DNA from: Akanthomyces muscarius
Lineage: Eukaryota; Ascomycota; Sordariomycetes; Hypocreales; Cordycipitaceae
Direction of reading: 5' to 3'
Length of the DNA stretch: 64,000 bases
Assembly: GCF_028009165.1 (NCBI RefSeq)
Contig: NC_079244.1
Span: forward strand, 3,782,001 to 3,846,000
Shown here: positions 1 through 64,000 of the stretch, piece by piece
Position numbering within the stretch: the stretch's first letter is position 1
Layout of the letters: the number at the start of each line of letters is the position of its first letter
Position numbers and translations under genes: made by a program
Notes under the pieces: generated by a model
Seen by the model: the letters and a program-made list of their open reading frames with translations, nothing else
Database searches by the model: none
What the model was told of the DNA's origin: nothing

Positions 1-1768
1 CAGGGATGGGTTCCAGTGGAACCGAAAGACTTCTGCAGGGCTGGGGGAGTGTACAATGCGGGCTTCGCCGGCTTCGACGTACACTGGTGAAGGTGCATCA
101 AAGTGCAATCAGATTAATTTTTATGGCCAGGCGTAGAAACAAACCGCAGCGGATGCCGGCACTGGGCTCTTGGCAGTCGTCGCAATGAATCTGCCGTTAA
201 CATGAGCATCAATCGTTCCCGTCCCTACCATCAGCCCTACCGAGGCCACCGATGTAGATGTTCGTCACTCGTAGCGTCGTATTCGATAATCGGGATTATC
301 ATGATGGTCTTGCTTATATCCAAGCGTCGCTCGAATAAGAAGACATCACGCCATGTCGCGCCGCGCCTATCCACTGCCGTATCCACAGCCCACTACTTCA
401 ATCTCTCCTGGCCCAGAATACTAAAACCGTGCACTTACACGACCAAGTGACGTATCGCTCTCAGGCAAGGCGCAGACATCATGGCAATGCCAAGCCTGCC
501 ATCCTAGCGCGACGCAGGGAGGGTGTGCAACTGCAGACATGCCTATATGCCGGTGGTTCATTGACGATGTTCCAAAACAAGAAGAGAAAAGAGTCTCAAA
601 GCGCTGAGAAAACAGAAAACAAACACAAAATAGAGGCCTGAAGCGTCAGTTGTCGCATTCTCGTATTTATCACCTATAGCCGACTACCCTGCCTATATCA
701 ACGAGATCTTCATCTACCGCAAGGGGTCAAATTGCAGACATGTCTTCTCATGCGTACGCAATTCCATCCAAGTCGGCTCCGGCGACGACTTCGGCCCTGC
801 GGGCGAACTCCTTGCCGGCGAGCTGCTCGTGAAATCTGCGTGAACGGTTCTCGGCAGTGGCCCAGGGCTTTGGGCGCCCCCAGGCCGATCGCCCCGAGGG
901 TTGCGACATGGCACGGCATCAGTTTCCTGCCGAGGCTTTGCCTTTGAGCGGCACTGAGCATGTAATAAAAATAGGTGTCGGCATCGTGCGGCCGCGCGGC
1001 TGCCATGCTGCCGTCATCATCCCGAGACGGTCTTAGCGCACTCGCTCCAGCAGTGCCGCACACGTGGGCGTCGACAAGAGCTACGAACAAGGGGAGTGCT
1101 TCGGGGGGGTTGAGGATCCGTGTGCAGCTCCCGACTCTCTGGGTAGCTCCAAGTATATCGAGAAAGTACTGATACACCATGCCGCAGTATGTGTCTCGCT
1201 ATGACTGAACGCGAATGCGTGCTACGTTGGCGACGGCGTATTCGGTTGCCCTACGATGACTACCGCCATGCCAATTGTCAGAAGGAATTGAATTGATAAT
1301 CTCAAGACTCTTGGCTCATTTCTTCCTCGAATTAATGTTGACATGCTACCTTTGGTAAGATGGATAACTCGAGTACTGCTGAAGCTACGGATGATGGAGT
1401 GGCTCACGCCACAACCTGCCTGCAGACTACTTACTCGGGTCGCGAAACATTTCTGGGCTCGCTGATTGCTCGGTAACTTATAATTTTGCGACAGATATCT
1501 GGGCAGGATCATTCTGCTGATACTGAGTTCAGAGCTCGCCTTCTTCCACTATGTTTACGAAAACACCTGTAGAAATTAAGAATGCGAACATCCACTGCAG
1601 CTTAATTGTCCAAACCAATCAAATCCAGACGGTATGTGGCCTGAGAGCAGATATACCAGTCTTTATGTCATTGCGAACGGCCCTTTGTCAGCCGCCACCC
1701 ACAACAAACGGGTGGCAGCTTCGCCATGGCCGTTTTCCGATCCTTCATCTAAGCAGCGCACATTCACG
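1..1768. other. Gene-poor left end with decayed coding-like sequence
   Basis: No intact gene is supported here. On the plus strand one reading frame gives coding-looking stretches around positions 1-190 and 720-1190, but it is broken by several stops and no family is recognisable. A minus-strand open frame at 710-1180 has no features of a real protein. The stretch borders the F-box relic to its right, so it is best read as a decaying accessory region. Confidence 0.35.
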
Positions 1769-3122
1769 ATGCAGAAGCTCCCGGCAGAATCTCTGGGTCC
1801 TGTCATTTCGAATGCGGGTAGCTCCTACGAGTGGTACTTTGACCGAGCTTAAAACCCCGTGTTCGGCCTGGGATCCTACGCTGCAGTTTCGAGACAATGG
1901 CAGTCGATTGTCGAGCGGCGCACGTTCAGCTACCTTGCTCTAACACCCAAGCGCAAGACTGATGCATCGAACATTATGAAGGCAAAACCTGCGAGAAAAC
2001 GACACGTTCAACTCCTGAGCCTCAACCTCGGTCTTTCTTCCAGAGATCTTGGCCAGCTACCTTGGACCGAACCAGCCAAAACAAGTGCGATCAACTTGTG
2101 TGCTCGTTCATCGACGGTTCATTTGCATGTATGCCTCTGAATTTCCATTCGAGATGGTCAATCGATCTCAAGTTGCACACTGACCCCGGGCATGGCCCAC
2201 GTGTTTGGGCTATTTTCCGGTGAGAAACGAACCATTCCATGAGCCGGCGGCGACCGCTGTTCTTGGAGTACAGCAAAGACATCAGCCGGCTTCCTGAGCT
2301 GCGGAGCCTTCGGAAATTTGCGATATTTTCAGATGAACCGCTGGTCATCCGATAGATGGGCTGCATTTCGCGGGACGGATGCCGGACCCGACCAGGTTGG
2401 AACTACGGCTCGCGGATTACTAAGAGGATGTCAAGGAAACATAATATAATACGATGCAGACACGGTGTATTATAAGTCTGAATGATATAGAAGTTTTAAT
2501 ACATGTCTAACATATTGCAGAATTTGCTGCTTACTTTTTAAAGCTCAAAAGTTCTCTTCCCGTCTTCATCTTGTTACTAGACCAGCCGAGATACCACAGA
2601 GTTGGCTATCACCGGCTGAGCGTAGCAACACCCGACAGTGAAAGCGATTGCTTATACATGGCATTGCGCCGCATATCTCGGCTGTCCTCGATGAAGTACT
2701 TCCGAATTGGTACAGATCTAGCGCAGTGCTGTTTCTCGGCCGAAGACGGTAAAGGATATGAACTCCTTGCGCTGAACGGGAATCACTGGGATAGCCTTAC
2801 AGAGCTTGTTGCCGTACTTGCCCGTGTTTTTTCATCCGGTGAACGGATTATGGAGGACTTGTACGTGTTTGAAGATTCCGACGAAGATGGCCCGTTTGAA
2901 TTCTACTGGCAACTCGATCGAGAATTGTTCAACGAGTGTCTTCTTCACGCAGCCAAAGCCGCCAGCTACATCCCGAGTCTGGAGAGATTCTCCGTGAGCA
3001 GGTGTGAAGATACAGGAGTTCAAGTCAAAGTGTACGAGGTCAGCACGACGCCAAGCACCTGGCCAATGACAGTGGAAACCAAGCGGTGGTTTATTCCTGA
3101 TCAAGCGACACTGGGCGCGTGA
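1769..3122 (+). pseudogene. F-box protein relic
   Basis: Pieces of one F-box-type protein lie in order on the plus strand but in different frames and with stops between them. The ATG at 1769 opens an F-box start (MQKLPAESLG...). After a stop and frame change near 1855 the F-box continues with LGSYAAVSRQWQSIVERRTF. A middle part (about 2140-2400) is heavily broken. From 2571 to 3122 an open stretch of 183 codons carries the C-terminal part, ending with TWPMTVETKRWFIPDQATLG. This stretch opens at a TTG, not an ATG. Fungal F-box proteins of this type are common, expand in families and decay easily. The order of pieces and the F-box residues are seen; the single-ancestor interpretation is inferred. 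Unrecognised introns could explain one of the breaks, but not all of them. Confidence 0.55.
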
Positions 3123-4623
3123 CTCGCAATGCTGAAGGCCGGCCAGGGAGCTACCGTGATGGGGGTGGAGATACATTTTACAGATGTCGCAGCGTATAAA
3201 GCTGTCAAGTCTTTCGCTTTGCAAGAGTGTCTACGAATGGATCGCGGTGTTGGGTATTTGTGCTTTAGTGTGTGAAGCTGCATTAGCTAGGCTGGGGTGG
3301 AACGACATTACTCTCCGAAGACGAGGATGATTATATAGCTCCGGCAGTTAGAGACATTGAGACGAATCTTTTCAACACGGAAAGTAAATCCCAAGCGGCC
3401 TGTTCTGTTTGCGCTGTGCTTCTACAATCAGCAGCAGCCGTGCGCAGGCCTTGCCATGGCCACTCAAATCATTTACATGTAGCTGCGTTACTTTCTGTAA
3501 ACTTAATAGACTCTTGGCCGTGCGGCTGAAATTTCTACGCAAGGGAGTTCGGTATCTGGACCGGTGGCCCGGCGAGCCGCAGCCGCTGGTGGAAACCCGT
3601 TGCGAAGAGGCGGGCATGACAGAGTTGGTGGAATTTGGGGCAAAGACCACGGTGGATATGCATAAGTTTGCTATTCTGTCGCAGTTCGCCTCGTCCAGCA
3701 GCGTTAGGCACACACTACCATGGTGAGTGAGGCGTGCATCGACGCGGAGCCTCGCCGGCAGCCTGAACTGCACACCGTTTCGGGACGTTCATCTCGTGCT
3801 ATCGACTTCGAGCGGCCCCATTTGTACATCTGACATGTTCCGCGCCAGCACTACGCACGCATCCTGATCAGGCATGCCGAGCTGAGGGTGGCCGGGGAGT
3901 GTCGGCCAGGGATTGGTGCAGATGGCAGATTGGTGAGAGCCTCCCCGCAGTCGTTGGCGGACTATCGTCCCGGCTTTCCGCTGGGCAGTTGGCTGGCTGG
4001 GCTTGTGGCGGCGCAAGTGGCCCGCAGCTCTCCGCCCTTGTGTGGACAGACAGCTCCAAGCTACCTACTAATAACTAGGTAGTCAACGGTAAATGCTGCC
4101 TGCCTACAACCGACTGTTTTGGTACCGACAGCACCAAGAAAATACTGAGACCAGTGGGCCAAGCCATCTCCAAACACCCCCGAAAAGGGCCCTGAAAGAT
4201 GCTCTCATTGATTAGCCCGGCTCGGTTCCTCAATCGTTCACTCGCTCCAGACTCGGCGCTTCTCCGCTAGGTACCGTTTCATTGGCCTTGGCCTCGCAGA
4301 GATGGCTTCCCGCCTCTTAGCTAGGCTGGTTGGATGATGCCTTGCTCCGAAAAATGGTAATTCCGGTCCTGCCCCTCCCGTCACTCGTTCCTTACCTTGC
4401 ACAACCCCGCGATATGCGTGGACCCTACTTAAGCTTCGAGTCCGCGCCTCCGGCTATCTTTTCTCCGTTTCTTCAATCTCTCTGCTGTTGCTGGCAAAGT
4501 TTCTTTTCTTTGCACTTTTCCTTTCCTTTGGCCTCGGGAGCTCTTCATAGCCTTGGCTGAAGCCGAGCAGATCAACACTCCGCTACATTGATCCACCCCG
4601 TCTGCTCACGGAAATCGCCCACA
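3123..4623. other. Intergenic region, promoter side of the GH3 gene
   Basis: No supported gene. A 105-codon open frame at 3409-3726 has no recognisable domain and may be another fragment of the decayed region. The last few hundred bases before 4624 are pyrimidine-rich (about 4380-4560), as is common upstream of fungal genes, and presumably include the promoter and 5' UTR of the beta-glucosidase. Confidence 0.5.
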
Positions 4624-7172
4624 ATGGCCAACCTCAACATAGATGAGGTGCTCAAGAAGCTGACGATAACCGAAAAGGTCGAGTTGCTCTCGGGTAGGCT
4701 GATTCCGACCGTCTTCAGCTGGTTCCATCGCTAATCAGCTCAGGCATTGACTTCTGGCACACCAAAGCTATGCCCAAACATGGAATCCCGTCCATTCGCA
4801 TGTCTGATGGCCCCAATGGTGTCCGTGGAACCAAATTCTTCAACGGCGTCCCCGCCGCTTGCTTCCCTTGCGGCACTGCCCTCGGCGCTACCTTCAACCA
4901 AGAGCTTCTTGAACAAGCTGGCAAGACCATGGGCGACGAAGCCATTGCTAAGAGCGCCCACCTAATTCTCGGCCCGACCATCAACATGCAACGATCTCCT
5001 CTCGGCGGCCGTGGCTTTGAATCAATTGGCGAAGATCCTTTCTTGAGCGGTCTCGGCGCTGCAGCGCTGGTTCGTGGTATTCAAAGTACCGGCGTCGTCG
5101 CTACCATCAAGCACTTTCTCTGCAACGACCAAGAAGACAAGCGCATGGGTGTTCAGAGCATAGTTACCGAACGTGCTCTCCGCGAGATCTATGCGATGCC
5201 TTTCCAGCTTGCTGTGCGTGATGCTCAACCTGGCGCATTCATGACTGCCTACAATGGAATCAATGGCACCTTTTGCAGCGAGAACCCCAAGTACCTAGAC
5301 GCTATGCTGCGTAAAGAATGGGGCTGGAACGGTCTCATCATGAGTGATTGGTACGGCACGTACAGCACAAATGATGCCGTCAAGGCTGGCCTCGATCTCG
5401 AAATGCCTGGACCTTCACGCTTTCGTGGTGACGCCCTCCAATTCAATGCCTCGACAGGCAAGCCATTCATGCACCACATTGACGACCGCGTCCGCACAGT
5501 GCTCAACCTTGTGAAAAAGGTCTCGTCCCTGCCAATCGAAGAGAATGGCCCCGAAGGTACTCTCGATACTCCCCAAACGGCCGCTCTGCTACGAAAGATT
5601 GGCAACGAGAGCATTGTACTTCTCAAGAACGATGATAAGATACTCCCATTTGCCAAAGACAAAAAAACATTGGTACTAGGACCCAACGCCAAGGAGGCCA
5701 CCTACCATGGTGGTGGCTCTGCTGCTCTTCGTGCCTACTACGCCATTACTCCGTATGACGGTATCAGTGAGAAGCTAGGCAATCAGCCTACCTTCACTGT
5801 CGGCGCCTACACACACCGCTTCTTACCCATTCTGGGCAATCAGCTCACCGACCCCGACGGCAAGCCTGGCATGCGCTGGAGAGTCTTCAACGAAGCCCCT
5901 GGTACAGCTGACCGCAAGCTCATTGACGAGCTCCAGTTCACCAAGACTGAGATGCATTTGGTCGATTACAGCAACCCCAAAGTCAACGATGTTTGGTATG
6001 CCGACTTGGAAGGCTCCGTCGTCGCTGATGAGGATTGCGCGTACGAGATCGGTGTCGTTGTTTCCGGTACGGCCAAGGCCTTTGTTAACGATCAGCTCAT
6101 TGTCGACAATGCTACGAAGCAGGTTGCCGGTGACGCCTTCTTTGGATCCGCCACCCGCGAAGAGCGCGGTCGTGTCGATATGAAGAGAGGCGAAACTTAC
6201 AACTTCCGCATCGAGTTTGGCTCTGCTCCTACCTTTACACTCAAAGGCGATGCTTATGTGCCTGGTCACGGCTCTCTGCGCGTCGGCGGCTGCAAGGTCA
6301 TTGATGACCAGCAGGAAATCAAAAAGTCCGTGCAGCTCGCCAAAGAGCATGACCAGGTCATAATCTGTGCTGGCCTCAACGCTGACTGGGAGACGGAAGG
6401 CGCTGACCGTGCGACCATGAAGCTGCCCGGCGTCCTTGACCAGCTCATTGCCGAGGTCGCTGTCGCCAACCCCAACACAGTTGTCGTCATGCAGACTGGT
6501 ACGCCGGAGGAGATGCCTTGGCTCTCACAGACCAAGGCTGTCCTTCAGGCCTGGTACGGCGGCAATGAAACTGGCAACTGTATCGCTGACACGGTCTTTG
6601 GTGACTCAAATCCCTCCGGCAAGTTGTCGCTCAGCTTCCCCAAGCGCCTGCAAGATACTCCTGCCTTCCTCAACTTCCGCACCGAAGCTGGCCGCACACT
6701 TTACGGCGAGGACGTCTACATTGGCTACCGCTACTACGAGTTTGCCGACAGGGAAGTCAACTTTCCCTTCGGTCATGGTCTTTCTTACACTACGTTTGGC
6801 TTCTCCGAACTCTCCGTTGCCGTCGCCGAGAACAAAATCAACGCTACCGTCACAATTACCAACACTGGTAGTCGCAAGGGTGCTGCCGTCGCCCAAATGT
6901 ACATCCAGCCAAAGCAAGCTGCTCGCATCAACCGCCCTATTAAGGAGCTCCGTGGGTTCACAAAAGTCGAGCTTGAGGCTGGCGCGTCCAAGACGGTCAC
7001 CATCAGCGAGCTCGAAAAGTACGCTGCGGCGTACTTTGACGAGGAGCGCGACCAGTGGTGCGTAGAGGCGGGCGACTATGACATTGTCATTGGCGACACT
7101 AGTGCTGTCAACGATAGAACGCTGCGGGCTACCATCAACGTGCCCGAGTCATATTGGTGGTCTGGTATTTAG
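4624..7172 (+). CDS. Beta-glucosidase, glycoside hydrolase family 3, with PA14 insert
   Basis: Predicted 832 residues from two exons (4624-4693, 4744-7172) separated by a 50-nt GT-AG intron. Splicing restores the conserved start LTITEKVELLSGIDFWHT and joins the downstream frame. The GH3 N-terminal barrel occupies roughly residues 1-290. It contains the substrate-site segment IRMSDGPNGVRG and the nucleophile Asp in MSDWYGTYST (about residue 225). The second GH3 domain is split by a PA14-like insert (about 395-545), and a fibronectin III-like domain closes the protein (from about 720). There is no signal peptide, so it is probably an intracellular enzyme releasing glucose from short beta-glucosides such as cellobiose, like the cytosolic GH3 enzymes of other fungi. 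It converges on the repeat-precursor gene. The family is sure; exact substrate is inferred. Confidence 0.93.
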
Positions 7173-7768
7173 ACGGCCTTAGCGACGCAGATGAGAAGAC
7201 GATGGTATGTGCAGACTTGTGAACTGTGGCTTTTTTCTGGTTACATTAAAAGATGTATATAGCAGTACATACATGCACATACTTTGATAGTGTTGAGTTT
7301 GCACATGCAGCACCGTGGTGGCCCATGTGGTCGAATTCCGCACTTTGTGAATACCAGCCTCGCCTATAAGGCTATGGCTTGCAGCAGATCTACGCACATC
7401 CCGGATAGGGCACACATCTTGACGGGAGCCAATCGCAGTACACGGTGCATGATGCAGCCAGTAGCACGGTATGGTCCAGAAGTAGTTGTAGTGCTCCTCT
7501 ATATCGAGTCTTTAAATAATTATTGAACTGTTCTATCGCAAACAAAATCGAAGGTGTGAAGATCTATTGTGCAGAAATAAAAGCAATAAGCAAGCTAATG
7601 ATAACAAAAAAACGGCGTCGTATGTGATCGCTAAAAAAGCACAGTGAACATATGTACAATCCTGGTCCTGTATGAGAAGAAAATTTCCCCTTTTCCTTGT
7701 CCCCGTCCTGCCGTCATGCAGCACGGTGGTTTCAGCCTCTCGTTTCGTCAAACCGGTCTTTGTATTAT
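7173..7768. other. Intergenic region between convergent genes
   Basis: AT-rich spacer between the 3' ends of the GH3 gene and the repeat precursor gene. It should hold both 3' UTRs and polyadenylation signals. No gene is seen. Confidence 0.6.
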
Positions 7769-9166
7769 TTACTCGTCGTGGTTGTCGTCGTCGGCACGCT
7801 TGCCGTTGCCGGCGTGGCCAGGGTCCTTGAGGGTGCCAATGGGACCGTCGCCCTCGCCCTCCCAGTCTACCAGGCCGCAGAGGTCACCGCCAGGGCTGGA
7901 TCTCTACTCCTTGAGATCGTCGTTGGCTTCAGCCTCGGGCTTGATGTGAGGAGGCCAGTTCCCGCGCTTGTGAGGGGGCCAGTTACCGTGGGGAGGGGTG
8001 GCGGCAGCGGCCTCGGCGGCCTCGGCGGCCTCTGGCTTGACGCGAGGAGGCCAGTTGCCCTCACTGTTCTGCTCTGCTCGCTTGTGAGGGGGCCAGTTAC
8101 CCTCGACGTTTTGTTCCGAGCGCTTATGAGGAGGCCAGTTGCCGTGGGGAGGGGCGGCGGCAGCATCCTCGACGACTTCCGGTTTGATGTGAGGCCAGTT
8201 GCCACGCTTGTGAGGGGGCCAGTTGCCCTCAACGTCTTGTTCCGAGCGCTTATGAGGGGGCCAGTTGCCCTCAACATTTTGTTCCGAGCGCTCATGAGGA
8301 GGGCTGGCGGCGGCATCCTCAGTGGCTTCCGCCTTGATGCGAGGGGGCCAGTTGCCCTCAGTGTTCTGTTCTGAGCGCTTATGAGGAGGCCAGTTGCCGT
8401 GGGGAGGGGTGGCGGCGGCATCCTCGGTGGCCTCCAGCTTGACACGAGGAGGCCAGTTGCCCTCGGTGTTCTGCTCTGCGCGCTTGTGGGGAGGCCAGTT
8501 GCCCTCAACATGTTGCTCATCACGCCTGTCATCGCCGGTAACCTCAGCGTCGTTGAAAATCGGAGGCTTGTTGCCAATGACGGGGGGGGCACCACGCTTC
8601 TCGTTTTCTGTGGATGAGACAACGTCCTGGAAAATGGGTGGCTTGTTACCAACCACAGGTGGCAAGCGCTTCTCGTTGTCGGCGGATGCAGCATTTTGGA
8701 AAATGGGAGGCTTGTTGCCGATCCCGCCCCAGGGGGGCGCAGCACGCCTACCAGCACCGGAGCATTTGAATCCAACCGGTCGGACGCCACGTCGGCAGAC
8801 AACAATTGGGACGATTCTAGCCTCAAGCTCATCGCGCTTGTCGACGCCAGGGCACTCGAAGTCACCGGCGTCTTGTCCACGACTGCAAAGAGCAAGTCGG
8901 TCCACCTCTGGGTGATCGGGGTCAATTTCGGTAGTCTGCTCGGGGTTGGTGTTGTCATAGTAGGATTCGCACTCGGGAAAGTTGCCCACCACGGCGGCTT
9001 CGTCTTGCCACAGCGCGTCGACGGCACCGCAGTGTACAGGGACAGCAGTAGCTGTAGCAGCAAGTAGAGCGGCGGCAAGGCCGACTACACGCATCGTGCT
9101 TTGATGCTGTAGGCATGTTGGTTAGTGTCAGCTTCAAGGGAGTCTCGAGGCGCATCTGCTTACCAT
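7769..9166 (-). CDS. Secreted Kex2-type repeat precursor (GNWPPH/GNKPPIF peptides), with in-frame TAG
   Basis: From the ATG at 9094 the frame gives 396 residues to a TAG at 7904-7906. A signal peptide (MRVVGLAAALLAATATAVPV) is followed by a Cys-containing leader (to about residue 116). Three GNKPPIF units follow (126, 149, 174), then twelve GNWP units (198-385), most ending PPHKR or PPRVK. KR or RR pairs separate many units, as in precursors cut by Kex2 in the Golgi to release short peptides. Acidic spacers of the SEQNVE and ATEDAAA type lie between them. The same frame stays open past the TAG for 44 more codons to a TAA at 7769, including another KR and an acidic tail. An upstream ATG (9164-9166), split by a 57-nt GT-AG intron (9107-9163), would add five residues in frame. 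The role (signal, pheromone-like or modified peptide) is unknown; no tailoring enzyme was found nearby. The antisense open frames are shadows of the repeats. Confidence 0.85.
7904..8504 (-). repeat. Degenerate tandem repeat encoding GNWPPHKR units
   Basis: Twelve copies of a short unit lie on the minus strand. The invariant core is GGCAACTGGCC, read on the plus strand as GGCCAGTTGCC or GGCCAGTTACC. Spacing alternates between about 42 and 63 nt with one 24-nt step. The core peptide is far better conserved than the spacers, consistent with selection on the released peptide. Such arrays are prone to copy-number change and to misassembly. Confidence 0.85.
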
Positions 9167-12100
9167 TGTGTATTGTGTGTACTAACAAGGAAAGGAATGA
9201 ATGACTAGTTGTAGAATAGGATCGAGCCCTACAAGGCTATTCTGGCAAAAAGGATCGAGAGAGCCCTACAAGGTGAACTAGTGAATGCTGATACCGGAAG
9301 AACAGAGAAAGATCGAGGGTGATCAGAGCCCAGGACGAGCCGGGCTTTTTAATACACAATGTCAGCGTGGTCTTGCGGGCCATGAATTGAGCTAAGCTCA
9401 ACTCATTCGAAAGAAGCTATGCAGAACCCATGGTCCACTCATCAGTTGCGTGCTGCGTAAATGGGCGAGGCCAAATTGGGGTTCGCGCCGGGTTGGTAGC
9501 CAGCAGTGACGAGACCGTGCTGACGGGGAGGCCGCGCCTTGTGGAGCATGTCTCGGTAGCTGGGGAACTCGAGAGTAAGAGCAACTGTTGTAATGTGTCC
9601 TAAAAAGTACGCCGTAAGGCAGAATTCCTCTACAGGTTACAAGAAAAGCAAGTCGTCAGACGGCATTTCTTGTGACTATTCCATCTGTTGCATGTGTTGG
9701 CTCTCTCTTGGTCAAGGAAACAATCTTGGTCCGGGCGGATTCAGATAGTGAAAGTCTGTCCCTCGGCTGGATACAGTATACTTATCTCGTTCGCGCCACT
9801 CCAGATTAAACGAACAGGGCGAACCAGCAGCATTCTTGACGGCATGTACCAGTACGGCAACCTTGTGGAAACAGGGCGAAGCTGATGAGTCCGGTTTTCC
9901 TGTGGCGCCGTTCCCATGTGGTTCCTCCACACGAATCATTTACTGGATACTGTCACACTGTTTACTGGAAACTGGAAACAAACAGGCAACAGGCTTACGT
10001 CTGAGGCTTTCGGAAACCAATCGCGAATAAAGGTCCCTTCTGGTCTTCGTAAAGTGCATGACTGCATTCGCCCCCTCGTAAAAGGATGGAGACGTGACAC
10101 TTGGGAGAGGGACAATACTGGTCGCGGCCGGCAGAGCGCTGAGCCTAGTGAGGTGGGTGAGATGAAAGGCCTAGGTCTGGAACTCACCTTCATTGGCAGG
10201 TGAGTGCACGTTTTCAGGGCCTCAATCACTGCCCCCTTTTCTTCTCCTGGTCCCCTGTCAGCATGCGGCCTAGGATAGCGCGAGCAGCTCGTTAGGCCCG
10301 GTTTCATGTTGGCTGGACAGGGCTGTTGCGGAGAGAGTCCGGCTTGCGAAGTTCTTACATACTGAAGAGAATGGAATAAAAGTGGTGCAGAAAGCACCTT
10401 CTTACTTGGATAGTCCTAGTTCGGCGGGCCCCCAAAATGGGATCTTAGCCAGGATTATTACGGAGTAACGTAGGGACAAGGCGTCACAGGGTGACCAATC
10501 CCAGCAAATCAAGTGAGCTAGCGAGCTGGGGGTGGGCTCGCACTAGAGTCATGCATTTGGCATTGCACCAGCGAGACTCTGACATATAGATGCCTTAACA
10601 CCATAATGGTGGTCAGCGACGCGCACGTTCAGCTGCAGCCCTGGGTGGGTTGCGTTGCATGTACATACATGGCGCCCATGTGCTGCAGTGACATGCGATG
10701 CAACAGGAAACAGGAAAGGGAACGTCATTGCAGCTTTCCGAGGCACACCCGAGCCACGCCGTTATCACTCACCAGCTAAGCCTGGTGGGACAGCGTCAGC
10801 GAAACGGTGAGCAGTGTCATGTTCTGGATGGTAAATTTTGTCGCGCTGTCGGCATTCGCCGTGCGAGGTCTTTGACCGCCTGGCGTGGCCTGTTGTCTGG
10901 TGAAGACCTTTTTCATGGAGTGAAATGGTGTACCTGTCCGCACAAGCGCATGCCGTAGCATCATTCCAAATTTCCTTCCCATCCTTCGGTGAGATAGACC
11001 CACGCGCGCATGTAAAGCTGCGTACTGGGAGGCGGCACGAACACTGCTGGCTGTTTAGCGCTGGCTGGCTAACCACATGGGTGGGCGGCGGATCAGTCCG
11101 CGATGCATTCCTGGCTTCGAAATGTAAGCCCAAAAACGAGGCTCGGGGGCCATCTGGGTGTGAGATGCACGCGAGCGGCGTCGAGCTCAGCCAGAGCGAC
11201 ACCCCATTGGTGCCTCGTCCGCGACTCCCGTCTGTACTACACCAAAGGATCGAGGAGGCGCACATGGCGCGCGCGCAGCATGGCTTCCACTGGGAGGGGC
11301 AGCCGCACTCGGGTCAGATATAAGCCTCTCGTTACAAGAACTGCCCTGTCTGGTTCGGCTGCCTGCCCATTTCGGAGTCTACCCATTCAGCCTTTCGGTG
11401 ATACCTTGCGTTAATATTGTGAGGGCCCAAGGCTATCCCTGTCGCCTCCCGCGCGCGAATGGCTACTTCCGAGCCTAGCGATTCGGAAGCTTGCAAGCCT
11501 GCACTTAAAAGTCAACCCCCTAGTTCCGGCGCTGACGGGCTTCGGCCAGCCAAGACTAGGCATCCTTGATAACAATGCATAAGCACGCTTTTCTTACAAA
11601 TTTCGTGGCGGCCTTGATAGTGTATTGGCTACACGCTCGGCCGAATGGATGTCCGCGGTGAATCCTCTCTCGAGAAAACTCGGAAGCGGCGGGCAATCAG
11701 TGGCCATGTGTTCTTTGCAACGTTGAATGCATGCTTCAACCAGGCTTTCAAAGTACACGACAGCCTCTCTCGTATCCACCAACTAGGCTGCAGAAGCATT
11801 GTTGCTCGTTGTCCTTGTCATTGCTCGAAGCCAAGGCTGAGCAGGCAACGGGGCGCGAACTCCCCTCCCTGGGATAGTCCGGTTATGTTCTTGGCGCTCG
11901 ATAACAGGACATCTCATGCAGAGGAGATATGAAAATAATTGTCAGCAATTCCGAGCACTCGCTGCGTGGCTTCGGTCGACCTCGGAATCGTGCGTCTTAC
12001 ACCCAGTCGTTGTAGTAATACCCAGAAGTCGGTGTGGCAAGTCCCGATGATGATGAGCATGACATGTACGTGTACCAATATGAAACGCCGATGACGAACA

Positions 12101-12717
12101 GCGAGGCGGGCGAGCAGCCGCGCACAGTGATAGAAGCGACGGTGATTGGGCCTGACGCACATGTTCTGCCTGGCGGCTATATTAACCGTAAGCTGACAGG
12201 ATCAAGCAAGGAGCAGGCAACCCATCTAGGCCAATGACGAGTCTTATTATGCAGATAAGTCAATATTATACATAGCCGCTTCGAAATCTGCCTTGGTTTG
12301 CGCGATCAGTAATATGCTGGCGCGAAAGCGTCTGCTGCAACCTGCCAAGTTGGCGTCTGTATGCGTACAGTAACGTTAGTTACAGAGCTGGACGCTGGCG
12401 TAGGTACCTACTGTAGCGAGTAGCGCTGGTGACAGTTTCATCGCTCAAAATCGCGTGCAGGCTCAGGAGCAAATAAAAGGGTCGATTACATAGGAAACAA
12501 TTAGGTCTGGTCAGAGCTTTGGTGTTGTTTTCTCCCGCGACATATTTGTTGTATACTGTAAAGGCAGCTAGCTGTGCGGGAATCAAGCTGGAAGAAAAGT
12601 GGTGGTGGGCTTCCCTGATAGCCCGCCGCCCCGCGTCACGACCTCGACAGCCAGTAAACATGCAACCGCCATCTTCACGGTATCATAACCTACATTGCAA
12701 CTGCAACTGCCATCACC
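9167..12717. other. Long gene-poor region
   Basis: About 3.5 kb without a supported gene on either strand. Open frames are short, overlap on both strands and lack domains, signal peptides or plausible splicing. The right part (about 12400-12410) contains a TAGGTACC-type motif that recurs in other spacers of the window. The left end includes the promoter of the repeat precursor gene. A non-coding RNA cannot be excluded. Confidence 0.5.
9347..9356 (-). promoter_or_regulatory. Possible TATA-like element of the repeat precursor gene
   Basis: The minus strand reads TATTAAAAAG about 180 nt upstream of the first candidate start codon (9166). The position fits a core promoter, but no transcript start is known. 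Confidence 0.3.
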
Positions 12718-13533
12718 ATGGACATCTCGACACCGACGATTCCCGCCAGAAAGCAAGCTTTTCTCGCTGCGCAGACTACTCTCCTCTCGCAGCCTGTTAC
12801 GCCGTCTCGTGCCTGGCGCGCTACAAACGACGCGTCCAATACGCCCATTCGTCGACGGCTGGTCGATGATGCCGTCTTTGAGTTCAACCGGATTGTCGAG
12901 GAGCATTGCCAGCGCGCGTATGCGCCTCAAGTCAGCCGCAATCTGGCGGAGCGGATTAGTACCATCTACATCGGGCAGATGGACCGTCGAGAAGGCGGCG
13001 CCAATGACGTGGACGGGGGCGTCGGGAAGGAAGTCGATCTGAGTGAGTCTCGCGCAAACGCAGCAATCGATTGCTGTTACTGATTTTTTTCCTTCGCTGC
13101 TGAAGCCAACGATGGTACGATTGAGTCACTCCCATTTTCTTGGCCGTCAGGGAGAGAAGCCGCAGCCAAGCCTGAGGATGCGCAGGCCTACGCCCGGTCC
13201 GTCACCCGCCTTGTCGAACTCGGCAAGCAGCGACAACAAGTTCAGCTCCGCATGGAAAAGCTCCGCCGGCTGCAATCCGCTGTTGAACCGCTGCGTACGT
13301 CGGAGTCAGGCCAGGGCGTACAAGAAAATCTCGTCACCCGTAGCGGTGCTGTGGAAAGGGAGTTGGCAAAGATGCGCGGCCTGCTCGATCGCGTCGCCGG
13401 GCGTGTTGACGGCTTTCGAGATGCCAGCGCCAGCTCGCGGTCGCGAGATGTGGTCGATTTGGGAGAGCTGCGAACGGCGAGGAAGAGGGCCGTGGACGAT
13501 TTCTTGGCTGATACCAAGGTGTTTCCGGCATGA
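12718..13533 (+). CDS. fta4: Kinetochore Sim4-complex subunit Fta4 (CENP-U-like)
   Basis: Predicted 250 residues from two exons (12718-13042, 13106-13533) with a 63-nt GT-AG intron. Splicing joins VGKEVDL to TNDGTIESLPFSWPS in one frame. The N-terminus has the Fta4 hallmark: a segment ending LLSQPVTPSRAW, then LVDDAVFEFNRIVEEHCQRAY and SPQV-like text with AERISTIY. The C-terminal half is helical and Lys/Arg/Glu-rich (about 150-230), as expected for a coiled-coil inner-kinetochore protein. Fta4 belongs to the Sim4/COMA-type complex that links centromeric chromatin to the outer kinetochore. The length matches the family. The domain match is made by eye from motif pattern, so it is strong but not certain. 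Confidence 0.8.
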
Positions 13534-15298
13534 GAGCTAACGGAGCAAACACCAATCTACTTTGCACGCTACGTCAGATTTACATCGCGCGAGGGGTTTC
13601 GCAACGCTTTGTTTCAACTCGATGATGGCTGGCTCTGATCCCTCTGCAGGAAGGCGCCGGCCGCCTTGCAAGAACTGCCCGATGGCAATCAGGCACTTTT
13701 GCACGGTTGAAACTGCTGACAGCTTTCGCTATACGCAACGTAGATGCGGTGTCACTACAGTGACGCGACGCAGTTTATTATGGGCTGACCCTGGGTTCAT
13801 TCAGCTACGATGCCGACTGCACTTGGGGATGACAAATGCAGACTTGGATAGAAATCGATCGGACAGACTGCCAGAGGATTCATTCCGTTCCGCATACAAG
13901 GGTAAGATCTGGATTTTGGGTCGTGGCGTCGATATCAAAGACACGCTTGGTCGTTTGTGGCGAGGTTTAGCGAGTCTGGTCGTAGCCAGCTTCTGTCCTC
14001 CAATCAACGTCGCGCCTTGTCCTTGTGAGCCAAGCCGTCTCCAGTGCTGAACGAAAGGGTCAAAGACGCCATGGCCACCGTGCTGGGCTTAATACAGGCA
14101 ATCATTCCTATCCCTGCTCATGTCTGTGATGTGCTTTCTGGACTATTACTCTGTCCATGCTGCATGTGCGCGCTGTCAGGCGAGTGCGATTCGCAATGTC
14201 GCAGCCAACCGATTACCTAGTTCCCGCCGGCGGTCAGCTACCCTTCGGGTGGTAGCCCACTGGTACAAATACATACTGCAAAGAGCGCAGCATTACAATC
14301 AAATGTACGTCCTTGGTGGAGTTTACCTGCACCCAAACTCAAATCTCCGGTGTGCCCCGACGTGTCATGCAACATGGTGGAAGCAGCCATCAGCTAACCA
14401 CCAAGCCACAGACACAGCAGCAGCATCACCACAATGCAGTAATTACCTTGTATCCCCCCGCCCACACAGCCGGTGCATTTAAATACACACCAACGCTACC
14501 CCTTTCTTTGTATCTTTGGAGCTTGTCTCGCCCAATCTTCCGTGCCAGGGCTTATGAAAGCTTATGCTGACCTTTTCGCTTACGCTGGCCCGCCATTCGT
14601 CGCCGATCGTCAACACTCTTGAAGCTTGCAGCTACCGCTCGGCTCGAGGCAAGACAACAACAGGACGCGCAATCAAATTGAAAACTGTTGGCTCCTTCTC
14701 TGAGCCTCCGGATGCTTGTCGCCCGCCCGGTTTTTCTGTCAGGCCAGGAAAAGATTGAGTCGAATATTATATATATCCTTTGATCCGGTCGTTTCGCCTC
14801 TCCGACCTCTGTGCGCCCCAATCATTTCGCCAAACCCCTTGTCAGCTGCGTCTGTATTGTATTACCCGCCGCACACATTTCGGCATTGCTATTTCCATCT
14901 CGCAGAAATTATTGGCTGCACATCCCAGCTGTCACGCCTCTCGCTAACCTATCCCGTCTGTTGTCGCTGACTTCCTGGCTGTCTTTGCCGACATATTGGC
15001 GCCCGGCCTTAGACGCCACGGCTTCCGCCTCTTGGTCAATTGGCGTTGCACGGTAACACTTATGTACTCTCGTGTAAATGCTTGAGCTGAATCACTCATA
15101 GGAGTATTATCCAGGCTTTTCTCGTGCCATACATCGGCTTTTGTGCATCCTCGCCGGTCTTATTTAGACCTCGCCTCGGTACCGGCCTCTCACTCGCCTT
15201 ACGTTATCATCTACATATCATATTAGCTTCAGATTCCATCCTGTTTCCGCAATCACCTACATCTTGATCCATCTCAAGCTGACAAGACTGGCTTCAAG
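13534..15298. other. Intergenic region upstream of the carotenoid oxygenase gene
   Basis: No gene is supported in these 1.76 kb. Pyrimidine-rich stretches at about 14500-14800 and 15150-15290 look like promoter and 5' UTR of the gene starting at 15299. Confidence 0.5.
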
Positions 15299-17081
15299 AT
15301 GGCTCTCAACGGTCCAGGTCTTGCCTTGCGCAGGGCTACTGATGAAGGCGAAGACGTGGCCGACTTTCGAAATAACAGACTTCAAGAAGGCTGGAAAGAA
15401 TGGCCAAATGAAGCCGGGGTAAGTATTAGCCCAGTTTTTGATTTCCCGCGCTTACATTATCTAATAGTTTGAGGGCCTTGAGGAGCATCGCGGGCCGATT
15501 GAGCTGAGAGTTAAAGGCTCAATTCCAGAATGGGCTGCGGGCGCACTCTACCGCACCGGGCCTGGCCAGAGTTCTGTTGAGACTGACTCCAAAGGCACTT
15601 ACAACATCAGCCACTGGTTCGACGGCCTCGCTCACAGTCACAAATTCGATATTGTCCCGCCCGCCACGCCGGGCGGCCAGACATCAGTTGTGTACTCTTC
15701 GCGGCGGCAATCCGAGAGGCTGGAACAGCACATCAAAGAAAGAGGCAGGCGAACTACTCCCTCATTTGGTCAGCGTGCTGATCCATGCATGGGCATTTTC
15801 TCAAAGGCCATGGGAATCTTTGCTCCTCGCGACCAATACAATAACAACGTCGTGCTGCTGCCAAACTTCCCAGGCATTGACAAAGACCGCAAGCCTACAA
15901 ACCAGACTGGTCACCATCCCGGACTAGACAATCTGTACATTAGCACTGATACAGCTGGTCTGCAAAAGGTCGATCCGCAAACTCTTGAGCCGCTAGGCTA
16001 TACCGATCAGTCAAGCCTGCACCCGGAACTAAAGGGTCCGCTCTCGTGCGCGCACGCGCAGCGGGATCCCGAGAACGGCGATCTGTACAACTACAACCTC
16101 GAGTTTGGCCGGTTTGCGACTTACCGCTTTTTTCGTGTCAGCGCCGCGACGGGCAAAACAGAAATCTTTGCTACGGTGTCGGAGCCTAGTGTCGCTCCGG
16201 CCTACATTCACAGCTTCTTTCTGACACCCAACTACGTGGTGCTGTGTATTCCAACTACGCACCTTGCTTGGAATGGTATCAAGATTCTGTGGGAACAGAG
16301 TGTACTTGGTGCCATAAAGCCTTTTGACGAAAATACCCCTTGCCGTTGGCTTGTCGTCGATCGCAAAGGTGCCCGCGGCGTTGTTGCCCGCTTTTCTACT
16401 CCCGCGTCCTTCTTCTTCCATTCTGTCAACGCATTTGAGGAGACGATTCAAGATGAGAACAATGAGACGCGTACTGATCTCTCACTCGAGTATGTTCGTT
16501 ATGATAACACAGACATTCTCGAGACTCTGTACTATGAGGTTGTGACAGACAGAGATGACGCAGCGAAAAAGTTCTTCTTCACCGATGAGCGTTACAAGAA
16601 GGGCCACGTACGTCTCATGCGGTACCGCTTCCGCCTGCCGCTTAACGGTACACAGCAGACTGAGGAAGAAGCCCAAACTGCCGCCGGTGAGGAAGTGCTT
16701 TCGATCCCAGCCCCGCACTCTGGCGACCTGCCGATTATCAACCCACGGATGGTGCATAAGCCTCACCGCTACGTATATGGCGTGACAAGTCGTGGTATCA
16801 GCACATTCCTGGACGGCCTTGTCAAGACAGACGTACAGACACGCGAAGCGCTCATCTGGCGTGGAGACAAGGGACACACTCCTGGCGAGCCCATTTTTGT
16901 GGAGAGGCCCGGAGCGACAGAGGAGGATGACGGTGTATTGTTGAGTGTGGTGCTAGACGGTGTGTCCAAGACATCGTATTTGCTGTGCCTGGATGCAAAG
17001 TCGTTTGAGGAAGTAGGTAGGGCAGAGGCAGACTTTTCGATTGGCTTTGGTTTTCACGGGCACCACCAGAGCCAAGTGTAA
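15299..17081 (+). CDS. Carotenoid cleavage oxygenase (RPE65 family), CAO-2/CarT-like
   Basis: Predicted 577 residues from two exons (15299-15418, 15468-17081) with a 49-nt GT-AG intron. The protein is one RPE65-type propeller domain. All four iron-binding His are visible in their usual contexts: SCAHAQRDP (about residue 236), AYIHSFFLT (288), FFHSVNAFE (358) and FGFHGHHQ at the C-terminus (570). The opening, with GSIPEWAAGALYRTGPG and HWFDGLAHSHKF, matches the fungal apocarotenoid-forming group more than the stilbene-cleaving CAO-1 group. These enzymes split carotenoids such as torulene or beta-carotene with molecular oxygen. No carotenoid biosynthesis gene lies in this window, so the substrate is inferred. 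No signal peptide is seen. Confidence 0.88.
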
Positions 17082-17326
17082 AACAGAAGGGACGGCGAGC
17101 AGCTTTTACGGTTTTCTTTGGCACAATACGTTTGACAGAGGAAGATGATGGGCAAAGTATTTTTACGCGCCGTGTCGCATCTTTGGAAACGTGAAACGTG
17201 CAGCACAAATTTTACCGTTTCAACCACAGCAGCACAGGATAGAAACTTTCTGGTTATGAGATAAATAAAATTAGATTGATATCTACACGTAACATGTTGG
17301 TTAAGTAGGCGCGCTTTCTCTTGTTC

Positions 17327-18961
17327 TTAGAATATTCGCCATAGCGAATCCGATGGCTTTCCAAACTTGAACTGCCCATACCAGCGGCACAGTGGCCACA
17401 TGATAAGCAAACTGAGCGCCCAGACGCCGAAAAATCCAAACGCATTATCAATCACCTTGTCAGAGACGAGTACGCTTGAGGGTGCCTTCTGGTCAGTCTC
17501 GTGCCCAAAAAGGGTACACATGACCCAGCCTGTGACAAACACCACGGGCATATGCACGACGTAGAAGAAGAGGGACGTCGTGCCAAAGTCGAGGACGATG
17601 ACGAGCCACTTTCTCGCAAAGTTGACCGGAACCCTCCCAAGTGCTGCCAGGAGGAGGATGTTGGCCGCCAGCGTGAGCGCCCAAAAGGCCACATCCGGCG
17701 GGTACTTGATTGTGTAGAAAAATGCCGCGGGCGACACGAGATATTGGTTCCGCGTGGGGTGGGCCCTGTTTTCGGGCGTTTGCAGGCAGTTCTCGGAGAG
17801 ATTGCCAAAGTGCAGCAGCCGGGTGAGCACGAAGACGACGGCGAAGATGAGGCTCGCGCCGACGTGGCCAATCAAGTTGTAGGTCGAGCGCGCGCCGCTG
17901 ATGACGAGCCGGCCGTAGAGGACGCCGATAATAGCAAATGACAGCCACGCCAGAGGTGGGAACGCGGACAGCACGCCAGGCCCGTTAGCTTGCCAGAACC
18001 AGAGGTGCAGCCACCAGTACGTATCCATCTTTCTGTCGTCCCAGTCTGCAGCGGCGCTGGCAACGTCTGAGGTGCCCGACGTTGTTACGGCGCATTGGCC
18101 TTGGTCTTCCGAGAGCCAGATGTTCCAGAAGATAGTGACCACGCTCAGAACAGCAAGAAGCACGTTTTGTACATGCCACGATACTCTGGCGGCCTTTACT
18201 TCTGCGCTGCCCGTCTGCGGCCGTCCAGCGTGCAGGAGCGGCTGCTCGGCGTCGGAGTCGCTGTCGTGATTGCGCGCCGCGTCCTCGTCTGTGAACACAG
18301 TCCTAGTCAGGAACCCGGCGAGCTTCGTCTCCATCGCGTCGACGGCGAGCCAGAGAGCGCCCGCGAGAAAGTAGTCGACCGCCAGAGCAAAGAGCACAAT
18401 GTTGAGGAACCACACCTGGCCGGCCGTCAGGAGGACGCCGTGGGCCACCATGACGACGGTCAGCACCATCATGCGCAGCGCAAAGTAGCGGAGCAGCCGC
18501 GGCGCGCTCCAGCCCTGCGCCCGGCGCGAGCGGCCCAGGTACACGACGCCCATGCCGAGGAGCAGCGTGAAGCCCGGCGCGCAGAGATGGGTGAGCGACC
18601 GGACGAGGTACCCGGCGATGCGATTCCACTCGTCGACGGGCACGCCGTCCTGCTCCGCGTGCTTCCCGAGGCCGTGCTCCCACGGTCTCAGGGCTATGCC
18701 GAGATGGTCCATGGCCATGAACATCATGAGCAGGCCGCGCAGCAGGTCCGGCCCGAGGACCCGGGTCTGGAGCTTTCCGCCGGCAGCGGCGTGCTGGGCG
18801 GCCCCACGGCCGCTGGAGGTTTCATGCTGAATCGCATTGTAGCTCGGAAAAGAATTGTAATGCGGTACTGTGCTTCGTCGTCGGGATGCTTCTGCGGCGT
18901 TGTCGCGGGTGGCGGCGTGCCCGCCCGAGGAGCCGTTGCCGGCCGAGCCGTTGCGAGACAT
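17327..18961 (-). CDS. HGSNAT-like (DUF1624) multi-pass membrane protein
   Basis: Single exon, 544 residues from the ATG at 18961; the frame extends further upstream but that part opens at a TTG. A polar, low-complexity N-terminus of about 70 residues precedes the signature VLGPDLLRGLLMMFMAMDHLG, the first membrane segment typical of heparan-alpha-glucosaminide N-acetyltransferase-like proteins. Roughly eight to ten hydrophobic segments follow, split by an acidic cytosolic loop (about 230-270). In animals HGSNAT moves acetyl groups across the lysosomal membrane. Fungi keep family members of unclear function. It lies tail-to-tail with the carotenoid oxygenase gene, with about 245 nt between stops. 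A long plus-strand open frame across it (18095-19243) is antisense. Confidence 0.8.
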   Translation of the reverse strand: MSRNGSAGNGSSGGHAATRDNAAEASRRRSTVPHYNSFPSYNAIQHETSSGRGAAQHAAAGGKLQTRVLGPDLLRGLLMMFMAMDHLGIALRPWEHGLGKHAEQDGVPVDEWNRIAGYLVRSLTHLCAPGFTLLLGMGVVYLGRSRRAQGWSAPRLLRYFALRMMVLTVVMVAHGVLLTAGQVWFLNIVLFALAVDYFLAGALWLAVDAMETKLAGFLTRTVFTDEDAARNHDSDSDAEQPLLHAGRPQTGSAEVKAARVSWHVQNVLLAVLSVVTIFWNIWLSEDQGQCAVTTSGTSDVASAAADWDDRKMDTYWWLHLWFWQANGPGVLSAFPPLAWLSFAIIGVLYGRLVISGARSTYNLIGHVGASLIFAVVFVLTRLLHFGNLSENCLQTPENRAHPTRNQYLVSPAAFFYTIKYPPDVAFWALTLAANILLLAALGRVPVNFARKWLVIVLDFGTTSLFFYVVHMPVVFVTGWVMCTLFGHETDQKAPSSVLVSDKVIDNAFGFFGVWALSLLIMWPLCRWYGQFKFGKPSDSLWRIF

Positions 18962-19306
18962 GCGTTGGCCTTGGAGGCGGTGGTTTGCCAATGTGTAAGT
19001 CGCCAATGCGGCGCGATATGGAAGTGCACACGATCGCTTGTACGTGGTTATTTGCTCGCAAGGATTCAATTAATGACAGAAATGGGCTTTGCACTATTCA
19101 AGAAGATTGATTGGGGTTTTCACGCATTCGTCACTGAACGTGCCAACGGGTCCAGCGGACTTGCGAGCATCTCCGCAACCCGCAAGCCGCTAACAAGTTT
19201 GGGGTGGATAAGGAGTCTGGCCGTCGGAGAGTTTGATTTGTAACAACAAACTAGCTTAAACAAGTTAACCTTTTCTAGACCTCTAGTGTTGTCGTTCCAT
19301 AACTAA
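18962..19306. other. Spacer between two minus-strand genes
   Basis: Short spacer that should include the 5' UTR and promoter of the HGSNAT-like gene and the 3' end of the amidohydrolase gene. Nothing else is seen. Confidence 0.5.
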
Positions 19307-20739
19307 TCAAGCCCGGGTGCCGCTTCCGCCCGAGTTCCTCATGTCATGCTCCCAGCTGCTCTTGATCTCGGCCAAGAAGCGTTGGTCGCGCAATGCGTCG
19401 ACAGCGACACCAGCGAGGCCCTTGGCCACGCGCAAGGCGCGCGCATACGATGCTTTGGTGCCCGCCGACTTGGCAAAGCCCGGGTTGTGCGGTCCTTGGC
19501 CGCCTTCACCCGCTTCGATTGCGTACGTGGGACTGATGGACGGCATGGCGTGGGACATATCGCCCTGATCGGTACTGGCTTGCGTCTTGCCGTTGGCGGC
19601 GTCCTTATCCGCGTCCGTCGCAATCGCATGGTCCTTGCCGAGCCCGTTGTAGTAGCGCGTAAATGCATTGGCCATAGGGCCATTGGAGATGTGGTTCTTG
19701 TAAGCGCCCAGATCAGTGATGGTGAGCTTTGCGCCGGTCGCGAGTGCACCGGCCCGGAAGCAGTTAACGACCTGCTCGCGCAGGATTTCCAGTCGCGGTG
19801 CCGAGTCGGCACGCACCGTGAATTCTCCGGCCGCGTACTTATGGATAATGTTGCTTGCGTCGCCGCCGTCGGTGATGTGGCCCTGGATGATCTCTCCGGG
19901 TATGATTTGCTGGCGCAGCATAGAGAAGTTGTTGTAGCCCTGCACCAAGGCATCGAGGGCGTTGATGCCGAGCCAGGGATTCGCGGCCGCATGCGCCGCC
20001 ACACCGAAATACTCAACCTTGAAGGTGGAGATGCCTGTCGTACCCATGCGTGCCGACGTTAAGGTAATACTAGGGTGTGAAATCAGACTCAAATCGACTC
20101 TGTAGTCTTCGTAGGCGCCAGCTTCAAGCAGCTTAATCTTGCCGCCCCCATCTAGTTTCGTCAATAAAGGAACGGTCCAGCCAAAGCTCGGGAGACTGCG
20201 TACTCTCTTCGGCAGGTGTCCCATAAAGAACAATTTTGCCAGGCAGCTTCTTGGCTACCATGACCTGGGCAGCAGCACTGGCGCCGACGACTGACGATGT
20301 TGCAATCAAGTTGTGGCCACAGGCGTGTCCAATTCCAGGCAAGCTGTCTATACATTGAGAATTAGCTAGTGGTCTCTCAATCAACCAATCCAATCCAATG
20401 CAACACACCATATTCAGCATTGAATGAAACCACCGGGCCAGGGATACCGCTGTCAAATTCCGCGATCCATGCAGTGTCAATGCCATATACAGATCTCTTG
20501 ACGGTCCAGCCCGGTTGCGCCTCCATAAAAGCCGTGAGTGCTTCGTGAGCAATGAATTCGTGCCAGGCGAGCTCCGGGTTTTCGTGAATCCGCTGGTTCA
20601 CTGGCCAAAAGTCAATGCCAATGGCGTCAACCGCTGCGTTGATGTCGGCGAGCGCCCCTGGTGCCTTGTCGATTTGCATTTTGTAGAGGGGTTCGTTCAT
20701 CTGATGTCCAGCGCAAAATTCGGGATTTATTAGTGCCAT
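19307..20739 (-). CDS. M20-family amidohydrolase (PM20D2/AbgB-like)
   Basis: Predicted 439 residues from three exons (20409-20739, 20204-20347, 19307-20151). The introns are 61 nt (20348-20408) and 52 nt (20152-20203), both GT-AG. Splicing restores two signature segments that are otherwise in different frames: EYDSLPGIGHACGHN (residues about 109-123, metal ligands Cys120 and His122) and YGTPAEENGGGKIKLLEAGAY (about 152-172, with catalytic and metal Glu157/158). A dimerisation segment with YFGVAAHAAANPWLGINALDA follows. Family members hydrolyse N-acyl or peptide amide bonds of small substrates using two metal ions. No signal peptide is seen, so it is cytosolic. The exact substrate is not predictable. 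A second ATG (MNEPLYKM, residue 14) is an alternative start. Confidence 0.88.
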
Positions 20740-22163
20740 AGATTGGTCATTTTTGAAGCGCTGCAGTAGGATCTCGCGCGGGGAACCTCCACAATCATGC
20801 GCGGGACATGGGCCGCGGGAATTGATGCCGCGGATGGCGCGACCGGGGAAATGTTGAATGCAGCATTGCGAGCTTTGGCCTTTTTTTCTCCTTCCAGTAT
20901 CGAGCTTCCTCCTTTAGACGGAGGCGATGCCATACGTCTTGATCCAGCGCAAAGTCTCTCGCAAGTTCACAACCTGACCATTATCAGGGAATATCTATAT
21001 CTATTGGGAGGCCATCTCCGGGCATAATTTCCAAGCTCATTTATTGATTTGTCCCTTGCATTGAATCCACCTGTAGCCCAGCCACTGCTAAGTGACCAGT
21101 CATAGTCGTGTCGGCTCCCCATTCCGTTGGGCTTGATGACAGTAACAGGATGCATTCGGGATTCATCAGCATGAGTATGAAGCGGCTCGTCCTCGATCAT
21201 GCACCTGCTCTTGTTGATATCCCTTCCGGTGCCCTATTGAGTTCCCCCTGTGCCACCGCTCTGATGTCTGTCAGCATCCGTCAGCCTACATGCCGGTACC
21301 CTGAGGGTTGTCGAGGGTGGGTTACTAGGTAGCACCCTAGCACGCCTGGATCCCCACTACCCTCAGCGCTCAGGCAAGTCAGGTACAATGACTGCCCTAG
21401 CTTGGAGGTCAACTACTGGTAGGTAACTAGTCAACTACACAGTTGATTTGATAATAATTAGTTGGGTGGGTGATGAGTAGATGGTCAATAATAACTACCG
21501 ACCAGCCCTGAGAGTCAGTCACGACTCACGACTCGCCAGTGACCGCTACAGTGGGCATCCCTCGAAATTCGCTGCCGGCGCAGACCCTCTCGTCACTTGT
21601 CAGCGGCGCTGAAATCACAGGCAGCTGTCAACTATCTGTGCTCCGGAAACCGGAAACGGGCCGCTCGGGTGAAATCATGCCCGGCAAACCAAACGCTGTC
21701 GATTTCGTCCGGTCGCAGCATCTGCATCATCCATGAAACCGCTGTTGCGCTTGCCGTGCAACCATCCTAGCCTGTGGCGCGTCTCAGCCATGCCGCTGGT
21801 CATGGGTCACGCCTGAATTCCAACTACCGTGCTGAGCTAACAACGGCTTCGATCCAGTCCGCGACCTGGCACTTTGGTCACTTCAAACTCTACCAAAGAC
21901 CTCACGCTGCGCCACGATACGATACGCCGTCCAAATTTGCTCTCCAGGGATACCGCGCACGCACAGCTCTCGATACTGAAACGCCCACTGCCCAAGCTTT
22001 CCTCTCCACGACGCAGGACCGCGCACCAGGCGCCATCATCACCAACTCGTCATCCCCCGCAGACGCTGCCGCGGGGCTAACCCAATCCATGGTCGCCCCC
22101 CGACTCGGCCTTCTCTCTGCGTGAGCCCTCCCCTCGCCGTCTCCAATCCAACAAGTGTTCGCC
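20740..22163. other. Divergent intergenic region
   Basis: About 1.4 kb between the divergent amidohydrolase and Zn2Cys6 regulator genes, so it holds both promoters. Runs of TAACTAG/TAGGTAACTAGT-like sequence occur around 21410-21445. No gene is seen. Confidence 0.5.
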
Positions 22164-23491
22164 ATGTCGCCCGATAGCTCTTCTTCGTCTTCTCCTCCCA
22201 ACTCGTCGGCGTCCCCCGAGGGCAGCGACGCCGCCGCCCGGTCCAGCGACACCTCTGTTGTCGCCAGCTCTCGAGGCGGCCGTCAGCCTCTAAGCCGGCG
22301 AGGCCATTTCAAGTCTCGAATGGGCTGCTTTAATTGCAAGAGACGTCGCGTCAAGTGCAACGAGCTGCGGCCGCAGTGCTCTCCGTGCCGCCGTCTCGCT
22401 CTCGACTGCTCCTATCCCCCCACGCCCACTCCCGCCGCGAGCCCTATACGCTCCAACCCATCCATGCTCTCTCTGGAGGACCTCCGCTTCTACCATCAAT
22501 TCATCACTACCGCCATTCCCCCTCTCCCAGTCAAGGCTGAGAGGGGATGGATGGAGTGCGCAGCCATGTCTCATGAGGTGCGTCCAGCCAGCCTGATCCG
22601 TAGTGGGAAGCACTAACAAACAGCAGTATGATTTTCTCGCACACGCTGTTCTTGGGCTCGGCGCCTCTCATCTTACACGCCACACCAATGCCGACTTCAA
22701 TTCGCAAGCGCTGCAGCACCGACTCGTGGCCATCAAGCAGGTAAACGAGCAGCTCAGTAACCCGCCCTCGAGTCAGCAGTCCTTGGACGCTATCCTCGCT
22801 GCTCTCTTTTGTCTCATTACGCAAGCCTCGCTAATTGACGATGGACTTGCCGATTATATGACCATTATTCGCGGTGGGCATCTTATTGTTATTGTCATCA
22901 TCGGCGACATGTCGAAATCAGTTTTTCCCGGCTTCACGGTTGAGGGGCACGACAGCATGTCCCAGCAGCTGACACGGGAAGATCAGCGCGACGATATGAC
23001 GGACATGAACAACTTTGCAGTGTCTCTACAGTTACTGGAGCCTTTGATACAAGCTCCCTATGAGCACAGATATTACGGGATGATGTTGCAGATACCTTAC
23101 GCCATGCAGCGATCATCTTTGGACGGTAAGCCGCTACCCTAACCTCTTTTATTCCAGAGCTTACAAGTCAGCGTGGAGGATGTTTTCGAATCTATTTCGA
23201 TTCCCGGCGACATTCAGCAACGAGGAATTTATTGAACTGGTTAACCCCGAAAACTACGGCTCTCGGCTGCTACTGATACACATGTTCCTCGTTGACTATG
23301 TCGTCGCCGCGATATGCCTCTCCCCAGATACCCCCATCAGAGCCCCTGCTCGGAAACATGTCATCATCAAGTGGGCCAGAAGCGCAACCTCCAGTATGCC
23401 GCAAGAATACAAACGCTACACGACGTGGATCGACAGCTACTGCGACAAGTTGGAACAGACGACAGATTGCCGCCACCTGTTTACTCCCTGA
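22164..23491 (+). CDS. Zn2Cys6 transcription factor (Upc2-like layout)
   Basis: Predicted 415 residues in three exons: 22164-22577, 22624-23125 and 23160-23491. A Ser-rich N-terminus precedes the binuclear zinc cluster MGCFNCKRRRVKCNELRPQC...C...C (about residues 53-82, all six Cys present). The next part, LSLEDLRFYHQFITTAIPPL, and the later LLIHMFLVDYVV resemble the fungal regulator type that includes Upc2 and other sterol or secondary-metabolism regulators. It probably binds DNA in the nucleus. Intron 1 (46-49 nt) ends at a CAGCAG tandem acceptor, so one Gln may be variably present. Intron 2 as required by the frame is only 34 nt, which is abnormally short and reported separately. The target genes are unknown. 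Confidence 0.78.
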
Positions 23492-24114
23492 CAGCCTCAG
23501 CGCAAGTTAACCCTCAGCAAGCGAAGCCTTGCGAGGCGCTTTAATTCCTGCCTGTCAATCTTTTACTATATAATTACACCTTTTGTATGCGTATCACCTA
23601 CAAAACGCCGCGAGAAAATAACACGTCCGCGGGGTAAAGGTCAGCGCAACGGCGGGGAAAAGCCGTGTCTCGGCAACGAGTGCATACGTCTGGAAAGCAG
23701 CACAGGCGATGGCGCACATGATAAACCTAAATATTGGATATAGGATATAATGTTGTAAATAATGATGAGCAAGCCTCAAATTCTATCATCGCAATACTCG
23801 GCTCCAGCGCGAAATTCTCGGACTGGGCACTGGTTTCGTCGCTGGTCGCAAAGTTGCCTCACGCGAGCAATAAGTAACCTCCACAGAATCGCATAAAACT
23901 ATAATGCAACAGTAGAATAGCATGAACCCCCTTGATGAGCTGGTTCCCTGCCGTATTCCTCATCTTCTGCGCCCACCACCGGCGGGGCGAGCCAGGGCGC
24001 AGCTCATGCAGTCCCGCACCCAAACGGGTCTTCACCGTAACATTCATAAGGGCTAATAAGAAACCCGCCGCCATCAGCTCCTCACAAGCTCATTCGAGCA
24101 AAAAGAGGTTACAT
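23492..24114. other. Intergenic region before the tRNA gene
   Basis: AT-rich spacer with the 3' UTR of the Zn2Cys6 gene and the 5' flank of the tRNA gene. No gene is seen. Confidence 0.5.
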
Positions 24115-24130
24115 GGTCTGGTGGTCTAGT

Positions 24131-24237
24131 GTAAGTAGCACTTCATCAGTCGCTTCAGCACTCAAGGCTCTTGGGCCGAGTGTCGGCTTCGCTCTGAAAT
24201 CATCACCACCCATGCATCAGCGGCTAACAATCATCAG
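24131..24237 (+). other. 107-nt GT-AG intron-like insert in the tRNA D-loop
   Basis: The insert begins GTAAGT, contains GCTAAC (24223-24228, branch-type A at 24227) and ends ATCAG ten bases later. These are the fungal spliceosomal intron consensus elements at normal spacing. Exact GT-AG excision rebuilds AGTGGTATGAT of the D-arm. A one-base shift of both ends gives the same product. It does not sit at the 37/38 position used by tRNA splicing endonuclease. Confidence 0.85.
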
Positions 24238-24257
24238 GGTATGATTCTCGCTTAGGG

Positions 24258-24276
24258 CTCACCCTGAGTACAATTC
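24258..24276 (+). other. Canonical tRNA intron after position 37
   Basis: Nineteen bases between G37 and T38. The CCCT at 24262-24265 can pair with AGGG in the anticodon loop, forming the usual anticodon-intron helix recognised by the nuclear tRNA splicing endonuclease. Confidence 0.85.
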
Positions 24277-24316
24277 TGCGAGAGGTCCCGGGTTCAATCC
24301 CCGGCCAGACCCTTCC

Positions 24317-24321
24317 TTTTT
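24317..24321 (+). terminator. RNA polymerase III terminator of the tRNA gene
   Basis: Five T residues start five bases after the mature 3' end, a normal Pol III stop. Confidence 0.8.
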
Positions 24322-25039
24322 GCCATTGGAGTCGATTGTGCAAGTTTGGATTGAAGTTTCTCTATTTTTTACGTGAGGTTGTGTCGTGTGGGTATGTGGA
24401 GAGGTTGTGCACGCCACAATACTTTTTGGGGTGGCGGAAAGGGCTGATGAAGACAAGCTAATGGTGTATCTCTGTCACCTACCCAGTAGTTGGTTAAGCC
24501 GCATTTAATTTCTGCGGAACGAGATTGGTCGCTCATCTGTGGCCCAGCACAAGCGCATGCGCAGTGAGTGGTTACCGCAGCGAGCTAATCGCAATGCGTT
24601 CCTCCTATTCCTGTTGGCTCTTGGTTCTCGATTTCGATAGTAAGTTTAGCAAATCGTGTGTTGCAAGCCGTCGGCTGAAATAGTCAATGAACCTGGGCTT
24701 TCGTCAAATACATTGCAAGCCTTGAGTGTTGAATGGCGACCAGGTGGCAGAGGCACTTAGACGCCACCAGTAAATTAGCTTTTTCGTATGTCAGCCTCTG
24801 AAGTCAACTCAATTCACAATGCCACCAAGAGAAACATATATAAACATGTTCATCCTCTCTGTGATGTTTGTCTTTCATTCTTCCGGTTCCCCATAATACA
24901 TCCCAAAACAAAAGTCGTCTCGATATCTACCAAGCAACTCGCAACCGATACTACACAGTTCGCTACATTTCCCCTTTGCGAGTATTTCGGCCCAGTACCG
25001 CACTCACAACTTTCTCATATGAACTAAACTTCATGCAAT
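24322..25039. other. Intergenic region with promoter of the Thr-rich secreted protein gene
   Basis: No gene is seen. A TATA box lies near the right end and marks the promoter of the gene at 25040. Confidence 0.5.
24837..24844 (+). promoter_or_regulatory. TATA box of the Thr-rich secreted protein gene
   Basis: TATATAAA about 200 nt upstream of the ATG at 25040, preceded by an AT-rich stretch. This is a good core-promoter candidate for a regulated gene. Confidence 0.45.
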
Positions 25040-25657
25040 ATGAAGCCCTCCGTCGTCATCGCTGCCCTCACGACCGTCGTCAGTGCTGAGTTCTCCACCA
25101 CTTACAGATGCTCCTCGTCCTACACCGCTGGCACCAGTCCTCTTTCCGAACTCAGCATCGCCAATCCCAATAGTGACTTCCCTACCACATTTGCTACCCT
25201 GCCTCGCCGAAAGGAGTTGGAGTTCACTACCACACACTTGACTGCGGATCCATGGCCGACCACCTTCCAGCAGTTCGAGCCCACTACCAGACGTCCGAAA
25301 ACCCGCAGGCTAAAGAAGACTCGCTGCACAGAGCCTCCGGCCCAATTCCCGACCACCTTCCAGCAATTCCCTTCCGTATACCGCGCCAAGCAGTGCCAGC
25401 CTACCAAGGGTCACCACATTCCAGATGCTAGTTCCGCGCACCCGGCTCATATCACCAAGCCTGTACCTTCTATTCTAGATCCTTGGGAGGCACACCAGCC
25501 GCACATTGTGATCACACCGACTACCACGCTTGAGGTTTCCAAGACTACTACCACTGTCGCATACGTGATTCTCGCCGCTCATGTTTCTAAAGCTGCCATC
25601 GCCGATGCCTCCGGGGAAGTCCAAAATAATGTCACTCCATGTTGCTTCTTCGCTTGA
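25040..25657 (+). CDS. Small secreted Thr-rich protein with PTTF repeats
   Basis: Single exon, 205 residues, no recognised domain. A signal peptide (MKPSVVIAALTTVVSA) is followed by a Thr/Pro-rich chain. Three PTTF units occur at residues 48, 73 and 104, two of them as PTTFQQF. Between and near them lie basic pairs (RR at 56, 84 and 89; KK at 92). That arrangement is compatible with Kex2 cutting and release of short peptides, but copies are few and spacing is irregular. The later part has an ITPTTTLEV stretch, likely O-glycosylated. The C-terminus ends CCFFA. Reading frame, signal peptide and an upstream TATA box support a real gene. The function is unknown; a secreted effector or wall-associated protein is possible. 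Confidence 0.65.
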   Translation: MKPSVVIAALTTVVSAEFSTTYRCSSSYTAGTSPLSELSIANPNSDFPTTFATLPRRKELEFTTTHLTADPWPTTFQQFEPTTRRPKTRRLKKTRCTEPPAQFPTTFQQFPSVYRAKQCQPTKGHHIPDASSAHPAHITKPVPSILDPWEAHQPHIVITPTTTLEVSKTTTTVAYVILAAHVSKAAIADASGEVQNNVTPCCFFA

Positions 25658-26857
25658 CATTGCGGAGACTTTTGCGACTTTTATGACACGGTAACAAAGA
25701 TTTCAGTCACTGGGGGTTGTAGATAAAGATTACCCTTCGAGCTTGAGGGATTGACCAAAGTTGTTCCTGGTTAGATAGGTCGATTGACCATGCACTGAAC
25801 CTCGACGAACGCCATTTTTTTGGCTCTGGAAAAGGCAAAACGAAACACGAACAAAAGCTTATAAAGTCAAAAGGAAAAACACAGTAGAAATTGAAAGAGC
25901 AAAAAAAAAACACATCAGTTGAAATGGGACACATAAGGCTACTGAGTTGAAGACTACCTGGGGGAAAGGGACAAGCCATGTAATTATAGACTGTGCCAAT
26001 AGCATACTAGCCTTGGAACAGATCCTTCTACTACTATCGCAATGTTTGATATGCCTCTTGTTGCTTTCCTTATACTAATAAAGGGCCTTACACCGCGAGG
26101 TCAGCTCATTGTGCGAGTACAATAGTCGGTGGTTGGAATAACCAGGTCAATTCGTCTTGTATGGCGCCCAGAAACTTGCGCAGAGGGGGGGCAACCATAG
26201 CCACATCGCAAGTCGCGCCCCAGGACGTATTTGAAGATATTTCAAGCAATTGACGTCGTCTTGAACGCCCGCGTCCATCGGGTATGTCGCGCCAGGATCC
26301 ACTGCCACCAATGTATATTGAACCAGGACAAGACGACGATGCCAAAGAAGACGCCCGGTAGAATCGAGCGATGGGTGCCCAAAGCATAATTTTAGCTATT
26401 GATAAATATGTATAGTCCTTCTATTCAAACCAGAAAATAGCCCAGCCGTCTTGTCTGCCCTTTGTGCCACTCATGTATTGGCTGCCCTTCTAGGGAGTAC
26501 GTGTGCCCTCGTCACATTATGGTCACCCTTGTAAATCAACGCACTTGGGTCACACCGCGGCTCAATAGCACATACATGCCGTGGCTTGAACTGGATTTTC
26601 TTTTTCTGAAGACAAAATAGGCATCCTCCCCTTGCACAATTTTGCGTCTTCATCTATCAACAGTCCGAAACCAGACAACGTGTGCCGCACCGCCACAGTT
26701 GGGCAACAGTGTTTGTGGCTGATGCGCCGTCGCCCAACGACCAACTCCAGCACCAACCGTCCCCACCACGCGGCTGCACAGCCACAGTTGACGCACCCGT
26801 TTAGCCCAAAGCTCCGAGTCCGTCGACATGCCTCTTCTCCAACTACCACACCTAACG
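25658..26857. other. Intergenic region upstream of dcp2
   Basis: No supported gene. A 93-codon minus-strand open frame at 26106-26387 has no domain and opens weakly; a neighbouring frame also looks partly coding, so a small relic is possible. The right end contains the dcp2 promoter. Confidence 0.45.
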
Positions 26858-29413
26858 ATGGCCGGCCCCCAAATGCAGCTGGAAGATTGTGAGCAAACTT
26901 GTCGCAGCTCCCATATCGCTTAGAATAGCTAACAATTTCACCTTGTAGGGCTCGATGACCTCTGCGTGAGGTTCATCATCAATCTTCCGCAAGAGGACCT
27001 GTCATCCGTCGAGCGAATATGCTTCCAAGTCGAAGAAGCCCAATGGTTCTACGAAGACTTTATTCGACCTCTTGACCCCTCCCTCCCATCAATGACTTTG
27101 CGCACATTCTGTCTGCGTATATTTCAGCACTGCCCGCTCCTCGCATCCTTCTCCGTCGAAAACCATCTGGCCGCGTTTGAGGTCTTCCTCCAGTACAAGA
27201 CACGAATCCCCGTCCGCGGTGCCATCCTGCTCAACCATGACATGGACTCGGTTGTTCTTGTAAAGGGTTGGAAAAAGGGTGCCAACTGGAGCTTTCCCCG
27301 CGGCAAGATCAACAAGGACGAGGACGACCTCGACTGTGCCGTGCGTGAGGTTTACGAAGAAACGGGCATGGACCTGCGCGCCCATGGCCTCGTCCCCACC
27401 ACTGGCAAGCCAAAATACATTGAAATCGCCATGCGTGAGCAGCAGTTGCGACTATATGTCTTCCGCGACGTACCCATGGACTACAACTTCGAGCCACAGA
27501 CACGTAAAGAAATTAGCAAGATCCAGTGGTATAAGCTCTCCGAGCTTCCCACGTTCCGGAAAAAGAATTCGCAGAACCAAAATGAGCCTGCTGTCGGCGC
27601 CAACAAGTTTTACATGGTCGCACCGTTCCTAGTACCGCTCAAGAAATGGGTTACCGTACAGAAACGACAAGAGGAGAAGCGCACGGTCAACCTTCACTAC
27701 CAGTCCGGTCATGCCCAGCTTTCCGTCGACGAGGGTCACACTGAAGAGGAGCCTTATGCGACAGACCACGGTGCAACCTTCCTTCAACAGCCCAACTCCA
27801 TTGCTAGCCTTGATGGAGCCACGAAAGAACTGCAGCGTCTTCTCAAGATGCAGCCAGCGACGCAAGGCCTACAGGCAGCCATACCTCCGGAAGACAAAGG
27901 CAGCGCTCTCTTGAATATTCTACAGTCGGACCAGCCTTCCGCGCCCTCCGAATCTCTGCAGCAGAGTATACGGATACCCCATACACCACAAGATCACACG
28001 ATCATCAGCCCCCCGCAACCTCAAAATCCTCACCACCACAACAACCAGCAGCAGCAGCCGATACACATCAACGCGCAACAGCAGCCACCGACGTTTCCCC
28101 TCCCCCATGGCGCCGTCAATGGACCACCACATCACTATCAGCAGCAGCAGCAGCAGTATCCTGGTCAGCCTGTACCACATGGTCATCCTGGCGGCCCGCA
28201 CCACCAGTCGCAAAAATCGATTCCGCTCGTCCACCCACAGCCGCTGCCACCTCAGGTCCAGCGCGCCATGTTCAACAACAGTGCGTTCCAGGAGGCCGCA
28301 GCAAAGGTCAATGCCGGTTTGCCTCACTCTCCATATCAGCAATGGCAGCAGCCGAGAGCGCCTCATGGAAACGCTGCGCCTCCCCAACAGCAAATGGTAC
28401 CACCAGTGCCGCTCAACGGACAGTCCATGGCTCTCCTCAATGCTTTCAGGAGGGAACCTTCAGGATCCCAGCAGCCCCCTAGGCAACCTGTTTTGCAGCA
28501 GCATCATCAAAACTCGCATGCCACTGAAACGCTCCCCATGCCGACTGTTGGTGCTGCCGCTCAGAACCTTCCTCCGCCACCGCCGTATAGCCAGTTCCCA
28601 GCACAACAGCACCAACAATCTCCTCGAGCTGCTATCCTAAACCAAGCGATGTCGCCTCAAACCCAGTTCAACGCTCACATGCAAACAACACAGCAGCCTC
28701 CTGTCAGCATGGGAAACCCACCTCCCGCCAACGCTCAGCACCGGAACGCTCTGCTTGGCATGTTCAAAAAGGCGGGTGGCCCGCAGTCTCCCGTCGCGCA
28801 GTCTTCACAGCAGGCGCGGGCACCCTCTCCGCTGGGCTTCGTTGCCGAGCTCTCGTCGCCATCGCAGCGTAAGCCGTCGTTTGAGGCGCCCGTCGAGCTC
28901 GGAATCGATAAATCATCCATCCAGCTACCGAGTGACAAGCCAATCCCGGGCCAGCAGCGCTCCGGCAGTCTTGCGGCTGTGCCGCACGGGAGCGTTTCCT
29001 CGTCCTATGGCTCGTACGCCGCGCAAAGCCACCAACCACAGCAGCCTTCTCCTCTGGCGCAGCCGTCTGTCCCTGTCCGCGCTCCCGCCGCCGCCGGCAG
29101 TGCTAGCACCGACCAGAAGCGCCAGCTACTGTCCCTCTTCGGTGGTAGTGCGGGCGGCGGCGGAAAGCCCGCAGTACCGCAGCTGCAGGCTCGGTCACCC
29201 CTCGGTGGTACCATTCATGAAATGGGCAATGGAAACCCTGCGTCGCGCGACGCGTCCCGCTCTCGAATGGCTTCGCTTGTCTCTACCGGTATACCCGGCG
29301 AGTCTAGCTCGGGCAACATCTCGCGCCGTGGCAGCCAGACGCCCATCTCGCCTGCGGACGAGAGCTTCTTGCTTGGTTATCTACAATCCGTCACTAATAC
29401 TGCATCACGATGA
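26858..29413 (+). CDS. dcp2: mRNA decapping enzyme Dcp2
   Basis: Predicted 831 residues from two exons (26858-26888, 26949-29413) with a 60-nt GT-AG intron that splits the Trp codon of QLEDWLDDLCVRFI. The N-terminal Dcp2 box A domain spans about residues 10-95. The Nudix domain follows (about 98-230) with the full Nudix box, GKINKDED...REVYEETG, at about 129-151; its Glu residues bind the metal. Conserved box B follows at about 225-245. The remaining 590 residues are Gln/Pro/His-rich and disordered, with short leucine-rich pieces such as LLNILQ and NALLGMF that are typical Edc3/Pat1-binding or regulatory motifs in fungal Dcp2. The enzyme removes the 5' cap in P-bodies, activated by Dcp1. The long tail is normal for filamentous fungi. 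Confidence 0.96.
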
Positions 29414-29936
29414 CCTTGAAATAATCGCGTCTCTGGAGTCCTGTCTGTTCTGCAATTGGTGTTTTTTTTTCTCGTCTCGTTTTCTTGCTTGAAATTTTTT
29501 CTTAATTATTTGTTTGGTTACAAAAATAAGAGGTTGGGTGTTATCTTTATTCTGCGACACAACTCAACCAACTGTTAAAAGGGATAGCGTAAGGAAATTT
29601 GCATTTGTACGGCTCTTGTTCATAAATGTCTCAACCTCGCCGTCGTTATTATTATTACATAAGGAAGCGAGACATATGATTGAAGCCTAGGATCTGCACT
29701 GGCTGCATGGAACGGGCGGAACGGATTATAAACCATGGGAGGAAGCAGATCATCATGACAGATGGGTTTGGAGTGAAGAAGCGGAATTTTTAATAGCGAT
29801 GATAAACTCAGCAGCGGTTTATAATAGCTAGCGGCATACCAAGAGTACATTTGTACACAATCTACTTCAGCATATATGAGGTGTGCTACATTCAGCAAAT
29901 TGTGCAGCTCCCGCGGAAATCTCGTCAAGTGCAGCA
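29414..29936. other. Spacer between convergent dcp2 and RRM genes
   Basis: Holds both 3' UTRs, with T-rich stretches right after dcp2. No gene is seen. Confidence 0.55.
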
Positions 29937-31225
29937 TTACGATGTTGCAAATTCATTCTCCCTGTCTTCGCCAATATCGAGCAGAGAGAATCGGTTCAAG
30001 TTGGCCCTTGTTTGAGCCATGCATGTTCGCATCCCTATCTTCGACTTCAGCTGGCCTAGGGACTTCATACATTCATCTGGAGCCCACTCAATGCGTGATC
30101 CTTTATATGGACTGCAGATAGTTGTTAGAGTCGGTCGGGATCGAGGCAAGGAACACATACAGACGACTCATCATGCAAGTGCGCGCAAAACTCGCAGCGG
30201 TAATAGAGTTTATGCTAATGTAGCAGTCTAGTCCAGAAAACTCGACGTTGATGACAGAGAGATTGTGGATATGTTCGAGATCCGCACGAATAGACTCGGC
30301 TGTGATCCGGCGATCGTAATGTCGCACAACGAGATTTCGAGATGCCCCTCCACGCAACTGCTGGGATACATATGGCGCAAGGATGAATTGGCGTATGCTC
30401 CACGAGACGTTGATCTAAATTGTGTAAGCCGAGGCAGCAAATAAAAGTAGGGAAGCAAGTCGTACAATGGATCCTCGGATGTACACGCCGCTTGCTTGAG
30501 CATAATCGTAGTACTTTCGAGCATGATCACCATGAACGAATGACACTGAGACTCGCTGTTCTTTGAAGTTGAAGTAGATATCCACGACCGGGCCGCCGCG
30601 AACAACAGCAACAACATCGGCACGTGAGGTGCTGGGAGGCAAGTCGCTAAGCTGCAGTGTCCTCCGGGCATTTTGCTCGTACGAATGTCGAGTAGCTACA
30701 ACAGATGCCGAGTCGTCGGGGTCCAGAGAGCTCCGATCATTCGATATGATGGACTCAGAGAAGACTTCAGATTCGGTGTCGCTCTCAGGGGCAAGGCAAG
30801 TGTGCTTCCTGACCGGGTAATGGTGACCGCCTGTTGAGTGTGATCTGCCGCGATAATTTACAACCGTGCTGGTGGGTGAAGAGTCTGTTTGTCCATCATC
30901 AGGGCTGCCGGAGCGATTGAATGAATCGTTTTCGTAATCTTGGGGGTCATGGTTCTTGCTAAGGATCTAATACATCTTTTAGGATGTATCAAGCATTGCG
31001 CACAATCAAGACTATACCTCGATGGTGTCTGTGTCTACCCCCCCTCGGATAAGATGCTGGCATAGACTTTCTGTATAGCGTTAGATGGAGCAATCTGGTG
31101 CGGCGTTGTCTAAGCATTTCGCGCTTGCCATATTTCGATGCCACCAACAGAAGACGTTCATATTCGCTGCGATCGATCCGGACTTGGGAGCGATGCAGAG
31201 GCGGCAAATGCGGCGAAAGAACCAT
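29937..31225 (-). CDS. RRM RNA-binding protein, Nrd1-like
   Basis: Reconstructed as 359 residues from five exons: 31129-31225, 31018-31070, 30466-30966, 30161-30414 and 29937-30111. Introns 2-4 are GT-AG (51, 51 and 49 nt). Intron 1 (31071-31128, 58 nt) is GC-AG. The N-terminus VRIDRSEYERLLLVASKYESLCQHLIRGGVDTDTIE resembles the conserved start of fungal Nrd1-type proteins. An acidic/Ser-rich linker follows. RRM-like domains lie at about 151-222 (RTLQLSDLPPSTSRADVVAVVRGG) and 240-320 (SRNLVVRHYDRRI...IHNLSVINVEF...ARTCMMSRLPYKGSRIEWAPDEC). S. pombe Nrd1 has four RRMs and represses differentiation mRNAs; this protein is shorter, so it may be a divergent paralogue. The joined frames support a real spliced gene; the family assignment is moderate. 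No single open frame covers it. Confidence 0.68.
31071..31128 (-). other. GC-AG intron in the RRM gene
   Basis: The donor reads ATG|GCAAGC and the acceptor TACAG|AA, with CTAAC inside near the 3' end. No GT donor exists in the needed interval. Excision joins VASKY to ESLCQHLIRGG in one frame. Confidence 0.65.
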
Positions 31226-32675
31226 GATTCAGCCCGTGGATACAGAAAATGCAGTTTGGAAAAGACAGATATCGGGCTCAACGCCCAACGCAAACGCGCG
31301 TGGCAGAGGACCTGCAAGGTGAAGAGCGCCTCACGTGCCTGGCAGCGATAACGGCAGGCAGCACGAAAGTGACTGCGCCATACTCGCAGCTCGTAGAACT
31401 TAAAGCGCCCTCAACGGCATGGTAAATATGCGTAATTATTCCAGAAATGTTTAGAATGCAGGACATGTCATATTTGGGTTTTTGGTCGTCTGCATCTGAT
31501 TACAGAGGCACTGGTGATCGCGTGGTGCTGTTGCGCGGCGCCGATACGGCTACAGCCGACGGAGAGTCTAATAATAGGTAGGAGTATGAGCATGTACCCG
31601 AAATAGTGCCGCGTAGTGGTAGGTAATAATAAGGGTAAAGAAGGTTCGTGCCCCATCACCCACTCGCCCTGGAGGAGGAACCCTGTTTGTTTGTGTGCCT
31701 GTGGCGGCAGTCGATTATCCGCTGTTCGCCAGCTAGCAACGGCCTGGAGTAGTAACCTAAAGTAGTCTGGACTGGTATGTTGGGGTTGAGCGATCGATGC
31801 TGTTAACTAGGCACAAAATTCCAGTCATGCAGCCCGATGCGGATTTCCCGATGCCAACTGCTATTGAAAACAACAAACTTTTCGTTGCGTGGGATTTATT
31901 GGGAAATTAAGCACAAACTGCCCTGCGAAGGACAGCGCCAGTGCGCTGGCGGCGACGCACTTGCAAAGCCGCAATGCAAGGCCAAGTCGCAGCAAAAGCA
32001 ACAACACGAGATCACGTGGTGGGCGTGGCGCGCCGATACGATGTCCAGGCATCCACGCTGGGCGCAGGGTGCCAGGGAGACCGCCAACAGGCCTGTAAAT
32101 AGCACTTGCGTTTCTCTTTTCGTGTCGCTTCATGCACTGGCCCACAGCAATCGGTCTCCTCCTGAGCTACCAAGGCCGCTAGCTGGCACGCCCGGTGGCC
32201 GCTGGACCGCTCCGCCCCTTTCGGCTGGACACTCTGCGAGATTTTGCTGGTATCCAACCTGAGCGATCGGCCTTTTTCCTTTTCCTAGGTGTCTTTCTTT
32301 CCTCTTTTTTCCCTTGTAACCCCTCTGCCGTGCTTTAATGCCACCAACTTTCGCTTTTGGTCTCTCGTTCTAATCCTCCGCCCTGTTTCACCACTCTCGC
32401 TCTTTCGACTTTCTCGCCGTTTCTCGATAGACTTTCGCCCGCTTTGCTCTTTATTATCGGTGCGCCACCAACGTCTTTGCTGGCTCCTCCACCGTTGGAA
32501 CCTCGTCTTTGAAACACTCAGATTCCGCCCGTCAACGTGTCGACCAGTTGCTACCCTTACCACCCGGCTGCTCTCGCTTCTTGGCCGGTCTCTTCCTCTA
32601 CAACACCGCGAACGCTTTGCGTTGTTTCTTCGACCTCAGTTTCGGACGCCCGCTCGACGCCAGCTCGTCACAACC
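31226..32675. other. Divergent intergenic region
   Basis: Contains the promoters of the RRM gene (left) and the DUF7137-like gene (right). The stretch 32270-32670 is strongly pyrimidine-rich, typical of a fungal promoter and long 5' UTR. No gene is seen. Confidence 0.5.
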
Positions 32676-33564
32676 ATGCGTCCTGCCGCGACATTGATGC
32701 AGCTGGCTCTGGCCGTCTCGTCAGTTGCCCCTGTGGTTTCTGCCTGGCCCAACTGGCTCCCTGAGCGCGAGGCCCTCATTGTCCGCGCCGACAGCAGCGA
32801 TGACTCTACCCGTATGGCTGCCCTGATTCATGACTATCAAGTGTTGAATCGCACAGTTGCTAACACCAGCCTCAGCCTCCCCTACCCCAGCAGCGACCGG
32901 CTCATCAGCAACCGATGTCAAGGAGACCGGAAAGGCTACGGGCAATCAAAACACGGCCACGCCTACTGGGAAATCCGCGTCCGGTAGCAAGACCAAGAGT
33001 TCCTCGACGCCGACCCACACTACGTTTGCCCAGGATGCGCCTCTCGGTGGCGTCAGCATGATTGTGCCTGCCAATACGGCCCTCGGTACTGCTTTGTATA
33101 GAATTAGCGACTATGTGACCTTTAGCTGGAACTATACTTCCCTGCAGGGCACTCCTACGGCTGTCGATGTTCTTGCTAGTTGCTCTACCGCCCGTGCCAC
33201 CTGGACCCTTACTGGCAACATGACATTTGCTACTTCTGTCGAATACGTCTGGGATACCACGGATCAGGCCAATGACCCGAACCAGCCGCTCCTCACAGAG
33301 CAGTACACGCTCATCATCAAGGATTCCGATATCTCGTTCCAAGACCGCCCTGAGCCCGGCTACCTAGGCACCAACCCCGCTCTCACCTTCGGCCTGTATG
33401 CTGGCAAGCCTTACCAGAACTTGAGCACATGGAAATGCCCCGGCTGCCACACCAGCGCTGCATCTTCTGCCATGGATGGCCAGGCAATAAAGTTTGCCGC
33501 GACCATGAGTATTGCCACGGTTCTCGGCTTCACATGGTTTATTGCCGGCCACGGCATCAACTGA
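32676..33564 (+). CDS. DUF7137-like secreted or GPI-anchored surface protein
   Basis: Predicted 274 residues from two exons (32676-32811, 32876-33564). The intron (64 nt) has donor GTATGG, branch GCTAAC at 32859-32864 and acceptor CAG at 32875; an alternative CAG at 32869 would keep the frame. A signal peptide (MRPAATLMQLALAVSSVAPVVSA) is followed by a Ser/Thr/Pro-rich linker. The conserved domain then spans GVSMIVPANTALGTALYRIS to GYLGTNPALTFGLYAG, with WNYTSLQGTPTAVDVLASC. The C-terminus is hydrophobic (ATMSIATVLGFTWFIAGHGIN), fitting a GPI-attachment signal or single membrane anchor. The function of this fungal family is unknown. The protein probably sits at the plasma membrane or cell wall. 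Confidence 0.78.
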
Positions 33565-34178
33565 TATAACGACACTTTGCACCTTACGACGAAGCCTGTC
33601 TATTTCTCGTCTATATCCCCTTTTAATAACTCATCACCTTTTTTTGGCTTTGTCTCTGTTGAGGCTATCTCATTTGAAGCAACGCGCTTTTTGGATATGC
33701 AATGTCTTGGACAGCGATGACTTGTTTCGTGGCGTTCCTGCTGAAGCGTGGGCAGTTTTTGGTTTCGAATTTGTTGATTTTTTTTTTATTGTTCATTTAT
33801 TCTTTCTTCGGCATGTTTGATGATGATTCGAGCATTGTAATTCCCAGCGAAAAATTCTCGAAGTAAGAAAATACATGGAACGTGGTATATAAAGGCGTCG
33901 TGGAGACCAGATAGTTTAGTATTAATTGCTGTATAATGCATTGACATCATACGTATTCGAAGCTTGATTCTGCCCGCTGTTTGTCAATATCTTATTACTG
34001 AGTAACCGTGTCTGAACAAGACTTTTATAAGAAACCCAGTGTATCTGATACCGATTTTTCCGCCGTCGAAAAGAACCAGAACATTCCGGATATACCGGTT
34101 CGTAAGACGTCATGCAGCTCTTTTGGCTGCAGATAAACAGCCCTTCTTACCCCTTTGACCTTCTCCGTTATTCTCCAT
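33565..34178. other. Spacer between convergent genes
   Basis: Holds the 3' UTRs of the DUF7137-like gene and swd2; T-rich near 33780. No gene is seen. Confidence 0.55.
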
Positions 34179-35456
34179 TCATGCATGAGGATCCGGGAGC
34201 CAAAATAGCAGATCCGTGTCTGCTGTGGCAAAGAAGTTGAATCGTGGATTAAATCCAACCACGGCTGCCTCACGCTTTTCCGGGAGCGTCCAGGTCGGCT
34301 CCAGTGTCTTTTCGGAGGACGGCGTCTTGAGCGTGTCCCAAGCCACGACATCTTGCCGCGAGCCGCTGATCACGAAGCGGCCGTCGGGTGCGAAGCAGCA
34401 GTCACCGCTGCTCTCGTACTCGCCGCTACCATTGGTGCCGCTCATGCCGCCCTCGCCTACGGCCAGCCTTCGCGTTGCGCCGCCCAGGCGGCGCAGGTAC
34501 GCCTTGAGTGTACCTTCAAAGGCGTCGAATAAGAAATGACCCATACCGCGCGTGCCCAGCAGGAGTGACTTGCCGTCGTTGGAGAACTCGAGCTTAGTCC
34601 AACCGCGGACGACGTGATTGGGATCGATGGCGCGACCCTGGTCGACCACGTCAACCGTCGCAAACGGTGCCTTGTCGTAGTGGCGCACGTCGTAGAGCAG
34701 GATTGAGCCAGAGCTTGGGCAGCCGACAGCGAAGACGGTGCCCGAGGGATCGTATGCGGCTAGATAGGGTGAGCGTAGGAGAAGCTGGCCCTGCCAGTTT
34801 TTAGTTTGCGTGTCCCAGAGGCGCACCGTGTTGTCCTGCGAGCAGGATATGAAGTTATCGCTGCCGGGGTGCACGGCGAGGGACGTTATGGCGCCTTCGT
34901 GGCCCTCGAAGTAGCGTATAAAGGAATTATCGTGCGTGGCGAGATATCGGATGGCGTCTAGGTTCAGCAGTTAGCACGGGTTGACGTAGTCAGTCGGCAA
35001 CGACGACATCGTACTATTTTGCTTGGTACTGGCGTATATGATGCTGGAGCTTGTGTGTGTGAATCTGGCGAGTTTGACGCCATACTTTTTGCTGACTAGG
35101 CTCTTTTCATGTTTACCTTCCCTGACGTTGTATATTTGTATCGTCTCGTCGCTCGCCGACGTCATGAGCAGCTCGCCGTCGTCGTTGTAGTCTATCGAAA
35201 GCACGTGTGGTGGTTGGCGGTGATCTTTGATGTCTTCACGCCGGAGAAGCTACAGGAGCGCATAGATGGTCAGCCATCTAGGTAATGAAGGTACGAAGTC
35301 TGCCAGTGGTGTATACTCCAGCCGCGGACTAACCTTGGTAGGGCGAAACGACGACATGACGTCGCTCAGGTTGGATACTGGTGCTGTCGACCTCGAAATA
35401 TTGAGCGGCGTGCCATTCCGCTCAGGGCGATCGAGGTCCATTGGCGTGGACGACAT
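34179..35456 (-). CDS. swd2: WD40 protein Swd2 (COMPASS / cleavage-polyadenylation factor)
   Basis: Predicted 378 residues from three exons (35334-35456, 35015-35249, 34179-34957). Introns are 84 nt (35250-35333) and 57 nt (34958-35014), both GT-AG. Splicing gives the conserved series MSSFRPTK, LSIDYNDDGELLMTSASDETIQIYN, IRYLATHDNSFIRYFEGHEG and NFISCSQDNTVRLWD. The WD40 repeats fill most of the chain. In yeast Swd2 serves both the Set1/COMPASS H3K4 methyltransferase and the pre-mRNA 3'-end processing factor, in the nucleus. The length fits the family. The three pieces lie in different frames, which supports the predicted splice sites. Confidence 0.9.
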
Positions 35457-36886
35457 AGCGGACGCAGAGAAGTACAATATTTACGACAAGGGACTAGTTA
35501 CCAATGCCTCGCCGGTTCGAACTACAATAAGAGGTCGGGATTTTTGGCGGTAGACCACTACTACAGGTGGCATGCGATGCGGTGCGACGAGGTGGAGCAA
35601 CGCGTCGGCGCTCCTCTCAAGTTGGCTACCCTATAGTAAAACTGCATGTTTGTGATCGTCATAGCGTTAGGGTCCTCGGTTGGTATTTGTTCCGTGACAG
35701 GCGTTTAAATACTGGCAGCTGTTTCTTTGCCTTGTATCGGTACTGGAGTGGACGGTTCGTGTAAAGCAATATAGTTGTGGTTGCTATTCAGCCTGAACGA
35801 TAACTTGATATGGCTGTACAGTCCAACTTTTCCGTATCACCATCGACTGTCTCGGCTACTTGATTGCACACTTCCCGGGCGTACCCATTGATAGGGTTGG
35901 AGATTAAACACAATACCCATGTAATAAGCATCACATACAGTCATGACCGAGACATTACAGGACACAGCTGAAGTTTGTATTGCCAGAGCCTGGAGATGAC
36001 AGCGGGGAGGACTTGTAAAACTATAATTGACTTGGCGAGTAAAGACTAAGACCTGCAGATGCCAGCACGTTGCCAGTTCTACCAGTATAGGCCACCAAAA
36101 TCTTAAGTCATACTGTCCGACACACCCAACTGCCTGTCAATACCCATGTCGTAATTAGAGGGGCGACGCGGTGCGGCGCGCCGGCTCCTACTACCTCTAG
36201 GTAGGTAATTTCACCTCTAAATAGCCTCGTCTACCCGACCAGTCTTTGGTGTGCCTTGTGGGGTGTTGGGGCTGTATTTTTTTTTTACAGCGCAACCGGA
36301 CGCACCTGGTTGCAGCGGTTGCATCGCGCAGGTGCCAATGGGACCAGCGCCGAAAGCCTGCAACCCACCAAGCCCACCTGCGCGGCCGACGTCGGCACAT
36401 GCTGCCAGGCTACGACTGAGCCCGGATCGCCCTCGACAGCTTGAGCCCGACAGCTGCAAAAGCTGCTTGCAACATCTCATGTGTTTCAGAGAGACGACGA
36501 CAGAGCGCTGCAAGTTGAAAGTCCCTACATTGTACGTGACCGGCCCATGTTCACATTGATGCACAAAACAAGACGCGACGACTGTCCCGGTCCCATGTGC
36601 CTAATGCTGCCCGGAACGGACAGCGTAGCCGCTGGAAGCCGACCGTGTGTCTCAACCAAAATCACAGGCTAACGAAACAGCGCAAGCTTGAACAACTCAG
36701 CTGCCAACTCGCAGTTTCCACCACCGTCCTCCATTCTCGATAAATCACGAACCAAAATTCTTGCTCGCTATCCCATACTTCTCGAGGTTCCGTGGCCATG
36801 TCCACTACAGCCGGGTAGGTCTGCCGATTGCGCGCCGAGTCAAGCAGCACTGTCTCTTCAATTGCGCCACAAGACAGCTGCGAAGC
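35457..36886. other. Divergent intergenic region between swd2 and the mitochondrial carrier gene
   Basis: About 1.4 kb without a supported gene. It contains a TAGGTAGGTA motif near 36195 of the type repeated at 48.4 kb, and a T9 run near 36278. Both promoters must lie here. Confidence 0.5.
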
Positions 36887-37922
36887 ATGAACGAGGAAAC
36901 GACAGAGAAAGATACAAAACTGACTAGACCATCGCACAGCGCCTTCATCGCCGGCGGCATAGCAGCCTGCGGCGCCGTGACCGCAACGCATCCATTCGAG
37001 ACGGTCAAGATTCGGATGCAGCTGCAGGGCGAGCTACAGACCAAGGGCCATCAGCCGCATCACTACCGCGGACCGCTCCACGGAGTGGGTGTCATTGTCA
37101 GAAACGAGGGCGTCCGTGGTATCTACCGGGGTATCGGATGCGCGTACATCTACCAGATTCTGCTCAACGGCTGTCGCCTGGGCTTCTACGATCCGATGCG
37201 CCAAGGACTGGCCTCGCTATTCTTGCGCGACGGCACCGCCCAGAACCTCGGCATCAACATGTTTTGCGGTGCCGCCTCTGGTGTCATTGGCGCCGCGGCC
37301 GGCTCGCCTTTCTTTCTCGTCAAGACTCGACTCCAGAGCTTCTCGCCGTTTCTTCCCGTCGGTACCCAGCATACCTACAAGAACGCGCTCGACGGAATGT
37401 CACAAATCTACCGCGGTGAGGGCATTCGCGGTCTGTACAGAGGTGTCGGCGCGGCCATGATTCGCACGGGCTTCGGTAGCTCTGTACAGCTGCCCACATA
37501 CTTTTTCGCCAAGAGACGGTTGATGCGCCATGCCGGTATGGAGGAGGGTCCTGCGCTGCATCTGGCGAGCAGCGCCGTCAGCGGCTTCGTCGTGTGCTGC
37601 TTCATGCACCCCCCCGGTATGTTGGCGGAAGGATGCTGGATTGTTATTGCGACCGAAAACTAACTTGGTATGAATAGACACCATTATGTCGCGCTTGTAC
37701 AACCAAAACGGGAACCTCTACAAGGGTGTCCTTGACTGTCTGGGCAAGACGATTCGCACCGAGGGTGTGTTTGCTATATACAAGGGCTTCCTGCCACACC
37801 TGGCCCGTATCCTGCCGCACACGATCCTGACGCTGTCGCTGGCCGAGCAGACCAACAAGCTGATGCGCAAGGTTGAGGCCCGCATCTTGCCCGTGCTGGA
37901 AAAGGACACGAACCGCCTATAA
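36887..37922 (+). CDS. oac1: Mitochondrial carrier, oxaloacetate carrier Oac1-like (SLC25)
   Basis: Predicted 324 residues from two exons (36887-37616, 37678-37922) with a 61-nt GT-AG intron containing CTAAC. Three mitochondrial-carrier repeats are visible, each opened by the PX[DE]XX[KR]-type signature: HPFETVKIRMQ, SPFFLVKTRLQ and HPPDTIMSRLY (the Asp of the third is made by splicing). The segments YRGPLHGVGVIVRNEGVRGIYRGIG and ILLNGCRLGFYDPMR match the Oac1/SLC25A34-35 branch, which carries oxaloacetate, sulfate and related anions across the inner mitochondrial membrane. The second signature is degenerate (F in place of the acidic residue), as in other members of this branch. Start chosen at 36887 because the carrier fold begins soon after it. 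Confidence 0.88.
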
Positions 37923-38285
37923 TCTTGTTGAGCGTTTTTAACACATTACATTTAGCTGCGGATGCAATCTTTATACATCTGTTCACTTAGATACACATAC
38001 TGCTTTTTCCTTCAGACGGAAGGCTCTTTTTTTCGGCTTGCAGATAGATTATGGGAAATCCTGGTAAGGATGAAGAATTTAGACGAGAATGCATGCGTGG
38101 GCATCTCCAGACAACGTTGGGCATTCCCGGAGTTTAAAAAGAACGCATTTGACTTATCAATACCAGATGCCAATACAGCCACCTTGTTAATCCTTGATCA
38201 ACCGGAAATCAAACTGTCCATTTTAGCCCACTCGCTGTGGTTTCATGAAAATATTTGTTTCGAGAGTATACGTCATATCGAGTGC
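37923..38285. other. Spacer between convergent carrier and ncs2 genes
   Basis: AT-rich, holds both 3' UTRs. No gene is seen. Confidence 0.55.
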
Positions 38286-39552
38286 TCAACCATTGACGGA
38301 CCGTCTACAGCCATAACAAAGCTTGGCCTTGTGGTTTCCGGCCGCCGAGTCGCCAGAATCTTGGCCCAGGTCGCCCGCCCAGCGATCGTCGCCGGACTCG
38401 TCGAGCGTCATGCCACAGAGCCGGCAAAAGGCACTGCCTGCCACGCGATCTAGCTTGCCCGTGGTGCGGACCACGTTGGCCACGATGCCCGAGTAAGGGC
38501 CTTCGACACCTTCAAAGTAACGCTGCATCACCTCCTCGATGCTCACATCCCTGTGTGAGACAACTGAACTGCTGCTCCGCGCTGCGCGGTCCACCTCGCC
38601 AAGTTGCTTCATCTCTGCCAACACCGGGATCAGATCCATGTACCCGACGAGTTCGTTCTTGAGGACCTCGCGTAGCGGATAGTATACCGGAAAGCTAACG
38701 CGTGCAGTCTCATTCCCGGTGTTGTCATATTCGCATATAGTCTGCAGACCGTCGCCGACCTGCCCCGGGACAGAGAAGCCGCGCCCGTTGGCTACCTCGG
38801 CGAGAGTCAGCGCCGCGAGGGCCGATGTGCTGTGTCCCAGGAGCACCGCCGAGTAGTCCCGCGTGCGAGCCGTGTCTATCAGGACGTGGCGGACAAGCTG
38901 CCGCAAAATATCTGCACGGGATGTGACCGAGGGTAGGGCGTCAAAGAGGCGGCGCAGCTTCTCCATATCACACTTGCCGTCTTCGCTGCTTTCGGGCGCC
39001 TGGCCAGGCAGCAGCGTTGCCCAGTCTACCGTCCTGAGCGCCATGGCCTTGCTCAGATGCACGCAGTCAAACGAGATATGGGGGTACTTTTGCCGGTACT
39101 TCGCCAGCAAGCGCTGCGCTGCCGTGTCGTGATCCTCGGGCGCGACGACCAGGTCCGTGTCAATGTGGACGATGAGAGGCTCAAAAGCGCTCGACGACTG
39201 CTTGGTGGCGTGGTGGCGGGCGCTGTCGTCAAGCATCTGCGTTAGGCAGGTTGAGGAGACGCCAAACGAGAGGCCGGCGAGGTACCGCCGGGGCGCAAGT
39301 TCGGCGGATATGCGAATTTCCTTGTGCATGGTGCCTATATTCTTGCGGAACTTGCCAACGACATGCTCTACGTAGCAATCGCTATATACATTTAATTAGC
39401 TTCCTTAATCGGGCATTGCGTCGATGCAGCCGTGATATGGGTGCCTCGGGTCATGGAGGAGCATACCGGCAGGTGGCGAGATTTCGCAGCTTGTACGGCG
39501 CATTTTCAACCTTGCACCGCTTGCAGGGCTGACTCGTCTGAGCATGAGCCAT
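38286..39552 (-). CDS. ncs2: Cytoplasmic tRNA 2-thiolation protein 2 (Ncs2/Ctu2)
   Basis: Predicted 393 residues from two exons (39467-39552, 38286-39381) with an 85-nt GT-AG intron. Exon 1 supplies the zinc-binding start CKRCKVENAPYK and LATC; splicing completes LATCRDCY, giving the expected CxxC pairs (Cys10/13, Cys28/31). The degenerate PP-loop LSFGVSSTCL follows at about residue 60. The C-terminus has the second pair of zinc motifs, CRLCGMTLDE and LCYGCRR. Ncs2 forms a complex with Ncs6/Ctu1 in the cytosol that thiolates wobble U34 of tRNA-Lys, -Glu and -Gln, using sulfur from Urm1. The length is typical for filamentous fungi, slightly shorter than yeast. Confidence 0.9.
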
Positions 39553-41844
39553 GCTCAAATTCAGTCTTGTGTATTCTAGTTGCTAATGAACTGCGTTTCT
39601 TTTTCAACGAGGTCCGGCTGCATCGCATTGATGAAGGAGTTTTCAACTGGCATCAGAGTGTTGGTGAAAAAATCCAGCCCACTTTGCCCCTCTATGCGGG
39701 CTGTCCAGATCGGGCAATCCTGGATTGCGTGTAAACTGCTGTTATTATAATCTTGCGGCATTTCGCAAGTATCAGCTGATGAGGCACGAGTCTACAAAAA
39801 TCCTTCTCATGATTTGAAGCGTATTTCGACCATTTCTGAGATTTCTAACCCCTCTGGCACTCCCTCCACCGCATCGTACCCAGTAGATCTGGCCTGTTGG
39901 CCAGTTTGTCAGCCAACTACGGCCGAGGCAGATGACCGCCTCGACGCCACACTGTGCTTGCGCGTCAGGAGCCGAAGGTACAGTAGCTGAGGTCTCCTGG
40001 GATTGTGCAAATTTCCATCTGTCTTTATTGTTGCATCGTATTCTTTGATAGGTATTTGCCCATAGCCTTTTTACACAGCCGTGCTCACAGCCGTGTTGGG
40101 CTGGTTTCATAGCCGCGCTCTGACACTGGTCAGACTAATACAGCGAGGTACCTTACTCTTAAGCTACTGCAGGCTACACCTACAGGCGAGACAAGGCAGC
40201 TGGGCCGCCGACCTGGCAACCTAAAACACGGGACGGCGCAGGGAGAGACGAGGACAGAGGGACGCAGGCCCAGATGACAGTAGGTCAGGTGGATGGTGAC
40301 AGGTCTACCGGGATGCACGGAGGGGTGCAAATGGAACTGGGGACAGAAAAAAATAGAGGTGCTACGCTGGGGCTACCAGTAGTGTTGGATACATCATCTA
40401 CTGGTACATTACTTGTGGCGTGATGGTAATAGAAACGACCTACCTAACTAGATCGTACTCGTATTGGGAGGCTGTCAGCATGACGTCAAACGCTGGCAGT
40501 GATGCTGGTCAGCAGCGCTGAATTTGAGGCGAGGCAGAGCGCTCCAGGACCAGGCTTCCCAGGCGTCATAGGAAAGAATCCAGCGCAGCACTACAGGGCA
40601 TGTGGCTGGACCTTGGGGGCACACTTAGTGGCCCTCCAAGCCCCTCCTTTGGCGCCAACCCAACTGTTCTAAAAAGGACCGGAAGCCCACCAACCGCTAC
40701 CAACCACTCAAGGCAACCCCTGGCAGCCATTCCTCAACAGCACAGCACGATACCCTTATTACTGAAACACAGCATCGCGAGTCCACCAGGCCATCCGTCC
40801 CGGCCTTGCAATGGATTGAGAACTTGCGCGTCCAGACTATTTTTGGCCAGTAATTCCCTCACTTTGCGACCATACTTCAGACCCTTGCCTGGCTATCGCG
40901 CGTCATACCGGACGCAAACGCATCGTGCATGACCAGACCCGTCGCACAGAGTCCAAGCCAGGAACTGGCCAGGATTTATTATTAGTACTGGTACAATGTA
41001 CGATGCTTTGATCGTACCCAACACGCAATCTTGCATCAAATATACCCCACGCAATTTCTCTTTAGTCTGGTGTTCGGCTGCCACCCTGTAATGTCCGTTC
41101 TCCTGAGCTAGGCTTGATTAACCAAACCACGATTTTAGCAAACTGACTGAACTGACAGCCTTTCAGCCTTCCAAAGAACAAGACACCGGTCGATTCCCCC
41201 AGAGAGGAAAGAAAATTGTGCTCAGCCTGTTTTCTTCTGCACCGAACAAGGGCGCGATCCCTTGAGTTGCTTGCCTTGGCCGAGCCATCTTTTTGTCTGC
41301 ACGCACATCCATCTTACTCACCTTTATTCTCCCTGCTTTGTCGCAACCGCCAGTTGTCCTGTGTTTTGTTTCATTCCTACCTACCTAGGTACCCTTGGAA
41401 CAGATACTTGAGCCGCGCCGTTACACCGAATCTTAGGCACTGGACAGCAATTACTTACCTGCCTTTGCTGCCCCGAGAGTTCGCAGCACCAGTCGCCAAC
41501 GCCGCCACCTAGGTACATGGCGCTCGCAGATCCTGTCGATATACGTCGACGATCCTGCCCCTGACACTCTCTTTCCTCTTTTCGAAAAAAGACTAAATTG
41601 TCCGTCAACAATCCGACTTTGCGACTTTTTTTTGCGCCTTTTCAATTCCCCCCCCCCGATTCTTTGTGCAATACCAACCCACTCCCATCCTTTGTACGAC
41701 TAAACTACAAAAGTGAGGCAACCGAGCTGCCGTCTTGCGCGAAACCCGATTATTCGACATTGTATCTAAGCCGACTTGCAACGCCAGCTGTTAGCCACCA
41801 AACCAGACTATTCCCACCATCTTATCATCTCTTTTGAAGCCCCA
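39553..41844. other. Divergent intergenic region of 2.3 kb
   Basis: No gene is supported. The region has TACCTACC-type motifs at about 40439 and 41375-41394, and a C-rich run at 41649-41659 just before the PH-protein gene. Pyrimidine-rich sequence from about 41200 onward suggests a long 5' leader for that gene. Confidence 0.5.
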
Positions 41845-43101
41845 ATGACAGAGGTTGCGGCTTTGGCTGTGCCGCAGCAGCTCTCGACAGCTTCGGACGC
41901 GACGACCCCCCGACCGCGACAACATAGCCGCCCAAGTTTCGACATCTCGCTCGTCTGCAGCAACGGTTGTTATGAGTTCGACCGGATCATCAAATGCGGC
42001 TACGTGGAAAAGCGAACCAAGACGAAGGTATGCAAGCTGTCCATCTTTCCCTGCGCTGATGATTTCCCCCCAAGTCGCATGTTGACCCTTGAGCAGCAAT
42101 GGAAGCCAGTATATCTAGTTCTGCGGCCCGGCTACCTGTCCATATATAAGAACGAAAAGGAAACGAAGCTGCGCTATCAAATAGACCTCGCCGATCTCAA
42201 TGCCGTAACGTTTCTGAAGGATCCCAAGCAGAAACGCCAAAACGTCTTTGGGCTCTTTTCGCCTTCCAAGAACTTTCACCTGCAGGCGCGCTCCCTGCAA
42301 GATGCGCGCGAGTGGGTAGAGCTGATACGGAAGGACGCCCGCCTCGAGGAGGAGGAAGGGGTCATGTTTCTCGCCAGCCCACTCGCCCAAAGTCTTCCAC
42401 CGACCGCGCCGTGCGCCATACCGCCTAACGGCCTCACCAACATTGACGAGCAAATAAACAGCATGCCTGAACGATTTCTCTCCAGCTCCCCTGAGACGTT
42501 TGACCCGCCGGCGCCGGGGTTCTTGGGCCACCGCGACAACTCCATCATCGACTCCTCCGGCGGGGAGATTGCCTCCCACTCTGACATGTCCGACACCGAC
42601 TTTCAGCGCATCCGCGACGGCTCTATGGAGAGCCAGCTGCCTCCTGGCCAGATCGAGGTCGGCTCGATACCGCCCGGCTCCGGCCTACCCTACCGCCCGA
42701 CCGCCCAGCGCTCCGCCAGCCAGGTCAGCGTCGCCAATCAGGAGCAGGAACTCGACCGGGTCGTCTGGCAGGGCTGGCTATGGCAGCTCAAGAGCAAAGG
42801 CGGCGTCAAGCAGTGGAAGGACATGTGGGGGGTGCTGCGCCGGCGCAACCTCATACTGTACAAAGACGAGTCCGAATATCTTGCGCAGTGGATCGTGCAG
42901 CTGTCTGTCGTCGTCGACGTTGTCGACATTGACCCCGTCAACAAGAGCAAGGAGAACTGCCTGCAAATCATCACGGAGGAGAAGGGCTTCAAGTTTTGCG
43001 CCCACGATGAAGAGTCCCTTGTGCAATTTATCGGCGCCTTCAAGAGCCTAATTGCGAAGCGCAAGGCGCTCGAGTCGAGACTTGCGGCGTCGTATTCATA
43101 A
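41845..43101 (+). CDS. Tandem PH-domain protein (Opy1-like layout)
   Basis: The best model is 395 residues from two exons (41845-42027, 42097-43101). The 69-nt intron (GTATGC...GAGCAG) is a multiple of three and has no stop, so an unspliced reading also stays open (418 residues). Splicing joins GYVEKRTKTK to QWKPVYLVLRPGYLSIYK, as expected across strands 1 and 2 of a PH domain. PH1 spans about residues 50-150. A Pro/Ser-rich linker follows. PH2 spans about 285-390 (WQGWLWQLKSKGGVKQWKDMWGVLRRRNLILYKD ... SLVQFIGAFKSLI). Two PH domains with little else resemble yeast Opy1, which binds PI(4,5)P2 and the kinase Mss4 at the plasma membrane. That comparison is by layout only. Confidence 0.82.
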   Translation: MTEVAALAVPQQLSTASDATTPRPRQHSRPSFDISLVCSNGCYEFDRIIKCGYVEKRTKTKVCKLSIFPCADDFPPSRMLTLEQQWKPVYLVLRPGYLSIYKNEKETKLRYQIDLADLNAVTFLKDPKQKRQNVFGLFSPSKNFHLQARSLQDAREWVELIRKDARLEEEEGVMFLASPLAQSLPPTAPCAIPPNGLTNIDEQINSMPERFLSSSPETFDPPAPGFLGHRDNSIIDSSGGEIASHSDMSDTDFQRIRDGSMESQLPPGQIEVGSIPPGSGLPYRPTAQRSASQVSVANQEQELDRVVWQGWLWQLKSKGGVKQWKDMWGVLRRRNLILYKDESEYLAQWIVQLSVVVDVVDIDPVNKSKENCLQIITEEKGFKFCAHDEESLVQFIGAFKSLIAKRKALESRLAASYS

Positions 43102-45183
43102 TCATGTCCTCTGACAAATCACATGCTCAGTCACCTTCCCAAGCTATTCTTCCTCCCAGCCTCCTCGACGGTATGGCACTCCTTTCAGAACACATCCGTT
43201 CTGTTTTTCTCAACGATTTTACGACTACAAGCGGGCAGCGACGGTTCTATTCTTCTGATTCTTTTCGCGGTCCTTGATCTTTTGATTCGTTTGACCGTCA
43301 GTTTGACGGCGTATCATTGATGTTTTGAGCAACTCCTTACTTTTCATAATTGTCCTCATCCTGTTCTCTCAGTTGGCGAATGGCGACGAGATATCCAGAG
43401 ACAGATGGAGTTTCTTTCTTCTTAGTTCTGTTGGGCACTCGCTCTCTTGTTTTCATTTTACCCTTTGACGACTAATGTCTAGGGAATGTTGTCTCCTTTT
43501 TAGCTCCTAGTGTAGATTTTTTATGTACAACTATGAGCTAATTAACGACCGTGTAATGTTGATACTGACGCGTTGGCATTCACACGAAGTAGTTGCATCC
43601 TGGCAATCACAAACCAAAAACGAGGGCCGTTGTTGCAGAGGCCATGTTGCCTGGCGTGGCTAGTGCGTGGTCGTTGCGGGAGACCGGCCATGCTGTTGCT
43701 AGAGGTTTACACCTGCATAGCCTTGTAGAGATTATCAAGGGTGGAAATGGCGAATATATCAAGGCAGAGAGGATGCTTGCAATGTCGTCTTTCATGCGCC
43801 GCTGAGTGCAGAACGATCTGATGGAGCTAGTTACTCTGTGCGCCTGATCGGCCAAAATTGATTTAGTATACGGATAAGCAGCAACTAAGTGACGGCATAA
43901 CCTTTCTTGTCACCAAGTGGGAGTATATACGCTTTTTCACAGTCTGTTTTCCTTTAGAGTGAGTTTCGAAAAGCCGTAAATATCATTTTTGGATGCGAGG
44001 CTTGGTGAATCGTGGCTGATTGGTGCGAGGCTGGCTGCAGCTGACCAGGACGCCGCTATCCCGTGGGCAAATCTGCGACAGAACATGTCCGTTCTTGAGA
44101 GGCCTAAGACGAGTGAGATTTGTAGGACTACACATGTGCAGAGAAATTACATAATTGAGTGAGTGTGGCTTCTATGTTCAACTTTGCAGCAGGTTTCTCC
44201 TCCTGCATTAATCACCAGTTCACACCATCATACTGCATACTCATCTGGAAATCTCGTCATGTAGTTCCTGTAGAGAATCCCCGTCAACGCAACCGGGATC
44301 CAAAAAAGGTGCAAAGAAAGCTACTGCGGAGGCACTGATGCGTTGCGGGCAGGGATACCCTAGATCAGCAACCACTCTTCTTGTCGGCCCTTTTCTTACT
44401 ATTCAGGCACCAGGCTCGCCCCAGTTAGGAACGCTGTGTTTCCCCTCACCGAGTGAGCCTGATGGTGCCGGAAGTTGGGGTTTAAACGACGCCAAGTCAA
44501 GAAGTGCCGAGCTCCTCCGCCACTTCTCTCCACCGATAGACCATTCGCTCATCGGCTCAGAAACCGCAATAGGTAACGGGCTCTGTAGAAGCTCGGCTCT
44601 CTCTCCACAGCACCGAAATCTATAATTTCTGGGGTTTCTTTAATGCATCTCCGCCATCGCGTCAATGATCTGACAAACCGCAGCTCTACGGGCATAGCAA
44701 TTTAGAAAGGTCTCTATGCAGACTAATTGGCGATGTATTGAAAGTCAATAAATTGGACTGCCTGCGCTGCTAAGCCTAGTCACTTCCAAATCGACACAGC
44801 ACCACTCCGCAGGGCTTTTGGTGCCATGTGTACTGTGTGCTGATCCCGCGACGCACCTTGCTCACCTGGCTGCAACCTCACTAGCATAGACGGCCCCAGC
44901 CAAGACCTAACAGGCGGCCACAACTTGCTGTGCCTATGGTACTGTTGCATCTGCAGCTAGACATTTGGGCTGCGGCTGAGCGTGACTCGAACAGGGATTA
45001 GGTGGTTGAACTTTCGCAAGCAGGCGCTCGCACTTATAAGAGGCAGGCCCTGATCGCTAGCGACGGATGTAAGAGAACAGCGCAATAGAAGACGGCGCAA
45101 CTGTATTCTGCCAGCCAAACCAAATACGTTGCTTGCTTCCCTTCTCTTCCGTCTTTAATCCAGAATAGGCGCCGCTTCTCAGC
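43102..45183. other. Intergenic region of 2.1 kb upstream of the GH5 gene
   Basis: No supported gene. The left part is T-rich 3' UTR of the PH-protein gene. A minus-strand GTTCGAGTC near 44990 looks like a tRNA box B but no cloverleaf can be built around it. The right end has a TATA box for the GH5 gene. Confidence 0.5.
45036..45040 (+). promoter_or_regulatory. TATA box of the GH5 gene
   Basis: CTTATAAGAGG lies about 145 nt upstream of the ATG at 45184, a normal core-promoter position for secreted hydrolase genes. Confidence 0.45.
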
Positions 45184-46428
45184 ATGAAGCTGTTTACCGC
45201 GCTGGCTATTGCTGGCCTCGTGGCGCCCTCACTCGCCGCCGACAAGCCCAATGTGCCTCTTCACTCGTCGAGTCGCTGGATCGTGGGCAGCGACAACCAG
45301 CGCGTCAAGCTCCGGTGCATCAACTGGGCGGGCCATCTCGAAGTTAACGTACCCGAAGGTCTGCACAAGCAACGCGTCGACTACATTGCCAACTGGATCG
45401 CCTCCAACGGCTTCAATTGCGTGCGCCTGACCTACTCCATCGATATGGCGCTTAACCCGAGCCTCCAGGTCGAGCAGTCCTTTCACAACGCCGCTAAGGC
45501 CACCAACACGGACGAGACTGGCATGATGAACCTGTACCACACCGCCGTTGAGAAGAATTCGTTCCTCGCCAACGCCACCGTCATCGAGGCGTTTGATGCC
45601 GTACAGTCGGCGCTCTGGGACCACGGTGTCATGACCATTCTCGATAACCATGTCTCCAAGGCATCGTGGTGCTGCAACCTCGACGACGGCAACGGTTGGT
45701 GGTCCGATGGCCCCGGTTATCTCGATGCCAACTCGCGCTTCTTCGACCACCAGAAGTGGCTCGATGGCCTCACGGCTATGGCTACCTGGGCCCGTGGCAA
45801 GCCCGGCATTGTCGGCATGTCGCTGCGCAACGAGCTCCGTGCCCACATCACCCAGATTCCCTCAGCCGCAAGCGTCTGGATGGAAAATATGCCGGTGGCT
45901 GCCAAGAAGGTGCACGGCGCCAACCCGGACGTGCTGGTCATCATTGGCGGCCTCAACGGGGGCACCGACCTGACGCCTCTCCGCGACCACAAGCTGGACA
46001 CATCGGCCTGGGCCGGCAAGAGCGTCTGGGAGGCGCACGCATACAGCTTTACCATCACGACACCCGACTTTGGCTCCTGCAGCGTCCGCAAGGTCAACTA
46101 TGGTTTACTCTTCGGCTTCGTCCTCGAGCAGAACAAGGACAACACGGGGCCCTTTTTTCTGTCCGAGTTTGGCGTCGGCATGACGGGCGGTGACAAGGAC
46201 GGTCTGAATGACAAGGATAGCAGCTATCTGTCGTGCTTACGCGAGTACATGGAGAACAATGACGCCGACTGGTCCCTCTGGGCCATCCAGGGCACGTACT
46301 ACGTCCGCGACGGCAAGGTCGACGCCGAGGAGACGTGGGGCGCCATCGACCATGACTGGAAGGATTGGAGAAACCCTAAATTCAAGAACATGCTCGGGAA
46401 GATGCCTGAGGTGACTCAGTTTCCCTGA
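45184..46428 (+). CDS. Secreted GH5 glycoside hydrolase (cellulase-like)
   Basis: Single exon, 414 residues. A signal peptide (MKLFTALAIAGLVAPSLAA) leads into a GH5 barrel. Motifs in order: RCINWAGHLEVNVPEGL, NGFNCVRLTYS, MTILDNHVSKASWCC, MSLRNELR with the acid/base Glu217, VWEAHAYSF, and FLSEFGVG with the nucleophile Glu328. No carbohydrate-binding module is present. GH5 enzymes of this layout cut beta-1,4- or other beta-glucans outside the cell; the subfamily and substrate cannot be fixed from sequence reading. The pair of active-site Glu residues and the signal peptide are clear. Together with the intracellular GH3 enzyme at 4.6 kb it could feed on beta-glucans, though the genes are 38 kb apart. 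Confidence 0.9.
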   Translation: MKLFTALAIAGLVAPSLAADKPNVPLHSSSRWIVGSDNQRVKLRCINWAGHLEVNVPEGLHKQRVDYIANWIASNGFNCVRLTYSIDMALNPSLQVEQSFHNAAKATNTDETGMMNLYHTAVEKNSFLANATVIEAFDAVQSALWDHGVMTILDNHVSKASWCCNLDDGNGWWSDGPGYLDANSRFFDHQKWLDGLTAMATWARGKPGIVGMSLRNELRAHITQIPSAASVWMENMPVAAKKVHGANPDVLVIIGGLNGGTDLTPLRDHKLDTSAWAGKSVWEAHAYSFTITTPDFGSCSVRKVNYGLLFGFVLEQNKDNTGPFFLSEFGVGMTGGDKDGLNDKDSSYLSCLREYMENNDADWSLWAIQGTYYVRDGKVDAEETWGAIDHDWKDWRNPKFKNMLGKMPEVTQFP

Positions 46429-46846
46429 GTGAAGAATCCAATGTAGATAACTGTGTAGATAAAGAACACGATTTACGCACTATGTATTGCGGATCCAAGT
46501 CAAACGCACATTTTGACTCGGAACCTGATGGACTGAGAACGGGGCCAAGACGAAATTTCAAGCTATACAGCGTATTCAACATGCCAGCTAGCTGTTCACC
46601 AGCTTCCAACAGTATACGTTCAGCACCGAGTGCGCCAGTGCCTCTCGGAGAGTGAGGCACATGATTCCAATATCAAGCTTCTAGACCATACACAATCCAA
46701 AGATCAAACAACTCCAGCTCTCGTCATAGAGGCAAAAAAAAAAGTATGACGTAAAAAGACACCGAGCACCTAGTTCCAATGCAGATTCCAGAAAACGAAC
46801 AAAAATGTGTCCCAACGCCGGGCGGGAAAAAAGTGAACAGCGTACA
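46429..46846. other. Spacer between convergent GH5 and Mediator-like genes
   Basis: Holds both 3' UTRs; an A10-type run lies near 46733. No gene is seen. Confidence 0.55.
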
Positions 46847-48011
46847 TCAAGACGTGCCATCCTTATTGTCAAGACCGAAAAAAGCAGCATCGAAATCTTC
46901 ATTGCTCATCAGCTCAAACGTCCCGTCACGGTCATTCATCAAGTCGTCAAACGTATCCTCACCCATGCCACCGCCACCACCTCCGCTGCCGCCTCCGCTG
47001 CCGCTGCCGCCCAGGCTAAAATCAAAGTCCATACCGTCAGCCTGACTGGCGTCGTTGGTGAAGAAGTCTTCAAAGTTGGAGTCGTTCGCGTTACCGCCGT
47101 CCTTGGGCGGCTCCGCTTTGATCGCTTCTGCCGCCGTTGCCGCCGGCGCGCCGTCGTTCTTGCTGCCGCTGACGTCTTTGGTCTGACTATTGCCTGGCAG
47201 AATATTGTCGAGCGTAAGCATCGTGTCGCCTGGTGCAAAAGACGACACATCGAAAGAAGCAGTGCCCGTGGTGTTTTGGCCCTGCGAGCCGTCACCTGGG
47301 GCAAGAGAGAATTGCATGTCGGTGAAGTTGGACTCTGCCATCATAGGTGCTTCCGCTGCGACAGGTCCCTCCGTCTTGACGACGTTGCTAGTCGTGGAGT
47401 CGATTGCCGAGAGAGCATTGTCTTCCAATGTGACTCCAGCGTCGCTGCTGGTCATGTTGCCGGCGTCCATCACGGGAAACGGCGCGAGGGCAGGTTTGGT
47501 GTGGGCTGCGGTTGAGGGAGGAGGCGAGGAATCGACGTCGATGGAGATGGGATGCTTTGTTTCAGACTCGATGGGTAGGACGGGCTGCAGTCGCTGCTGC
47601 AGGCCCGTAGACTGGTCGGCCTGGAGCTGGTTGAGATCGCGTAGCATAACAGACTTGGCTTTTATCTGAACAAGGGAAGTTAGTTTCGTGGGCATTGAAA
47701 GCACGCCGGCCAGGGTGAGGCGCTGTATATCGTACAATGTCGCCTTCAATATCGTCAAGGGCCTTTTGGAAGGCGTCGATGGTGACGGGCAGTTTCGATT
47801 GCGATAGGCCTTGGGGTAGCGCAAGATTTCCCTGGCCATCCCTTCTCGATGCGCGCAGCGCTTTACCGGTTTGCACGAGCTGGAAAAACATGTCAGATCC
47901 TGCCACGAGAATGGATGTAGATGCAGCGCCATGCTAGGGATATAGACGTACTACATCGTTGAGGAGGGCCTGCAGCGCATCCAAGGGATCCCTTGGCTTC
48001 GGCGCGGCCAT
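46847..48011 (-). CDS. Probable Mediator subunit Med2-like protein
   Basis: Predicted 348 residues from three exons (47948-48011, 47736-47899, 46847-47665). The second intron (70 nt, 47666-47735) is clean, with donor GTACGA, CTAAC and TTCAG; it joins EGDI to IKAKSVMLRDLNQLQ. The first (48 nt, 47900-47947) is less certain: the frame demands the weak donor GTCTAT, while a better GTACGT donor four bases upstream breaks the frame. The conserved part is N-terminal: DPLDALQALLNDVV, MFFQLVQTGKALRASRR and SKLPVTIDAFQKALDDIEGDI. The rest is acidic, Gly/Ser-rich and disordered, ending in DDLMNDRDGTFELM-type acidic motifs. The layout resembles fungal Med2 of the Mediator tail, which contacts activators. 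The gene is real; the family name is tentative. Confidence 0.6.
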
Positions 48012-49434
48012 GATGGCGGGCGGGAGTCGCAGACAACAAGGCTTGGGCCCGAACGAATACCGAGAGACAAGGCCGAGCGGGACAGAGCACGTATCAGACG
48101 AAAAGTGCTCTATCCGGCATGAGAGGATGATGGATGCAAGTCGAGCAAGTAAGAAGAAGAAAATTAGCAAAGAAGACAAAGAACCAGGGTGAAAGTTGGG
48201 TTTGGTGGTTTGAGGCACGGCCGTCCTGCGCCCCGTAGAGAGCGAGATGTGCTGACGGGAAAGGGCGACGGCGTTTGGCTGGCTGGGCTGCCGTTTGACA
48301 GCTGTTCTTGGTGTCCAGGCAGGCAGTACGGGCTCCGGTGAGGTGGTGCACTTTGATGTGAGTTGTAGCGGCTTCCGGGGGGGCTTTCGTAGGAGGAGCC
48401 GCCGTGCATCCACTGTGCCTACCTGCCTTACCTTACCTAGGTACATACATAGCTAGGTACCTAGATACAAAGTCTAACAAAGCCCGATGCCCTGTGGGCA
48501 GTTCAGTTCTACCTACCCACGGCCTAAGTACCTACCTACCCAGGTAGGTACCCAGGTAGGTACCTAGTGCTGCCAGGTAGGGGAGTGACGTGGCCTTCTT
48601 CTTCACTGTATTTGTAGGTAGTCAAGCTCGATTGCTTTGTTAAGGTCGAGATCTTTCCCCATGTCTGAATTCAGACCCATTGCTACAAACCAGGAACACG
48701 AACTTGCTGACTGCCAAGTGGGGTGCATTTTCCATCTCGGAGTGTGTATCACTTTGAAGGAGCTCAGCAACAAAGCAAATTTGCTGGCATGAATACGTCT
48801 GCTTGTCGATTACTCAGGTACACTGCTACCATTATGGCTTCAGGTGCTTTTGCCTTGTGGCAGGTCGCGCAAGCATAAGAGGATACCGTGGTGAAGCAGA
48901 AGATATCGCCAATGCTCTTCAAGGTCCTGAAAACTGTCCTGTAATTGGTTACAGAGGATAGTAGCAATTAACAGGCCGAACGAGGAAATCGAGGTGAAGC
49001 GCTGAGAGGCCCTGTAACGTGTATCGCGTAGTTAGCTTTTCCAGCCTGTAGTCGCGGTGGCCCCACGTGACTACGCGGAGGGCGAATCAGAAATGGAAGC
49101 CAGACAGCAAGATAGCAGTTGAGCCTAATAAAGATTTTGTCGCTGCCGCGAATTTGCGATCAAACCCATCGGCAGAAACCAAGAAATTGCCCATCCAAAC
49201 ATCGTAAGAATGCGAAACTAACACGGCATCTTTTTTTCCCGCATTGAATCGCCTCAATCTACTTTTGCGACCTTGCGCTACTCCCCTCCGCGGCATGGGA
49301 AGAGACCCGAAGCAATACGTCTTTGCGCTCGGCGCCTTTTACGCCCTCTTCCAACTTGCCACTCAAATCTACAACCCGGCCGCTTTCTCCAATAGACCCT
49401 TCAGCAGCTCGCTTGTTGCGAGTAAGTCGTCGTT
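48012..49434. other. Divergent intergenic region with TAGGTACC-rich block
   Basis: Promoters of the Med2-like gene (left) and the SF3B2 gene (right). The block 48416-48586 is a simple-repeat region of TAGGTACC/CCTACC units, annotated separately. A short upstream open frame overlaps the SF3B2 start. Confidence 0.55.
48416..48586. repeat. Clustered TAGGTACCTA/CCTACC repeats
   Basis: Two clusters, about 48416-48475 and 48519-48586, are built from the palindromic unit AGGTACCT and overlapping TACCTACC/GGTAGGTA words. Single copies recur in other spacers (about 12402, 36190, 40440, 41375). The self-complementary units could form small hairpins. The role is unknown; they may be simple-sequence expansions or regulatory sites. 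Confidence 0.7.
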
Positions 49435-49453
49435 ATGGCGACCCCCAAAATGA
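49295..49453 (+). other. Upstream open frame overlapping the SF3B2 start codon
   Basis: An ATG at 49295 opens a 52-residue frame with a hydrophobic middle (YVFALGAFYALFQLATQIY). It ends at 49453, 19 nt past the SF3B2 ATG (49435) and in another frame. If transcribed with SF3B2 it would lower initiation at the main start. It contains GTAAGT at 49421, so splicing could also remove or change it. It may be a small gene of its own, but nothing proves this. Confidence 0.4.
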
Positions 49454-51250
49454 CCAAGAACCAGATGAGGAGAGCCAAAAAGAAGGAGCAGAAAAAGGCC
49501 AAAGTAGAGGTGCGTCGCGTTCACACCCCTACCCCCCCGAAATCGCATTGGCTTACCTATTAGGCAGAACGAAAGTCAACCCGAAGAGACTGCCGAACAA
49601 CCTGGCGCGGAAGCGAAAACGCAAGAGAAGCCGCAGGATGCAAGCAAAGAGCCTGTCGTTGACGTCCAAGTCGATTCTCTAGACGCATACGACGACGACC
49701 CTGCATTTGCTGCCTACAAAGCTATCTTTACAAAATTTCACGCCAACACTGGCGACGATACGACCAAGAACGAGGGCAAGGAACAAAAGGGCACAGTGCT
49801 GTACAACGACGATGACGATATCCCCGACGAAGACCAACAACCAAAGTTGTCAAAGAAGAAGCGCAAGGAGCTCAACAAGCTTTCTGTTGCCCAGCTCAAG
49901 GCCCTTGCCGCCGTCCCAGAAGTGGTCGAGTGGCAAGACGTCTCCTCCACCGACCCTCGCGTCTTGGTTCAGATCAAATCACAGCGCAATGTTGTGCCTG
50001 TACCGGCGCATTGGTCCCTCAAGCGCGAGTATCTATCGTCAAAGCGAGGCATTGAAAAGTCGGCTTTCCGTCTACCGCAGTTCATAGCGGAGACTGGCAT
50101 TGCTGAGATGCGAGACGCCGTCCTGGAGAAGCAGGCCGAGCAGACGCTGAAGCAGAAGCAACGCGAACGTGTCGCGCCCAAGATGGGCAGGCTCGATATC
50201 GACTACCAAAAGCTCTACGATGCTTTCTTCCGTTTCCAGACCAAACCCGAGCTGACCCGTTTCGGCGAGGTCTATTACGAGGGCAAAGAAACAGAGGTCG
50301 ACTTCCAGCACTTCCGCCCTGGCGACCTGAGTGATACTACTAAAGAAGCTCTTGGCATGCCTCCCGGTGCGCCACCTCCATGGCTGATAAACCAGCAAAG
50401 ATTCGGCCCCCCCCCTTCATATCCTACTCTAAAGATACCAGGCCTCAATGCGCCGCCACCGCCGGGGGGTGCTTGGGGCTTCCACCCCGGAGGCTGGGGT
50501 AAGCCGCCCGTTGACGAATTTAACCGTCCGCTATACGGTGGTGATGTTTTCGGCATCACTGGCCAAAATGGTGCTCAAGCCCAGTCCGCGCAGCAACAAG
50601 ATCAGCTTGGTGTACCTGTTGAGCGCACATTATGGGGTGAGCTGCAACCTCGCGCCGAAGAGTCTGAAGAAGAGGAAGAATCCGATGATGAAGACGACGA
50701 AGAGGAACAGGATGACGAAGAGCGCCAAGAAGCTGGCGGCCTCGAGACGCCAAGCGGCTACGCCAGCACCTTCCATGGTGACGAGCCGCTTCAAGGCACA
50801 GAAACATCGATTGCTGGAGAGATGGATCTCCGCAAGGAACGCCGCGGTTATGACACGGAAGAGTCGTCTGCGCCACGATCTGCGTACACTGTCCTTCCCG
50901 AGCGTCAAGTGCGTGCCGAGGGGTTCTTTGGCAGTGACCGTGCCTATGACATTGCAGCGGCACAGCGCGCTGGCATGCCTGTCCTGGGCAGCGAGGATGA
51001 CTCACGCAAGCGCAAGAAGCCCGGCGACATTGACGTGGCGGTAGATGTGGACGCTCTCAACGAAAGTGGCGGCCTAAGCAAAGACGATCTGCGGCAGCGC
51101 TTCGAGGCGGGCACGCGTGAGGAGGGTGCCGGCGCACAGTGGGCCGGCCAGGACGACGACTTGGCTGATATGATTGCCGAGGAGGGACGCAAGAGGCAGC
51201 GGCTGGATCGGGAGCGCACGGAGAAGAGAAAAGAGGGGAGACGGCACTAA
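49435..51250 (+). CDS. cus1: Splicing factor 3B subunit 2 (SF3B2 / Cus1)
   Basis: Predicted 585 residues from two exons (49435-49509, 49568-51250); the 58-nt intron needs the GGCAG acceptor at 49567, four bases after a TTAG. The N-terminus is basic (MTKNQMRRAKKKEQKKAK). The DUF382 core follows: LSVAQLKALAAVPEVVEWQDV, QRNVVPVPAHWSLKREYLSSKRGIEK and FRLPQFIAETGIAEMRDAV (roughly 135-240). The PSP domain is at about 320-370 (LSDTTKEALGMPPGAPPPWLINQQRFGPPPSYP). Then comes a strongly acidic stretch (EESEEEEESDDEDDEEE) and a basic C-terminus. SF3B2 is part of the U2 snRNP SF3b complex, binds SF3B4 and contacts the branch-site region. Length and motif order match the family well. Confidence 0.95.
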
Positions 51251-51782
51251 AATGAGTTCCCTTTGTAACAGGCATAGGATACAAGGGGTTCATTCTACTT
51301 CATTCTCGTTTGGGGTGTAGGCAGTTTGCCGATTCGGCGTTTTGTGTGTATTAATGTAATCCAAACTATGGCAGGAAGAACAAATTTTTAAATCAGGCTA
51401 GCATCAAACAAAGGAGCTCGCTGCGTCTTTACGAGTGGTGACAGACAATGTCGAATGCAGTGTGGATCGCGAGTGAGTACCTTGCTGCCGATAATGAGTC
51501 CAGTTGTACATATATGTAGATTGCAGAACTTGCAGGACCAAACTCCTCTCGCGGGATTTTCTCCTCCGACTAGCTAAATCTTCTAAGAAAGAAAGAAGCC
51601 AAAGGAAAACGGGCTATATAGAAAATTCTAGCCACGCGAATCCTCCATCTACACATTACTCTAGATTATGGGAGACCCAACCCTCTATGCGTGATAATCA
51701 TATGTCGGAGCAACAACTTTGGACATGCTAATAATAAATGCACATGTATTCAAAAGTCAAGAGTACATGTCTAATATGTGAC
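51251..51782. other. Spacer between convergent SF3B2 and suz12 genes
   Basis: AT-rich, holds both 3' UTRs. No gene is seen. Confidence 0.55.
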
Positions 51783-54088
51783 TTAAGGTGGGATTAGCGA
51801 TGCTGTTTTTGTCGCAGAGAAAGCGCACGAGTTGCAGACCCATTTGCGATCCGATACATCCACCACGGCTGTTGCCTCAACGCAGTCGGAGTGGTATAAC
51901 CTCTTTGGACAAACCTACCATAGCATTAGAATACATCGTACGTTTTGTTAGATAATGGAAGTGAGTGACGAACCTTGCTGGCGCACACTAGCAAACGAGG
52001 GCCTCGCACAGGAAGCTGGCATATCGTGCAGCCATTACTGCTTTTGCGCACGTCAGTCGCCTTCGACATTGTTGCAGCTTCTCCTATTTCCGCGGGCAAG
52101 ATGGCATTTGCGACATCCATGGTCCGTAGTGAGCGGGCTTGATTGATATGGTCCAGAGCCTGTTTTATGACATCATCGGTCAACACTTCGCGTCCCACCA
52201 ACACACTCGTATGTTTGCCAAATTCGCGCATGCGTTCATCTTTTGCCACTAGCCACGCAGCTTTTTGATGGACGAACCCTAGCCAAGCGCGCGGCAAGTA
52301 TGCACTTGATGTGATGCATTGCTTTAGAATGTAGCTGTCCCATTCCCATATGAATTCCTTTTCTTGCGGCGTCACGTCAGAAAAGTCGGCAATGCTCTCA
52401 CGGTGCTTTTGAATGAGCCATGCTGCATCGTGCTCTGGACTAGGCACTGGATCACCTGGCTTCAGTTCAGCTTTGCTAATGGGATGATATAGAGGCTGTG
52501 AAATCTTGGGAACCACGACTATGTCCTTTCTGGGTTGCTGTGGCCGTCGTGGCAACGTCGTCTTGCCACCAAGAAACACTGGCTGCTTGGGAACAGGAGA
52601 GTGAGACGCCATTCTGTCAATGGCAGACCGCGACGATGGGGTTTTGAGCAGATCGTCGTCCGCTCTAGTTATAACGCGCTTCGTGACCCATGACGCGTCT
52701 CCGTCGACAAATGTTTGCAGGCTGAATGGCTGCGCCGTCAGCTTGACTTGGAAATGTTTGGATGGTGAAAGAAATGTATCAGAACGGCGATGATGAACGC
52801 GAAACTGCGGCCCCTGGCTCGTGTTTTCGCACCGATAGTCATAACCCGGGTGGTACGTTTGCAAATGCATCTGGAGCTGCAGGAGGGACTCGTGGCACGA
52901 ACCGCATGTAACGCATCGATTGCAGTCGAGCAGCACAGGCTGGTCTGACGGCAATAGGTAGGTAATTTGGCCCTCGACCGCCGCAATCCCTGTATCGAGA
53001 CGTCTCTTACGTTCTTTGCCACGCGCCTGATCGCTCAAGACTTTGAGATTGTATACTTTGTTTTGCTCCCTTCTTCGCAGAGACCTAGAGGGGGTTCTCT
53101 CGCCCTCTGTTTGCTCGTCATCGCTGCGCAGATGACCATGCAAAGCATTGTGACCGCTTATGCTATTGGTGGCAACTGTATCTTCGTCGCCAATGTGTGG
53201 GGCATTCTCGTCGCCCACATCAGTATCTGGATCGATGGCAGTGATACATGGCATGGAATCTTTGTCGAGGCGCCTCCATGCGCTGAAACCAGACGACCAG
53301 CGCAAATCAACATCCATCACGTACTCGGTCGAACTGTAGGGCTTATCTGATTGATGACAGGCTGATAGTAGCAGTGGCTCCTTGAGTTTGCCAAAAATGT
53401 CTTGAAAGTGGCTCACGAGGACGAACCTGCCCATGTCGTTGGGGCTTGCATCCTGCAGCACAGCCGATGGTCCAAAATCGCTGATATCCAGAGGAGGCCA
53501 AGTTCCGTCGTCAGTTGCCGAATCAAATTCGATTCGCAGCTCATACGCGTTGGAAAGATCAAAGGTACCATCATCGACCCTCTTCACCACCAGGGCCTCA
53601 CGTGGGACAAAAAAAGGTTGTGCTAGGTGTACTCTTGTGATGCGATGCGGCCCGACAGGATTTTTCAAAGTAGTGAGATCGCAAATCTGATTTTGGCAGT
53701 GAAGAACGCGCGGCTGACCCCCAGTAGTATCGCTGACGGTGATGCGACAATTTGCCTTCGTGGTAGTGACATGTCTGGGCGCGGTGCCACCAAAGCTGGC
53801 TCGGACCTTTTTGGAGTCCTTGTGGCAGAGTTTGAGAACATCTATGCGAAGCATAGAGCGCGTATCAGATGCTCTTGGAGATGCAATCAGGTGGTCAAGA
53901 TCGAGCGACTCAGGAGTCGAGACGCGGCGTCGCTTTCGCGGCGGAGCAGCGGCTTGGCCATCGCCGCCAAGCTGACCAGACAAGATGTTGCCCATTGTCC
54001 CGGCGGGGCTTTGCCAATTTGTGATGCCCTGTAGCCAGTTGCGATGTAGAAAGGGCGCTTTCCGCTGATAAATGTCGTTCAGCGTCAT
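51783..54088 (-). CDS. suz12: Polycomb PRC2 subunit Suz12 (VEFS-box) with C-terminal PHD-like finger
   Basis: Predicted 748 residues from two exons (51974-54088, 51783-51914) with a 59-nt GT-AG intron. The N-terminal segment KAPFLHRNWLQGITNWQ is the conserved fungal start. A C2H2 zinc finger (CGSCHESLLQLQMHLQTYH, about 395-413) precedes the VEFS box (about 557-650: WLIQKHRESIADFSDVTPQEKEFIWEWDSYI). Exon 2 continues a zinc-finger begun at residue 687: CTICQLPVRGPRLLVC joins CPKRLYHSDCVE and KWVCNSC, a PHD-like Cys/His pattern. Without the splice the protein would end early in intron sequence. Suz12 is a core subunit of PRC2, which methylates H3K27 to silence facultative heterochromatin. VEFS and C2H2 make the call firm. 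Confidence 0.9.
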
Positions 54089-55381
54089 TGCGATGTTGTG
54101 GCTGCCATGGGCAAAAAATGCCCACTATAGCGTTCCAGCCTGCCCCGGCGTAGCAATCAATGACGAACTGCTGTTGAGGAAACGTAGCGGCGTGTATGAT
54201 TGCTAAAAAAAAAAAAAAAAGAGTCTAGGCGTATGCGGCGGCACGCTTCATTATAGTGACAGACGAGCTGGCGACGCAATATGGCAATTCGGGACCTTGC
54301 TGGCGCGGTTCCACGATCCCGGTCCTGTGCACCGGATTGCTGGAATAGAGAGAAGTAATTGACGAGATGGCACGTCTCCAAGCTGGAGAACGCTACTGGC
54401 GGAATGAGAAATATGGCTGCGGAGGGCGCTATATGCGAATTTGGGGGCCGATGGACGAATTGTCAAGGATGCCGCGAGCGAAAATGAAACGCGCGGGCAG
54501 GATCGCAGCGGCCAGACGCGTGTAGATTTAATGCTGAAGGCATTGCCACGAGAAGCAAAGACCCGAAGCGGCTTAGTGCAGTCTGCTGTCGCTAAGGGGA
54601 CTTCTACGGAGTAATCTGTGCAAATGTCTTGTGCATGGCGGCGTGTAAATACGATGCACCTCTGTCAGCATCGGGTCGCTGACAGCTTTGGATTAATATG
54701 CTTCCTGTTATGAGTCTCACGTCAAGTCCCAAGTATCACCAGATGCTCAGTTCAGGCTCAGATGGACATGTGACTCTTCTCACACAGCGTGCACAGTGAC
54801 TTGAGGGGCCCGGAATAGCGCCCCTCTCCCTCAAGCATGGCCAGCGAGTGGCACCACATCACCTGTAGAACCCCCTGTGGCGCATCATGAAGCCTGGGAA
54901 ACCCTGCCTGGCCGCCAGCCCCCAGCCAGTTCCTGCCGCATACTTGGGTACCTACAGGTACCTGTGGCACGCTGCCGTGCCCCCGCTAACGCAAGGCTGC
55001 CGCGAGATTCCCATTTCTCGATGCCGCTGCCCCGCTGTGGCCTTCTGCGTTGCATCACCGACAACATCGCTGCTTCCAGCTTAACCCTTGATGCGCCGAC
55101 GACCACGACTTACTGTTGGCAGCTCCATCTTGCAAATGAGCGGAGCATCTCGCTTCTTTGGCTCATAAACTACCTGCCCTCCAATTGTTTTTGTCAGACT
55201 TTGCAACAATAGATGCTCTGAAGCTGTCCATTTTGTGGTCGCTGGTAGAGCTTCGTAAAAAATTACACCAGTCTCATGTGCATCCTCTATACCGAAGCCT
55301 CCGTGTCCTCAACCGATAAAAGGCATCGCGCAATTTTTTGCCTACCCTTCTGTTGCGTACGTCCTAAGCGATTTCGGAACC
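54089..55381. other. Divergent promoter region between suz12 and the F-box/LRR-like gene
   Basis: About 1.3 kb. It has a run of about 17 A near 54205 and pyrimidine-rich stretches toward 55381. No gene is seen. Confidence 0.5.
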
Positions 55382-57595
55382 ATGGCTCGCACACGCAATT
55401 CGTCCCGTCCGTCCGCAGAAAACGCCTCCGCACCACGCCAGAACCCGTCGCGCACATCCAAGAGCCGTATTACACAGCTCACAGATCTCCCCACGAGCTC
55501 CGAACCGTCTTCAGAAGATAGCGTGACCGATGCGGAAAGTCCAGAATACTCTGAGCTGGACGCAGATGGCAATGATTTTGTCTTTGGCGCAGACGAGACT
55601 GCCAAAGCCCCTCGCATCCCCGTCCGAACAATAAAGCTACTTCCAGCGCAGCGCAGGAGGAGTCGAGCCAAGAAACAGAAAAGAAGCATAAGAAAAATAT
55701 CCCCGGGGAGTAGGAAAGGTAGCAAAACACCACCCAAACGTAAGCGCAGAGACACCAGCCCAGCGCATTCCAGCCGCTCGAAGCGGTTCCGACAGTCGCC
55801 CAAAGAAGAACGAGAACCCATCATATACTCGGATATTATCCCGGATTGGAAAGACCCGAGGATCCCTGTCGAATGTTGGTTGGACATCTTCTATTATGCA
55901 GCTTCCGACGGCACCACAGGCAACATTGCTACTAATTGGCTGCTCCAAGTTGTTACCAGCTGCCACTTCTTCGCTGAGCCGGCTCTCGACACGCTCTATC
56001 GCTGCCCGACGATTCGGCATGCAGCAAAAGCCAAGAAACTGGCAAGTTTGCTGGAGCAGCCTGTCGCCGAAACGAAATTCAATTATCGATCTAAAATCGA
56101 AACCTTGCACCTGGACATACATGTTGTGCCTGCCTCCATCATGTATCAGCTGATTCAGCCGCTTCCTCGTCTCCGAGAGCTTATCATATGTACACCATAT
56201 GACCAGCCTCCGTATAGAGAGCTTGAACGAAGTATTCGGTGGCATTATTCCGCAGAGATTTTCCAAGCACTCCTGCCGGGAGCAAACAATGTGCGCGAAG
56301 CTACGCTAAAGCCGTACCATACACAGCTAAAAAGCTGGGAATGGAGCGGGCGCCTGGTCGGGGGCTATGTGGAAGGGCTAAAAGACATTGGCCGCATACA
56401 CCAGCTGCCATCTTTCGCAACTCTTACACGCGTGAGCTTTACAAATTTTCAGACACCTTCTCTACGCAAGCGGGAGCCGAGAAATGATGATGAGGCGGCA
56501 CAATTTCTCAACGAAGACAATGCCAACATTGAAGCCATTGCGGCATCTCTCACCAAACTGCCAGCGCTATCGCATCTTGTATTTGAGTCGTCGACTGTCA
56601 TGAACGATCACATGCTTACTCTTCTACCGAGAGGTTTGCTTCATCTTGAGCTCATCAATTGCTGGGAGATTCGCTCTTTTGAGCTCGCAGCGTTCCTACG
56701 GGACAAGGGTGGTGAGATGCGCATTCTCAGTCTCCATCATAACCAGTCGTTAGACTTGGGCTTCCTCACTGATCTCGCCGATACATGCCCTAAACTGCGC
56801 GAGCTAGACATGAACCTTTCATACTACAAGATTCACGAATCAAGCAATGACTCAGATCCTATGTATGACCAAGCGTTGTTGCCTGACCAAGTGCCCCGCT
56901 GGCCACCTAGCATCCGCGTCATCAACCTCGAATACATCCGTGACTGGTCTGTCGAGACGGCGGAGATGTTCCTTCAGACTCTTATTGACAATGTACACAA
57001 CCTGTCGAACCTACGCTACCTCTCTGTTAGGACTATGCTCGATATCCCATGGCAGTCTCGCGCCACAATGCGCACTACTTGGCGTGCCAAGATGGAAAAA
57101 GTCTTTTTGCGAAGATCCCCCGAGCCACCGCAAAACTTCAGAACGCTTCGGCCTAAGACACTGGGGCAAGATACCAAGACGCCAGCCCATCAGTCTTCAA
57201 ATCAGGGCAGTGTACCGCCTACGTCACCATCTCGTCGCAGTACAAGAATTGTTGAACTCGAGAGTGCTACCAGTGAGAAACGCAAGTCGTCACTGCGTGA
57301 TCATGGGCGTTCCAGAAGAGACAAGTCCTACAGGGATCCGGATAGCGACGAAGACGAGCTCTCCGACTCGAAAAGCTCTGAGGACAATGCCAGTAGCGCT
57401 GGCAGTGACGCGACCTCATCGGATAGGCCCATGCCAGTACATGGCTTGTGCAAAACTGTCAACATAGTATTTGACAACCAAAAGGTGCGCGAGCTGCAGT
57501 ATGGCATGGAGGACTTCCAGACAGACAGTCATGGCCCCGACGACGACGAGTGGGAGGGTGACTACGAATCTGATGATCCCGTCCTGCAATTCTAA
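55382..57595 (+). CDS. F-box-like / leucine-rich protein with basic nuclear-type N-terminus
   Basis: Single exon, 737 residues. The N-terminal 145 residues are Ser/Arg/Lys-rich with several nuclear-localisation-type runs (RRRSRAKKQKR, PPKRKRR). An F-box-like segment follows at about 160-208 (RIPVECWLDIFYYAA ... LLQVVTSCHFFAEPALDTLYRC). Irregular leucine-rich repeats extend to about residue 560 (LSHLVFESS, LLHLELINCWEIRSFEL, MRILSLHHNQSLDL, LRELDMNLSYYKI). The tail is charged and Ser-rich, ending in acidic DDDEWEGDYESDD. Such proteins often act as substrate receptors of SCF ubiquitin ligases; here nuclear. The domain calls are by pattern, and the substrate is unknown. Confidence 0.75.
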   Translation: MARTRNSSRPSAENASAPRQNPSRTSKSRITQLTDLPTSSEPSSEDSVTDAESPEYSELDADGNDFVFGADETAKAPRIPVRTIKLLPAQRRRSRAKKQKRSIRKISPGSRKGSKTPPKRKRRDTSPAHSSRSKRFRQSPKEEREPIIYSDIIPDWKDPRIPVECWLDIFYYAASDGTTGNIATNWLLQVVTSCHFFAEPALDTLYRCPTIRHAAKAKKLASLLEQPVAETKFNYRSKIETLHLDIHVVPASIMYQLIQPLPRLRELIICTPYDQPPYRELERSIRWHYSAEIFQALLPGANNVREATLKPYHTQLKSWEWSGRLVGGYVEGLKDIGRIHQLPSFATLTRVSFTNFQTPSLRKREPRNDDEAAQFLNEDNANIEAIAASLTKLPALSHLVFESSTVMNDHMLTLLPRGLLHLELINCWEIRSFELAAFLRDKGGEMRILSLHHNQSLDLGFLTDLADTCPKLRELDMNLSYYKIHESSNDSDPMYDQALLPDQVPRWPPSIRVINLEYIRDWSVETAEMFLQTLIDNVHNLSNLRYLSVRTMLDIPWQSRATMRTTWRAKMEKVFLRRSPEPPQNFRTLRPKTLGQDTKTPAHQSSNQGSVPPTSPSRRSTRIVELESATSEKRKSSLRDHGRSRRDKSYRDPDSDEDELSDSKSSEDNASSAGSDATSSDRPMPVHGLCKTVNIVFDNQKVRELQYGMEDFQTDSHGPDDDEWEGDYESDDPVLQF

Positions 57596-58006
57596 GCACT
57601 CGTATAGCCATATCAAGTGCTTTTTATTTACCCCGCACCGCGGCGAAATTTGGCCAAGTAGATAAGAATTCATGAATGTGTCAGAACATGAGAGATGATC
57701 ATGAATCTTGATGCTCTACGCGAGGGCGAAGCGGGCGAATATACGAAGTGAGGCAGCCAAGAAAAGAATTATGTGGACGACACAAAGGAGATTTTGTATG
57801 AAATGATGCTCATTATGAATAGGAAAAAGAAGTTCTTGTGAAAACTTTACAATTATTGTTGCGGAGTTAATTTTTAATATGAGCTCAGCAAAAAAAAAAG
57901 AAAAACCCGTCGTCCATCGCTTCTACGAACGCCTTTCACCTTGGTTTATCCGTACGGAAACATAGTATACAAGTTCCATGTTGCAGTGCATCTTTCTCGG
58001 CGCTTA
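57596..58006. other. Spacer between convergent genes
   Basis: AT-rich with an A9 run near 57890; holds both 3' UTRs. No gene is seen. Confidence 0.55.
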
Positions 58007-59861
58007 CTAAAACGCTGCACCGCCCATGCCCTCACCCGCGAGATTCTTCATGCTCTTTTCGCTCAGGTCGCTGCGCAGCTCCCACGCGGCCGCATCCCTC
58101 TCCAGACGACCCCATAGGGACAAACTCTTACGCAGGCGTTCCTGCTTGGCACGCAGCTCCTCGCGGATCTTTTCTTCCTCGTCGCGCAGCTTGCGGTAGT
58201 GCGGCTCCACGTCTCGCAAGACACCGAGCACCATCGGCAGCATGCTCGGATCCAGCTTACCGCCCGGGATAAGCGGCGGCATTGTAGACATGAGGCTCTG
58301 CGCCAGCGTCTGCCGCGGACCGCTGCCATGCTGGGCAGCGGGGCCTGTCGGCGGATTGAACGGTCGACCTTGCGTCGGTGTTGAGGCACCACCCTGGCCG
58401 CTGATGGACTGGCTGCGCGGGCCGGTTGGGATCCCTGACGAGCCTATCGGGGTGGACGGTCCCGGTGAAGGACCTGCCCGCGACGGTGCCTGCGACCAGC
58501 CTCCACGACTGCCGCGTGATTGAAACCCGCCACGGCCTGACTGGACATAACCACGTGGACCGGACGGCGCATTAGTAGGGCTGGCTGTGTCGGGCATGCC
58601 GCTCGATCGTGAGGACGGAGAACCTAGTTGGCCGCCTCCTGATCTTGAGCCGCTGGGCATTATACGAAGCGCGGCAGGACCTCGCGGTGGTGATTTGATA
58701 CCAGCCGCGCCATCTCTTCCTGGTCCGTCGAAATAGCGTGGGGAGTGGTCGCGAGATGTGTATGGAGAGCGAATACGGGCAATAGGTGATGCTCTGCCAG
58801 AAGCTGGCTGTGAAGGAATAGCGGAGGAGATGCCGGAGTCTCTTGGGGGGGATGGCCGTCGATACGATTGATACCGGTCGTCTCGTCGTCCTGGAGACCG
58901 CGATCTTGGTCGAAAGCCCGAGGGCGTCGTCTTTCCTGAAGTTCGGTCCATTCCACTTCTGCCAAAGGGCGAGCGCGAGCGTCTTCTAGTGATACTATTA
59001 GCAAGCAGTCCCCCGTGTTGCGCCTCACAGCGCATCGGCATCAGAACCCACCTATCATCCCGACGTTCCAGGTCTCGCTCTCTGTTGTCACGAACTCTAT
59101 CGCGATCCCATTCTCTATCTCTGTCCATATCTCTAGGCCGGTCTCTACCCCAGTCTCGTCTGGGCGATCTTTGGGGCCTTTCTCTGTCAAATCTCATGTC
59201 TCGAATCGGGGAAGCTCTTCTTGCGGGACTTCGAAGTGGAAGCGGCGATCTTCTACCAGGTGGTGGCGATCTGTGTATAGGCGACCTGCGCATCGGCGAG
59301 CGGGTTGGCAAAGGTGACCGTGGTGCTAATGCCGACAGAGGTGAGCGCGTTCTTTCTCGTCGTCTGGGGCTGTCTGCGCTAACGCGATCTCTAGAGCGCT
59401 CGCGCCTAAACCCTATACTCCTGGATCTGCGGCGCGGAACATATCTTCCCGGCACATAGCTATCAGAACCACCCGGTCCGCTTCCAGCACCGGCGCCACT
59501 ACCCATACCCGGGCTGCGTGGGCGCGGAGGAGGGCTGCGCAGCCGTGGGCTCCTAGGAGGGCCTCGTTCGCGAGAGCGGGCCGGGCTTCTGGGCCGCCTG
59601 GGCGATCTGTCGCGGGGTGTAGGACGCCATGATTCGCCTGCACCGTATCGAACAACTTCACCGTCGTCGAACCTATTGTCATTCCTCAGTCAGTCAAGTT
59701 CAAGGGCTGCAGTGCAAGGCATGTTAAATTCCGTCCGTTCGGCCAGCTTGACGCCGATGGTTCGAAAACTGCCACGCGATATTCTCGAAGAGAACGGCTG
59801 AAAATGAGGCGGGAAGCAGTTGGATTGCTTACCTTCGACCGCGATCCCTGTCTCGGTCCAT
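58007..59861 (-). CDS. Arg/Ser/Pro-rich protein with C-terminal coiled coil
   Basis: Predicted 542 residues from three exons (59833-59861, 59052-59672, 58007-58985). Intron 1 is 160 nt (59673-59832). Intron 2 is 66 nt (58986-59051), a multiple of three without a stop, so retention would add 22 residues. The N-terminus MDRDRDRGRRFDDGEVVRYG leads into a long RS/RSP region (about 25-250) with many RSP and RDR runs, like SR-type splicing or nuclear-matrix proteins. A Gly/Ser/Pro-rich middle follows. The C-terminus is helical and charged (VEPHYRKLRDEEEKIREELRAKQERLRKSL, about 455-490), likely a coiled coil, and is probably the conserved part. No RRM is present. Nuclear RNA-processing association is an inference from composition only. 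Confidence 0.7.
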
Positions 59862-60231
59862 TTTGGAGTTATCGGCGAGTTGCGTGGCGGACGGATAAAA
59901 ACAGGAGGTAGCAGACTCATCAACAGTGGAGCGTCGCGCATTCATAGTAGTTAGGTAGACAGAGATGTCGTTGGACTGTGCGGCGCTCACCTGTACACTG
60001 TGTCGCACACAGTACGTCGCCAAGAACTTTATCAGCGGCAGACATACAAGATCTGGTGAGCAGCGTAATTCATAACATGAACTGATTAAACCAAGCCGAA
60101 ATCTATACTCTTAAAAGACACTTTGGGTCTAGAACTAAATGCAGTAGAAGAAAGCGAGAGAGCAAAAAAAGAGCGATTTCTCCCCAAACCAGCAAACCAA
60201 TACGTGGCGGACCAAACCAAGCCCTTTGAAT
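59862..60231. other. Spacer between two minus-strand genes
   Basis: Promoter of the RS-rich gene and 3' end of hda1. No gene is seen. Confidence 0.5.
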
Positions 60232-62496
60232 TTATTGCGGAGACTTCTCATCCTCAGTCGTCTCTCCACGGGTATCAGTGACACGTTCCATGATCCATTC
60301 ATGTGTTTCTTCAGCATGTGCGCGCATCATCTTATTCAGGCCAATCATTTCGCTGCGGACGACTGTGCCAAAGCGCCGTTTCTGCACCTTGCGCGTCAGG
60401 TCATAGTCCGACCAGCAGGCGTGATCGCCGGCAACATAGACGCGGGAATTGTCTTTGTACCAGGATGAGAGCTCTGTATCAATGTCAGACTTGATGGGGC
60501 GCAAGCTGCCCGTAACAAAATTGACGATGCCGGATATTCTAGCTTTGCAGTCTGGAAACGAGTTAGTCACGAATGCTGCATCTCACAAGAATCAAAGTAC
60601 TGTACCTCTGTTAATGAGAAGCATCTTGACACCAAGGTATGCGTTTCCAACCCCCATTAAGAAGATTTCCTCCGCATCGCTGAGTTGGAGAAAGTTGTCC
60701 CACAGATAGCACATTAAAGACTGCATCTGCTCCTGAAGCGCCCGCTCTTTGAAGCCCGGAATAAAAGCCTCCATATCCTCGTCCTGCGACACGTAGGCTG
60801 GAACGTTGATGTCCATAACCGCAAACTTCCGGTCAACGGCCCAATCGATATATTGTATAACACCATCTACCACCCAAGAGTTGTGGCTGTCCAAAGATCC
60901 ATCAATAACGTCAGGCTGGGCCAGCAGCTGCGGCGGATCGTGGATGATTACTAATGACCGTTTGGCATCCTGAAGGTTTGGAGTGACCAGTACTTGGTTT
61001 TCAAAGGACTTGGAAATTCGATCGCGCTGCACGTAGAGCGGTACCATGTTATGTTTGGCCTGCAGAGCCTGCTGCTGCGCACTCCGAATGACATCATGAA
61101 GACGGTTTCCATTGAGTGTCTGCGTTTCCGGGACATTGACGACTCCTAGGCGCATGCATTCCCAATATGGAGCTTGGTACGCCTGGACTTTGGCTAAAGT
61201 TCGCGCCGCTTCCTTGTTAATCTTTGGAACCTTCATGCGAGGCGGCGGCTCGCCCATCAAAGTTCGTGCAACGGCCACGGCCGAGTTGGAAATGGCTTGC
61301 AAGTTATAACCGCCCTCAAGGCAGACAGCAACCTTGCCATCGGCCAGAGACATTAGCATATGGGTCATGTGGGCGTAGCATGGTGGCGTGACGAAGCAGC
61401 CACCGAGTTCGTCTCCATCGGCAGCGTCAAAACCAGCCGAAATGACAACCAGGTCAGGATCAAACTCCTTCGCGATGGGTATGACAATCTTTTCAAAGGC
61501 TGCCATGTATTCTCCGTCCCCCATGCCCTGATCGTGCCACCCGATATTGATATTCTTTCCAAGACCTGGTCCAATACCGCAGTTCTCTACTCCGCCGTCA
61601 GGAACGCTGGGGTCCGGCGACTTTCCAGGATAGAAGGAACCGTTTTGATACACGTGGATGGAGATGTATAGAACATTAGGATCGTTGTAGAAAATATTCT
61701 GAACCCCATTGCCGTGATGCACATCCCAATCCAGGATCAGAACTTTACGGCAGATGTCAGGATAATCTTGTTGACAGACACGCACAGCCACAGGCACATT
61801 GTTAAAGAAACAGAACCCCATGGCCTGGTCGTATTCTGCATGATGACCCGGTGGCCTAATTACTGCAAAAGCGTTCTTGACTTGGCCTTCGACGACGTTT
61901 TTGCACGTGTCAATAGCGCCGCCAGCAGAGAGTAAGGCTGCAGGGTAAGACATGCTACCCACATACAGTGACTCGCGCCCTTGATCAAACTGCCTGGTGA
62001 GTGCACGGAGTTCAGCGGAGCTTAGCTTGTCGATGCTTTCGACCCATGTCAAGTGCTCGGCGGAATGGGCCAGGCAGATTTCGTCTCTTCGCGCTGGTCG
62101 CGCGGGAATCCTCCACATATATTTGGTAGGGGACTCCTTGATGATCCGGGGCAGCTCAGTTTGTGGACCAGTATAGACCAGGCCCATTTTCTTAAAAGCT
62201 TTGAAGATCTCATGAATGCGCCTCGGGTCTTCCGGGTGGTGTGTATTTGGGCTAAAGTCTGCATTCATGTGTAATTTCATACGGTCATCGTAGCAGCATC
62301 CCGTAGGGAGTAGACCACGGCGATGAAGCAGCTGAAGAGCGACAGAAATTTCGTCAGGCTCGCTCTCCGATCCATAGTCGACGGAGTTGAACGGGCTGCC
62401 GTCGCCGTCGGCTCGGGTGCTACCAGAGCCATTCATGGGCTCGGCTTCCGCCATGGGATGGTCATCGCCCTCCATCTTAACATCCCTTTGCTCCAT
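60232..62496 (-). CDS. hda1: Class II histone deacetylase Hda1
   Basis: Predicted 736 residues from two exons (60606-62496, 60232-60551) with a 54-nt GT-AG intron. An acidic N-terminus is followed by the deacetylase domain (about 65-400). Active-site elements are complete: RPPGHHAEYDQAMGFCFFNN (His218/219), LDWDVHHGNGVQ with zinc ligands Asp258 and His260, SAGFDAADGDELGG, and CLEGGYN. The C-terminal part (about 470-736) is the Arb2-type domain, whose last third comes from exon 2 (KARISGIVNFVTGSLRP). In yeast Hda1 works in a complex with Hda2/Hda3 and deacetylates H3 and H2B in the nucleus; fission yeast Clr3 is the counterpart in heterochromatin. The splice joins LLINR to DCKARISG, restoring the domain. 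Confidence 0.96.
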
Positions 62497-64000
62497 AACT
62501 GAAAGTCTTTCAGGAGAGGTAGAGATATGATGGAAGACGAATTATGCGGGTCCGGAAAGCGAATAAGGTACGGTATTGCGCCTCGCAAGCAGGCTCATTC
62601 AAGTCAACTGCCCCTGATATCTAAAACGAATGTCAGCAATAGATTCTACAAATGCAAGAAAATAGTATCCTGCAAGGACATGATAGAACTGAGTGCAGGC
62701 AACAATAGCGGTTGCAACTGAAGCCGGAGGTTTTGGCCGTGGTACGAGCAACAAAGTTTGCTGGGGCTCGTTTTCGCAACGAAGCAGTCGCAGCAGCAGC
62801 GCATCGCCCAGTTCCACAGACACAGACTCAGGAGCAAAGGCAGGGATTGCGCAAGTGTTCTTCACAGAAATACAATGTATATGTACGTGTTGACCGTGGT
62901 TCGCGTCGGGGAGCAGAGGGTGTTCAGGCTGCAAATCATACCTGTGTGAGAGGACGCAGGGCGGTGCCCAGCGACGGCCGTCACAACCGGGGCGCTGCCA
63001 ATTAGAAAGGTGAATGAAGGACTAAGAGAGCCGCAATCTGGGGTTTTACCAAGGGTGATGGCAACAGTGACGATTCCGCAAGGCCGCTGTGGCTCACGGC
63101 GCAAACGCTCAGGGTAAGGCGTAACACAAGGGATGGGGTGCAATTGGAGGGCTGGTGACCGACTTGGCGTGGAGGAGTTTATAGTGGCCACTGACTGGCC
63201 CAGTTACTGTGGTTGCTTGTGCTGAGACCACGGTGCTGTTACGGGAGTGGGGACGCTCACTCTGATCTTGTGCACCAACTAGGTAACTCCTACATTGATA
63301 TCGATTGCTTTTTAAACTGACAGAAATCGAGAACGCGGAAGACCCCCCATTTCGGGCTGATGCGAAGTCAATAGATCGAGCTTATTTTATTAGCGTAAAT
63401 GCCCATATCGATCGGCGTAGGGTTGCGGCGCACCTCCTTGAGAAATTAAAGGATCTTTCCCTGTCGAGATTGAAAAGCTGTTGCCAAACTAAGGATGATT
63501 TGGGAGGGGAAGAGGGGAGTGAACACATCTTCGACGACAACACAGAAGTGATCGCCGCGTAGGCGCGAATATTTTCCTGGTCTTTTTTATCCGTAAGCCG
63601 CTAGTACAGCGCCGAATTGTACTTGTGCGCAAATACTTCATTACCGGCCTCCGTATCAGGCGAAAGATTGCGGCGGACAAGACAAATGCCCGGGCGGGAT
63701 AGCTGAAGATGGCCAGACAATCGTGGTGGCCTTTTACTACAAATTTTCGCGCAGAACATGAAGCTCGGAAAGGAAGCGTTTCAGGAGTCGCAGCAAGCTG
63801 TCATTCCATGCAAGTATTCACCAACTATTGAGGACTTCGATTCAGTATCGTTTCCTATTTACTGCCCAGAAAGAAACACACCATCTGCTGATCGCAGCCA
63901 CGGAAAGGCCAATTTGACAAGTCACTGAAGTAGCGAACTGCCAAAAAATCAATTCCGGCGAATCAGGAAGAGTGTCGAGCTTGAAGCTGAGAGGCAACTA
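62497..64000. other. Right-end region upstream of hda1
   Basis: Holds the hda1 promoter at its left end. The remaining 1.4 kb has only short open frames without ATG starts, domains or splice patterns worth calling. A plus-strand open stretch at 63305-63562 opens at TTG and is not supported as a gene. Confidence 0.5.

Follow-up and report, generated by a model that had tools for sequence, protein, structure and literature searches.

The window, a 64,000-nucleotide stretch of contig C4 of the Akanthomyces muscarius genome (36.2 Mb, 12 contigs), contains a tRNA-Pro(AGG) gene that is interrupted twice (Table 1). The original prediction described a 107-nt insert at 24131–24237 with the signals GTAAGT, GCTAAC, and ATCAG, lying between D-loop positions 16 and 18, and held that its removal, together with that of a 19-nt canonical intron, yields a tRNA-Pro(AGG) in which every stem pairs. 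Direct reading of the sequence bears out the insert and its signals; the branch A is the 11th base from the end, and nine bases follow the GCTAAC motif. The placement in the D-loop stands as well: the edges of the insert were set by two uninterrupted Pro(AGG) paralogs (L002 and L003) alone, with the splice motifs left out of account, and carry a one-base ambiguity (a G is both the first base of the insert and the first base after it). ARAGORN finds nothing in the unspliced stretch and, once the insert is removed, reports a 72-base tRNA-Pro(agg) containing a 19-nt intron. In mature sequence, both paralogs agree with the interrupted gene at all 71 bases compared and also end in the same C, while their 37/38 introns, of 21 and 22 nt, differ from its own. 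With its stems intact and the mature sequence of its paralogs, the gene does not resemble the clearly decayed copy that the original prediction had named as a reason to abandon its reading. By eye, CCCT in the 19-nt intron could pair with AGGG at the anticodon.

Table 1. Parts of the interrupted tRNA-Pro(AGG) gene (positions in the window) and further interrupted tRNA genes of the same genome (contig:position)
Feature	Position	Strand	Remarks
tRNA-Pro(AGG) gene	24115..24312	+	198 bp including both introns, 72-nt mature; L002 and L003 agree in mature sequence
Exon 1 (acceptor 5' strand, D-stem 5' strand, D-loop up to position 16), GGTCTGGTGGTCTAGT	24115..24130	+	
A box (TGGTCTAGT plus G of donor GT)	24122..24131	+	Donor T in place of usual second G
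Spliceosomal-type intron (GT-AG, U2-like), 107 nt	24131..24237	+	D-loop, between positions 16 and 18
Donor GTAAGT	24131..24136	+	Sequence
Branch site GCTAAC, branch A at 24227	24223..24228	+	Sequence
Acceptor CAG	24235..24237	+	Sequence
Exon 2 (remaining D-arm, anticodon stem 5' strand, anticodon AGG), GGTATGATTCTCGCTTAGGG	24238..24257	+	ARAGORN
Canonical tRNA intron, 19 nt, at 37/38	24258..24276	+	ARAGORN i(37,19)
Exon 3 (anticodon stem 3' strand, variable loop, T-arm, acceptor 3' strand, discriminator base)	24277..24312	+	ARAGORN
B box GGTTCAATCCC, intact	24291..24301	+	Sequence
T5 run, Pol III terminator-like	24317..24321	+	Sequence
Ser(AGA)	C1:319785		GT-AG insert in D-loop
Ser(AGA)	C1:2633382		GT-AG insert in D-loop
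Ser(AGA)_3	C1:2624205		Insert signals GTAAGT, ACTAAT, TAG; found by search with joined Ser(AGA) exons
Ser(TGA)	C1:4173930		GT-AG insert in D-loop, plus 10-nt 37/38 intron
Ser(CGA)	C11:925552		GT-AG insert in D-loop, plus 10-nt 37/38 intron
Leu(AAG)	about C6:1517785-1517796	-	GT-AG insert in D-loop, plus 15-nt 37/38 intron; anticodon by ARAGORN
Arg(TCT)	L070 1430-1566 = C1:4276642-4276778 (pattern match C1:4276713)		GTGCGT...GCTAAC...TAG insert at 31/32

The combination of signals in the Pro insert is rare at this length. A GTAAGT start, an RCTRAC near the end, and a YAG end coincide in 2 of 525,794 sliding 107-mers from both strands of the window and loci L002–L066, and both are the Pro insert, which is counted twice (in the window and in its own locus, L036). 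When five donor variants are pooled, 3 of the 525,794 qualify, two of them again the Pro insert and the third unread. When the insert was used as a query, as the original prediction had proposed, no second copy came up at E ≤ 10 anywhere in the 36.2 Mb (the search skipped very common words), and by eye there is no target-site duplication beyond the one ambiguous base. The window has no Rfam match at gathering scores; a permissive scan of 24000–24420 gave two weak snoRNA matches on the opposite strand. For the Pro insert, a group I or II intron was rejected, as Rfam matches neither. We also considered the lack of T runs in the insert as a sign of Pol III selection and discarded the idea, because the lack is not significant: 33% of shuffles are without TTT and 80% without TTTT, and TTTT is likewise missing from 12 of 17 good protein-gene introns.

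The original prediction concerned one gene. Its central claim, that the D-loop carries a GT-AG insert in addition to the canonical intron, is supported there, and GT-AG inserts were seen in at least eight tRNA genes in all. At least seven further tRNA genes of the same genome carry GT-AG inserts, of 51–54 nt. Six of these were found through a genome-wide pattern of CTAAC followed by a B box within 36–66 bases, and the third Ser(AGA) gene through sequence match. The pattern gave 13 matches and its reversed control 23, and other patterns gave 3 versus 22, 13 versus 27, and 14 versus 14. As the counts do not exceed those of the controls, the evidence lies in the context of the matches and not in their number. 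Among the 13 matches, seven are the interrupted Pro, Ser (four), Leu, and Arg genes; two Glu genes were set aside, the CTAAC belonging to their own D-loop. Three others (L071, L074, and L078), with 3–4 of 5 T-stem pairs, are not tRNA genes as far as seen; nor is L076 (C5:1408329-1408408, minus strand), where CTAAC and TTGCAG stand ahead of a tRNA-like T-arm (5/5 pairs) and an acceptor 3' strand, and for which a simple look at 420 upstream bases found no acceptor 5' strand. The 3 and 13 matches of two further pattern searches contained no ARAGORN tRNA; one of them, L082 (C6:58225-58333, minus strand), a match to a long-spacing pattern, nevertheless has a fully paired T-stem. Two matches of the 14-match search were read, one being the third Ser(AGA) gene and the other an Arg gene whose D-loop itself contains CTAAT. 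Viral contigs searched with exon–donor junctions gave 0, 7, and 2 stretches, and all nine look phage or bacterial and not tRNA. A separate 138-nt tRNA match above the Rfam cutoff (C3:3658226-3658363) is longer than the other 53 and may hold a long intron.

The eight loci, on four contigs, have a common anatomy. The inserts measure 51, 52, 53, 53, 53, 54, 54, and 107 nt. Every donor fits GTRNGT at the exact 5' edge (GTAAGT in five genes, and GTGAGT, GTATGT, and GTGCGT in the others), and every acceptor fits YAG at the exact 3' edge (CAG in six, TAG in two). The branch sites are CTAAC in seven inserts, partly by construction since six genes were found by that pattern, and CTAAT in one, with the A at the 11th to 13th base from the end. 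These are the same signals as in 17 high-scoring protein-gene introns of the same genome, whose span of 48–195 nt includes the lengths of all the inserts; the 17 were taken from 69 candidates, a mixture of real and false introns, and were partly picked by splice signals. In standard numbering, by our own assignment, the inserts lie at 16/18 in Pro, 18/19 in Leu, 20a/21 in Ser, and 31/32 in Arg, so that six of the seven further inserts are in the D-loop and the Arg insert is in the anticodon stem. The use of four sites suggests separate insertions. The five Ser genes (L067, L068, L096, L069, and L079, on C1 and C11) share one site and have introns that are partly alike, and thus their inserts probably descend from a single old insertion. 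The likeness is seen around GCTCC and CCACCAT, which by eye might pair with exon 2. According to ARAGORN, four of the eight genes also contain 37/38 introns (Pro, Ser(TGA), Ser(CGA), and Leu(AAG)). In Arg(TCT), we read a short canonical intron after TCTA, where ARAGORN reports none. The Leu(AAG) gene has a second copy at C6:1521866 (plus strand), which is probably interrupted too, since the match to it starts at query base 18; the two Leu(AAG)-type genes lie about 4 kb apart on opposite strands.

With the insert removed, ARAGORN reports the expected tRNA in all eight genes. On the unspliced sequences, with introns to 300 nt allowed, it reports nothing for five genes and a wrong isotype (Gly, Gly, and Pro) for three. 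At a 60-nt intron limit, it instead labels L070 as Pyl and recognizes L079 as Ser(cga) but puts a 54-nt intron in the wrong place, and thus its verdicts on unspliced genes depend on the settings. The signals expected for Pol III are largely in place. The A-box context is whole in seven of the eight interrupted genes, Leu using the G of the donor, and is short of one G in Pro; six of the genes were found through their B boxes. A run of at least four T lies within 30 nt downstream in 7/7 readable interrupted genes, as compared with 27/34 ordinary tRNA loci. Together, the A boxes and the T runs favor transcription by Pol III. The RNA-seq of the A. muscarius genome paper is described there as polyA-enriched (PMC10323777).

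The five Ser genes, aligned unspliced, allow the fold to be examined across the insert. Over the 20 cloverleaf pairs scored, 100 of 100 cells hold standard pairs, versus 35–56% paired in slid controls, and seven pairs show double changes, versus 0–1 in the slid controls. Six of these seven, four in the acceptor stem and two in the D-stem, span the intron, pairing a base of exon 1 with one of exon 2. Among the three AGA genes, one has C-G at acceptor pair 6:67 and two have G-C. In shuffle statistics, which ignore the kinship among the Ser genes, the 13 double-change cells were reached by 0 of 500 shuffles; the number of double-change pairs, reached by 30 of 500, and that of further pair types, reached by 384 of 500, are not exceptional. 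The double changes between the AGA genes and the TGA and CGA genes might predate the intron, were the intron gained separately. For each of the ten possible pairings of the Ser genes, we also set intron divergence against exon divergence, excluding the 37/38 introns. The intron has changed more than the exons in two pairs, AGA 1 versus 2 (15/53 versus 4/81, p = 2.4e-4) and AGA 2 versus 3 (16/52 versus 3/81, p = 2e-5). The other eight pairs show no significant difference (p from 0.12 to 1), for example AGA 1 versus 3 (9/52 versus 7/81, p = 0.17) and TGA versus CGA (5/51 versus 5/81, p = 0.51).

Whether the cell has to remove the inserts depends on whether uninterrupted copies exist. Queries made of joined Ser exons found no uninterrupted Ser(UCN) gene in the A. 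muscarius genome, a search that diverged copies may escape. With the joined Ser(AGA) exons as query, there were three main matches, each covering bases 21–81 of 81, which is exon 2 only, together with a 17-base exon 1 piece. This query missed the TGA and CGA genes, and a copy at a similar distance would escape it too. The joined Ser(TGA) query matched Ser(TGA) and Ser(CGA), each over 21–91 of 91 (again exon 2 only), with exon 1 pieces. A tRNA family search, in which 63 of 781 candidates were scored, produced 54 matches, 24 of them unread, and an uninterrupted Ser(UCN) gene may be among those missed. The assembly is reported to hold 96.6% of a BUSCO set (PMC10323777). For Arg(TCT), the joined query returned only the two halves of the gene itself, with no close uninterrupted relative. 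The situation differs for Pro, with its two uninterrupted paralogs, and for Leu, where three neighboring Leu-like genes (C10:691693-692166, 78–89% identical, isotype unread) match contiguously across the D-loop and may be uninterrupted; the interrupted Pro and Leu genes thus need not be essential. Ser(UCN) codons, on the other hand, cannot go undecoded. If there is indeed no uninterrupted Ser(UCN) or Arg(TCT) gene, the cell must remove the inserts.

Taken together, these observations are best explained if the Pro gene, a nuclear tRNA gene, is interrupted by a spliceosomal intron of the U2 type, one of a set that comprises three Ser(AGA) genes, Ser(TGA), Ser(CGA), Leu(AAG) (one copy read and one presumed), Arg(TCT), and Pro(AGG). 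We put the probability of this reading, made from gene sequences, at roughly 0.85. It is carried by the splice signals and by the missing uninterrupted copies. The finding of at least seven more interrupted genes, with no uninterrupted Ser(UCN) gene detected, makes spliceosomal removal likelier than it would be for a lone dispensable copy. In such a pathway, Pol III would transcribe the interrupted genes from A and B boxes left whole or nearly whole and would stop at the T run. The U1 and U2 snRNPs would recognize GTAAGT and CTAAC in the precursor, and the spliceosome would take out the GT-AG intron as a lariat, after which the D-arm could fold. Where a 37/38 intron is present, it would be removed separately by the tRNA endonuclease and ligase, either before or after the spliceosomal step. 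The introns themselves could have arisen by insertion, for example by reverse splicing, at at least four sites (16/18, 18/19, 20a/21, and 31/32). There is, further, a good chance that all decoding of Ser UCN codons, and probably that of Arg AGA, depends on removal of spliceosomal introns from Pol III tRNA precursors. The spliceosome would then be an essential tRNA-processing enzyme, and some precursors would need two unrelated splicing machines.

Several other explanations deserve consideration. For the Pro gene taken by itself, a spliceosomal intron could have hit and killed a spare copy, leaving a recent pseudogene. The two uninterrupted paralogs make such a loss tolerable, there is slight damage to the A box, and the unspliced gene escapes ARAGORN. 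Nevertheless, we regard this as unlikely. The mature sequence has remained that of both paralogs despite the differing 37/38 introns, the terminator and B box are kept, and, with no source copy found, the insert does not appear to be a recent duplicate of another intron; moreover, for Ser(UCN), A. muscarius seems to depend on interrupted genes. A different possibility is that the tRNAs are cut from longer Pol II transcripts that are spliced like mRNA. Spliceosomal splicing normally accompanies Pol II, and the U6 and rRNA cases discussed below are exceptions to that linkage. But a Pol II origin is at odds with the A boxes, whole or nearly so in all eight genes, and with the T-run terminators, and it seems to us improbable.

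The inserts could also be non-canonical introns that the tRNA splicing endonuclease removes, as in archaea, Cyanidioschyzon, and nucleomorphs, in which case their GT-AG appearance would be incidental. Non-canonical D-loop introns are indeed described from some algae and archaea (PMC4090602, PMC3978253). In the Pro insert, a bulge-helix-bulge is absent, with 1/4 central pairs at either choice of boundary, compared with 3/4 for the canonical Pro intron under the same geometry. By itself this does not decide the matter, as many Guillardia nucleomorph introns are described as having no defined bulge-helix-bulge (PMC3978253). GTRNGT, CTAAY, and YAG, however, occur at suitable spacing in all eight inserts, although seven of them also fit the CTAAC search pattern, and removal by the endonuclease appears very improbable. 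Finally, we found no support for an assembly artifact or for self-splicing introns of group I or II. The Rfam scans of the window, the short inserts (51–107 nt), and the recurrence of one anatomy at eight loci on four contigs all speak against both, and neither need be considered seriously. We prefer spliceosomal introns in tRNA genes over each of these alternatives.

Provided that splicing proceeds as the sequences of these introns suggest, Pol III tRNA precursors would be routine substrates of the spliceosome, and A. muscarius would offer a natural system in which to learn how an uncapped, fast-folding RNA is recognized. The gain of introns could likewise be studied in RNAs of well-understood structure, and translation of particular codons would be tied to splicing capacity. 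In general, the gene sequences suggest that this insect-killing fungus needs the spliceosome for part of its tRNA set. Such genes may have been overlooked in other fungal genomes, because ARAGORN missed or misnamed the eight unspliced genes at one setting and misplaced one intron at another, and because the handling of non-canonical introns in tRNAscan-SE 2.0 is, in the account consulted, described for archaea (PMC8450103).

The original prediction knew of no described fungal case, and searches of the open-licence literature for spliceosomal or D-loop introns in tRNA genes likewise brought up no earlier report of such a case. A 1985 paper on tRNA-Ser(UGA) suppressor genes of Podospora reportedly noted "unexpected structural differences." Introner elements of fungi and algae are inserted introns and represent a route of intron gain. 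We rejected this identity for the Pro insert, because introners occur as many near-identical copies, whereas the Pro insert is single-copy and has at most the one ambiguous base of a target-site duplication. Canonical 37/38 introns are present in four of the eight interrupted A. muscarius genes as well, and the new inserts differ from them in lying elsewhere and in having spliceosomal signals. A 2026 review presents tRNA splicing as independent of the spliceosome (PMC13149111). Introns in the D-loop or D-arm have been described in tRNA genes of Cyanidioschyzon, nucleomorphs, and archaea (Crenarchaeota), with the splicing endonuclease discussed as the enzyme that removes them (PMC4090602, PMC3978253). 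Those introns resemble the A. muscarius inserts in lying outside 37/38, but many have a bulge-helix-bulge, in contrast to the donor, branch, and acceptor of the A. muscarius inserts and to the Pro insert, the only one checked for this structure.

Likenesses are also found among RNAs other than tRNA, where spliceosomal removal from transcripts not made by Pol II has precedents in an intron from the nuclear rDNA of lichen fungi and in the U6 intron of Schizosaccharomyces pombe. Yeast is reported to remove the lichen intron from transcripts made by Pol I (PMC8527467). What this intron shares with the A. muscarius inserts is a short length, spliceosomal signals, and a place in a structural RNA gene that Pol II would not transcribe. 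The lichen system, however, involves rRNA and Pol I, and the rRNA carries no additional intron for the tRNA endonuclease. In S. pombe and others, U6 is described as carrying an mRNA-type intron in a Pol III transcript, from which it is removed by splicing (PMC10484740), the same combination of polymerase and intron type that we infer from the genes for the A. muscarius tRNAs. The two cases differ in that U6 is itself a part of the spliceosome, with its intron near the catalytic nucleotides, and tRNAs are not; furthermore, in A. muscarius several tRNA families are affected, and most of the inserts lie in the D-loop.
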